Positions 1 through 30,270 of a stretch of DNA of 30,270 bases are shown here, piece by piece. Within the stretch, counting starts at the first letter, position 1; the number at the start of each line of letters is the position of its first letter. The stretch is from a virus. Made by a program: the position numbers and the translations under genes. The DNA lies in IMG/VR virus record IMGVR_UViG_3300048444_000224, positions 1-30,270 of that record; one strand, given 5' to 3'. The notes under the pieces are model-generated. The model was not told the DNA's origin. It searched no databases and saw nothing but the letters and a program-made list of their open reading frames with translations.

Positions 1-549
1 ATGTCCTGTTGATGCCCCAGAGTTTTGATAAAAATATCCTCCAGTAAAATCTGTTGAACCATTAAAATACATAATAGTAGTTTGACTCCAAGCTGGGTCT
101 GCAAAGCTTGAAGCATTAACATTACTTGAACCATGATGTGGAATTCTATTTCCAATTATAGTGTCTGCATTAGCAGTGCTACCATTTTTTAAAAAACCTG
201 ACATAAAAAACCAGTCGTTACTCGCATTTTCTCTTGATACCTGCCCATTAAAAGTTAAAACATAATATCCAGCTTGTTGGGGTGTAAACTTATAAGTTGT
301 ATGGTCATACCATCCCTCTGTGTCAATTATTTCTGTGTCATATTGTATTATTGTCCAAGTTCCTGTCGCAATATAATTAGTGCTATGGTCAGCAGTATAC
401 TTTGCACTAAACATTGGCGTTGATTTGTTTGTTGATATTTCTCCAGCACTATCAGGCAAACTTAATGTTCTATCAGTATTCGTATTAGGTGCTGATATTG
501 TTAATGTTCCTGAACCTGATGCGTTTGGTTCTATTTTAATTTTTGACAT
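1..549 (-). CDS. C1q-like tail fibre protein, N-terminal 183 codons (cut by window edge)
   Basis: The gene starts with ATG at 549 (MSKIKIEPNASGSGT) and is still open at position 1, on an exact codon boundary. The first 45 or so residues (ending TLSLPDSAGEIST) look like the short attachment segment found at the start of many marine phage fibre proteins. The rest, with a PMFSAKYTADHS strand and later QQAGYYVLTFNGQV, has the beta-strand pattern of a C1q/TNF-like jelly roll, a fold used in trimeric receptor-binding tips. Its C-terminus is most likely the 35 codons at 30163-30270, giving 218 residues. Likely role: distal fibre or receptor binding. The fold is assigned by pattern only. Confidence 0.75.
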   Translation of the reverse strand, partial: MSKIKIEPNASGSGTLTISAPNTNTDRTLSLPDSAGEISTNKSTPMFSAKYTADHSTNYIATGTWTIIQYDTEIIDTEGWYDHTTYKFTPQQAGYYVLTFNGQVSRENASNDWFFMSGFLKNGSTANADTIIGNRIPHHGSSNVNASSFADPAWSQTTIMYFNGSTDFTGGYFYQNSGASTGH

Positions 550-551
550 AA

Positions 552-830
552 TTAAGTTCCTTTTGGATATTTGTCCTTAATAGCTTTAATTGTTTTTTTC
601 CAACCAGCAACGCCATTATGGTATATGTCATCAAGTTGGTCTTGTATTGGAGGATATTCTGCCAATCTGTCATGCTTGTATTGGTCAGGGTCTTTCCACT
701 CATTGATTTTATCCTCATCAATTTCAATTTTGTTTCCTGTTGCATCAAAGCAACCCAAATCATCATTAATACATTTAACATCAGGGTAAAGTGCATAAAC
801 TGCTTTATGGTTCAAGGTGCTATCTCCCAT
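552..830 (-). CDS. Small tail-fibre-associated protein, paralogue of 29802-30161
   Basis: This 92-residue protein begins at ATG 830, overlapping the upstream fibre gene by 19 nt. Its C-terminal third reads YPPIQDQLDDIYHNG then IKAIKDKYPK. The same pattern ends the gene at 29802-30161 (YPNIGDQLDDLY, IKAVKDKYPK), so the two are paralogues in their tails. Similar C-termini occur in small proteins beside fibre genes of marine phages. A fibre accessory or assembly role fits the position, but no enzymatic motif is visible. Confidence 0.75.
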   Translation of the reverse strand: MGDSTLNHKAVYALYPDVKCINDDLGCFDATGNKIEIDEDKINEWKDPDQYKHDRLAEYPPIQDQLDDIYHNGVAGWKKTIKAIKDKYPKGT

Positions 831-1339
831 AGTGTAATAGTGCTAATTCCTCTTTTACCAACATTGTTATTCTGGTCATTTGGACTTCTATTAAAAAAAC
901 AAGTAACAGTGTTATCATTTTTTAAATATAACTGATAAGTGGTGGAACTTGTTGTTGCTGGCGAATCTAAAAAAGTATAACTTGCTTGGTTAGATTGGTT
1001 TGCGTCACCATTGTAACCTAAACCCATACCTACTTGTTGTTTTGAACCACTTGCATCACCAACGCCAATAATAGTTGTTCCTCTTTTAAAATAACCACCA
1101 TAAGTTGTAATGTGATTTGAAAACATACAATTAAAAATAATTAAAACTTTGTTTGATGAACTTGTAGGTGTAATTGATGATGCTACACCAGTAACAATAA
1201 CTTCAGCACCATTTGATGTGGCAGAATAAGTTGAGGTCAATTGAGTTTGCACAACTTGTTTGACTGTGCCACCAATGTTGTCACTTGTTAGTGTGACACC
1301 CTCAATGCTTATACTTGTTCCTGAAATTACTGTTGCCAT
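812..1339 (-). CDS. Tail fibre / virion surface protein
   Basis: This protein has 175 residues and no cysteine-rich or catalytic motif. It is rich in Ser, Thr, Gly and Asn, starts MATVISGTSISIEGVTL, and ends in a beta-rich domain with TTYQLYLKNDN and TITLWEIAP. That composition is typical of small fibre or surface proteins with jelly-roll tips. It lies between two other fibre-type genes, one nucleotide downstream of 1341-1859, so it is probably part of the same adsorption apparatus. Specific function is unknown. Confidence 0.72.
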   Translation of the reverse strand: MATVISGTSISIEGVTLTSDNIGGTVKQVVQTQLTSTYSATSNGAEVIVTGVASSITPTSSSNKVLIIFNCMFSNHITTYGGYFKRGTTIIGVGDASGSKQQVGMGLGYNGDANQSNQASYTFLDSPATTSSTTYQLYLKNDNTVTCFFNRSPNDQNNNVGKRGISTITLWEIAP

Positions 1340-1340
1340 T

Positions 1341-1859
1341 CTAAACTATAGTCCATGTTTGTCCACTACCCACAGTTACTGAAACGCCTGAATTTATTGT
1401 TATAGTGCCAAAAGAACCAGCATTTTTACCTGAAGTAATAGTATAATTTGTAGTTACAGTTTGGTCGTTTTCAAAAAATACTTCATCTGAAGAACCGCCT
1501 GTGGCACCGCCACCCAAATTACCCCATGCGCCACCTTTATATCCCTCAAAACTAGATGTAGTTGAATTGTATCTTAGCATCCCGTTCGCTGGGCTACCAG
1601 AGCGCTGAGCTGTGGTTCCTGCAGGAACTTTCAGTTGTCCTGTACCCGAGAAAGTCCCATCTGCTGTTACTGTGAGAGTGTTTCCTACAGTAAGTGTATC
1701 ACTTCCAGAACCTTGTTGGAAGTCTTTTAAATGAGCCATCAATTCTCTTATCGCATTATTTATTCCACTAGGTGGACAATTTTCTGCAATATTGACACTG
1801 TCTATATCGGTATTGTTACCAGCAGTTGCGTCGTATTCTGATATTTTAGTTTTTGCCAT
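1341..1859 (-). CDS. Tail fibre protein with marine-phage N-terminal attachment domain
   Basis: The 172-residue product opens MAKTKISEYDATAGNNTDID and continues with NIAENCPPSGINNAIREL, an N-terminal segment often seen on marine phage tail fibres, where it probably anchors the fibre to the tail. A repetitive TVGNTLTVTADGTFSGTG stretch and an LRYNSTTSSFEGYKGGAW motif (typical of fibre shafts) follow. The last 45 residues are beta-rich. It sits at the end of the ejection-protein run and starts the fibre cluster. Confidence 0.82.
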   Translation of the reverse strand: MAKTKISEYDATAGNNTDIDSVNIAENCPPSGINNAIRELMAHLKDFQQGSGSDTLTVGNTLTVTADGTFSGTGQLKVPAGTTAQRSGSPANGMLRYNSTTSSFEGYKGGAWGNLGGGATGGSSDEVFFENDQTVTTNYTITSGKNAGSFGTITINSGVSVTVGSGQTWTIV

Positions 1860-1881
1860 GTTTTATTTTCCTATGGTATAT

Positions 1882-3594
1882 TTAATCTTCATCATCTCTT
1901 TCACCAATAACATCAATAGTCATTGATGGTGCTCTTAAACTTGTTTGCCCGGCGATTGGTGCTGTTATACCTAATAATGACGGCTCATTTATTATTTCTT
2001 CAATAGGCAACAAACTTTGAATATTTTTAGCAAACTGTTGTTCAGCAAGTCTATTTTTAAGTGCGTTGGCTAATAACCCACCAGATAATAAAGTTACGGC
2101 TGTTGTGCCTCCCTCTTGGAATGTTTCTGGTGCGGTTAAAAGAGTCCCTGTTGCGGCTAATCCTCTTCCTGACATTCTTCGAGGGTCAAGCCTACCAACA
2201 AGACCTAACAGCTTTTGTAATGCGCCATCTTTAGAGTCTATAATATTATCAATAATTTGCTCTTGTTCATTTGTTAAAAATCGTCTTCGTTTTTTTATTG
2301 CAGAAGTATCTCTTTTTCCTGTTCCGCCAAAAAATTTTAACAATTCATCTTTTAATAATTCATTAACGTTTTTATTAGAATTTTCAGACCTTTTTATTGC
2401 TATTTCAAGCGTGTCTTTAATATCATTATAAAAATTTTCTTCTTGATATGCTTTTTTAGCTGTTTGATGCGTAACAATATAATCTTCAGGAATTAAAGAA
2501 TCGTCTAACATAAGTTGTTTTATGTCATCTACTACATCGCCGACGTCTTTAGTGTAAGTTCCTTTTCTTGCCGCCTCACTTACCTCGTCTTGCAAAGTTC
2601 TATTTAATGCTTTCAATTCCCTATAATTTAAATTACCTTTTTTATCTAATGCTTTAATATAATTATCAATTATATTAGACATGCGTGAATTAATTTTTTC
2701 TACTGTTTCTTCAGTTGTGCCGGCAATAAGTTTATTTTTCTGAGCAACAAGTCTATCCCTTATTTTACTTGCTGGTATTTCAATTTTAACAATATCTTTA
2801 TCTAACTTATTAAAATTCTGTCTACTTGCATCACGTGCATCTTGCATTTGAGTTGTTACATCATCAAGACCACCTTTTATAGTAGGCGGCGGAGTAACAC
2901 TTGGATAATCAAGCCCTGTACTTCTTAGTCCTCGTTTTGTTAAAGCACCTAAAGTTAGACCTAAACCCGTTCCAAAAATACCTTTATCTAAATCGTCTCC
3001 ACCAACCGCTGTTACAACATCTTGAGCCGCTGGTATTGTGCCGGCAACAACACTTGAGGGTATTACATCTTCAGTGAAAGTTTTTTTAAGGGCTTTTCCT
3101 GTTTGCGTTGTTGGCTTTATTAACTTTAAACCAAGTGAGCTACCTAATCCAATGCCGGGCAAAACAACACCTGACGCACCTCGTATAAATTTATCTGCGG
3201 TAGAATCACCACCACGACCTATTTTTTCACCTAAATCAGACAATGTAACCGGGTCATATTCTGTTCCTGTTATCTTACTAATCCCTCTACCGATTGACTC
3301 AATAAAAGGGTCAAGAAACATTCCACCGGTTTCTAACACACCTTGACCAAGAGAACGAGTGCCGCCGATAATATCATCAATAATACTACTTTGTTTTCTT
3401 GTTACAGGGCTATCATCAGAAACAGCTTGAGGCGCATATTTTCTGTTGTATATTTCTTTTATTTCCTCACGAGAGGCACCAGCCCTAACAGGAAACCTAA
3501 CTGATTTACCATCTTTAGTTATAAAATTAACAAATTGTGAATCTTCTTCAATTATTGTGTTTTCGGTTATACCATCTATATTTTGTTGTGCCAT
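1882..3594 (-). CDS. Large internal virion / DNA-ejection protein
   Basis: This 570-residue protein has an N-terminal segment (FITKDGKSVRFPVRAGASREEIKEIYNRKY) like those starting internal virion proteins of podoviruses. Glycine-rich hydrophobic stretches follow near residues 140-160 and 205-220, which could insert into membranes. The middle is a long charged helical region, and another hydrophobic stretch lies near residue 500. It is the last of four consecutive proteins between the tail hub and the fibres, the place where P22-like phages encode their ejection proteins (gp7, gp20, gp16). The ejection role is inferred from position and composition. Confidence 0.65.
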   Translation of the reverse strand: MAQQNIDGITENTIIEEDSQFVNFITKDGKSVRFPVRAGASREEIKEIYNRKYAPQAVSDDSPVTRKQSSIIDDIIGGTRSLGQGVLETGGMFLDPFIESIGRGISKITGTEYDPVTLSDLGEKIGRGGDSTADKFIRGASGVVLPGIGLGSSLGLKLIKPTTQTGKALKKTFTEDVIPSSVVAGTIPAAQDVVTAVGGDDLDKGIFGTGLGLTLGALTKRGLRSTGLDYPSVTPPPTIKGGLDDVTTQMQDARDASRQNFNKLDKDIVKIEIPASKIRDRLVAQKNKLIAGTTEETVEKINSRMSNIIDNYIKALDKKGNLNYRELKALNRTLQDEVSEAARKGTYTKDVGDVVDDIKQLMLDDSLIPEDYIVTHQTAKKAYQEENFYNDIKDTLEIAIKRSENSNKNVNELLKDELLKFFGGTGKRDTSAIKKRRRFLTNEQEQIIDNIIDSKDGALQKLLGLVGRLDPRRMSGRGLAATGTLLTAPETFQEGGTTAVTLLSGGLLANALKNRLAEQQFAKNIQSLLPIEEIINEPSLLGITAPIAGQTSLRAPSMTIDVIGERDDED

Positions 3595-3604
3595 AATATT
3601 TTAC

Positions 3605-5431
3605 CTAATAAAGACTTTCGCCATATTCTTGTTTGTAAAGGTCATTAACAGCTTTTTTGTTTCTTTCAAGAATTTCAACTAATTCATTTAAATTGTCAGT
3701 TACAGTTTCGTAAGATGGAATAATTGTTTCATCACCTTTAACAATTCCCTCTAAATTACCTAGTAATTGGTCAAATCTATCACCTTCTTTGTCTGATAAT
3801 TGTCCCATCCCTGTTCCACCACTTTGTGATGATTGCTTTAAATCTTTAATAATTGCAAAGAAATTAGAACTTATGATTTTAGCTATTTTACTTCTATATC
3901 TTTCTCTGTCTTCTTTTAAAAACCTTTTTTGTGAAAATTCTTCAATTGCAACTGCGCCACTTCTAAGAATCTGGTCAATTAGCCCGGTTTCCCCTTTTTT
4001 ATAAGAAACATCGCCAACAGTAAATGATTTTATTGCTTTTTCATCTGTTAATAGCTTTTTAATATTATTAATTTGCGTATCTGCTTGTATTATTGATTTT
4101 CTTGCAAGCGTCGCCTCTTTTGCTAATTTTACTGCCATGTTAGGTATTTGCGCATTAGCTTGAGCAGTATCAAAATTTGGATTTTTTCTTTCAATATAGT
4201 TTTTCGCCATATTATTGAAATTTAATTCTTTATCATCTATTTTAGTTTCACTTGCTACTACTTGCTCATCATCATCTTCATAAATTGTTATATCTTTTTG
4301 TTGCAAATTATTTTGCTGTGAGTCTGCCGCAACTTGCTCTGTTACAGGCTCTTGTTTTACTTGAGGCTCTTGTTTTACTTGAGGCTGTTCTTTTTTTTGA
4401 GTAGGAAACTGAGTTGGAGAAACTCCTCCATCAGTAGATGTGTCGCCTTTTTGTTCAACACCTAGAAAAAAATCAGACAACGCACTTCTTGCATTTGCAA
4501 AATTTGTTCTTGCATCTTGAAGTGTTTGAGGTTTTACAAGAGTCCCTTTTTCACTATCTGGCAAGTTATTTAATTGCCTTGTATATGCATCTCTCTCACG
4601 ATTTAGTTTACCTTGAGATAAATTATATGTGGTTATCAATCTTTTTAACTCATCTGATTTTTCATTGTTTTGAGCAAATATATCATTAATTTCATACTCA
4701 AAGCCACTGAACTCTTTATTTAAACTTGTAAATTGTACCCCGGGACTATTTTTAAATACTTCATTTCGTAAATTAGCTCTTTCAATTAATGTTTTAGTAG
4801 TTAGTGGGGTTCTTATTAATGCTTGTTGTTGTTCCGGAGTCATATCATCAAAATTAAACCCTATATCTGCGGCTCTCTGAGTTTTTATTAAATCTATATT
4901 ATTAAGGGTGCTATCTATATTTGTTGCAATAGCTTGTGCGGATTCATTATATGGGTTTTCTGAAGAAATTGTTGTTTTTAATTCTTTTAATCTGTTTGCA
5001 TAATCATCAATGTTTTCGAATTTAATATTATTAATGTTATATCTTGATAATGTATCAGTAGACAGCGGTTTTTTTGCTTGAATTGATTGCGCTAAACCTT
5101 GATATTGTAATGCTTTCATTGGCATATCAAACACATTACCCATTCCGCCTTGTGTTTGTGCCGCCTGATTAATACTTCCAATAATTCTTGACAATGGCGT
5201 TAAATCTAAACCAGGTGTTGTTCTAGGTGCACCCATTTCTAATAATGCAGTACCAAGCCCGGTTCTAAACATATTACCCATATTTTGTCTTTGAGCATCT
5301 TGTTGTTGCTGAATTAATGCTTTTAATGAGTCATCAAGCATTAAACTATCCATGTAAGAGTTTGTTGGTGGCGGGTTTGGTGTTAAAAAACTTCCAAAAC
5401 CTTGATTAAATCTGTCAAAATAATTTGCCAT
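3605..5431 (-). CDS. Internal virion / DNA-ejection protein, coiled-coil rich
   Basis: At 608 residues this is one of the largest genes here. The first 150 residues are Gln- and Gly-rich with a short amphipathic helix. Long charged helices follow, then a disordered Gln/Glu/Pro linker near residues 345-385 containing the repeated unit VKQEPQ, then a helical C-terminal half. No catalytic motif is seen. The length, helix content and position between a Gly-rich protein and the 570-residue protein match ejection proteins of short-tailed phages. Exact equivalence to gp16 or gp20 is not claimed. Confidence 0.62.
   Translation of the reverse strand: MANYFDRFNQGFGSFLTPNPPPTNSYMDSLMLDDSLKALIQQQQDAQRQNMGNMFRTGLGTALLEMGAPRTTPGLDLTPLSRIIGSINQAAQTQGGMGNVFDMPMKALQYQGLAQSIQAKKPLSTDTLSRYNINNIKFENIDDYANRLKELKTTISSENPYNESAQAIATNIDSTLNNIDLIKTQRAADIGFNFDDMTPEQQQALIRTPLTTKTLIERANLRNEVFKNSPGVQFTSLNKEFSGFEYEINDIFAQNNEKSDELKRLITTYNLSQGKLNRERDAYTRQLNNLPDSEKGTLVKPQTLQDARTNFANARSALSDFFLGVEQKGDTSTDGGVSPTQFPTQKKEQPQVKQEPQVKQEPVTEQVAADSQQNNLQQKDITIYEDDDEQVVASETKIDDKELNFNNMAKNYIERKNPNFDTAQANAQIPNMAVKLAKEATLARKSIIQADTQINNIKKLLTDEKAIKSFTVGDVSYKKGETGLIDQILRSGAVAIEEFSQKRFLKEDRERYRSKIAKIISSNFFAIIKDLKQSSQSGGTGMGQLSDKEGDRFDQLLGNLEGIVKGDETIIPSYETVTDNLNELVEILERNKKAVNDLYKQEYGESLY
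4347..4386 (-). repeat. 18-bp tandem repeat inside the ejection-protein gene
   Basis: The plus-strand unit GGCTCTTGTTTTACTTGA occurs twice head to tail at 4347-4364 and 4365-4382, with the first few bases of a third copy. It is in frame and encodes a repeated six-residue Lys-Gln-Glu-Pro-Gln-Val unit in a flexible linker. This is probably a coding microsatellite with no separate function. Confidence 0.85.
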
Positions 5432-5438
5432 TTTATTC

Positions 5439-5933
5439 CTAAACTATTAAATACCTATCATCATCTTCATCAGTCTGAACCGATACTAAACTTCTTTTTG
5501 GTTGTTTTACTACCTTTGCTTGTAAAAATTGACCAACCGGGTCGCCTTCCATTTGATTCATACTGCCTTGTTGTATTCCTGTTCCTGATTGAACTATTTG
5601 CTGGTTACCTCCACTCATTGGATTCAATACACTTTGCATTGCCATATTTGTAAGTGGGTTATTTGAACTAGCAAGTGAATTTAGTAAACCACCTGATACC
5701 GTACTTCCAGCACCTTTTGCCGCAAGTCCACTTATCCCACCAGCCGCTTGGGGAGCAATATTAAGCCCAGCACCACTCATAACTGTAGGTGGTGGAGTAA
5801 CAAGACCACCACCCATCATTCCAGCACCAACACCACCCATTGCACCACCTAAAATAGCACCTCTCATTGGGTTTTGTTTGTCTGTTATAGCACCTACCCC
5901 AGCACCTAATAACATTAATTCTGCACCACTCAT
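5439..5933 (-). CDS. Glycine-zipper virion protein (probable ejection component)
   Basis: This 164-residue protein starts MSGAELMLLGAGVGAITD and carries a dense glycine-zipper region (GAILGGAMGGVGAGMMGGG) around residues 27-45, then a Gly/Ala/Ser-rich middle. It ends in a charged tail with DEDDDRYLIV. Glycine zippers of this kind are common in phage proteins that cross the cell envelope during genome ejection. Its start overlaps the upstream stop, so the pair is translationally coupled. It may correspond functionally to a small P22 ejection protein; this is inference. Confidence 0.62.
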   Translation of the reverse strand: MSGAELMLLGAGVGAITDKQNPMRGAILGGAMGGVGAGMMGGGLVTPPPTVMSGAGLNIAPQAAGGISGLAAKGAGSTVSGGLLNSLASSNNPLTNMAMQSVLNPMSGGNQQIVQSGTGIQQGSMNQMEGDPVGQFLQAKVVKQPKRSLVSVQTDEDDDRYLIV

Positions 5934-6784
5934 TATAACATTCCTAATAATGCGCCACCAAGTGCGCCATAAGTTGGTGATATACCTTGAACCGATTGAC
6001 CTAATTGAGCACCTAATAATCCACCGCCTAACACATTTGCCGCTCTATTTCTAAATATTGGTTGCGTTTGCTCTGAACCCCTTGGTGCGCCATAAACACT
6101 AGATAAATATGTTTGTAAATTTGCATATGGTCTATTTTGTTGATAATTAAATCTGTTAACAGCATCAGCAAGTTTTGCCTCTTCATAACCCTCAGATATT
6201 TGCCCCGTTTGTAATAGTTGATTGGTTGCGTCCATTCTTCTATCTATACCTGATTCATATAAATTTGCTAAATTCATTTGCGCTTGCATTTGCCTTGCTC
6301 GTTCTTGAGCATAATTATCATAAGCTAATTTGCCGGCAGTATCAGTTAATGCTTGAGCAAATGTGGCATCTTGCGCATCTTGTAACATTTGTTGTGCCGG
6401 GCTACCATATCTACCTAATGAACTTGCTTTACTTTGCAACTGTTGAGTTGCATCTTCATATTGACCTCTTGCCCTTCTAGTTGCCGCATCAAATGCACCA
6501 CCAAAAAATGGACTTCCACCAAGATAACCGCCAGCGGCAGTTTGACCAACCATGCCTGTAACAGGATTGATATAATTTTGCATCATGTTCGCACGTTGTT
6601 CTGCTTGACCTAGTGCGCTTTGTGTTTGTGGCGACATACCAACATATGTTTGACCTGGATAATATTGTGGTCCACCACTTCGATATAACCTTTTTGCCTC
6701 ATCTAAACCATAACTAACAAAAGGTTTTACTGTTGGGTCTAATTCATTTCTTACAGTTGAACTTCCGCTACCACCACCACTCAT
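5933..6784 (-). CDS. Internal virion protein, gp7-like in position
   Basis: The 283-residue product opens with a Gly/Ser tract (MSGGGSGSS) and then a conserved-looking segment with GLDEAKRLYRSGGPQYYPGQ. A long Gln/Ala-rich helical middle follows (QYEDATQQLQSKASSLGRYG). It ends in a glycine-rich hydrophobic tail (GGGLLGAQLGQS, GALGGALLGML). Proteins of this layout are widespread in marine podoviruses just before the large ejection proteins. The hydrophobic Gly-rich end suggests membrane interaction. Function is inferred from layout and position. Confidence 0.62.
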   Translation of the reverse strand: MSGGGSGSSTVRNELDPTVKPFVSYGLDEAKRLYRSGGPQYYPGQTYVGMSPQTQSALGQAEQRANMMQNYINPVTGMVGQTAAGGYLGGSPFFGGAFDAATRRARGQYEDATQQLQSKASSLGRYGSPAQQMLQDAQDATFAQALTDTAGKLAYDNYAQERARQMQAQMNLANLYESGIDRRMDATNQLLQTGQISEGYEEAKLADAVNRFNYQQNRPYANLQTYLSSVYGAPRGSEQTQPIFRNRAANVLGGGLLGAQLGQSVQGISPTYGALGGALLGML

Positions 6785-6785
6785 A

Positions 6786-7178
6786 TTATATCTCCATGTA
6801 ATAGGTTCGAGGTTTGAACCCTAAATGTTTCGCTTTTCTTTCCCAACCATTTCTCCATGTTTCAAATGTTATTTTATCTAATTGAGATTCTTTAGCAATA
6901 GTTTTTATTTTTTCAAATGCCTGTTGTAAGTAACCACTTACTTCACTATAAGCACACCATATATGTAAATCTGTGTTTCTTTTTTGTAAAACACAAAAAC
7001 CTAACGCTTTGTCTTTTTCTGAAAACAACACAACGTGAGAATGTCCATTAACACAATCAGCATAAATATCTTCAGGTATCCATTGTTCAGGACTTTTTTT
7101 TAGTATTGTAGATAATCCTTTTTTAATGTATTCCCAACTGTTTCGTAACTCTTGTGGTTTTAAATAAGTATATTCCAT
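6786..7178 (-). CDS. GNAT-like acetyltransferase-fold protein
   Basis: This 130-residue protein resembles small GNAT-fold proteins found inside structural operons of marine podoviruses. A central strand pair (HVVLFSEKDKALGFCVLQKR) is followed by a helix (YLQQAFEKIKTIAKESQLD) and the C-terminal TFETWRNGWERKAKHLGFKPRTYYMEI, which matches the usual closing GNAT pattern of a strand, then a helix, then GF. The acetyl-CoA loop (Q/RxxGxG/A) is not clear, so activity is uncertain. The substrate is unknown; modification of a virion protein is one possibility. Confidence 0.6.
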   Translation of the reverse strand: MEYTYLKPQELRNSWEYIKKGLSTILKKSPEQWIPEDIYADCVNGHSHVVLFSEKDKALGFCVLQKRNTDLHIWCAYSEVSGYLQQAFEKIKTIAKESQLDKITFETWRNGWERKAKHLGFKPRTYYMEI

Positions 7179-7181
7179 TAA

Positions 7182-7487
7182 TTATCCTAGTAACGCATAA
7201 TCAAAAGTTATATCTGCATGAGATACATTTCTGTGACCAAACACAAAACTACCATCATTTTTAGTCTTTACAAAAGTGTGGTCTGTTTCAGCACTCGCAT
7301 TAAGTGTTCTTGGTGAAAATAATACAACTGTATCTGAACTCATTCTTTCGTTATAAACTGTTGTTTCTGTTGTACCTGTTGAAAATGTAACTGTTCCTGT
7401 AGAGTTAATTTTTCCATTTAAAATACCATTAACCACCTCTGATATTGCTCTTGGTTCTGCACCTGTTGGATTTAATCCTCTAAACAT
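7182..7487 (-). CDS. Hypothetical beta-rich structural protein
   Basis: The product is 101 residues and starts MFRGLNPTGAEPRAISEVVNG. An alternation of Thr/Ser strands follows (TGTVTFSTGTTETTVYNERM) and it ends DITFDYALLG. Small proteins beginning with this kind of segment occur next to the tail hub gene in marine phages. It overlaps the stop of the hub gene by one base, so it is coupled to it. It is likely a virion component; no biochemical role can be read. Confidence 0.6.
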   Translation of the reverse strand: MFRGLNPTGAEPRAISEVVNGILNGKINSTGTVTFSTGTTETTVYNERMSSDTVVLFSPRTLNASAETDHTFVKTKNDGSFVFGHRNVSHADITFDYALLG

Positions 7488-8929
7488 TACCTACTACCTA
7501 ATCTTTTAAGTTCAACATCAACTGCAACTGCATTATCCCAATTATTACCAGTTGGTTGTATTTTAAGTCTATGCAATCTACCTACACCTCTTAATGGCAC
7601 TCTGTTTTCAGTATTTGGAGTTGTTAATGATGAAAATGTAACATCATCATCAGGTGAAATTCTACTTGCTATGGCAACATTTGCACTTCCATTCTCAACA
7701 ACTGGTCTTGCTAAATTAATTATACTATTGCCTTGAGCATCAATATCTCCTGTTACTATTTCACCAGTTAATCTATCTCCTGAAAAATTTACAATCTTAT
7801 TGTCTTTAACACCTGATAAAATAAAATTACCACCAACCCAAAACCTTGAATCTAATGAAATACCTAATGAATCAATACTTGAAGAATAAGTGTCTAAACC
7901 CTCTAATGTAACACTTGGAACTGCACTTCCAGCTATAAAATCTACATCAACTATTGCTCTTGACCATCTTTGTATTTGCCAATTGTAAATCAACATTGCA
8001 TCTTCTAGTGAAGTATTTTTATATTTCCAAACAACCAATTTATTTACAGGGTCAACTGCACATGACATTTTATCTAAAAAACCTATATTTAAATCATTAA
8101 AAAAATATCTATCTACTTTTTGTGTTCCTATTGGTGTCACTTGTTGACCATTACACATATAGAAACCATCATCACTTAAAAAGAATGTGATTTGACCATA
8201 TTGTGCTATTGAACCCTCTGCAAAACAACCTATACCTCTTGAAATATTGTCAAACTGAAAATAAAATGGCGAACCAATGTAACTCATTCTGTGGATTGAT
8301 TTTTCTAACAGTATCAAACCGAACTCTCCACCTGTGATACCCATGATATTTCCCCCATCTGGAATTATCTGAGTATCACTTTGTGAAGTCGTTGCTGGAG
8401 TCCAATCTGTTTCATCATTGATGTCACTCCAAAAAACTTTACTTGGATTAGAATTATCTCTTGCACAAACCACAAAATCTCTTACAACTGTTATGTAATG
8501 CGCATTTGGTGCCGACGCATCTAAATCAGCAAAATTAGAACTTGAACCTATTGTCCATGCTTGTACTTTATCTTGTTTATTAGCACCTAATAATTTTGTT
8601 CCAAATTGAGTAAAAGTCCACCTATCTGTACTTGTATAATTACTAGGTGAGCCACCACTTAATTTAGATACATCATCTAAATCTAAATCAGATGTTGCAA
8701 ATTTATATAATTTTGTTGCTGATGCACCAAATAACTCTGTATTTACTCCAAACTTAGCAGTTACAACTGTTAATAAACTTGTTGAAGCAGAATTTGTAAA
8801 TGGTTGGACATCATTGAATGAACTGTAACCAGTAGAAGTTGGTATTACATTTTTTGCATCTTTTAATGCGCCAAGTAACTGTGGTTGGTCAGGATACCAT
8901 TCATCAAATTTTAATCTAGTTAATGCCAT
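7487..8929 (-). CDS. Tail hub / packaged-DNA stabilization protein, P22 gp10-like
   Basis: At 480 residues this is close to P22 gp10 (about 470), which closes the portal channel and holds the tail together. The order of features fits: an N-terminal segment with a conserved DAKNVIPTSTGYSSF stretch, repeated beta units, the central KVFWSDINDETDWTPA motif near residue 160, GGEFGLILLEKSIHRM, and DGFYMCNGQQVTPIG. This looks like a propeller of beta-sheet blades. It follows the connector and a Ser/Thr-rich gene, the right order for a P22-like tail. Homology is judged by eye. Confidence 0.65.
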   Translation of the reverse strand: MALTRLKFDEWYPDQPQLLGALKDAKNVIPTSTGYSSFNDVQPFTNSASTSLLTVVTAKFGVNTELFGASATKLYKFATSDLDLDDVSKLSGGSPSNYTSTDRWTFTQFGTKLLGANKQDKVQAWTIGSSSNFADLDASAPNAHYITVVRDFVVCARDNSNPSKVFWSDINDETDWTPATTSQSDTQIIPDGGNIMGITGGEFGLILLEKSIHRMSYIGSPFYFQFDNISRGIGCFAEGSIAQYGQITFFLSDDGFYMCNGQQVTPIGTQKVDRYFFNDLNIGFLDKMSCAVDPVNKLVVWKYKNTSLEDAMLIYNWQIQRWSRAIVDVDFIAGSAVPSVTLEGLDTYSSSIDSLGISLDSRFWVGGNFILSGVKDNKIVNFSGDRLTGEIVTGDIDAQGNSIINLARPVVENGSANVAIASRISPDDDVTFSSLTTPNTENRVPLRGVGRLHRLKIQPTGNNWDNAVAVDVELKRLGSR

Positions 8930-9516
8930 GTTTCATTACCCTTTTCAGTTTCTGTCCATGTTCCTGAACCAATACTTACATCAGACCATGTATCAGAATC
9001 AATAGTTACATCACCCCATTCTTCACCAACAAGATATGTTTCACATGAAACAATTGCATTAGGTTGTGGGTCAGTTATGATTGATGGTAATACAACAACA
9101 AAAGAAAATTCACCAACAGCATCACATAAAACACTTGTTGTGCTTTCTAGTGTTGCATCTGTTTGAAAAACAACACCAGCTAATGCAGAAACACTTACTA
9201 GTGAGTTAACACTTGAATCAATAAATTGAACCCTGATAGCATCACTAGACACAGTAGCACTACTAGATACACTACTGCTAATAGTGAAAACAATAGTACC
9301 AACAAAACTTGTTGTAGCACTTGCTGTAATAGAACCACTTACAGTCCTTTCTCTTAATGCAGATAATGTTGTAGATGTAGAACTATTTAAAGTTGCACTT
9401 GTACTAAAAATTGTAGCAGTATTCCAAACACTACTATCTAAACTAAATGCTAAAGAATCTAAATTACCAAACTGGTCAAGTTGCTCTAATGTAAAAGGTC
9501 CAGATACATCTGACAT
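8920..9516 (-). CDS. Ser/Thr-rich virion protein
   Basis: This 198-residue protein is made largely of Ser, Thr, Val and Ala strands (for example SSSVSSSATVSSDAIRV), like repetitive beta-structured surface or tail proteins. The C-terminus has three tryptophan-spaced units: EEWGDVTID, DTWSDVSIG and GTWTETEKG, then ETWH. Similar Trp-spaced ends appear on small structural proteins next to the gp10-like gene in marine phages. It overlaps the hub gene by 10 nt. Function is unknown beyond a probable virion role. Confidence 0.62.
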   Translation of the reverse strand: MSDVSGPFTLEQLDQFGNLDSLAFSLDSSVWNTATIFSTSATLNSSTSTTLSALRERTVSGSITASATTSFVGTIVFTISSSVSSSATVSSDAIRVQFIDSSVNSLVSVSALAGVVFQTDATLESTTSVLCDAVGEFSFVVVLPSIITDPQPNAIVSCETYLVGEEWGDVTIDSDTWSDVSIGSGTWTETEKGNETWH

Positions 9517-9517
9517 A

Positions 9518-9904
9518 TTATGCTAACGTAACTGTTAAATTAGTTGATGTTATTTTTAGTAAATCACCTGACGCAATAGTTTTACTTGCTGTCAATGCAC
9601 CATGATAAAGAAGATTCCCTGAAGAACTAGCATCAAATATTCCAAAATGTGTTATTGTTCCCCATGCACCAGTAGCTTGTGGGAAACTTACATCAGCATT
9701 AGTAGATGCACTACCATTACTAGGAGCAGAAAATGTTGCTGACTGTCTTGCATAACCGCTACCACTACACTCTGTTCCACTTCCAGCATCAGTTGGGTCT
9801 GATGTAAATAAAGCAACATAAACTGTAGATGGTGACGTATACGATGTATTTCTTAATGTCGCATTTATGAGTGCATTTTCTAAATAATTACTCATTGCTG
9901 TCAT
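9518..9904 (-). CDS. Small structural protein of the tail/fibre type
   Basis: The 128-residue product has the pattern NALINATLRNTSYTSPSTVYVALFTSDPTDAG, SGYARQSATF, WGTITHFGIFDA and LYHGALTASKTI. I recognise this layout from a family of phage virion proteins found with head-tail connectors. The start at 9904 follows a GAGGT ribosome binding site at good spacing; an internal Met at codon 4 is an alternative. A capsid or tail decoration role is possible. Confidence 0.65.
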   Translation of the reverse strand: MTAMSNYLENALINATLRNTSYTSPSTVYVALFTSDPTDAGSGTECSGSGYARQSATFSAPSNGSASTNADVSFPQATGAWGTITHFGIFDASSSGNLLYHGALTASKTIASGDLLKITSTNLTVTLA

Positions 9905-9909
9905 AAATA

Positions 9910-10533
9910 TTACCTCTTTTTAGTTAATTTCATTGATAAAGGAACACCTGAATATTGTGATTGTATTGATTGTTTGTTAAGACTATCAAGACTTCTTTCT
10001 AACATAGATGCCCATACTCTTACTCTCTCATCATTCATTAGATATGGCTCTGCCTCAACCAATGTAGAATATAACAACGCATCAGGTGCGTTTGATAAAA
10101 AAACATTACTTGTATTTGAGTCACTTAATAAATCAGGTTCTGCATAATAAAGTAAGGCAACTGTGTATGCTGAATCAGGAATAGGTGCTAATTGAAACTC
10201 TTGACTTTTAATCGTATATTGTAAAGGTCTACCAGACTCAGTTGCTCTTGTATTACTAAAAAATGCACTAGGTGTTAAAAAATCTAATGGTTGTATTGGA
10301 TTGGTAGAAACATGAATATCTCTGACTTCTAAAAAATCAGTTGGAAGTCCTACAGTCGAATCACCCGAAGTTGTTGTTGCTGTTACATCTTTCAACATTT
10401 CTCTGATTCTTAAATTTCTTCTTAATCTAAATTCACCTAACTCAATAAAATCTTTAATTCTATCTGTTAAATCATCTCTACCTAACCAACTTGCCACACT
10501 TGTTTGTAAGTCTGAATAAGTGGTAAATGCCAT
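9910..10533 (-). CDS. Head-tail connector / adaptor protein
   Basis: This 207-residue protein starts with a helical segment (YSDLQTSVASWLGRDDLTDRIKDFIELGEFRLRRNLRIREM) that is characteristic of phage adaptor proteins that dock under the portal, such as the P22 gp4 group. A beta-rich middle with TDFLEVRDIHV and a helical end with DALLYSTLVEAEPYLMNDERV follow. The order capsid, small gene, connector, hub fits. Adaptor function is from family pattern and position. Confidence 0.7.
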   Translation of the reverse strand: MAFTTYSDLQTSVASWLGRDDLTDRIKDFIELGEFRLRRNLRIREMLKDVTATTTSGDSTVGLPTDFLEVRDIHVSTNPIQPLDFLTPSAFFSNTRATESGRPLQYTIKSQEFQLAPIPDSAYTVALLYYAEPDLLSDSNTSNVFLSNAPDALLYSTLVEAEPYLMNDERVRVWASMLERSLDSLNKQSIQSQYSGVPLSMKLTKKR

Positions 10534-10842
10534 TTATATTTTCCCTGGTCGTGTTCTAAAAAATCTTTGGTCTGGGTGATTTAACCATTCATTGAATTTT
10601 TTTTGGTCTACAACAGCAAAACCTCGCATGATTCCTTTTCTTTGTAAATCATCAATAGCAGTTAATGGTATAGATGCCACTTTGTTACTAAAAATGTCAT
10701 TACCCCATCTTGCTCTTTCATCAAATGAATTAAATTCCTTTTTGTTTTGTTCAACAATGTCTGAGCAGTCTTGTTTTGTTTCAATAACAACACCACCATC
10801 TCCATCTGGGTGAACTAATTGTGTTTTGTATTCACTTAACAT
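10534..10842 (-). CDS. Hypothetical protein between capsid and connector genes
   Basis: The 102-residue product (MLSEYKTQLVHPDGDGGVVI ... ARWGNDIFSNKVASIPLTAIDDLQ ... PDQRFFRTRPGKI) is mixed helix and strand with no catalytic signature. Proteins of this type are common directly after the major capsid gene in marine podoviruses. It ends one base before the connector gene starts and is preceded by a strong hairpin. It could be a minor head component; I cannot name it further. Confidence 0.62.
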   Translation of the reverse strand: MLSEYKTQLVHPDGDGGVVIETKQDCSDIVEQNKKEFNSFDERARWGNDIFSNKVASIPLTAIDDLQRKGIMRGFAVVDQKKFNEWLNHPDQRFFRTRPGKI

Positions 10843-10852
10843 ATTAAGGTAA

Positions 10853-10872
10853 AGGGAGAGTTTCCTCTCCCT
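10853..10872 (-). terminator. Strong GAAA-tetraloop hairpin after the major capsid gene
   Basis: On the minus strand AGGGAGAG and CTCTCCCT form a perfect 8-bp stem closed by a GAAA tetraloop, 10 nt after the capsid stop. The following bases (TTTACCTT) are only a weak U-tract. It may therefore act as a partial terminator or as an mRNA 3'-end stabiliser that raises capsid output relative to downstream genes. The hairpin is certain; its effect is inferred. Confidence 0.7.
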
Positions 10873-10882
10873 AATTCCTATA

Positions 10883-11830
10883 TTACTCAGTTAAATCTGC
10901 ACAAATGCCATGCGCCGCCTCATTATTAACCACAAGTGTGTACTCAGCTAATAATTGAGTTTTTTCAGCGTCACCAGCTTTTGCCAAATCATTAGTTTGA
11001 AAAGGTCTTAAGTACGCAACACTTGCCATTTCTGGGTCAAGAACTAACGCAACCTCACCACTATCAGACTCTGCTGTCATAAATCTGTTTGGAACAACAG
11101 ACATTTGACCGAAGTCAGACATATACACATCTGCCGCACCAATAATTGTAGTTGGTTGGTCAGTAGGTGCCATGTATCTTTGTGCCGCAATACCAGCAAA
11201 TCCAGATACAACTTGTTTTTGTGTTGGAGTAGTCATAAGAACTTTAGGTTCACCACCTGAGTTAAAGACTTCTTTTACAACAGTTTTCAGAATTGTTTCT
11301 GTAAATGTTCTATCTGTACCATTAGTTTTAGCTGATGTTCCTGCACCGCCAGCAGAACCACCTGAACCAAAGTCTCCATTAGTAGCTATCCAAGTTTGGA
11401 TACCACCTAATTTACGAGCCGCAGATGCACTACCAGCAGTTTGTATTGTGTTATTTAAAAGAGCTAATTCCATATCTCTTTTAATTTCTTTAGATGCTTT
11501 AGCTAATTGATAAGCTTTTTCAGACTTTCTACCAGCTTTGTCAACTTGTTCTAGTGTTCCTGACACTTTAATTGTTTTTTGACTGATTTGAGTGTAATTA
11601 CCAACTCTTGTTGTAGCTGAAAGAGTTGCATCACTAGCATCAGCACCCTCAACTGCCGCATTTGATGCCGCCGCCGCTAAGGAGTCTGTTTGCCACTCGT
11701 GATATACGTTAGATGCTGATGTTTTAGCAACTGTACTCATAAATGGTGTGTCTGTTGGTGAAATGTCGTAAATAACATCAATTAAATCTTCTCTCTCACC
11801 AACTGCTTGAAAAGTTTGATATGTAGCCAT
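10883..11830 (-). CDS. Major capsid protein, SU10/DUF5309 type
   Basis: At 315 residues this is the expected size of an HK97-fold coat protein of the SU10/DUF5309 group. Diagnostic stretches are the start (DLIDVIYDISPTDTPFMSTV), a strand with RVGNYTQISQKTIKVSGT at about residues 96-113, KASKEIKRDMELALL near 131-145, and the closing LLAEYTLVVNNEAAHGI. The gene follows the scaffold gene and has a good ribosome binding site (AAAGGA) before ATG 11830. It forms the icosahedral shell. Confidence 0.9.
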   Translation of the reverse strand: MATYQTFQAVGEREDLIDVIYDISPTDTPFMSTVAKTSASNVYHEWQTDSLAAAASNAAVEGADASDATLSATTRVGNYTQISQKTIKVSGTLEQVDKAGRKSEKAYQLAKASKEIKRDMELALLNNTIQTAGSASAARKLGGIQTWIATNGDFGSGGSAGGAGTSAKTNGTDRTFTETILKTVVKEVFNSGGEPKVLMTTPTQKQVVSGFAGIAAQRYMAPTDQPTTIIGAADVYMSDFGQMSVVPNRFMTAESDSGEVALVLDPEMASVAYLRPFQTNDLAKAGDAEKTQLLAEYTLVVNNEAAHGICADLTE

Positions 11831-11841
11831 AATTTTTTCCT

Positions 11842-12828
11842 TTAAAGTAGTTGTTCAAAGAGTTTAGACGCATCTCTCACGTTACCACTACGTTTGAGTC
11901 GTGTCTTAGCTCTTTTTATTTTATCTGATTGTGTTTGTGAAGTGGCTTTTGCCACCCCAGCTTTCATAATTTTAGGAGCCGATTTCATCTTTTTAAATAC
12001 TTCAGGTTGAGAGTCTTTAAGTGCTAAATATCTTGACGCATAAAGTAATGTCAGCACATTTCTGTGGTCATATACATTTGATAATTCTTCATTTGTATAA
12101 TTCAACTTTTTTGCACCTTTCACTATTTCTTGCATAACATTTTGCTTGGTTTTAGGATTCTTCATCTCTGGCAACACTTCATTTAAAATATCGGTTTCCC
12201 TTTTTAAATGCTTTTGTATCTGTTGTTGCTGAAGTTGCTGTTGTTCCTGTTGAACCTTTACTCTTTCCGCTTGTATTTTTGCTTTCTGTTGTTCTCGTTC
12301 ACTTCTTTCAGCTAACTTTATAGCATATGCCTGTGGATTTGTTTGCTTAAGTTTTTGTAAATCTTCCTGGTTTTCAGGTTGAGATAACAACTCCTCAATT
12401 TGTCGTAAACCCTCATCATATTGAGTACTCTTTTCGCTAAATTTTTGTAGCTGAGATAGTTCACTTTCAACTTCTTTGCGTTGTTCGGCTAACTTCTGTG
12501 TTTTCCTAACATAATCAGCTTGGCGAGAATATCCCTTTTGCAGTTCATCAAGCGTAACATCAACTTCTTCCCCTTGTACTTTGACTCGGTATTTTTGAGG
12601 TTGCTCAACTTCTTGCTCGGTTATTTCGTTTTCTTCAACAGTTTCATCTATCAGTGCAGTTGACTCTTGAGTTTCCTCTTGAGCAACTTCTTCAATAGGT
12701 TGTTCTGTTTCCTGTTGGACTTCTGATTGTTCTTCTTGAACCTTTGGTTGCTCTTGCGAGGTCTCAGGTTCTAAAATCCCAGCCATTCGGTCAACAACTG
12801 ATTCTTGTCCATTCTCATTTGAGGTCAT
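11842..12828 (-). CDS. Scaffolding protein
   Basis: This 328-residue protein is extremely rich in Glu and Gln. The first 80 residues are acidic and disordered (multiple QEE/EEVAQEE units). A short domain follows with YRVKVQGEEVDVTLDELQKG and YSRQADYVRKTQKLAEQRKE, which is characteristic of phage scaffold proteins, then a long coiled coil (residues about 115-215). The end is basic (KIKRAKTRLKRSGN), as expected for the part that contacts the coat protein. Its position directly before the capsid gene agrees. It should be absent from mature heads. Confidence 0.82.
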   Translation of the reverse strand: MTSNENGQESVVDRMAGILEPETSQEQPKVQEEQSEVQQETEQPIEEVAQEETQESTALIDETVEENEITEQEVEQPQKYRVKVQGEEVDVTLDELQKGYSRQADYVRKTQKLAEQRKEVESELSQLQKFSEKSTQYDEGLRQIEELLSQPENQEDLQKLKQTNPQAYAIKLAERSEREQQKAKIQAERVKVQQEQQQLQQQQIQKHLKRETDILNEVLPEMKNPKTKQNVMQEIVKGAKKLNYTNEELSNVYDHRNVLTLLYASRYLALKDSQPEVFKKMKSAPKIMKAGVAKATSQTQSDKIKRAKTRLKRSGNVRDASKLFEQLL

Positions 12829-12840
12829 GGTTTAATTCTC

Positions 12841-13080
12841 CTATAGTATTTTAAATTTCTTTTCATCTATTTTTCTATTCATTGCAATAGATTCAAAGTG
12901 TGATTTGATATTGTTAATTGCAGTAATCATATAGTATGCTGATTCTCTTTCATCTCTATTTGCACTACCTGAATTTCCAATAATGTCATACTGAATATTA
13001 CGGAGATTATCTAATTCTCCGATAAAAAACTCGTCTTGTAAATAGTTTTTTGCTCTGTCGGCTTTTTCGTGTTTATTCAT
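12841..13080 (-). CDS. Small portal-associated protein of unknown function
   Basis: The 79-residue helical protein (EKADRAKNYLQDEFFIGELDNLRN ... DERESAYYMITAINNIKSHFESI) lies between portal and scaffold. Small helical proteins with this ARNYLQ...ERAYYM...IKxHFESI arrangement are frequently found there in podoviruses. Its start codon abuts the portal stop, implying coupled translation. No enzymatic residues are evident. Confidence 0.7.
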   Translation of the reverse strand: MNKHEKADRAKNYLQDEFFIGELDNLRNIQYDIIGNSGSANRDERESAYYMITAINNIKSHFESIAMNRKIDEKKFKIL

Positions 13081-15125
13081 TAAGATGGTATCTCTACGTT
13101 GCTTGTTATCCCGGCACCTACTTTAGCCGCCTTTATGTTAGCCTCAGCAATAAGTTCTCTTTCTTTTCTTGCTAAATCTGCCTCTGACTTTTCTCTTTCT
13201 AATTGCAACTCAAACATCATCTCTTCACGCTTGAGTTTCATTTCTTCTTCCATCTTTATTCGTTTTAACTCAATATCCGCCATAGCTTTTTGTCTATCAA
13301 TTTCAATTTGTGCCTGTGCCTGTTGCATAATAACTTGAGCAGTTTGGTCAACTGGTGGCTCTTGAGGTTGAGCAAGTGCCATTTCAAGCTCTGGAGTTAT
13401 CTCGTTAAAATATTCTTGTGAGTTGGTAATCCCAAGTGCCTCAATAAAACTATTAAGTGTTTTGGCATATTTTCTTAATGAAACTAATGGATTGTTAATC
13501 CCATAACCTTTAATAATTTCTTCTTGTTTATTTAACACAAAACCAAGATTAGCAACTTGCTCTTCTTTATCTCCGGTTCCAAGTCCTACATTAACCGACA
13601 CATCATAAAGGTTTGACCATGTTCTTGGGTCTAACTGAACATATTTACCTCTTAAAGCAACAGTTACCGCTTTATCTTGATATTTATTTGCTAAATGCAA
13701 AATCCCTTTAAATAACTCTTTTACGCCTGTTTCAGCAAATACTCTAGCAATTAATTCTAATTTACCACTTGACGCTCTAGTAGATGCCGCAATCGCCGCC
13801 GCAGTTACATTTTGCAAGATGTTGGGGTCAAGCCCTTGCGCCATATCATTAACACCAGTGCGTTTTGCCTGAATGTTGTCTAAATACTCTAACATTGGAA
13901 ATGCCTGATTAGCCACCGGTTGTATATTAAATGGCACCACCGCATTAGGTTGTTTCATTCTTACTATTCCGCCGGGAGTCACAGAAAGCAAGTCATCTAA
14001 ATTGACTTGACCCTCAACTGCACCAACTCTAGCATTGTTTGTTAGATATAAATTATCTAACATTTGTCTTGTAACCGTTGATTTAATTAACTGCACATCC
14101 ATTGCCCGGTCAGCCAAACTTTGCCCAAAAAACTTATGTGGCATTGGGTAAGGGCATATGCTATAAAATGGAACATAGTCACATGGCTCGTTGTATAAAA
14201 TTTCTGAACCTGAATAAACTATTCTTCGTAACTCTGCTATTCCATCATCATCAAAATCTGTTTTTAAATAACACTCATAAACCTCAACTGTTTGCATTGA
14301 GTCATCTAAACTGTCTTGCTCATGTGGGTGTTCACCATTACTAAATCTAGCAATCTTTTCACTTGAAAACGATATATCGTCATAACTAGGTAACATTGAC
14401 ACAACATCTTCATCAAAACCCATAGCTATCAACTCACTTCTAGTCATTAGCTTTCTATGGGCTACAAATGGCGCATCAACTATTGTTGTTGCTTTTTTTG
14501 ATATTAAGAATTCTTCAGGCGGCACATTTTGAATAACTATTTTGCCTGACTCTGTTTTTCTTTTTACTTTAACATTATGCGATGCAACTTGAATAGTTAT
14601 ATCTTCCCCGGCATCAACTGACTGTTCTAACGATTCCTTTTCCACTATTTCTCGTGAATCATCACGCATAATCATAGCTAACTCGTCGTCGGTAAGATTA
14701 TTATATTCTTCTTCGGTTACATCTTCTTGAGTATCCCAAAATGCTTTTACAACACCAACTTTCTGTAACAAGGCATCTTTAAACCAATTATGAAATAAAA
14801 TTACTCCATTGTTTTGTTCTAGCACCCAATTAGCGTAATCAGTTGCTTGTTGAGCACCTTCTTCATCTTCTTGGGTTCTTGGCACATAGTCAACAAAGTT
14901 TTTTGTTTGAGTAAATATACGCATGATTTGAGGTAAAGCACCATCAACAGCCTCAGCAACCTCTGATGTCACTATTTGGCTACGACCTTCAACCTCATTA
15001 CCATAATCATGGCGCTGATAATATTCTAACGACCTTTTTCTTTCATCTGTGGTTTCTGACTCAATAAAACCTATTGATGAATCAATCTCGCTTTCGAGTA
15101 TTCCTTTTAGCCTGCCTGTGTCCAT
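13080..15125 (-). CDS. Portal protein, P22-like
   Basis: With 681 residues it matches the long portal proteins of P22-like phages (P22 gp1 is 725). The N-terminal region has ERKRSLEYYQRHDYGNEVEG and SEVAEAVDGALPQIMRIFT. The middle has YSICPYPMPHKFFGQSLADR (residues about 325-345) and GVNDMAQGLDPNILQNVTA, typical of portal stems and wings. The last 100 residues are a charged coiled coil with many Met/Glu/Lys, like the P22 barrel. It forms the dodecameric DNA channel and docks the terminase. An AAAGGA ribosome binding site precedes ATG 15125. Confidence 0.88.
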   Translation of the reverse strand: MDTGRLKGILESEIDSSIGFIESETTDERKRSLEYYQRHDYGNEVEGRSQIVTSEVAEAVDGALPQIMRIFTQTKNFVDYVPRTQEDEEGAQQATDYANWVLEQNNGVILFHNWFKDALLQKVGVVKAFWDTQEDVTEEEYNNLTDDELAMIMRDDSREIVEKESLEQSVDAGEDITIQVASHNVKVKRKTESGKIVIQNVPPEEFLISKKATTIVDAPFVAHRKLMTRSELIAMGFDEDVVSMLPSYDDISFSSEKIARFSNGEHPHEQDSLDDSMQTVEVYECYLKTDFDDDGIAELRRIVYSGSEILYNEPCDYVPFYSICPYPMPHKFFGQSLADRAMDVQLIKSTVTRQMLDNLYLTNNARVGAVEGQVNLDDLLSVTPGGIVRMKQPNAVVPFNIQPVANQAFPMLEYLDNIQAKRTGVNDMAQGLDPNILQNVTAAAIAASTRASSGKLELIARVFAETGVKELFKGILHLANKYQDKAVTVALRGKYVQLDPRTWSNLYDVSVNVGLGTGDKEEQVANLGFVLNKQEEIIKGYGINNPLVSLRKYAKTLNSFIEALGITNSQEYFNEITPELEMALAQPQEPPVDQTAQVIMQQAQAQIEIDRQKAMADIELKRIKMEEEMKLKREEMMFELQLEREKSEADLARKERELIAEANIKAAKVGAGITSNVEIPS

Positions 15126-15231
15126 TCATTTCCTTTAATGATTGCTTTAGTTCTTCAAGTTCTTTCATTACTTTGTCGAGTTCTTTCCTTGAAACCCAAT
15201 CGCCTCGTTTTTGTAGCCACACTCCTGTCAT
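15082..15231 (-). CDS. Small basic coiled protein overlapping the portal start
   Basis: A 49-residue gene starts at ATG 15231 after a well-placed GGGAG ribosome binding site. It reads MTGVWLQKRGDWVSRKELDK, continues with a heptad-like helix (VMKELEELKQSLKEM), and ends in a basic tail with RQAKRNTRKRD. It overlaps the portal gene by 44 nt in another frame. The clean ribosome binding site and the filled gap between neighbours argue that it is real. Function is unknown. Confidence 0.6.
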   Translation of the reverse strand: MTGVWLQKRGDWVSRKELDKVMKELEELKQSLKEMNGHRQAKRNTRKRD

Positions 15232-15241
15232 TTTTTCTCCC

Positions 15242-15595
15242 TTAAAACGGTCGTCTATAATTTAATAAAAATTCTTCTTCTTGACGCTGTAGCTCTGGTC
15301 TATAAATTAATTCTAATAAACCGCCTAAAATTGGATTATTAGGCGCATTTGATATTCCAACTCTGTTTACATCTAAATTAGAATCTTTAAAGTAAGGTAC
15401 ATTTATGTTATCGCCTTGTATTCCAATATTTAAATCTAGCAAACCATCAGCTAATGGTATTGTTTTATTTGCATTATAAAACAAAACTTTTTCATTATCA
15501 TTACCTGAATACATAGCATTAGCATTTATGCCAAGCTCTGTCAATAGATTTCGTAAACCTAGTTCTCCGTATATTTGATTTAATTCATCGTCCAT
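15242..15595 (-). CDS. Hypothetical protein between terminase and portal
   Basis: The likely start is ATG 15595, two bases after the terminase stop; a TTG three codons earlier is also open. The 117-residue product (MDDELNQIYGELGLRNLLTELGINANAMYSG ... QRQEEEFLLNYRRPF) has no recognisable domain. Its middle has strands with repeated Asn and Asp (DLNIGIQGDNINVPY). Its place between terminase and portal is common for small head-assembly genes, but no role can be assigned. Confidence 0.68.
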   Translation of the reverse strand: MDDELNQIYGELGLRNLLTELGINANAMYSGNDNEKVLFYNANKTIPLADGLLDLNIGIQGDNINVPYFKDSNLDVNRVGISNAPNNPILGGLLELIYRPELQRQEEEFLLNYRRPF

Positions 15596-15596
15596 A

Positions 15597-16865
15597 TTAA
15601 ACAACCCACCCTAAGTCGACCTTTAATGGTTTTGACCATTCCTGGCTGGTGTTGTCCAGACCTACCGCTAAATATCTGAAACTGTCTGCGCAGTGTGATG
15701 TCCAATCGTGTAAAGGTTTATCAAAAAACACTTTCTGCTTTTCATTATACTCTCTTCTGTAGTTTCGTAAAGAGTCTATTCCTTGTTTGGTTTTTGGATA
15801 GTTAAACCAACATTTCGGCAACATTCGTCTGACAGCTTGTATTCCATCAGCAACAGATAACCTTGGTATAACTTTGCAATCAAGCCCGGCACTTCTTAAT
15901 ATTTCTAATCTTGATTTCCCGGTTCCTAATTCTCTTACCTCAACATCATGCGGCAATAATTGCTCAACATGAAACCAACCGTTTTCTCTCAACCAATTAA
16001 TATAACTATCTAATCCAACACCGTGATTTTCATAGTAATCAAGCAAACGAACTTCATTATTAGCAATTTGACAAATCCATATTGATGTCGAGTCAGATAT
16101 ACCTAAATCCCAACTAGCAACTGTTTTGCAAGCATCATCTCTTTCTATTTTAACCATTCGGTTTTGCTTTTCTAAATCATTGATAATTTCACCATAATAA
16201 CTTCCTGTAACAGCGGCATTAAAACTGCACTCAAATTCTTGATTATATTTTTCAACACCCATCTCTCTTTTTGCTGATGCTAATTCGGAATCTTTCAACA
16301 ATTTAGTTTGACTTGCTTTGAACTCTAAAAGTTTCCAATCATCTTGTGCCTCTGCCCTGTCCCGTAAATCTTTAAAATGGTTTTGTCCTTTTGGTGTCCC
16401 AATAAATAAACACCAACCCTCTCGGTCTGCTAATCCGGGTCGAACAATCTCATTCCATATCTTTGGGTTTTGGTCGCCTACCTCATCAATAATAACTCCA
16501 TCAAAATATTGCCCTCGAAGATAATCAGCGTTCTCAGAACCATATAAACTAATTCTTCTATCGTAAAAATCTATTCTTAATTCACTGTTATTAATTTTTG
16601 TGTCACCTAACGGTCTTGTAAAATTTATTAAATAATCCCAAGCGACTCTTTTTGCCTGAGCATATGTTGGTGCAATATAAGCAAACCGTGGCTGTTTCTT
16701 CTCACATACCAATGCTTTGCGTATTAACTCAATTATAGCCGCAACAGTTTTACCCATTCGTCTATGCGCAACAGTTACAACAAATCTGTGACTATCAATT
16801 GCCTTGTGTATTTGTTCTTGAGGATTGCGTGGCTCGTAGTCTATTTCGTAATTATATTCGGACAT
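15597..16865 (-). CDS. terL: Terminase large subunit (packaging ATPase and nuclease)
   Basis: This is the packaging motor and headful or end-cutting nuclease, 422 residues. The ATPase half has a Walker A of AHRRMGKT (residues 33-40, Lys39), a Walker B of GVIIDE (123-128), and the coupling motif GTPKG (156-160). The nuclease half has the RNase-H-like acidic residues SWDLGISDST (Asp253), LPHD (Asp307) and HCADSFRYLA (Asp394). All are intact, so it should be active. It starts one base after the small subunit stop. The cleavage type cannot be told from motifs, though the circular assembly fits headful packaging. Confidence 0.93.
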   Translation of the reverse strand: MSEYNYEIDYEPRNPQEQIHKAIDSHRFVVTVAHRRMGKTVAAIIELIRKALVCEKKQPRFAYIAPTYAQAKRVAWDYLINFTRPLGDTKINNSELRIDFYDRRISLYGSENADYLRGQYFDGVIIDEVGDQNPKIWNEIVRPGLADREGWCLFIGTPKGQNHFKDLRDRAEAQDDWKLLEFKASQTKLLKDSELASAKREMGVEKYNQEFECSFNAAVTGSYYGEIINDLEKQNRMVKIERDDACKTVASWDLGISDSTSIWICQIANNEVRLLDYYENHGVGLDSYINWLRENGWFHVEQLLPHDVEVRELGTGKSRLEILRSAGLDCKVIPRLSVADGIQAVRRMLPKCWFNYPKTKQGIDSLRNYRREYNEKQKVFFDKPLHDWTSHCADSFRYLAVGLDNTSQEWSKPLKVDLGWVV

Positions 16866-17204
16866 TTACTTTTTTTTAAAAGTAACATTAATTTTGACGG
16901 GTTTACCATCTTCGCCGCTTATTTCATGCTTACTTGTTTCTTTCCATCCGGCTCTTGTTTTTAACCAAAATATAGATGCTAGAGTATTGCCCTTAACTAT
17001 TTGCTTCATTAAACCTTTGGCAACCATTGCATTTGCATCAATCCTGCCATCATCTAATTCTTTTTTATAATATTTAACAAGTGTGTCTGAAGATATATCT
17101 AACTTACTTGCTATATCTTCATAAGGTATACCAACAGCAGATAAAGACTTAACTATTTCTTTATTTGCTGGTTTAACTTTATGTGCTGGTCTACCCCTAT
17201 TCAT
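16866..17204 (-). CDS. terS: Terminase small subunit
   Basis: The 112-residue protein has an N-terminal helix-turn-helix (residues about 17-50, VKSLSAVGIPYEDIASKLDI then SSDTLVKYYKKEL) for binding the packaging site. A helical segment with MVAKGLMKQIVKGNTLASIFWLKTRAGW follows, a signature of many terminase small subunits. The end is basic (VNVTFKKK-like). It directly precedes the large subunit. It would recognise the pac/cos site and load the motor. Confidence 0.85.
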   Translation of the reverse strand: MNRGRPAHKVKPANKEIVKSLSAVGIPYEDIASKLDISSDTLVKYYKKELDDGRIDANAMVAKGLMKQIVKGNTLASIFWLKTRAGWKETSKHEISGEDGKPVKINVTFKKK

Positions 17205-17224
17205 GCCTTTTTTATAACTCCGAT

Positions 17225-18424
17225 TTAATCAAGAAGTTTTGCTGTTTTACCTGTGTAATTTTCCCACCTTTTAATAATAACATCACAATATTTTGGGTCT
17301 AATTCCATTATCCTAGCATCTCTGTGGTTTTTTTCACAGGCAATTAATGTTGAGCCCGAACCACCAAATAAATCTAAAACAATATCATTTACACCAGAAC
17401 TGTTGTTTACTGCTCTACTTATTAGTTCAATAGGCTTTGTTGTTGGATGCATTTCACTTCTTTTAGGTCTTTTTATATCCCATACATCAGATTGTTTTCT
17501 GTCTTTTAATACTTTTAATCTTGATTCACCTTTTAACCAACCGTACCAAATAGGCTCATATTTTGTGTGATAATCTTTTCTTGAAATAACAAGTGTGTCT
17601 TTGTTCCATATAATTGTGCTTGACCAATGAAAATCATTCAAAGCTAATGTTAACATTGCATTTCCCCACTCTTGCGCTGACATAACAACGTAAGTCATAC
17701 AACCGGGCTCACAAACATTTTTCATCTGTAAAAACACTTTTGACATAAAATCTTTAAAGTCATCTGTTGACATAGCATCATTTAAGATTTTTCTGTTTTT
17801 ATATTTACCATTTGCAAGATTGGAACCGTAGTCAACATTCCAAGGTGGGTCAGTAAAAACCATTTGCGCTTTATCTTCACCCATTAGTCTCTCAACATCA
17901 TCTTTAACAGTTGAATCGCCACACATTAACCTATGATTTCCTAGCTGAAATAATTGACCTAATTTTGTGTTTGGTTCATCAGGAACCGGAGGTAACTCAT
18001 CTTCGTCAGTTAATCCATCAACATCATCAGGTTTTAACAACTCTGTCAATTCTTTTTGGTCAAATCCTAAATTAGATAAATCTATTTTGTCATCTAATTC
18101 TTTAAGCTCTGATGATAATAAACTTATATCCCACTCACTGTTTAAGGCTATTTGATTGTCAGCAATTATATATGCTTTTTTTTGTTCTTCGGTGAGATGT
18201 TCTATTTTGATAGTTGGAATTGTTTTGAGGTTTATTCTTCTTGCCGCCTCAACTCGACCATGCCCTGATATTATTGTGTTGTCTTTATCTATTAATACAG
18301 GAACATTAAATCCAAACTCCTTAATTGAGTTTGCTATTTGTTTTATTTGCTCCGGGCTATGTACTCTTGCGTTGTTTTTATACGGAGTTAGAGTTTCAAT
18401 AGCGAGTTGCTCTATTTGTTCCAT
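17225..18424 (-). CDS. ParB-like / DNA methyltransferase fusion protein
   Basis: This 399-residue protein joins two domains. Residues 1-110 are a ParB/Srx-like domain (IETLTPYKNNARVHSPEQI, then the SGHGRVEAARR nucleotide-binding box at 53-63). Residues 155-395 are an adenine-N6 or cytosine-N4 methyltransferase with DPPW (192-195), HPTTKP (326-331) and the AdoMet loop FGGSGSTL (353-360), giving the beta-class order. All key residues are intact. Such fusions are common in phages and may protect DNA from restriction or mark it. It has its own promoter immediately upstream and no ribosome binding site, suggesting a leaderless message. Confidence 0.9.
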   Translation of the reverse strand: MEQIEQLAIETLTPYKNNARVHSPEQIKQIANSIKEFGFNVPVLIDKDNTIISGHGRVEAARRINLKTIPTIKIEHLTEEQKKAYIIADNQIALNSEWDISLLSSELKELDDKIDLSNLGFDQKELTELLKPDDVDGLTDEDELPPVPDEPNTKLGQLFQLGNHRLMCGDSTVKDDVERLMGEDKAQMVFTDPPWNVDYGSNLANGKYKNRKILNDAMSTDDFKDFMSKVFLQMKNVCEPGCMTYVVMSAQEWGNAMLTLALNDFHWSSTIIWNKDTLVISRKDYHTKYEPIWYGWLKGESRLKVLKDRKQSDVWDIKRPKRSEMHPTTKPIELISRAVNNSSGVNDIVLDLFGGSGSTLIACEKNHRDARIMELDPKYCDVIIKRWENYTGKTAKLLD

Positions 18425-18430
18425 AATACA

Positions 18431-18459
18431 ATACTATCAGATGTTTTTTATAATGTAAA
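18431..18459 (-). promoter_or_regulatory. Sigma70-type promoter of the methyltransferase gene, placed for leaderless mRNA
   Basis: On the minus strand TTTACA (18459-18454), a 17-bp spacer and TAGTAT (18436-18431) preceded by TGA form a promoter with an extended -10. Six bases separate the -10 box from ATG 18424, so the A of the start codon is the expected +1. No purine-rich ribosome binding site fits in this space. Confidence 0.7.
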
Positions 18460-18463
18460 TTTG

Positions 18464-19102
18464 TTAAAAGTTTATTGCTCTTGTTCCATATCTAAACTGA
18501 CCTTTACCACTACTATCGCTATATGGATTATAGCCAGGGATTGTATATCGTGTTTGTCTTGTGTAAATTGGCTCACCACTTGATGTTCTTCCTGAAATAA
18601 CATCTCTAAAAACTCTATTACTTTGCCCAGGGACATTTGCTCTTTCACCTAACTCACCAAAAGATGTGAAGTTAGTATATGGTGTAAATGCTGGTGGTTT
18701 ATCTTCCACAACTGGACTTACTGGTTGAACTGGTGGTTGATAAATATTACTTTGCATTGGTGTAAATGTTGGTGACTCCATTGGGGCAAATTCAGGTGGA
18801 GGTTCACCTATACTCATTTGACTTGAACTTGGTGGTGGTTGCATCATTGGTTGATTAAACGAACCGAATGGATTATATGATTGTTGCATCATTGGTGGTT
18901 GTAACAACGATTGATTCATATAAGAACCTCTGTTGTACATATAATCAGGCATAGCCATGTAATTAGGCATACCAAATGGTGTAAATGACATTGGTGCTGG
19001 CATAAAACCAAAATTTCCACCTGTAACTTGCTGACCAAAAAATGGATTGTATCCTATTGGGTTATATGCATTAAATGGTGCACCAAAATATCCGCCGCTC
19101 AT
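18464..19102 (-). CDS. Pro/Met/Gln/Phe-rich low-complexity protein
   Basis: The 212-residue product is dominated by Pro, Met, Gln, Phe, Tyr and Asn (for example QPPMMQQSYNPFGSFNQPMM), with an FG/NPFG-type repeat character. Only the last 70 residues (FGELGERANVPGQSN, RTSSGEPIYTRQTRYTIPGY) look more ordered. Composition of this kind suggests a disordered or phase-separating protein, or a virion decoration protein. Its start overlaps the previous gene by an ATGA junction. I recognise no family. Confidence 0.62.
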   Translation of the reverse strand: MSGGYFGAPFNAYNPIGYNPFFGQQVTGGNFGFMPAPMSFTPFGMPNYMAMPDYMYNRGSYMNQSLLQPPMMQQSYNPFGSFNQPMMQPPPSSSQMSIGEPPPEFAPMESPTFTPMQSNIYQPPVQPVSPVVEDKPPAFTPYTNFTSFGELGERANVPGQSNRVFRDVISGRTSSGEPIYTRQTRYTIPGYNPYSDSSGKGQFRYGTRAINF

Positions 19103-19224
19103 TTTACTTTTCCTTTGCTAAATTTTTTTGCTACTTTTAATGGAACTTTTAATTTTTTTCTCAATTTGTTGTTTTTTACCAACATTCCCATAAATTTTTT
19201 TTGTTTTTTAGTTTTTGCTGGCAT
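19099..19224 (-). CDS. 41-residue basic protein, DUF3008-like start
   Basis: The gene begins at ATG 19224 inside the TAATG junction with its upstream neighbour and ends in an ATGA overlap with the next. The product begins MPAKTKKQKKFMGMLVKNNK, matching the opening MPAKSKxQxxFMGMV of DUF3008 small proteins, and finishes with lysine-rich sequence (KVAKKFSKGKVK). DUF3008 members are usually longer. Nucleic-acid or head-interior binding is plausible for such a charge. The start overlap on both sides supports reality. Confidence 0.62.
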   Translation of the reverse strand: MPAKTKKQKKFMGMLVKNNKLRKKLKVPLKVAKKFSKGKVK

Positions 19225-19406
19225 TATGCTTTCATTTTTGCTTTAATTTTCTTTTGCATTGTCTTAGGCAATTCATTTAAATGATACAACCTTTGACTGC
19301 TTACTGTATGAGTTTTGCCGCTATGTAGTTGACCATTTGGCATTTTATGCATTTTACCTTTATGTAATCTACCGCTTTTAAAATAATGTGGTACACCTTT
19401 TGCCAT
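19224..19406 (-). CDS. 60-residue His/Lys-rich protein
   Basis: The product (MAKGVPHYFKSGRLHKGKMH KMPNG...) repeats short Gly-Lys-His units: RLHKGKMHKMPNG and LHSGKTHTVSS. It then ends RLYHLNELPK and a basic tail. I recognise similar KGVxHYFKDGxLHKGxxHKMPDGxLHSG proteins from marine phages, always among small basic genes. The His/Cys-free repeat may bind phosphate backbones. It shares one-base overlaps with both neighbours. Function is unknown. Confidence 0.65.
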   Translation of the reverse strand: MAKGVPHYFKSGRLHKGKMHKMPNGQLHSGKTHTVSSQRLYHLNELPKTMQKKIKAKMKA

Positions 19407-19684
19407 TATGCTTTCCTTTTTTTAGCTCTTGCTTTTTTCAATAAATCTGAATCTGCTTTCCTTGCGCCACCTGAACCTGTTGCAAAACTTCTAACTCTAC
19501 CAATCGCCCAGCTTGTTGGTGTTTGCCCGGCTCTCGAACCACCTCCAAAATAAGCACCCATTCCTCTTTTTGCAACTTGCCTCAATATACTTTTAGAAAA
19601 ACCTGATGATTCGCTATATTTTTTTATAGCGCTTTCAAGCCCTGATGACTTCTTTTTTGTGGTTGTTTTTTTACCTTTTGGCAT
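19406..19684 (-). CDS. DUF5824-like small basic protein
   Basis: This 92-residue protein has a lysine-rich start (MPKGKKTTTKKKSSG) and then the stretch SILRQVAKRGMGAYFGGGSR, AGQTPTSWAIGRVRSFATG and GGARKADSDLL. That closely matches my memory of DUF5824 (RRGxGAYxxGSRPGxTPxxWAxGRVYSFxxG), a short domain seen in marine viruses of very different sizes. Biochemical role is not known. It lies among other tiny basic genes just after the late promoter, suggesting abundant late expression. Confidence 0.7.
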   Translation of the reverse strand: MPKGKKTTTKKKSSGLESAIKKYSESSGFSKSILRQVAKRGMGAYFGGGSRAGQTPTSWAIGRVRSFATGSGGARKADSDLLKKARAKKRKA

Positions 19685-19865
19685 TTTTATAGTTTTTTTG
19701 ACGCTGTTTTACTATTTTATTCATTTCTGCTTTAGTTAATTTTCCGGATTTGTATTTTTTTGCAGTTGATTTTATTTCTTTTTCTGCTTTCTTTTTGTTT
19801 TTTGCGTCTTTCACATATTTAACAGGAACGCCAGCTTTTGTTTTTTTAACTTTAGCAAAACGCAT
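19671..19865 (-). CDS. 64-residue lysine-rich protein (DUF5872-like opening)
   Basis: The product (MRFAKVKKTKAGVPVKYVKD ...) is nearly one third lysine. The KTKAGVPVKYVKDAKNK segment resembles the opening of DUF5872-type proteins found in marine phages and large viruses; this match is tentative. Residues 28-64 form a basic amphipathic helix pair. It overlaps the next gene by 14 nt. Binding DNA in the head or nucleoid is a reasonable guess from charge only. Confidence 0.6.
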   Translation of the reverse strand: MRFAKVKKTKAGVPVKYVKDAKNKKKAEKEIKSTAKKYKSGKLTKAEMNKIVKQRQKNYKNAKR

Positions 19866-19868
19866 TAT

Positions 19869-19970
19869 TTACTTTTTACCGTATTTTTTTGTTTTTTTTC
19901 CTTTTTTCTTTTTGCTTTTCTCCATGTATTTCTTCATCATATCAGTAGCATATTTGTCAGTCATAGCCAT
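19869..19970 (-). CDS. 33-residue lysine-rich leader-proximal protein
   Basis: The first gene of the late block starts at ATG 19970 behind an AAGGGAT ribosome binding site. It encodes MAMTDKYATDMMKKYMEKSK followed by an almost pure Lys/Gly tail (KKKKGKKTKKYGKK). It is only 24 bp from the -10 box of the late promoter. Charge and place suggest an abundant small basic protein. The DNA coding for the tail is a long A-rich run prone to slippage. Confidence 0.55.
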   Translation of the reverse strand: MAMTDKYATDMMKKYMEKSKKKKGKKTKKYGKK

Positions 19971-19994
19971 AATAATCCCTTTATTCTAGTGTAT

Positions 19995-20029
19995 ATTATA
20001 AGATTACTAGCATAATTAGTTGCTGTCAA
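19995..20029 (-). promoter_or_regulatory. Late promoter P2
   Basis: On the minus strand a perfect TTGACA (20029-20024) is followed by 17 bp and TAATCT (20006-20001), and then by a perfect TATAAT (20000-19995) at 23 bp. It lies directly after the U-tract of terminator T2 and drives the small basic genes and the rest of the late block. A 5-bp inverted repeat (CTAGT at 19986-19990, ACTAG at 20006-20010) brackets the -10 region and could bind a regulator. Confidence 0.7.
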
Positions 20030-20057
20030 TAAAAAAGCCCGGCTTTTATACCGGGCT
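20030..20057 (-). terminator. Intrinsic terminator T2
   Basis: The minus strand reads AGCCCGG, an 8-nt loop (TATAAAAG), CCGGGCT and then TTTTTATT: a 7-bp G+C-rich stem with a U-tract. It ends RNA-B and separates the early/late junction from the late promoter. Confidence 0.9.
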
Positions 20058-20097
20058 AAAAAAGTGAGATAAAATTGTTTCCGGAGGGAAAAACAAT
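20030..20097 (-). ncRNA. Candidate phage small RNA B (about 68 nt)
   Basis: A promoter at 20131-20104 predicts +1 at 20097, exactly the first base of a hairpin: ATTGTTT (20097-20091), a 10-nt loop with a CCCTCC core (20090-20081), and AAACAAT (20080-20074). An unpaired linker of 16 nt (20073-20058) follows, then terminator T2. The linker plus two bases is complementary to the ribosome binding site upstream of ATG 26857, with 17 of 18 positions paired and one bulged base. The same site starts 27267 and 26047 with fewer pairs at the far end. The loop is complementary to a Shine-Dalgarno core. No ORF is present. Alternative reading: a short attenuated leader of the late block, comparable to lambda 6S RNA before tR'. 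Confidence 0.55.
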
Positions 20098-20103
20098 AAC
20101 TAA

Positions 20104-20131
20104 ATCCTAACAAATTTAAATATTATGTCAA
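20104..20131 (-). promoter_or_regulatory. Promoter P1 for small RNA B
   Basis: The minus strand has a perfect TTGACA (20131-20126), a 16-bp spacer and TAGGAT (20109-20104), with TGT before the -10 as an extended element. It sits between terminators T1 and T2, so its product would be a short RNA unless T2 is read through. Confidence 0.65.
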
Positions 20132-20137
20132 TGCTTT

Positions 20138-20169
20138 AATAAAAAAAGGCAACCGTGATGATTGCCTTT
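20138..20169 (-). terminator. Intrinsic terminator T1 at the end of the early block
   Basis: The minus strand reads AAAGGCAA, a 9-nt loop, TTGCCTTT and then further T residues: an 8-bp stem with a clear U-tract. It ends the early transcripts and candidate RNA-A. Confidence 0.9.
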
Positions 20170-20236
20170 GGGTTCTCATATTTGCATTGTGGGATAAGTT
20201 ATTATTTAGAAAGGATATAACTAACGCAAAATAGAT
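20138..20236 (-). ncRNA. Candidate phage small RNA A (about 99 nt)
   Basis: An extended -10 promoter at 20250-20242 and terminator T1 define a transcript without an ORF. It contains a hairpin with a 6-bp stem (AGTTAT at 20222-20217, ATAACT at 20202-20197) and a 14-nt loop. The loop and adjoining stem bases include a 15-nt stretch (plus 20205-20219) perfectly complementary to the ribosome binding site region of the replication initiator gene (23869-23883). It could be a trans-acting antisense RNA. It might instead be the processed 3' end of the early mRNA, since early transcription also reaches T1. Confidence 0.5.
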
Positions 20237-20241
20237 TATTA

Positions 20242-20250
20242 ATTATAACA
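20242..20250 (-). promoter_or_regulatory. Extended -10 promoter P3 for small RNA A
   Basis: The minus strand carries TGTTATAAT, a perfect extended -10 with a perfect -10 hexamer. No good -35 is seen 17 bp upstream (AGCTAT). The overlapping AATATGTTATAA is a 12-nt match to one half of the early operators, so the same repressor might act here. Confidence 0.5.
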
Positions 20251-20252
20251 TA

Positions 20253-20462
20253 TTATTTGTTAAAATAGCTATGCAATTTTATCATTTCATTTCTTAAATA
20301 ATTATAACCGTATGCTCCTCGTTTTTCTTTAATTCTTGCCAAATGCGTTCTTTTCTCCTCATTTGACTTAAACCTTTTAAAAACATCTTTTACCTCACAA
20401 TATAAACGGTATTCTTCAGACCAAGAGTCAATTTCTCTACCATCAATTGTTTTTATTAACAT
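20253..20462 (-). CDS. Small DUF7696-like phage protein
   Basis: The chosen start is ATG 20462, overlapping the upstream gene by 20 nt; GTG and TTG lie just before it. The 69-residue product (MLIKTIDGREIDSWSEEYRL YCEVK...) contains a TIDGREIDSxSEEYRxxCEV opening and the RTHLARIKEKRGAYGYNYLR stretch. This resembles a small phage family that I associate with DUF7696, with low certainty on the number. It is helical and charged, and the last early gene before T1. No biochemical role is known to me. Confidence 0.68.
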   Translation of the reverse strand: MLIKTIDGREIDSWSEEYRLYCEVKDVFKRFKSNEEKRTHLARIKEKRGAYGYNYLRNEMIKLHSYFNK

Positions 20463-21453
20463 CACCAAAAAATTGACTTTTTATGTAATCCACACCCTTT
20501 TGAAACGCATCAATTTTAATTTTATCAATTTCTTTATCAGAGTAATAATTTTTTTGATTATTGCTTGTGATTAACTCACTTGGGACATCAGGCTCTTTTA
20601 TTGGTTTTATTTGATTTTTTGGGTCGTTTGTATAAGCATCAATTTTTGCCATCAAATGACTCATATCGCTACTATGTTTAAAATCAATAATATTATCTTT
20701 AACCTTTGTTTCTTTTAAATTAAACTTTTCTTCAATCTCATGGTAAAAAGAATATAAATTTTTTATTAAATAACATCTTTTTTGGTCTTGCTGTCCATTT
20801 TTATTATTAAAATACACATAATCTTTTCTTGATTTTGATACAGAATTAAAATTATGAAAAAACTTCGATAAAGAACGTGGTGTCGCTTTTTCATACCTTG
20901 GATTATGTTCTTCCAATAATTGCGTCATTTCCAATAATTCTAAACTTGCCAATTTACCAATGTTTTGCTCAAAATTACTTTTATGACCGCTAATCCCACA
21001 ATAATTCTTTTTTTGATAATAATAAAATAACAAATCATACAAAGCCTTATTTTGTTTTTTTGATGTTTTTTTAAAAACATTTTTGTTATCTTTTGCTGTT
21101 TTATATATATCTTCACACAATTTACTTTGATGATAAATGGTAAAAAAAGCTCGTATATCCAATTTATTAACATCTCTGCACCAAATGTTATTAAAATTTG
21201 TTGAATTTTTTTTATCCCATTTGTATTTTTGTGAGGTTTTAGACCAATCAATTAACATTTTTAGGACAACCTCTTCTTTCCAGTTTAAATGTGTATATAA
21301 ATATTTGACAGACCAAATAACTTTAAGCCATTTTTTATAACCTATATCTGGGCTTATTTTATTTAACATAGCAGAAAACTTACTATATTGTGTTGCTGAA
21401 CCATCATACAAAAAGTCACTGCCTATTAACTTGTTTTTTTCACTTACTTGCAT
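20443..21453 (-). CDS. PriCT_2-like replication protein, without visible primase or helicase domain
   Basis: The 336-residue product has, at about residues 26-95, a stretch resembling PriCT_2, a helical domain usually placed after the AEP primase core. Its SPDIGYKKWLKVIWSVKYLY matches the family pattern IDPDxxYxxWxxVGxAL, and LIDWSKTSQKYK then FNNIW matches the WDxWSxxSxKYxxxxxxxxW end. The remaining 240 residues are Asn/Lys-rich and helical. I see no DxD primase motif or Walker A helicase motif, so it may load or recruit host enzymes. The call rests on this one domain. Confidence 0.5.
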   Translation of the reverse strand: MQVSEKNKLIGSDFLYDGSATQYSKFSAMLNKISPDIGYKKWLKVIWSVKYLYTHLNWKEEVVLKMLIDWSKTSQKYKWDKKNSTNFNNIWCRDVNKLDIRAFFTIYHQSKLCEDIYKTAKDNKNVFKKTSKKQNKALYDLLFYYYQKKNYCGISGHKSNFEQNIGKLASLELLEMTQLLEEHNPRYEKATPRSLSKFFHNFNSVSKSRKDYVYFNNKNGQQDQKRCYLIKNLYSFYHEIEEKFNLKETKVKDNIIDFKHSSDMSHLMAKIDAYTNDPKNQIKPIKEPDVPSELITSNNQKNYYSDKEIDKIKIDAFQKGVDYIKSQFFGDVNKNN

Positions 21454-21472
21454 ATTATCTCCTGTTTTATTT

Positions 21473-21664
21473 TTAATCCCTTCCGTAACAAATCGACCAA
21501 CACTTTCTACAATAACCTTTATCTCTCATCCCGGCATATTTAACTGTACCGTGGTCAATTTTACCTCTACACCTTCTACAATATTTTTTTCCTAATGCAC
21601 TATCTAATATTTTGCTTATTTCTTCATTACTGCATTGATACAATATTGGATAGTCTTTCTTCAT
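21473..21664 (-). CDS. Zinc-ribbon protein, paralogue of 21977-22162
   Basis: This 63-residue protein carries two CxxC pairs: YCRRC at about residues 28-32 and YCRKC at about 51-55. Together they would bind one zinc ion. The N-terminus (MKKDYPILYQCSNEEISKIL) aligns with that of the gene at 21977-22162 (KKTSLLYVPSSEEINSFVD), making the two paralogues on either side of the PDDEXK gene. It overlaps the nuclease gene by 4 nt. Possible roles are DNA binding or a nuclease partner; nothing more can be read. Confidence 0.7.
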   Translation of the reverse strand: MKKDYPILYQCSNEEISKILDSALGKKYCRRCRGKIDHGTVKYAGMRDKGYCRKCWSICYGRD

Positions 21665-21984
21665 AATTCACCCATTTCATCTTTGTAATGTTTTAATAAT
21701 TCAAAAAATACATTTTCTGATACCGTAAAAGTAAATTCTGTTGAATTTTGTTTTTTTATTGCCAAAATCCAATTATCGCCATCAGAGTTATCAGTTACCT
21801 GTTTAATCCATTTATTAAATTGAATTGTTTTACAATTTTTTACCTCACATGAATATTTACCTAACTTTCCATCATCGCCAGCACTTCCAACTGCCGGTGG
21901 TCGCATTTTATAACCTAAATGATATAAAACCTTATCTCTGAAAAGTTTTTCACCTCTATAACCTTTATTTTTTGAATTAACCAT
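21661..21984 (-). CDS. PDDEXK-family nuclease, Holliday-junction-resolvase-like
   Basis: I place the start at ATG 21984 (MVNSKNKGYRGEKLFRDKVL), overlapping the upstream stop by 8 nt; 21 more codons are open upstream but seem unused. The 107-residue product has the order of a compact PDDEXK enzyme: Glu in GYRGEKLF, then GSAGDDGKLGKYSCEVKNCK with the paired Asp residues and the ExK motif (EVK), then a helix with KWIKQVTD. Archaeal-type Hjc resolvases and phage resolvase-like enzymes share this pattern. A role in resolving recombination or packaging junctions is inferred. Confidence 0.7.
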   Translation of the reverse strand: MVNSKNKGYRGEKLFRDKVLYHLGYKMRPPAVGSAGDDGKLGKYSCEVKNCKTIQFNKWIKQVTDNSDGDNWILAIKKQNSTEFTFTVSENVFFELLKHYKDEMGEL

Positions 21985-22162
21985 ATTTTTTGTTCCAACA
22001 ATATCTACATAGTTTTTTGTCTGAGTTAGTAGCAATACTTTTTGCACTTGTCCAACTTAACTTTTTTTTACAAAAATGACAAAATTGTTCACCAAAGGTT
22101 TTATCAACAAAAGAATTAATTTCCTCACTACTTGGAACGTAAAGTAATGAGGTTTTCTTCAA
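21977..22162 (-). CDS. Zinc-ribbon protein, paralogue of 21473-21664
   Basis: The preferred start is a TTG at 22162; a TTG at 22216 would add 18 residues but overlaps the YbcO-like gene much more. From 22162 the 61-residue product opens (M)KKTSLLYVPSSEEINSFVD, matching its paralogue over the first 30 residues. It has FCHFC and LCRYC as two zinc-binding pairs. Start choice rests on this alignment. A DNA-binding or nuclease-assisting role is possible. Confidence 0.6.
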   Translation of the reverse strand: MKKTSLLYVPSSEEINSFVDKTFGEQFCHFCKKKLSWTSAKSIATNSDKKLCRYCWNKKYG

Positions 22163-22433
22163 TAAGCCATCTAATTGATTTTTGCCATGCTTGAAAATGT
22201 TTTTGTCTTTTTTCAAATTTATCTAATTTTCCAATTTGCCCATCAACTTTCATGTGACAGTCATGACACAAAAAAGCACCAAACAAATCATTACTTTTAT
22301 ATCCATATCCTCTCCCATCTTCTAGTCTATTACTATGAGCCAAACATAACAAGTCACCGTTAGGGTTTTCCAACCCACAAGACATACATTCCGGGCATTG
22401 TTTTGCCAACTCCCTAAACCTTTTACTGTGCAT
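22128..22433 (-). CDS. YbcO/DUF1364-like putative nuclease
   Basis: This 101-residue protein resembles the YbcO/DUF1364 family of small prophage nucleases in recombination regions. It has paired cysteines (CPECMSCG, residues 13-20), LLCLAHSNRLEDGRGYGYKS with the characteristic His, and FLCHDCHMKVDGQ with a CHxCH metal site. The fold is HNH-like with metal ligands intact. It overlaps the upstream gene by 11 nt and lies between replication and resolvase genes, fitting a branched-DNA processing job. Family assignment is by motif memory. Confidence 0.75.
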   Translation of the reverse strand: MHSKRFRELAKQCPECMSCGLENPNGDLLCLAHSNRLEDGRGYGYKSNDLFGAFLCHDCHMKVDGQIGKLDKFEKRQKHFQAWQKSIRWLIEENLITLRSK

Positions 22434-22761
22434 TGACTAACTTCATTTCTGCTCTTCTGTCAGCTTGTTTAGTCTGATGCAACATGACTCTCCACTCAAT
22501 AATTTTTAACTCGTACTTAAGTTGCATTGATTTTTTTGTCGCCTCTGTTAAACCTTTCAACAACTCAATATACTTATCATGTGACCTTGCCTCTCTTTCT
22601 TGTGCTGATATTGCGCCAAAACCTTGCTGTTGAAACTCTTTCATTAATATTGCAAGTTTTGATTTTTTAAATTCTTCAATATACACTCTGTTACTTTCTG
22701 CTTGCGCCAATTCTTTAGCTTTTTGTTCTGCGCTATAAAGTAATTTTTGTATTTCTGTCAT
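22423..22761 (-). CDS. Coiled-coil protein of phage replication loci
   Basis: The 112-residue product is almost all helix. It ends with LKYELKIIEWRVMLHQTKQA DRRAEMKL, a pattern (W R x x Q A x x R A E M x L) I recognise from small proteins next to recombination genes of other phages. No catalytic site is evident. Starts and stops overlap both neighbours by a few bases, so it is translated as part of the replication-recombination block. A structural or partner-protein role is possible. Confidence 0.65.
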   Translation of the reverse strand: MTEIQKLLYSAEQKAKELAQAESNRVYIEEFKKSKLAILMKEFQQQGFGAISAQEREARSHDKYIELLKGLTEATKKSMQLKYELKIIEWRVMLHQTKQADRRAEMKLVNAQ

Positions 22762-23078
22762 TTTACTCTCCTCGTTGCTGTTCTTAAAATCTCAACAATT
22801 TTTTTCATATGATGGGAATTATCTTTTACTCCAAAAGATGTACCTAACTCACCATCGATGTGTTCGGTACAATAATATGCGCCGCCGCCAAGTTTAATTG
22901 TGCCATGCTTATCACATCTTTTACCTTCGATAACTCTAGCACACTGTAAATCATACCAAATACCATCAATCTGTGTACCATATTTAAAAGGATTGCCGGT
23001 AACATGGCTTTTGTTTTTTGTCCAACCACATGAACACGAATCACCATATAGCTGTCTGTCACAATCAGGACAATTCAT
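22758..23078 (-). CDS. Zinc-finger protein next to the replication initiator
   Basis: This 106-residue protein begins MNCPDCDRQLYGDSCSCGW with two cysteine pairs, a common opening of small zinc proteins following the initiator gene in phages. A second zinc-like region has CARVIEGKRCDKHG and YYCTEH. The rest is charged and helical. It overlaps the initiator stop by 4 nt (ATGA), implying coupled synthesis. It may assist helicase loading or origin melting; that is inference. Confidence 0.68.
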   Translation of the reverse strand: MNCPDCDRQLYGDSCSCGWTKNKSHVTGNPFKYGTQIDGIWYDLQCARVIEGKRCDKHGTIKLGGGAYYCTEHIDGELGTSFGVKDNSHHMKKIVEILRTATRRVK

Positions 23079-23866
23079 TTGCTCACCTCCTTTAACTCAC
23101 CAAGATATTGTTCAAAGTTCTTTTTGCCAAATAAAGTAGCTGGTCTTATATAAACACTCATTTTTTCATTACTTGACCACTCCCTGTTCTTTTTAGCAAT
23201 AACTGATTTAATATCTGCTTTATCATAACCTTGCTTTAATAATCCTTTAACTAAATCAAAATTTTTTGTTGGTTTTCCGTTAGGGGTAAATATTGGAAAA
23301 TGTCTGTTTGCTTTCTCATTCAAGAAAATTAAAATCTCTTTAACATCTTCACTTTTAATAATAGGTTTTGCTTTAGCTAAACTATAGTTTTTCTTATTAT
23401 CTATATCTATATCAGTATCTATATCTATACGGTTCAAGCCTGTCTCAAGAGTGTCTTGAGTATGGCTTAAGCCCGTCTTCTTTTCTTTTAAGTTATTGAT
23501 TTTATTAAGTTCATCATCTAACTGAAAAGGGCTAACAGGATAAAGTCTTTTGAAAAACCTAACCCTTTGACGATGGTTTGGTATATGAAGATAATCTTTT
23601 TCTTCACTTGAATTGTCAGTTGCTTTATACATCCTAATTAATTGTTTCTCAACTAATTGCTCTAATATTGATGTTGCTTTTTCAATTGAAGTGACGCCAT
23701 CAAAATCTCGCCATAATCTAAATAATTTAAAAATATTACCTTCTAAATTACCTAAATCATCTTGCTCACTAATTAATCTAATAAAACAAAGCCTAACAGT
23801 GTCAGAACCCAAACTGTTAAATTTTTCGCTGTCCCAAATCCCTGGTCGTAACATTCTTGTTGCCAT
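23075..23866 (-). CDS. Replication initiator, lambda-O-like organisation
   Basis: The 263-residue protein has an N-terminal winged-helix-like part (residues 5-100: RPGIWDSEKFNSLGSDTVRL, LEGNIFKLFRLWRDFDG), a low-complexity linker near 145-155 with repeated Asp-Ile (RIDIDTDIDIDN), and a C-terminal domain with ILIFLNEKANRHF, NFDLVKGLLKQGYDKADIKSVIAKK, EWSSNEKMSVYIRPATLFGK and FEQYL. This is the Phg_2220_C pattern of phage replisome organisers. The repeat DNA inside the linker resembles an internal origin. An AGAAAGGATATATTATG ribosome binding site precedes it and is complementary to candidate RNA-A. Confidence 0.8.
   Translation of the reverse strand: MATRMLRPGIWDSEKFNSLGSDTVRLCFIRLISEQDDLGNLEGNIFKLFRLWRDFDGVTSIEKATSILEQLVEKQLIRMYKATDNSSEEKDYLHIPNHRQRVRFFKRLYPVSPFQLDDELNKINNLKEKKTGLSHTQDTLETGLNRIDIDTDIDIDNKKNYSLAKAKPIIKSEDVKEILIFLNEKANRHFPIFTPNGKPTKNFDLVKGLLKQGYDKADIKSVIAKKNREWSSNEKMSVYIRPATLFGKKNFEQYLGELKEVSK
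23399..23473 (-). other. Candidate replication origin inside the initiator gene
   Basis: Two copies of ATCTATATCTATA (23399-23411 and 23417-23429) form A+T-rich direct repeats. They are followed by a perfect inverted repeat CTCAAGA-GTG-TCTTGAG (23444-23460) flanked by AAGCC and GGCTT that extend the stem, and by the perfect palindrome GGCTTAAGCC (23464-23473). Lambda and relatives place ori in the linker of gene O in just this way. The DNA encodes the disordered Asp/Ile linker, so sequence freedom is expected. Inferred, not proven. Confidence 0.5.
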
Positions 23867-23868
23867 AA

Positions 23869-23883
23869 TATATCCTTTCTAAA
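23869..23883 (-). promoter_or_regulatory. Initiator ribosome binding site complementary to RNA-A
   Basis: The minus strand bases 23883-23869 read TTTAGAAAGGATATA and cover positions -17 to -3 before ATG 23866. The same 15 nt occur on the plus strand at 20205-20219, so the predicted minus-strand RNA-A is their exact complement and would occlude the ribosome binding site. The upstream A+T tract also offers a weak TATAAT. Confidence 0.6.
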
Positions 23884-23896
23884 ATTATATTATATA

Positions 23897-24151
23897 TTAA
23901 AACGGTACGTCATCCTCCATCTCTTCCACTGACTTTGGCTCAGACTTTTTGCTATATTTTTTCATTTCTTTTTGATCAGTAAATTTTAATGATAAATTTT
24001 TCCCATTATCCCAGATTGCTACTTGAAACATTTTACCGTCAACTTTAGAAACACCTGAAAACTCAGGTTGCTTATCATTGCTTTTATTCATGTTTTTCCA
24101 AACTGTTCCACAGTTGTTTTTGTCTTTATAATATTCATCATAATTACTCAT
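23897..24151 (-). CDS. SSB-like single-stranded-DNA-binding protein
   Basis: The 84-residue protein ends EEMEDDVPF, the acidic DDxPF tip used by bacterial and phage SSBs to recruit partners. Its core (NNCGTVWKNMNKSNDKQPEFSG, VDGKMFQVAIWDNGKNLSLKF) looks like a small OB-like or DUF736-like beta domain found in phage replication cassettes. It is half the usual SSB length. It overlaps the exonuclease gene at an ATGA junction and sits with recombinase, exonuclease and initiator. OB-fold assignment needs structure prediction. Confidence 0.65.
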   Translation of the reverse strand: MSNYDEYYKDKNNCGTVWKNMNKSNDKQPEFSGVSKVDGKMFQVAIWDNGKNLSLKFTDQKEMKKYSKKSEPKSVEEMEDDVPF

Positions 24152-24699
24152 TTTTTTCTCCTATATGGTGGTTTAGTATTTGTTTTGACGTATTGCCAAA
24201 ACTCTTCTAATAATGGAAACATATTGTTCCAATAATCTTTATCTCTGTTAATTAAAATTATATTATGACCATCTTCATTTATGCTCACAAAATAACATTT
24301 ATCAACATTACAAATTTCCATCTGACCCTGTATTTGCGGCACATAATAATCAGGAACGGTTTGATGGATTACTCTTGGTGATTTTATTTCAATCACATAC
24401 TCATCACCAATAATTCCATCAGGACTTGCGCCTAACCAATCATAATCATCATGTATTTTAAAGCCAATTTGTTCTGCAATTAAACCTGTTTCAACCTCTA
24501 AAGCATCAATACCTGATTGTTCAAGGTCAATGCCACGTTGCATATCTTGATTAATTGGTTCATCTTCAGCTTTGCCGGTTTTTTGTTCCCATAATTTTTG
24601 CCGGGATTTAAATTTATTCCAACCACAAGCCGCCGCAAAATCAGATGCGGTTAGTCGATTCTTACGAATCTCAAACCATTCCTCACTTCTTTGTTGCAT
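24148..24699 (-). CDS. YqaJ-family exonuclease (lambda Exo-like)
   Basis: This 183-residue nuclease degrades one strand of DNA ends to give the recombinase its single-stranded substrate. Motifs: QRSEEWFEIRKNRLTASDF at the start, RGIDLE (Glu60), SPDGI (Asp94), EIK (Glu104-Lys106) and QIQGQM (Gln122, Gln126), all intact for a PDDEXK enzyme of the YqaJ/RecB-like group. I start at ATG 24699, which has GAGG six bases upstream and gives the natural family N-terminus; GTG 24711 is open too. It overlaps the recombinase gene. Confidence 0.88.
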   Translation of the reverse strand: MQQRSEEWFEIRKNRLTASDFAAACGWNKFKSRQKLWEQKTGKAEDEPINQDMQRGIDLEQSGIDALEVETGLIAEQIGFKIHDDYDWLGASPDGIIGDEYVIEIKSPRVIHQTVPDYYVPQIQGQMEICNVDKCYFVSINEDGHNIILINRDKDYWNNMFPLLEEFWQYVKTNTKPPYRRKK

Positions 24700-25324
24700 C
24701 AGTATCCTCACTTTGATTTAATTGCTGTTTTTTATTATTTTTAAATGTTATGGCAATGTTTCTCTCTTCAACCGATAAACTTTCCCATACAGATTTTAAT
24801 TCCTCAAGCGATTTACATTTATTGATTTTGCGCTCAATTTCAGGATTAGGCGGCAAGTCTTCGCCAGTATAAATATACAAACCTATCCCATGTAAACTAA
24901 TTGCTTTTGCTTTACACCTTTGCAGTGCTGTATTGAGTTGAAAAGAGTCAAAATCTGCTATAGGTTTATTTTTGTAGTCCATAACAGGTAGGTGTGCTGT
25001 TTTAGTCTTACCAAAGGCGGTTACACTTACATAGACCAACGCAGTGCCATTATCTAATTTTTTAAAAGGCAATGTTTCAGTTATCAAATAAGAGTTGCTC
25101 TTGCCCTCTAAAATGCGTTTATTTTCAAACTCGTGATGTTGGTATGTTGCATTTGGGTCTAACTGTAGTAAGATGTCATAAGCATTAGCCCAAGACAAAT
25201 AACTTAAGTTGCCCTTTTTTTCAACCGCATGGTTAACATTAATAGTGCGTAAATAACTAAATTCACCTGAATCAGCTTTTACCTCGTTTTGAACCTCTAA
25301 TGATTTTTCTTTCATTTTTCCCAT
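24683..25324 (-). CDS. Single-strand annealing recombinase, Sak/DUF1071-like
   Basis: The 213-residue product has the DUF1071 pattern: GNLSYLSWANAYDILLQLDP near residues 38-57, VYVSVTAFGKTKTAHLPVMDYKNKPI in the middle, and FQLNTALQRCKAKAISLHGIGLYIYTGEDL near 127-156. These mark the Rad52-like/ERF-like annealing proteins of phages. Paired with YqaJ it forms a two-component recombination system. The remaining 55 residues are charged and helical. The start at 25324 follows a GGAG ribosome binding site. Confidence 0.82.
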   Translation of the reverse strand: MGKMKEKSLEVQNEVKADSGEFSYLRTINVNHAVEKKGNLSYLSWANAYDILLQLDPNATYQHHEFENKRILEGKSNSYLITETLPFKKLDNGTALVYVSVTAFGKTKTAHLPVMDYKNKPIADFDSFQLNTALQRCKAKAISLHGIGLYIYTGEDLPPNPEIERKINKCKSLEELKSVWESLSVEERNIAITFKNNKKQQLNQSEDTDATKK

Positions 25325-25481
25325 ATTTATCTCCGTTAATATTATTAATTAAATCTTTTATATAAATACCTCTTTTTTTTAAATACATTATTGCTTTTTT
25401 TCTTTTATTTTCCAAATAATTGTCAAGATAGGCTTTACTGTTTTTCAAATTCGTACTCGTAGAATTGCTTTGCCGCCTCAT
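25272..25481 (-). CDS. Possible small basic protein between membrane protein and recombinase
   Basis: The ORF fills the gap between neighbours but overlaps both by about 50 nt. From ATG 25481 it would encode 69 residues with a helix (KAYLDNYLENKRKKAIMYLK) and a basic tail. A TTG at 25448 gives a shorter version starting near the upstream stop. There is no good ribosome binding site and nothing I recognise. It may instead be a spacer, so treat it as doubtful. Confidence 0.3.
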   Translation of the reverse strand: MRRQSNSTSTNLKNSKAYLDNYLENKRKKAIMYLKKRGIYIKDLINNINGDKYGKNERKIIRGSKRGKS

Positions 25482-25641
25482 ATTCTTGTTCTGAAAAATA
25501 GTCACAAATTTCCCGAATATTATTGACCACACTCAAAGCATCTCCTCTAATAATTATAAGTTTACTCTTTAAAAAAATTATATAACTTGTTAACATTATA
25601 ATACAAGTTAACATTATTAACAATAATATATTTTTAGCCAT
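25435..25641 (-). CDS. Small N-terminal-anchored membrane protein
   Basis: This 68-residue protein begins MAKNILLLIMLTCIIMLTSY, continues into IIFLK as a single transmembrane segment, and ends with an acidic cytoplasmic or periplasmic helix (EQEYEAAKQFYEYEFEKQ). It overlaps the ribbon-helix-helix gene by 8 nt. An unusual repeat of GTTAAC bases and a promoter-like element lie in its 5' coding region. It could be a superinfection or early membrane effector; nothing firm can be said. Confidence 0.55.
   Translation of the reverse strand: MAKNILLLIMLTCIIMLTSYIIFLKSKLIIIRGDALSVVNNIREICDYFSEQEYEAAKQFYEYEFEKQ
25595..25623 (-). promoter_or_regulatory. Possible internal promoter with GTTAAC half-sites
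   Basis: The minus strand has TTGTTA (25623-25618), 17 bp and TATAAT (25600-25595). Two GTTAAC hexamers, 18 bp apart, lie around the -10 region, and AACTTGT/ACAAGTT arms face each other. The bases also encode a transmembrane helix, so codon constraints could explain part of this. Upstream of the recombinase cassette. Confidence 0.35.
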
Positions 25642-25792
25642 TACCAGTTAATTCAGGCATCTTTTTACATGCTTTGATGCAATGAATAACCATGTCTTTA
25701 TAGCTTTTAAAATTATTATCAAGCATATATTGTTGAATAATTTTTTTTTCATCTAAATTAACTCTAAATGCTACAGTTTTTAATTTATCCAT
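25634..25792 (-). CDS. Ribbon-helix-helix (Arc/MetJ-like) small DNA-binding protein
   Basis: A 52-residue gene starts at ATG 25792 behind an AAGGAG ribosome binding site. Its product has a short strand (KTVAFRVNL) followed by two helices (DEKKIIQQYMLDNNFKSYKD and MVIHCIKACKKM), the classical ribbon-helix-helix layout in which the strand reads the major groove as a dimer. Size and charge fit a phage repressor. It lies after the AlpA-like gene downstream of the operator-bearing promoter at 26889-26923, so either gene could encode the operator-binding repressor. Confidence 0.7.
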   Translation of the reverse strand: MDKLKTVAFRVNLDEKKIIQQYMLDNNFKSYKDMVIHCIKACKKMPELTGNG

Positions 25793-25804
25793 TTTTAGTG
25801 CTCC

Positions 25805-26047
25805 TTACTTTTCTTTTCTAGCTTTTGACAACACATAATCATCAATTTCTTTCTTATCCCAAACAGTAACTCCTGCTGATAATTGAATTGGTTTAGGAAA
25901 GCTTTCTTCATTAGTACGCAGCCACCAGATTGTACTAGTGCCGCAACTCAAATATTTTGCTAGTTCTTTTGCTCTTAAGAAACGACCAAACCCATTACCA
26001 ATTTCCAACTCTCTTGATTCTTTATAGTTTAATGTTTCATCTATCAT
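25805..26047 (-). CDS. AlpA-like winged-helix regulator
   Basis: The 80-residue product carries the AlpA pattern: RFLRAKELAKYLSCGTSTIW (recognition helix), then SFPKPIQLSAGVTVWDKKEI and DDYVLSKARKEK. Members are excisionases or transcription regulators; with no integrase in the genome a transcription role is more likely. An AAAGGAGATAAAATG start region precedes it, one of three early ribosome binding sites complementary to candidate RNA-B. The neighbouring RHH gene is a second regulator. Confidence 0.8.
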   Translation of the reverse strand: MIDETLNYKESRELEIGNGFGRFLRAKELAKYLSCGTSTIWWLRTNEESFPKPIQLSAGVTVWDKKEIDDYVLSKARKEK

Positions 26048-26057
26048 TTTATCTCCT

Positions 26058-26360
26058 TTACTCGTTGTTAAATTTAAATGAGGAATAAATCTTTTTTAAC
26101 AATTCAATAATTAAAAATTTATCCGCCCATGTTCTTTTTTTGTGTTTATCCCAATTATCAAGTAACTGCCAATCAAATAAATGCGACCTGTCATTCCACC
26201 AATCATGCCCTAAAATATAAGTCTCATCATTATCAACACCGCAAACAGCGGCACTTAAATCAACAAAATAAATATTATTATTAATAACTTTATAAGCACA
26301 ATTTGTATCAGGATAAATTATATCTTTTTTATAAAATAATACATTCGTGGGGAACTTCAT
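26058..26360 (-). CDS. Hypothetical early protein
   Basis: The start is ATG 26360, with GGAG seven bases upstream; a TTG four codons earlier is less likely. The 100-residue product (MKFPTNVLFYKKDIIYPDTN ... ILGHDWWNDRSHLFDWQLLD) is Trp- and Asp-rich and mixed alpha/beta, with a WADKFLIIELLKKIY helix at the end. I recognise no family. It lies just after a small membrane protein gene within the early block. Confidence 0.62.
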   Translation of the reverse strand: MKFPTNVLFYKKDIIYPDTNCAYKVINNNIYFVDLSAAVCGVDNDETYILGHDWWNDRSHLFDWQLLDNWDKHKKRTWADKFLIIELLKKIYSSFKFNNE

Positions 26361-26361
26361 G

Positions 26362-26526
26362 TTATACTCCAAAACTTAAAATTACAGCAATAATAAACCA
26401 AAATGAAATAAGAAAACCTACAACACAAAGACCTCTTGAAACATAAAACAAAAAATTATTAATTATCTTTCTTCGTGAAGTAGGTTTATTTAATACTAAA
26501 TCTTTATAATCGTATTCGTATTTCAT
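26362..26526 (-). CDS. Small early membrane protein
   Basis: Starting at ATG 26526 behind GAGGAA, the gene encodes 54 residues: a charged N-terminus (MKYEYDYKDLVLNKPTSRRK) and one long hydrophobic segment (about residues 27-52, ending VILSFGV). This is the layout of a single-span inner-membrane protein with cytoplasmic head. Phage early membrane proteins often block superinfection or alter host physiology, but no motif shows which. Confidence 0.6.
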   Translation of the reverse strand: MKYEYDYKDLVLNKPTSRRKIINNFLFYVSRGLCVVGFLISFWFIIAVILSFGV

Positions 26527-26527
26527 A

Positions 26528-26857
26528 TTATTCCTCGTTAACAGCAATAACAATATCTTGCAATATTTCATCGCCAACATCATTATCTGAAACAACCAAA
26601 TAAATGTCGTCTTTTAATTTAGTAATATGAACATAAGATTCGTAAACACCATATTTAATATGCCATAAACCAAAGCCATCAATATCATTGTAACAATTAC
26701 CAAAAACATTAATTAACTGTTGATGTGATAATTTGATTTCTGCGCAATTTAAATCAGCAGTATCAGAAAAAATTATATTTTCGTCCTCATCATCAACAAA
26801 TTGTACAGAAAAATTAGAGCCTATTAATTGGTGTCTAAACTGTGTTTCTTGTAACAT
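26528..26857 (-). CDS. Hypothetical early protein
   Basis: The 109-residue acidic product (MLQETQFRHQLIGSNFSVQF ... YESYVHITKLKDDIYLVVSDND) is mostly strand with a DVGDEILQDIVIAVNEE end. No family is evident. It is the first gene after the second early promoter, with a leader A-run, then AAGGAGATAAAATG, making it the best match to the linker of candidate RNA-B. A host-takeover role is possible but unsupported. Confidence 0.62.
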   Translation of the reverse strand: MLQETQFRHQLIGSNFSVQFVDDEDENIIFSDTADLNCAEIKLSHQQLINVFGNCYNDIDGFGLWHIKYGVYESYVHITKLKDDIYLVVSDNDVGDEILQDIVIAVNEE

Positions 26858-26888
26858 TTTATCTCCTTTTTTTTTAAATTATATAAAT

Positions 26889-26923
26889 ATTATATATTAA
26901 TATGTTATAAATGTAAACATATT
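26889..26923 (-). promoter_or_regulatory. Early promoter PE2 with palindromic operator
   Basis: Minus strand: TTTACA (26917-26912), 17 bp, TATAAT (26894-26889). The plus-strand AATATGTT (26899-26906) and AACATATT (26916-26923) arms form an 8-bp inverted repeat with 9-bp spacer that covers the -35 and spacer. The 27 bases 26899-26925 are identical to those at 27891-27917 in promoter PE1. Confidence 0.82.
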
Positions 26924-26925
26924 TA

Positions 26926-27267
26926 TCAAAGCATTTCATATTTAAGTGCGTAACAATCTTTAAAAATTTTAAAACTTACATCAGAGATAACTTTGAACCC
27001 CATATCCATGCCGCAACCTTCGATATATAACCCTCTAGGCGGCTCAGTTTCGTTAATATTAACCCGTTCCTGTAATAACTGAGCAAATTGATAAGTCAAA
27101 TAATACTTAATTGTGTGGTGATGTGGGTCAGGCTCAAACTTATAAAAATCGATATACCGGGCTGTTCCATCTTCTAACACATAATTAACATGATAATAAA
27201 TTCTGTCACCTTTGTTTAAAATTTCAGTTAATTCTTTTTTTGCTTTAAGTTTAAAGTTTTCATTCAT
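26926..27267 (-). CDS. Hypothetical protein with CGMDMGF motif
   Basis: The 113-residue product has a charged N-terminus, a KFEPDPHHHTIKYYLTYQFA segment, and GLYIEGCGMDMGFKVISDVS. The GxGMDMGF signature recurs in small proteins of marine phages and I know of no assigned function. Its start has AAAAAGGAGATAAAATG, one of the sites complementary to candidate RNA-B. It is the last gene read from PE1 before PE2 restarts transcription. Confidence 0.68.
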   Translation of the reverse strand: MNENFKLKAKKELTEILNKGDRIYYHVNYVLEDGTARYIDFYKFEPDPHHHTIKYYLTYQFAQLLQERVNINETEPPRGLYIEGCGMDMGFKVISDVSFKIFKDCYALKYEML

Positions 27268-27279
27268 TTTATCTCCTTT

Positions 27280-27555
27280 TTAAAACACTTCTGTTCTTAC
27301 GGTAACATCTTCTAGCATATCAAAATTTATCGACATGCCATGTTTGTTTCCGTCTTTTTCAATCTCAATGTCAAATCCCTCATCATCAATCCAAAGCCCG
27401 GTTATTTTTGCATAAATAAAGTGCATTTCCGCATCCGGGTCATATTGCATCCAATCATTAAAACACTCTTCAAATGAAAATATTGCTACCTCGTCTCCTG
27501 TTTTTAGTTTTTTTGATGTGAACCCATATTTTTCTACATTAACAATTCTTTCCAT
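27280..27555 (-). CDS. Hypothetical early protein
   Basis: This 91-residue protein is acidic and strand-rich (VEKYGFTSKKLKTGDEVAIF, MHFIYAKITGLWIDDEGFDI, SINFDMLEDVTVRT), with an SH3-like strand order near the N-terminus. I recognise no family and see no catalytic site. It is the second gene of the early block, where phages encode host-takeover factors, but the sequence alone gives no function. Confidence 0.6.
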   Translation of the reverse strand: MERIVNVEKYGFTSKKLKTGDEVAIFSFEECFNDWMQYDPDAEMHFIYAKITGLWIDDEGFDIEIEKDGNKHGMSINFDMLEDVTVRTEVF

Positions 27556-27563
27556 ATCGCCTC

Positions 27564-27851
27564 CTATTTGATTGAAATTTCTGTATATGATGTTTTCTTT
27601 GTAATTGAATTTAAAAACCTTACTGTGGGCTTGTATTTGGCAATTAAAGCATTTTTATCGGTAGTTTTTCTAACCTTTTCGGTTAATGTTATAACACTAC
27701 CGTCTAAGCAAGTGATTTCGTTCAGATTTTTTGTTTTGCAATAAGTTTCTAAATCAAACCTTTTCTGATTCAATTTAATTTGCAATTTAGCCATTTGCTC
27801 TTTAACTTTTTTGTAATCGTCAGCTATTTTTTGTTTTGATATTTTGTGCAT
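27564..27851 (-). CDS. First gene of the early block; coiled-coil hypothetical
   Basis: The 95-residue product is basic, with an N-terminal coiled coil (KIADDYKKVKEQMAKLQIKL), a CxLDGSVITLTEKVRKTTDK middle and a C-terminal TKKTSYTEISIK. It is transcribed from PE1 with TTTAGAAAGGGAACAAAATG before the start, so its ribosome binding site shares ten bases with the RNA-A target. Being first suggests an immediate-early gene. Nothing specific can be assigned. Confidence 0.6.
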   Translation of the reverse strand: MHKISKQKIADDYKKVKEQMAKLQIKLNQKRFDLETYCKTKNLNEITCLDGSVITLTEKVRKTTDKNALIAKYKPTVRFLNSITKKTSYTEISIK

Positions 27852-27880
27852 TTTGTTCCCTTTCTAAATAATATATATAT

Positions 27881-27916
27881 ATTATATATAAATATGTTAT
27901 AAATGTAAACATATTT
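27881..27916 (-). promoter_or_regulatory. Early promoter PE1 with palindromic operator
   Basis: Minus strand: TTTACA (27909-27904), 17 bp, perfect TATAAT (27886-27881). A perfect 9-bp inverted repeat, AAATATGTT (27890-27898) and AACATATTT (27908-27916) on the plus strand with a 9-bp spacer, overlaps the -35 and spacer. A repressor bound here would block polymerase. The same 27 bp occurs at PE2. Confidence 0.85.
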
Positions 27917-27940
27917 AACAAAATATTTTTAAGGGAATTT

Positions 27941-28129
27941 TTAAAGCAGTTCTGACTGTTCCATAGTTAGGTCATCATCAGAACCAATCTCTCTCATAAA
28001 ATAACTACAGCCTGATGTGTGTACTTTTTTATCTATAACGCATAAAACCTTATCAGGTTCTAATTCTTTTTCAAATGATACGCAGTAGTAACATTTTATT
28101 TTAGGTAAATTCAAATTGTCTTGTTCCAT
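27941..28129 (-). CDS. Four-cysteine small protein after the endolysin
   Basis: I choose ATG 28129; a TTG three codons earlier is also possible. The 62-residue product has CYYC, VLC and SGC, four cysteines that could bind a metal, and an acidic end (EIGSDDDLTMEQSELL). It overlaps the endolysin by 29 nt. No family is recognised. It is the last gene of the late/lysis block before the early promoter. Confidence 0.55.
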   Translation of the reverse strand: MEQDNLNLPKIKCYYCVSFEKELEPDKVLCVIDKKVHTSGCSYFMREIGSDDDLTMEQSELL

Positions 28130-28544
28130 TGCTATCAATCGTTAAAAACATTTTTCTTGGTTTAGCATTTACTTCTGCTATAGATAAATGCACCCAATCG
28201 TCAAACTCACAAATACATTGGTCAACCAAGTCTGATAAGTATGAATCTTTAATTATTTGTACTATTTCTTTTATCTCTAAACCATGAATAAAAAAATCAC
28301 AAGCTAAACCTAACACATGACGACTTGTTGGCTTACTACCAATAGCACTATTTAATTTATTACACCTAAAACCACTTGTAATAATAATTGGTTTACCAAA
28401 TAGTTTTCTAACTTTTTCCATCTCACTAGCTAATCTTTTTAAATTAGCCAATTCTAACTCTGATGGGTTGTTATCTATGTTTAGACGTTTTGCTGTTTCA
28501 CTTCTAGTAAATTCTTGTAATTTAAAGTTATCCGATAACTTCAT
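28101..28544 (-). CDS. Endolysin, M15-type peptidase
   Basis: The 147-residue enzyme belongs to the M15 (VanY/M15_3-like) peptidases that cut cell-wall peptide bridges. It has TSGFRC (residues 56-61), SRHVLGLACDF with zinc ligands His76 and Asp83, and WVHL with His119, plus the nearby acidic Glu113. All are intact. No signal peptide is seen, so it should need a holin to leave the cell. It overlaps the holin gene at an ATGA junction. Confidence 0.86.
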   Translation of the reverse strand: MKLSDNFKLQEFTRSETAKRLNIDNNPSELELANLKRLASEMEKVRKLFGKPIIITSGFRCNKLNSAIGSKPTSRHVLGLACDFFIHGLEIKEIVQIIKDSYLSDLVDQCICEFDDWVHLSIAEVNAKPRKMFLTIDSNGTRQFEFT

Positions 28545-29059
28545 TTTTTATCCTTTATAAAATCATTCTTTTGTTTTGAACCTGAACTACTACCAAAGTA
28601 GTAAGCGACGACAGTTGATGCAGTTCCTCCAAGCCAACCGATTGCTACATTGACTAGACCTATGTCTGCATGAGGACTTGGGAAAAAAGTTACAGCACCT
28701 ATGTAACCAAAAAAAGCTGTCATGGTTAATATTGCTAAAACTGTAGGTGTATGGTCACCTAGTGCCATTTGTCTTTTTCTAGCACTATCTCTATCGTCAG
28801 CATGTATCTTTTCTACATCAATCTCTAACTCTTTCATTTGTATTTTAAACGCCTCATCTGACTTTTTTAACGCTGAAAGTTGAGCAGGAGTTGCTAGTTC
28901 TAATGCAGTTGATATTTCTTTATCTGTACCATTTTCTTTACCTAATAATGCTTGTGATACAACTCTACCAGCCATACCACCGATGGGTCCACCAAGTGCT
29001 GTGCCAAGTGTTGGTGCTACAGCAGTTAATATTGACTTTGCTTTTTGTAGTATTTCCAT
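28541..29059 (-). CDS. Holin-type membrane protein
   Basis: This 172-residue protein has a Gly/Ala-rich N-terminus (LGTALGGPIGGMAGRVVSQA), a charged helical middle, and two C-terminal transmembrane segments (about residues 105-126 and 134-156) ending in a basic tail. I recognise this layout from marine phage holin-like proteins next to M15 endolysins. It precedes the endolysin at an ATGA overlap and has an AAGGAG ribosome binding site. Pore formation is inferred. Confidence 0.75.
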   Translation of the reverse strand: MEILQKAKSILTAVAPTLGTALGGPIGGMAGRVVSQALLGKENGTDKEISTALELATPAQLSALKKSDEAFKIQMKELEIDVEKIHADDRDSARKRQMALGDHTPTVLAILTMTAFFGYIGAVTFFPSPHADIGLVNVAIGWLGGTASTVVAYYFGSSSGSKQKNDFIKDKK

Positions 29060-29166
29060 TATATCTCCTTACATTTCCAAAGAACTTCTAACCATAATAT
29101 TACTGTAAAAGAAACAAAACAACATAGTAAAAAAAATAAAATCATTAAAAATATTTCTTTATCCAT
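29059..29166 (-). CDS. 35-residue membrane peptide in the lysis cassette
   Basis: The gene starts at ATG 29166 in a TAATG junction and stops in another TAATG junction with the holin. It encodes MDKEIFLMILFFLLCCFVSF and TVILWLEVLWKCKEI, one hydrophobic span with two adjacent cysteines and a short charged tail. The overlapping junctions support translation. It may act as a holin partner or antiholin. Confidence 0.5.
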   Translation of the reverse strand: MDKEIFLMILFFLLCCFVSFTVILWLEVLWKCKEI

Positions 29167-29618
29167 TATTTTCCTTTACCTAAAATCATTTCAATCAAAG
29201 TAACTATAATCCATGCAGTAAAACTTAACAAACCTGTAATAATAAAACCATCTCTTATTCTTTCAAGTATTACTCTTTTTCTATATTTGGCTTGTTCATC
29301 TGCCTCTTGTTGTGCTTTTCTTAACCTTGAGCGCTCTTTAACTAAATCTTCCCATATTTGAGCATTGCCACTCCATACTAACGACTCTTTCAAAGACCTC
29401 TCAGCATCTCTTAACTTCTTTCTGTTAAGCACATTTGCCATTGCTTGTTGATTAAGAGATTTGTTCTTTTTACTTTTTTCTTGTTCTTTTTTTGCTTCTT
29501 CTTCGATAACATTTTTTGCAGAAAAAAACTTATCGAGTTCCTTTGCTATCTCACTTGTATCTTTAGCTAGTTTAATCCCAGTCTTGATACTCTTAATTGC
29601 TGTCGTTGCAACAGCCAT
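29166..29618 (-). CDS. Lysis-cassette membrane protein with C-terminal anchor
   Basis: The 150-residue product has a helical N-terminus (AIKSIKTGIKLAKDTSEIAK), a charged Lys/Glu linker and a C-terminal transmembrane segment (about residues 125-146). I know related marine phage proteins that open with a DPVTA segment; here codons EWGDIIDPVTA lie in frame just upstream of ATG 29618, back to a stop at TAA. The true start may therefore be unusual. It sits between a small membrane protein and the holin and may be a spanin- or holin-like component. Confidence 0.6.
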   Translation of the reverse strand: MAVATTAIKSIKTGIKLAKDTSEIAKELDKFFSAKNVIEEEAKKEQEKSKKNKSLNQQAMANVLNRKKLRDAERSLKESLVWSGNAQIWEDLVKERSRLRKAQQEADEQAKYRKRVILERIRDGFIITGLLSFTAWIIVTLIEMILGKGK

Positions 29619-29640
29619 AGCAGTTACCGGGTCGATAATA

Positions 29641-29805
29641 TCACCCCATTCTTAACACTATAGACAACAATAAAATAATAATTGCACCAGCACCAGCTAT
29701 CATAATATGTTCTATTCTTTTTATTCTCAAGATTGTTTCAATCCAACGTTCTGAACAGACAGCTTCATGTTTTGCAAATTGTTTTTCTAACTCCTGTATG
29801 TTCAT
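29641..29805 (-). CDS. 54-residue XhlA-like small membrane protein
   Basis: The gene starts at ATG 29805, overlapping the upstream stop (ATGA). It encodes a charged helix (MNIQELEKQFAKHEAVCSER, WIETILRIKRIEHI) and one transmembrane span (MIAGAGAIIILLLSIVL), the layout of XhlA-type haemolysin/holin accessory proteins. It ends at TGA 29641 within the run ATGGGGTGA, next to the in-frame start of the following protein. A lysis accessory role is inferred. Confidence 0.6.
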   Translation of the reverse strand: MNIQELEKQFAKHEAVCSERWIETILRIKRIEHIMIAGAGAIIILLLSIVLRMG

Positions 29806-30161
29806 TTAGGATACTTATCTTTAACAGCTTTTATTTTTGCTGTCATGTCATCACTAAACGCCCCAGCTTTATACAAGTCATCTAATTGGTCACCTATATT
29901 AGGATAAATTGGTTTTCTATTTCTCTTGTATTGTGCGTTAGTATATGCAGTTTTTAATTCTGTTATTTTTGCATTTACATCTGCTTCACTTGGTTTTGTA
30001 AAGTCTTTTATTATTACCTCAATGTTTGAATATACGTAACCTAAATTTCCATCTTTTAAACCATACCAACTGGGTGTGTCACCACCTAATTCCATCAGAG
30101 CAGCTTGGTAATAATCTGACTCTAATAATATGTTGTCTTCACTAACATTTATCCATCTCAT
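29802..30161 (-). CDS. Tail-fibre-associated protein, paralogue of 552-830
   Basis: The gene starts at ATG 30161, nine bases after GGGAG and directly after the fibre stop (30163-30165). The 119-residue product has MRWINVSEDNILLESDYYQA and the C-terminal YPNIGDQLDDLY and IKAVKDKYPK shared with the gene at 552-830. In circular order it is the first gene after the C1q-like fibre while its paralogue is the one before. Fibre assembly or attachment is likely, but not proven. Confidence 0.72.
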   Translation of the reverse strand: MRWINVSEDNILLESDYYQAALMELGGDTPSWYGLKDGNLGYVYSNIEVIIKDFTKPSEADVNAKITELKTAYTNAQYKRNRKPIYPNIGDQLDDLYKAGAFSDDMTAKIKAVKDKYPK

Positions 30162-30162
30162 G

Positions 30163-30270
30163 TTATGTTTCTCCCAATTTTGTAAACGATACATAGGTGT
30201 ATGTGGTTGACCCTCCAGCAAATTTACTACCAGTGGCTAAACCTCCAGCAGTAAATTTAATTTTGTGTGT
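30163..30270 (-). CDS. C-terminus of the C1q-like tail fibre (continued from 1-549)
   Basis: Reading leftward from the right edge in frame 1 gives 35 codons (THKIKFTAGGLATGSKFAGG, then STTYTYVSFTKLGET) and a TAA stop at 30165-30163. The beta-rich end with FAGGSTTYTYVSFTKL fits the last strand of a C1q-like fold. It joins the left-edge fragment with no shift or lost base. Confidence 0.75.
   Translation of the reverse strand, partial: THKIKFTAGGLATGSKFAGGSTTYTYVSFTKLGET

Follow-up and report, generated by a model that had tools for sequence, protein, structure and literature searches.

Two candidate small RNA genes at the early/late border of an environmental phage, one with a loop complementary to early ribosome-binding sites

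Background

The c4 antisense RNA of phages P1 and P7 is a structured molecule whose complementary loop bases pair around the ribosome-binding site (RBS) of a phage mRNA and block its translation, as described in PMC12197685; c4 is also treated in PMC2864571. According to the former review, sar of P22 and OOP and aQ of lambda are small phage RNAs that lower the translation or stability of developmental phage mRNA, with OOP belonging to the replication/lysogeny control region, and VpdS of phage VP882 and PreS of lambda are Hfq-dependent trans-acting sRNAs in lytic growth (PMC12197685). The locus analysed here lies between the early and the late genes of an environmental phage, and the loop of one of its two predicted RNAs is complementary to the RBSs of the phage's own early genes.

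The window, that is, the whole stretch of DNA analysed, is a viral record of 30,270 bases with 33.5% G+C and without a terminal repeat. Judged by its portal and terminase, it lies close to Methylophilales phage Venkman, Manatee Spring podovirus-like genomes and the Pelagibacter phages HTVC010P/HTVC106P. A search of genome contigs with the rep protein, made for the host, found no relative, and a DNA search of the annotated phage collection with the junction gave just short chance matches of 24-38 nt. Nearly all genes of the window are read leftward, the early ones lying between 27851 and 20253 and the late ones starting at 19970, on the other side of the junction (gene starts are those of the longest ATG ORF). 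Two small proteins of the early region (21473-21664 and 21977-22216, minus strand) are zinc-ribbon-like, with a CxxC...CxxC pattern, and are apparent paralogues; each retrieves the other's homologue at 34-39%, and both are strongly conserved among relatives. A family search with them gave no confident match, and they are possible regulators of late-gene transcription. A gene of the late operon at 17225-18424 (minus strand), lying upstream of that for the terminase, encodes a fusion of a ParB-like nuclease domain with a DNA methyltransferase, with relatives in many terminase-related contigs.

Results

Promoters, RNAs and terminators of the junction

Read on the minus strand from 20251 to 19971, the junction begins with an extended -10 promoter and a 99-nt RNA1 with terminator T1 at its end, continues with a TTGACA promoter and a 68-nt RNA2 with terminator T2 at its end, and closes with the late promoter. 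The original prediction had taken this arrangement for two tandem small RNA genes, and all of its elements were found, each where it had been placed. With the flanking genes they are as follows.

20253-20462, minus strand: last early gene, DUF7696 family (PF24751; Pfam E 1.9e-12), directly upstream of RNA1
20242-20250, minus strand: P1, promoter of RNA1, extended -10 TGTTATAAT
20138-20236, minus strand: RNA1, about 99 nt, branched hairpin and terminator (fold z -4.1; homologues in L001/L090 and L298-L300)
20200-20219, minus strand: anti-RBS loop of RNA1, UAUAUCCUUUCUAAAUAAUA, with 15-nt complements to two early RBSs
20145-20169, minus strand: T1 terminator stem-loop, with a U run to about 20138
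20104-20131, minus strand: P2, promoter of RNA2, TTGACA-16-TAGGAT
20030-20097, minus strand: RNA2, 68 nt, 5' hairpin, single-stranded linker and terminator (fold z -4.05; relatives in L001, L095, L172 and L092-L094)
20083-20088, minus strand: loop CCCUCC of RNA2, seen in every relative found
20066-20075, minus strand: linker AUUUUAUCUC of RNA2, complement of the early RBS/start GAGATAAAAT(G), with 10-nt matches at three early starts
20036-20057, minus strand: T2 terminator stem-loop, with a U run next to it
20001-20029, minus strand: P3, late promoter, TTGACA-17-TAATCT, conserved in L001, L095 and L172
19869-19970, minus strand: first late ORF, a lysine-rich protein of 33 aa

The late promoter is present at its expected place, but its -10 is better read as TAATCT with a spacing of 17; TAATCT is kept in L001, L095 and L172 and the adjacent TATAAT is not. 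The units had been said to lack an ORF, and there is indeed no convincing one between 20253 and 19970; the sole ORF called in the junction is a 50-codon TTG ORF (19961-20113). RNA1, with its own promoter and intrinsic terminator and without an ORF, has the build of a trans-acting base-pairing small RNA.

Promoters and terminators by themselves prove nothing here, since their counts are at the level of shuffled sequence: a 4-kb region contains 18 promoter-like sites (20.3 expected) and 2 terminators (2.3 expected). Folding and conservation, however, do exceed chance. RNA1 folds at -20.5 kcal/mol (z -4.1), which none of 200 shuffles equalled, and RNA2 at -19.6 kcal/mol (z -4.05), equalled by one of 200. 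The relative IMGVR_3300030116_006523 (L001/L090) keeps the full order, with P1 as TGyTATAAT, the RNA1 hairpin, T1, TTGACA-16-TAGsAT, the RNA2 hairpin, T2 without any change, and the late promoter. Its identity to the window is 86% for RNA1, 93.5% for P2 plus RNA2 and 85% for the leader of the late promoter, against a silent-site baseline of 66% (466 fourfold-degenerate sites of the neighbouring genes). P1 reads TGCTATAAT in L001 and TGATATAAT in L173, and P2 reads TTGACA-16-TAGCAT in L001 and TTGACA-16-TACAAT in L172.

There are also compensatory changes, read directly from the sequences, which are few; relatives were compared in hand-trimmed alignments. First, a C-G pair in the outer stem of RNA1 is U-A in the relative L001. 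Second, one U-A pair of the RNA2 stem is C-G in L095/L172. Third, the T2 stem GCCCGG/CCGGGC of the window is GCCCAG/CTGGGC in L095/L172. Loss of the promoters and hairpins in relatives would speak against small RNA genes, and both are kept.

Relatives with an inverted early module

The relatives L092-L095, L172 and L173 were retrieved with the small late protein at 19224-19406 and with DUF7696; L301, L302 and L303 are contigs of L094, L093 and L092, respectively. Only three independent lineages are known for RNA1 and four to five for RNA2. RNA1 directly follows the DUF7696 gene in the window, L001 and L173. In L095 and L172 the order is DUF7696, the RNA2 unit only (loop ACCCUCCA, linker UUUAUCUCACUUUU) and the late promoter TTGACA-17-TAATCT.

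In L092-L094 the early module is inverted with respect to the window. The inversion in the contigs L301-L303 comprises the full early module, from the first early gene to RNA1 (27851-20138 in the window), relative to the late operon, and its breakpoints are outside RNA1 and RNA2. In these genomes an intact RNA1 follows DUF7696 at the distal end of the early operon: it has TGATATAAT, an outer stem formed by CTCTATTA and TAATAGAG, an inner hairpin whose loop lies around UUAUCCUUUCUAAU, and a terminator. It thus retains its TGnTATAAT promoter, hairpin and terminator despite its moved position relative to the late operon. At the late end, the late mRNA begins with an RNA2-like unit as its 5' leader, and a separate late promoter is lacking: the +1 of the unit lies at the same ATTG, and after it come a hairpin whose U tract is weak, a Shine-Dalgarno (SD) sequence and the ATG. 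In the window, L001, L095 and L172, RNA2 is instead a closed unit of promoter, hairpin and terminator, after which comes a separate late promoter. RNA1 thus goes where the early module goes, and RNA2 stays with the late operon, which makes them two separate units and not a single leader. As a small RNA gene, the first unit holds up well, being independent of the late operon with its promoter, hairpin and terminator kept; the second is less clear, given its leader position in L092-L094.

A scan for the RNA1 promoter plus loop yielded, after filtering, L221 and L224 as true relatives among the matches listed; from the same matches L180, L182, L205 and L265 were rejected, as they were judged to be the antisense of coding RBSs. 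L003 matches the pattern TTTTTCCCTCCGRAAACA, but its contig is unrelated and lacks the unit. CCCTCC hairpins in L102 and L110, lying in other gene contexts, were set aside as RNA2 relatives. L092 has, upstream of its RNA2-like promoter, about 115 bp (about 3485-3600) that L094 lacks; this insert contains a hairpin GGGTTCACTAATA..TATTAATGAACCC and the string TTAGTAATATCCTAAAGG, which resembles the RNA1 loop region, and is possibly a third RNA unit.

Complementarity of RNA1 to early ribosome-binding sites

The main point of this work, absent from the original prediction, is the complementarity to the RBSs of early genes. The sites in the window, including the candidate sites for RNA2, are given below.

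23869-23883, minus strand: RNA1 target site 1, RBS TTTAGAAAGGATATA of the replication-initiation gene 23075-23866 (PHROG), 15-nt exact complement
27859-27873, minus strand: RNA1 target site 2, RBS TATTATTTAGAAAGG of the first early gene 27564-27851, 15-nt exact complement
27266-27275, minus strand: candidate RNA2 target GAGATAAAAT, start of gene 26926-27267
26856-26865, minus strand: candidate RNA2 target, start of gene 26528-26857, best-ranked in the window by cofold
26046-26055, minus strand: candidate RNA2 target, start of gene 25805-26047 (AlpA-like)

The two 15-nt complements of RNA1 overlap within the loop UAUAUCCUUUCUAAAUAAUA, of which a 12-nt core, TATCCTTTCTAA, is identical across three lineages. 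Apart from RNA1's own locus, neither strand of the 30,270 bases contains a further complement of at least 13 nt. Two start regions with a complement of at least 13 nt were obtained in none of 5000 dinucleotide shuffles. When 8184 other windows of the genome were scanned for two such start matches, 4 reached this level, the positions listed being RNA1's own locus (minus strand) and 25992, 26804 and 27210 (plus strand), over the repeated early RBS. RNA1 is thus complementary, beyond chance, to start regions encoded elsewhere. With the core CCTTTCT fixed and its flanks shuffled, the second-best match was reached in none of 2000 trials for the window, none for L090 and one for L303; the result is weaker in L301 (18-56 of 2000). 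Since the flank shuffles seldom reproduce the second-best match, the pairing reaches past the generic anti-SD core.

The loop and the early RBSs co-vary among relatives. In the L092-L094 lineage the RNA1 loop is UUAUCCUUUCUAAUAA and the early RBSs are TTAGAAAGGATAA, differing to match. L302 and L303, which are close relatives and not independent, have eight RNA1 matches of 11-16 nt, each immediately 5' of an ATG, and L301 has three of 13-14 nt. At least six start regions with at least 12 nt, as in L303, were found in 2 of 5000 shuffles, and three start regions, as in L301, in 3 of 5000. All 7 AGAAAGG-type RBSs are on the early strand in L303 and in L301 (hypergeometric 0.024 and 0.013, respectively). 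The genes targeted at the start of the early module differ among lineages, and each RBS fits its own RNA1; between window gene 27564 and the L303 gene of similar length there is no detectable homology. In L090, the match at site 1 is 14 nt long; the first early gene (60% identical) has lost its RNA1 match and carries GGAGATAAAAATG, of the class that fits the RNA2 linker.

Hybridisation energy gives no support for pairing by either RNA when compared with shuffles: in net energy over the four best early targets, RNA1 is reached by 31 of 40 shuffles and RNA2 by 12 of 40, in controls that lose their own structure on shuffling.

Matches of RNA2

Over 10 nt, the RNA2 linker AUUUUAUCUC is exactly complementary to GAGATAAAAT(G), a sequence that occurs at three early starts of the window and at two of L090. 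Ten nucleotides is also the longest RNA2 match in the window, and 136 of 300 shuffles reach as much. The L095 fragment contains no anti-RBS match of RNA2. In L304 the linker has changed to AUGUUUAUCUC and fits GAGATAAACAT over 11 nt, a length reached by 6 of 300 shuffles, at the start of the gene that takes the place of window gene 20443-21453, and in L301-L303 the RNA2 loop UUUACCCUCC fits GGAGGGTAAATG over 10 nt at the start of the 20443 homologue, an early gene. The single matches are weak and the energies are not above shuffles; therefore, the possibility that RNA2 may act on early starts is only suggestive. Several early genes of the window (26046-27275 and 24683-25324, minus strand) have a near-identical start region, AAAGGAGATAAAATG, as if their RBSs had been homogenised.

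Discussion

A possible role in ending the early phase

The exposed bases of these RNAs mirror early RBSs, and the units therefore probably turn early protein synthesis off. RNA1 probably acts in trans as an anti-RBS RNA and stops early translation, and the junction, RNA2 included, is probably a phage-encoded riboregulatory module. The sequences show the elements, how well they are conserved, and a complementarity that runs past the SD core and co-varies; from these we infer transcription, repression by ribosome-binding block, its timing and any need for Hfq. Transcription of RNA1, presumably by the host RNA polymerase, would begin at its own promoter, an extended -10 of the sigma70 type that directly follows the last early gene. 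It would present an anti-RBS sequence, core UAUCCUUUCUAA, in a hairpin loop and pair over about 11-16 nt with the SD region of early mRNAs that have a AGAAAGGA-type RBS. In the window these would be the mRNAs of the replication initiator and the first early gene, on which 30S binding would be blocked. As the early region is transcribed RNA1 would accumulate, early translation would fall and the infection would enter its late phase; late genes, whose RBSs differ, would escape.

RNA2, made from P2, is probably a second RNA following the same logic, its CCCUCC loop and UUUAUCUC linker fitting GGAGATAAAATG-type early starts; in some relatives it may have become fused to the 5' leader of the late mRNA, or may always have been that leader. 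The best reading of RNA2 is as a companion sRNA or an attenuated late leader. Its U-rich linker and U tail would be compatible with Hfq binding.

In a broader and more tentative interpretation, the temporal programme would be written in an RNA code: one or two stereotyped classes of early RBS, and two small RNAs at the border with exact complements to them. RBS and loop would evolve together, and the translation of the early regulon would be switched off while late genes with other RBSs escape. Taken jointly, these propositions are slightly less likely than not.

The developmental timing of phages is usually ascribed to transcription factors, sigma factors, antiterminators or phage polymerases. 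If the proposed role of RNA1 is correct, it is small RNAs that bring the early phase of an environmental phage to its end, by reading a shared RBS class, that of the replication initiator included, and the locus is a natural example of a multi-target anti-RBS RNA. The signature, an RNA loop complementary to the phage's own early RBSs, is testable and can be searched for in other phages.

Other explanations

The original prediction had itself named an attenuated late leader, similar to lambda pR'/6S, as the main alternative. Here P2 would be the true late promoter, T2 an attenuator overridden by a phage antiterminator and RNA2 an abortive leader, with RNA1 a separate matter. The late operon of L092-L094 indeed begins with the RNA2-like unit as its 5' leader, without a second promoter, and more distant relatives encode Q-like antitermination proteins. 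Related phages encode similar 108-aa proteins in L086 (7813-8139) and L087 (12602-12928), annotated as Q-like antitermination with only weak matches to sigma-70 region 4 or antitermQ; the window has no recognised counterpart of them. However, a separate conserved late promoter lies between T2 and the late genes in the window, L001, L095 and L172, and only L092-L094 have the 6S-type arrangement without one. Moreover, the early proteins of the window scanned with Pfam/PHROGs include no match to a Q-type antiterminator, although part of the genome may be missing, or a protein that escapes recognition may fill the role. RNA1 with its anti-RBS matches is also left unexplained. The position of RNA1 behind the last early gene, even where the module is inverted and the late operon is no longer adjacent, argues against a late-leader role for the first unit. 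For the second unit the alternative still stands, since its homologue is the late operon leader in L092-L094. We regard a late leader as an unlikely account of the junction.

CCUUUCU and CCUCC are anti-SD-like sequences. RNA1 and RNA2 might therefore mainly target host mRNAs, or act as ribosome decoys or mimics of the anti-SD tail of 16S rRNA and so lower or redirect translation in general, the phage RBS matches being a by-product of the shared SD. An anti-SD loop is expected to match many SDs. However, the matches continue beyond either edge of the SD core and vary together with the phage RBSs, and the matching RBSs are confined to the early strand, which leaves this explanation improbable.

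Terminator insulation between modules is common in phages, and two strong terminators do lie exactly between the modules here. The tandem terminators and accessory promoters could thus merely part early from late transcription, the RNAs having no function in trans. Against this, the units are conserved above silent sites, RNA1 retains its structure and promoter where it is not between the early and late operons, and the RBS complementarity is far above shuffles; insulation as the sole role is therefore highly improbable.

We give next to no weight to the idea that the early module inverts by recombination at the 15-bp inverted repeat which the RNA1 loop forms with the first early gene's RBS, the repeat then not being a regulatory pairing: the repeat does flank the module that is inverted in L092-L094, but the second 15-nt match is internal (rep), L302/L303 have eight matches, and RNA1 is intact at the DUF7696 end of the inverted genomes, so the breakpoints are outside the repeat and inversion through it was rejected.

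Comparison with known systems

At the gathering score, no Rfam family matches, and c4 is absent from the sub-threshold matches. MicX and anti-hemB (RF01808 and RF02837) score 37.7 and 26.9 bits against gathering scores of 75 and 49.5, respectively; the RNA2 match to anti-hemB, lying below the gathering score, therefore does not make it a member of that family. The sub-threshold matches to MicX, SQ1002, anti-hemB and rseX reflect a resemblance in terminator and C/U loop only. The bacterial sRNAs AbcR, NfeR1 and anti-hemB likewise have a C/U-rich anti-SD loop followed by a terminator (PMC8844928, PMC10746234), but they are bacterial chromosomal RNAs, unlike RNA1 and RNA2 of the phage.

The lambda 6S/pR' leader is a short terminated transcript immediately before the late operon, and RNA2 has this position in L092-L094. 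Unlike lambda 6S, the locus has a separate late promoter after T2 in genomes built like the window; a Q-type protein was not detected, and some genomes have RNA1 without linkage to the late operon. Of the other phage RNAs, sar, aQ and OOP are antisense RNAs, the last of them to cII (PMC12197685), whereas RNA1 lies 3-8 kb from its matches and its pairing spans 11-16 nt. The partner of PreS is a host RNA (dnaN) and those of VpdS are host and phage mRNAs, and for neither does the available text report an RBS code of an early regulon (PMC12197685). The open-access literature searched holds no description of a multi-target anti-RBS RNA controlling a phage's own early genes.

The closest parallel is c4: in both RNAs, bases in a loop are complementary to the RBS of a phage gene. 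The target of c4 is the ant mRNA, in the immunity of temperate phages. RNA1 would work in the manner of c4; it differs in being encoded in trans, with a promoter and a terminator of its own, in matching several early genes, and in lying at the border between early and late genes.
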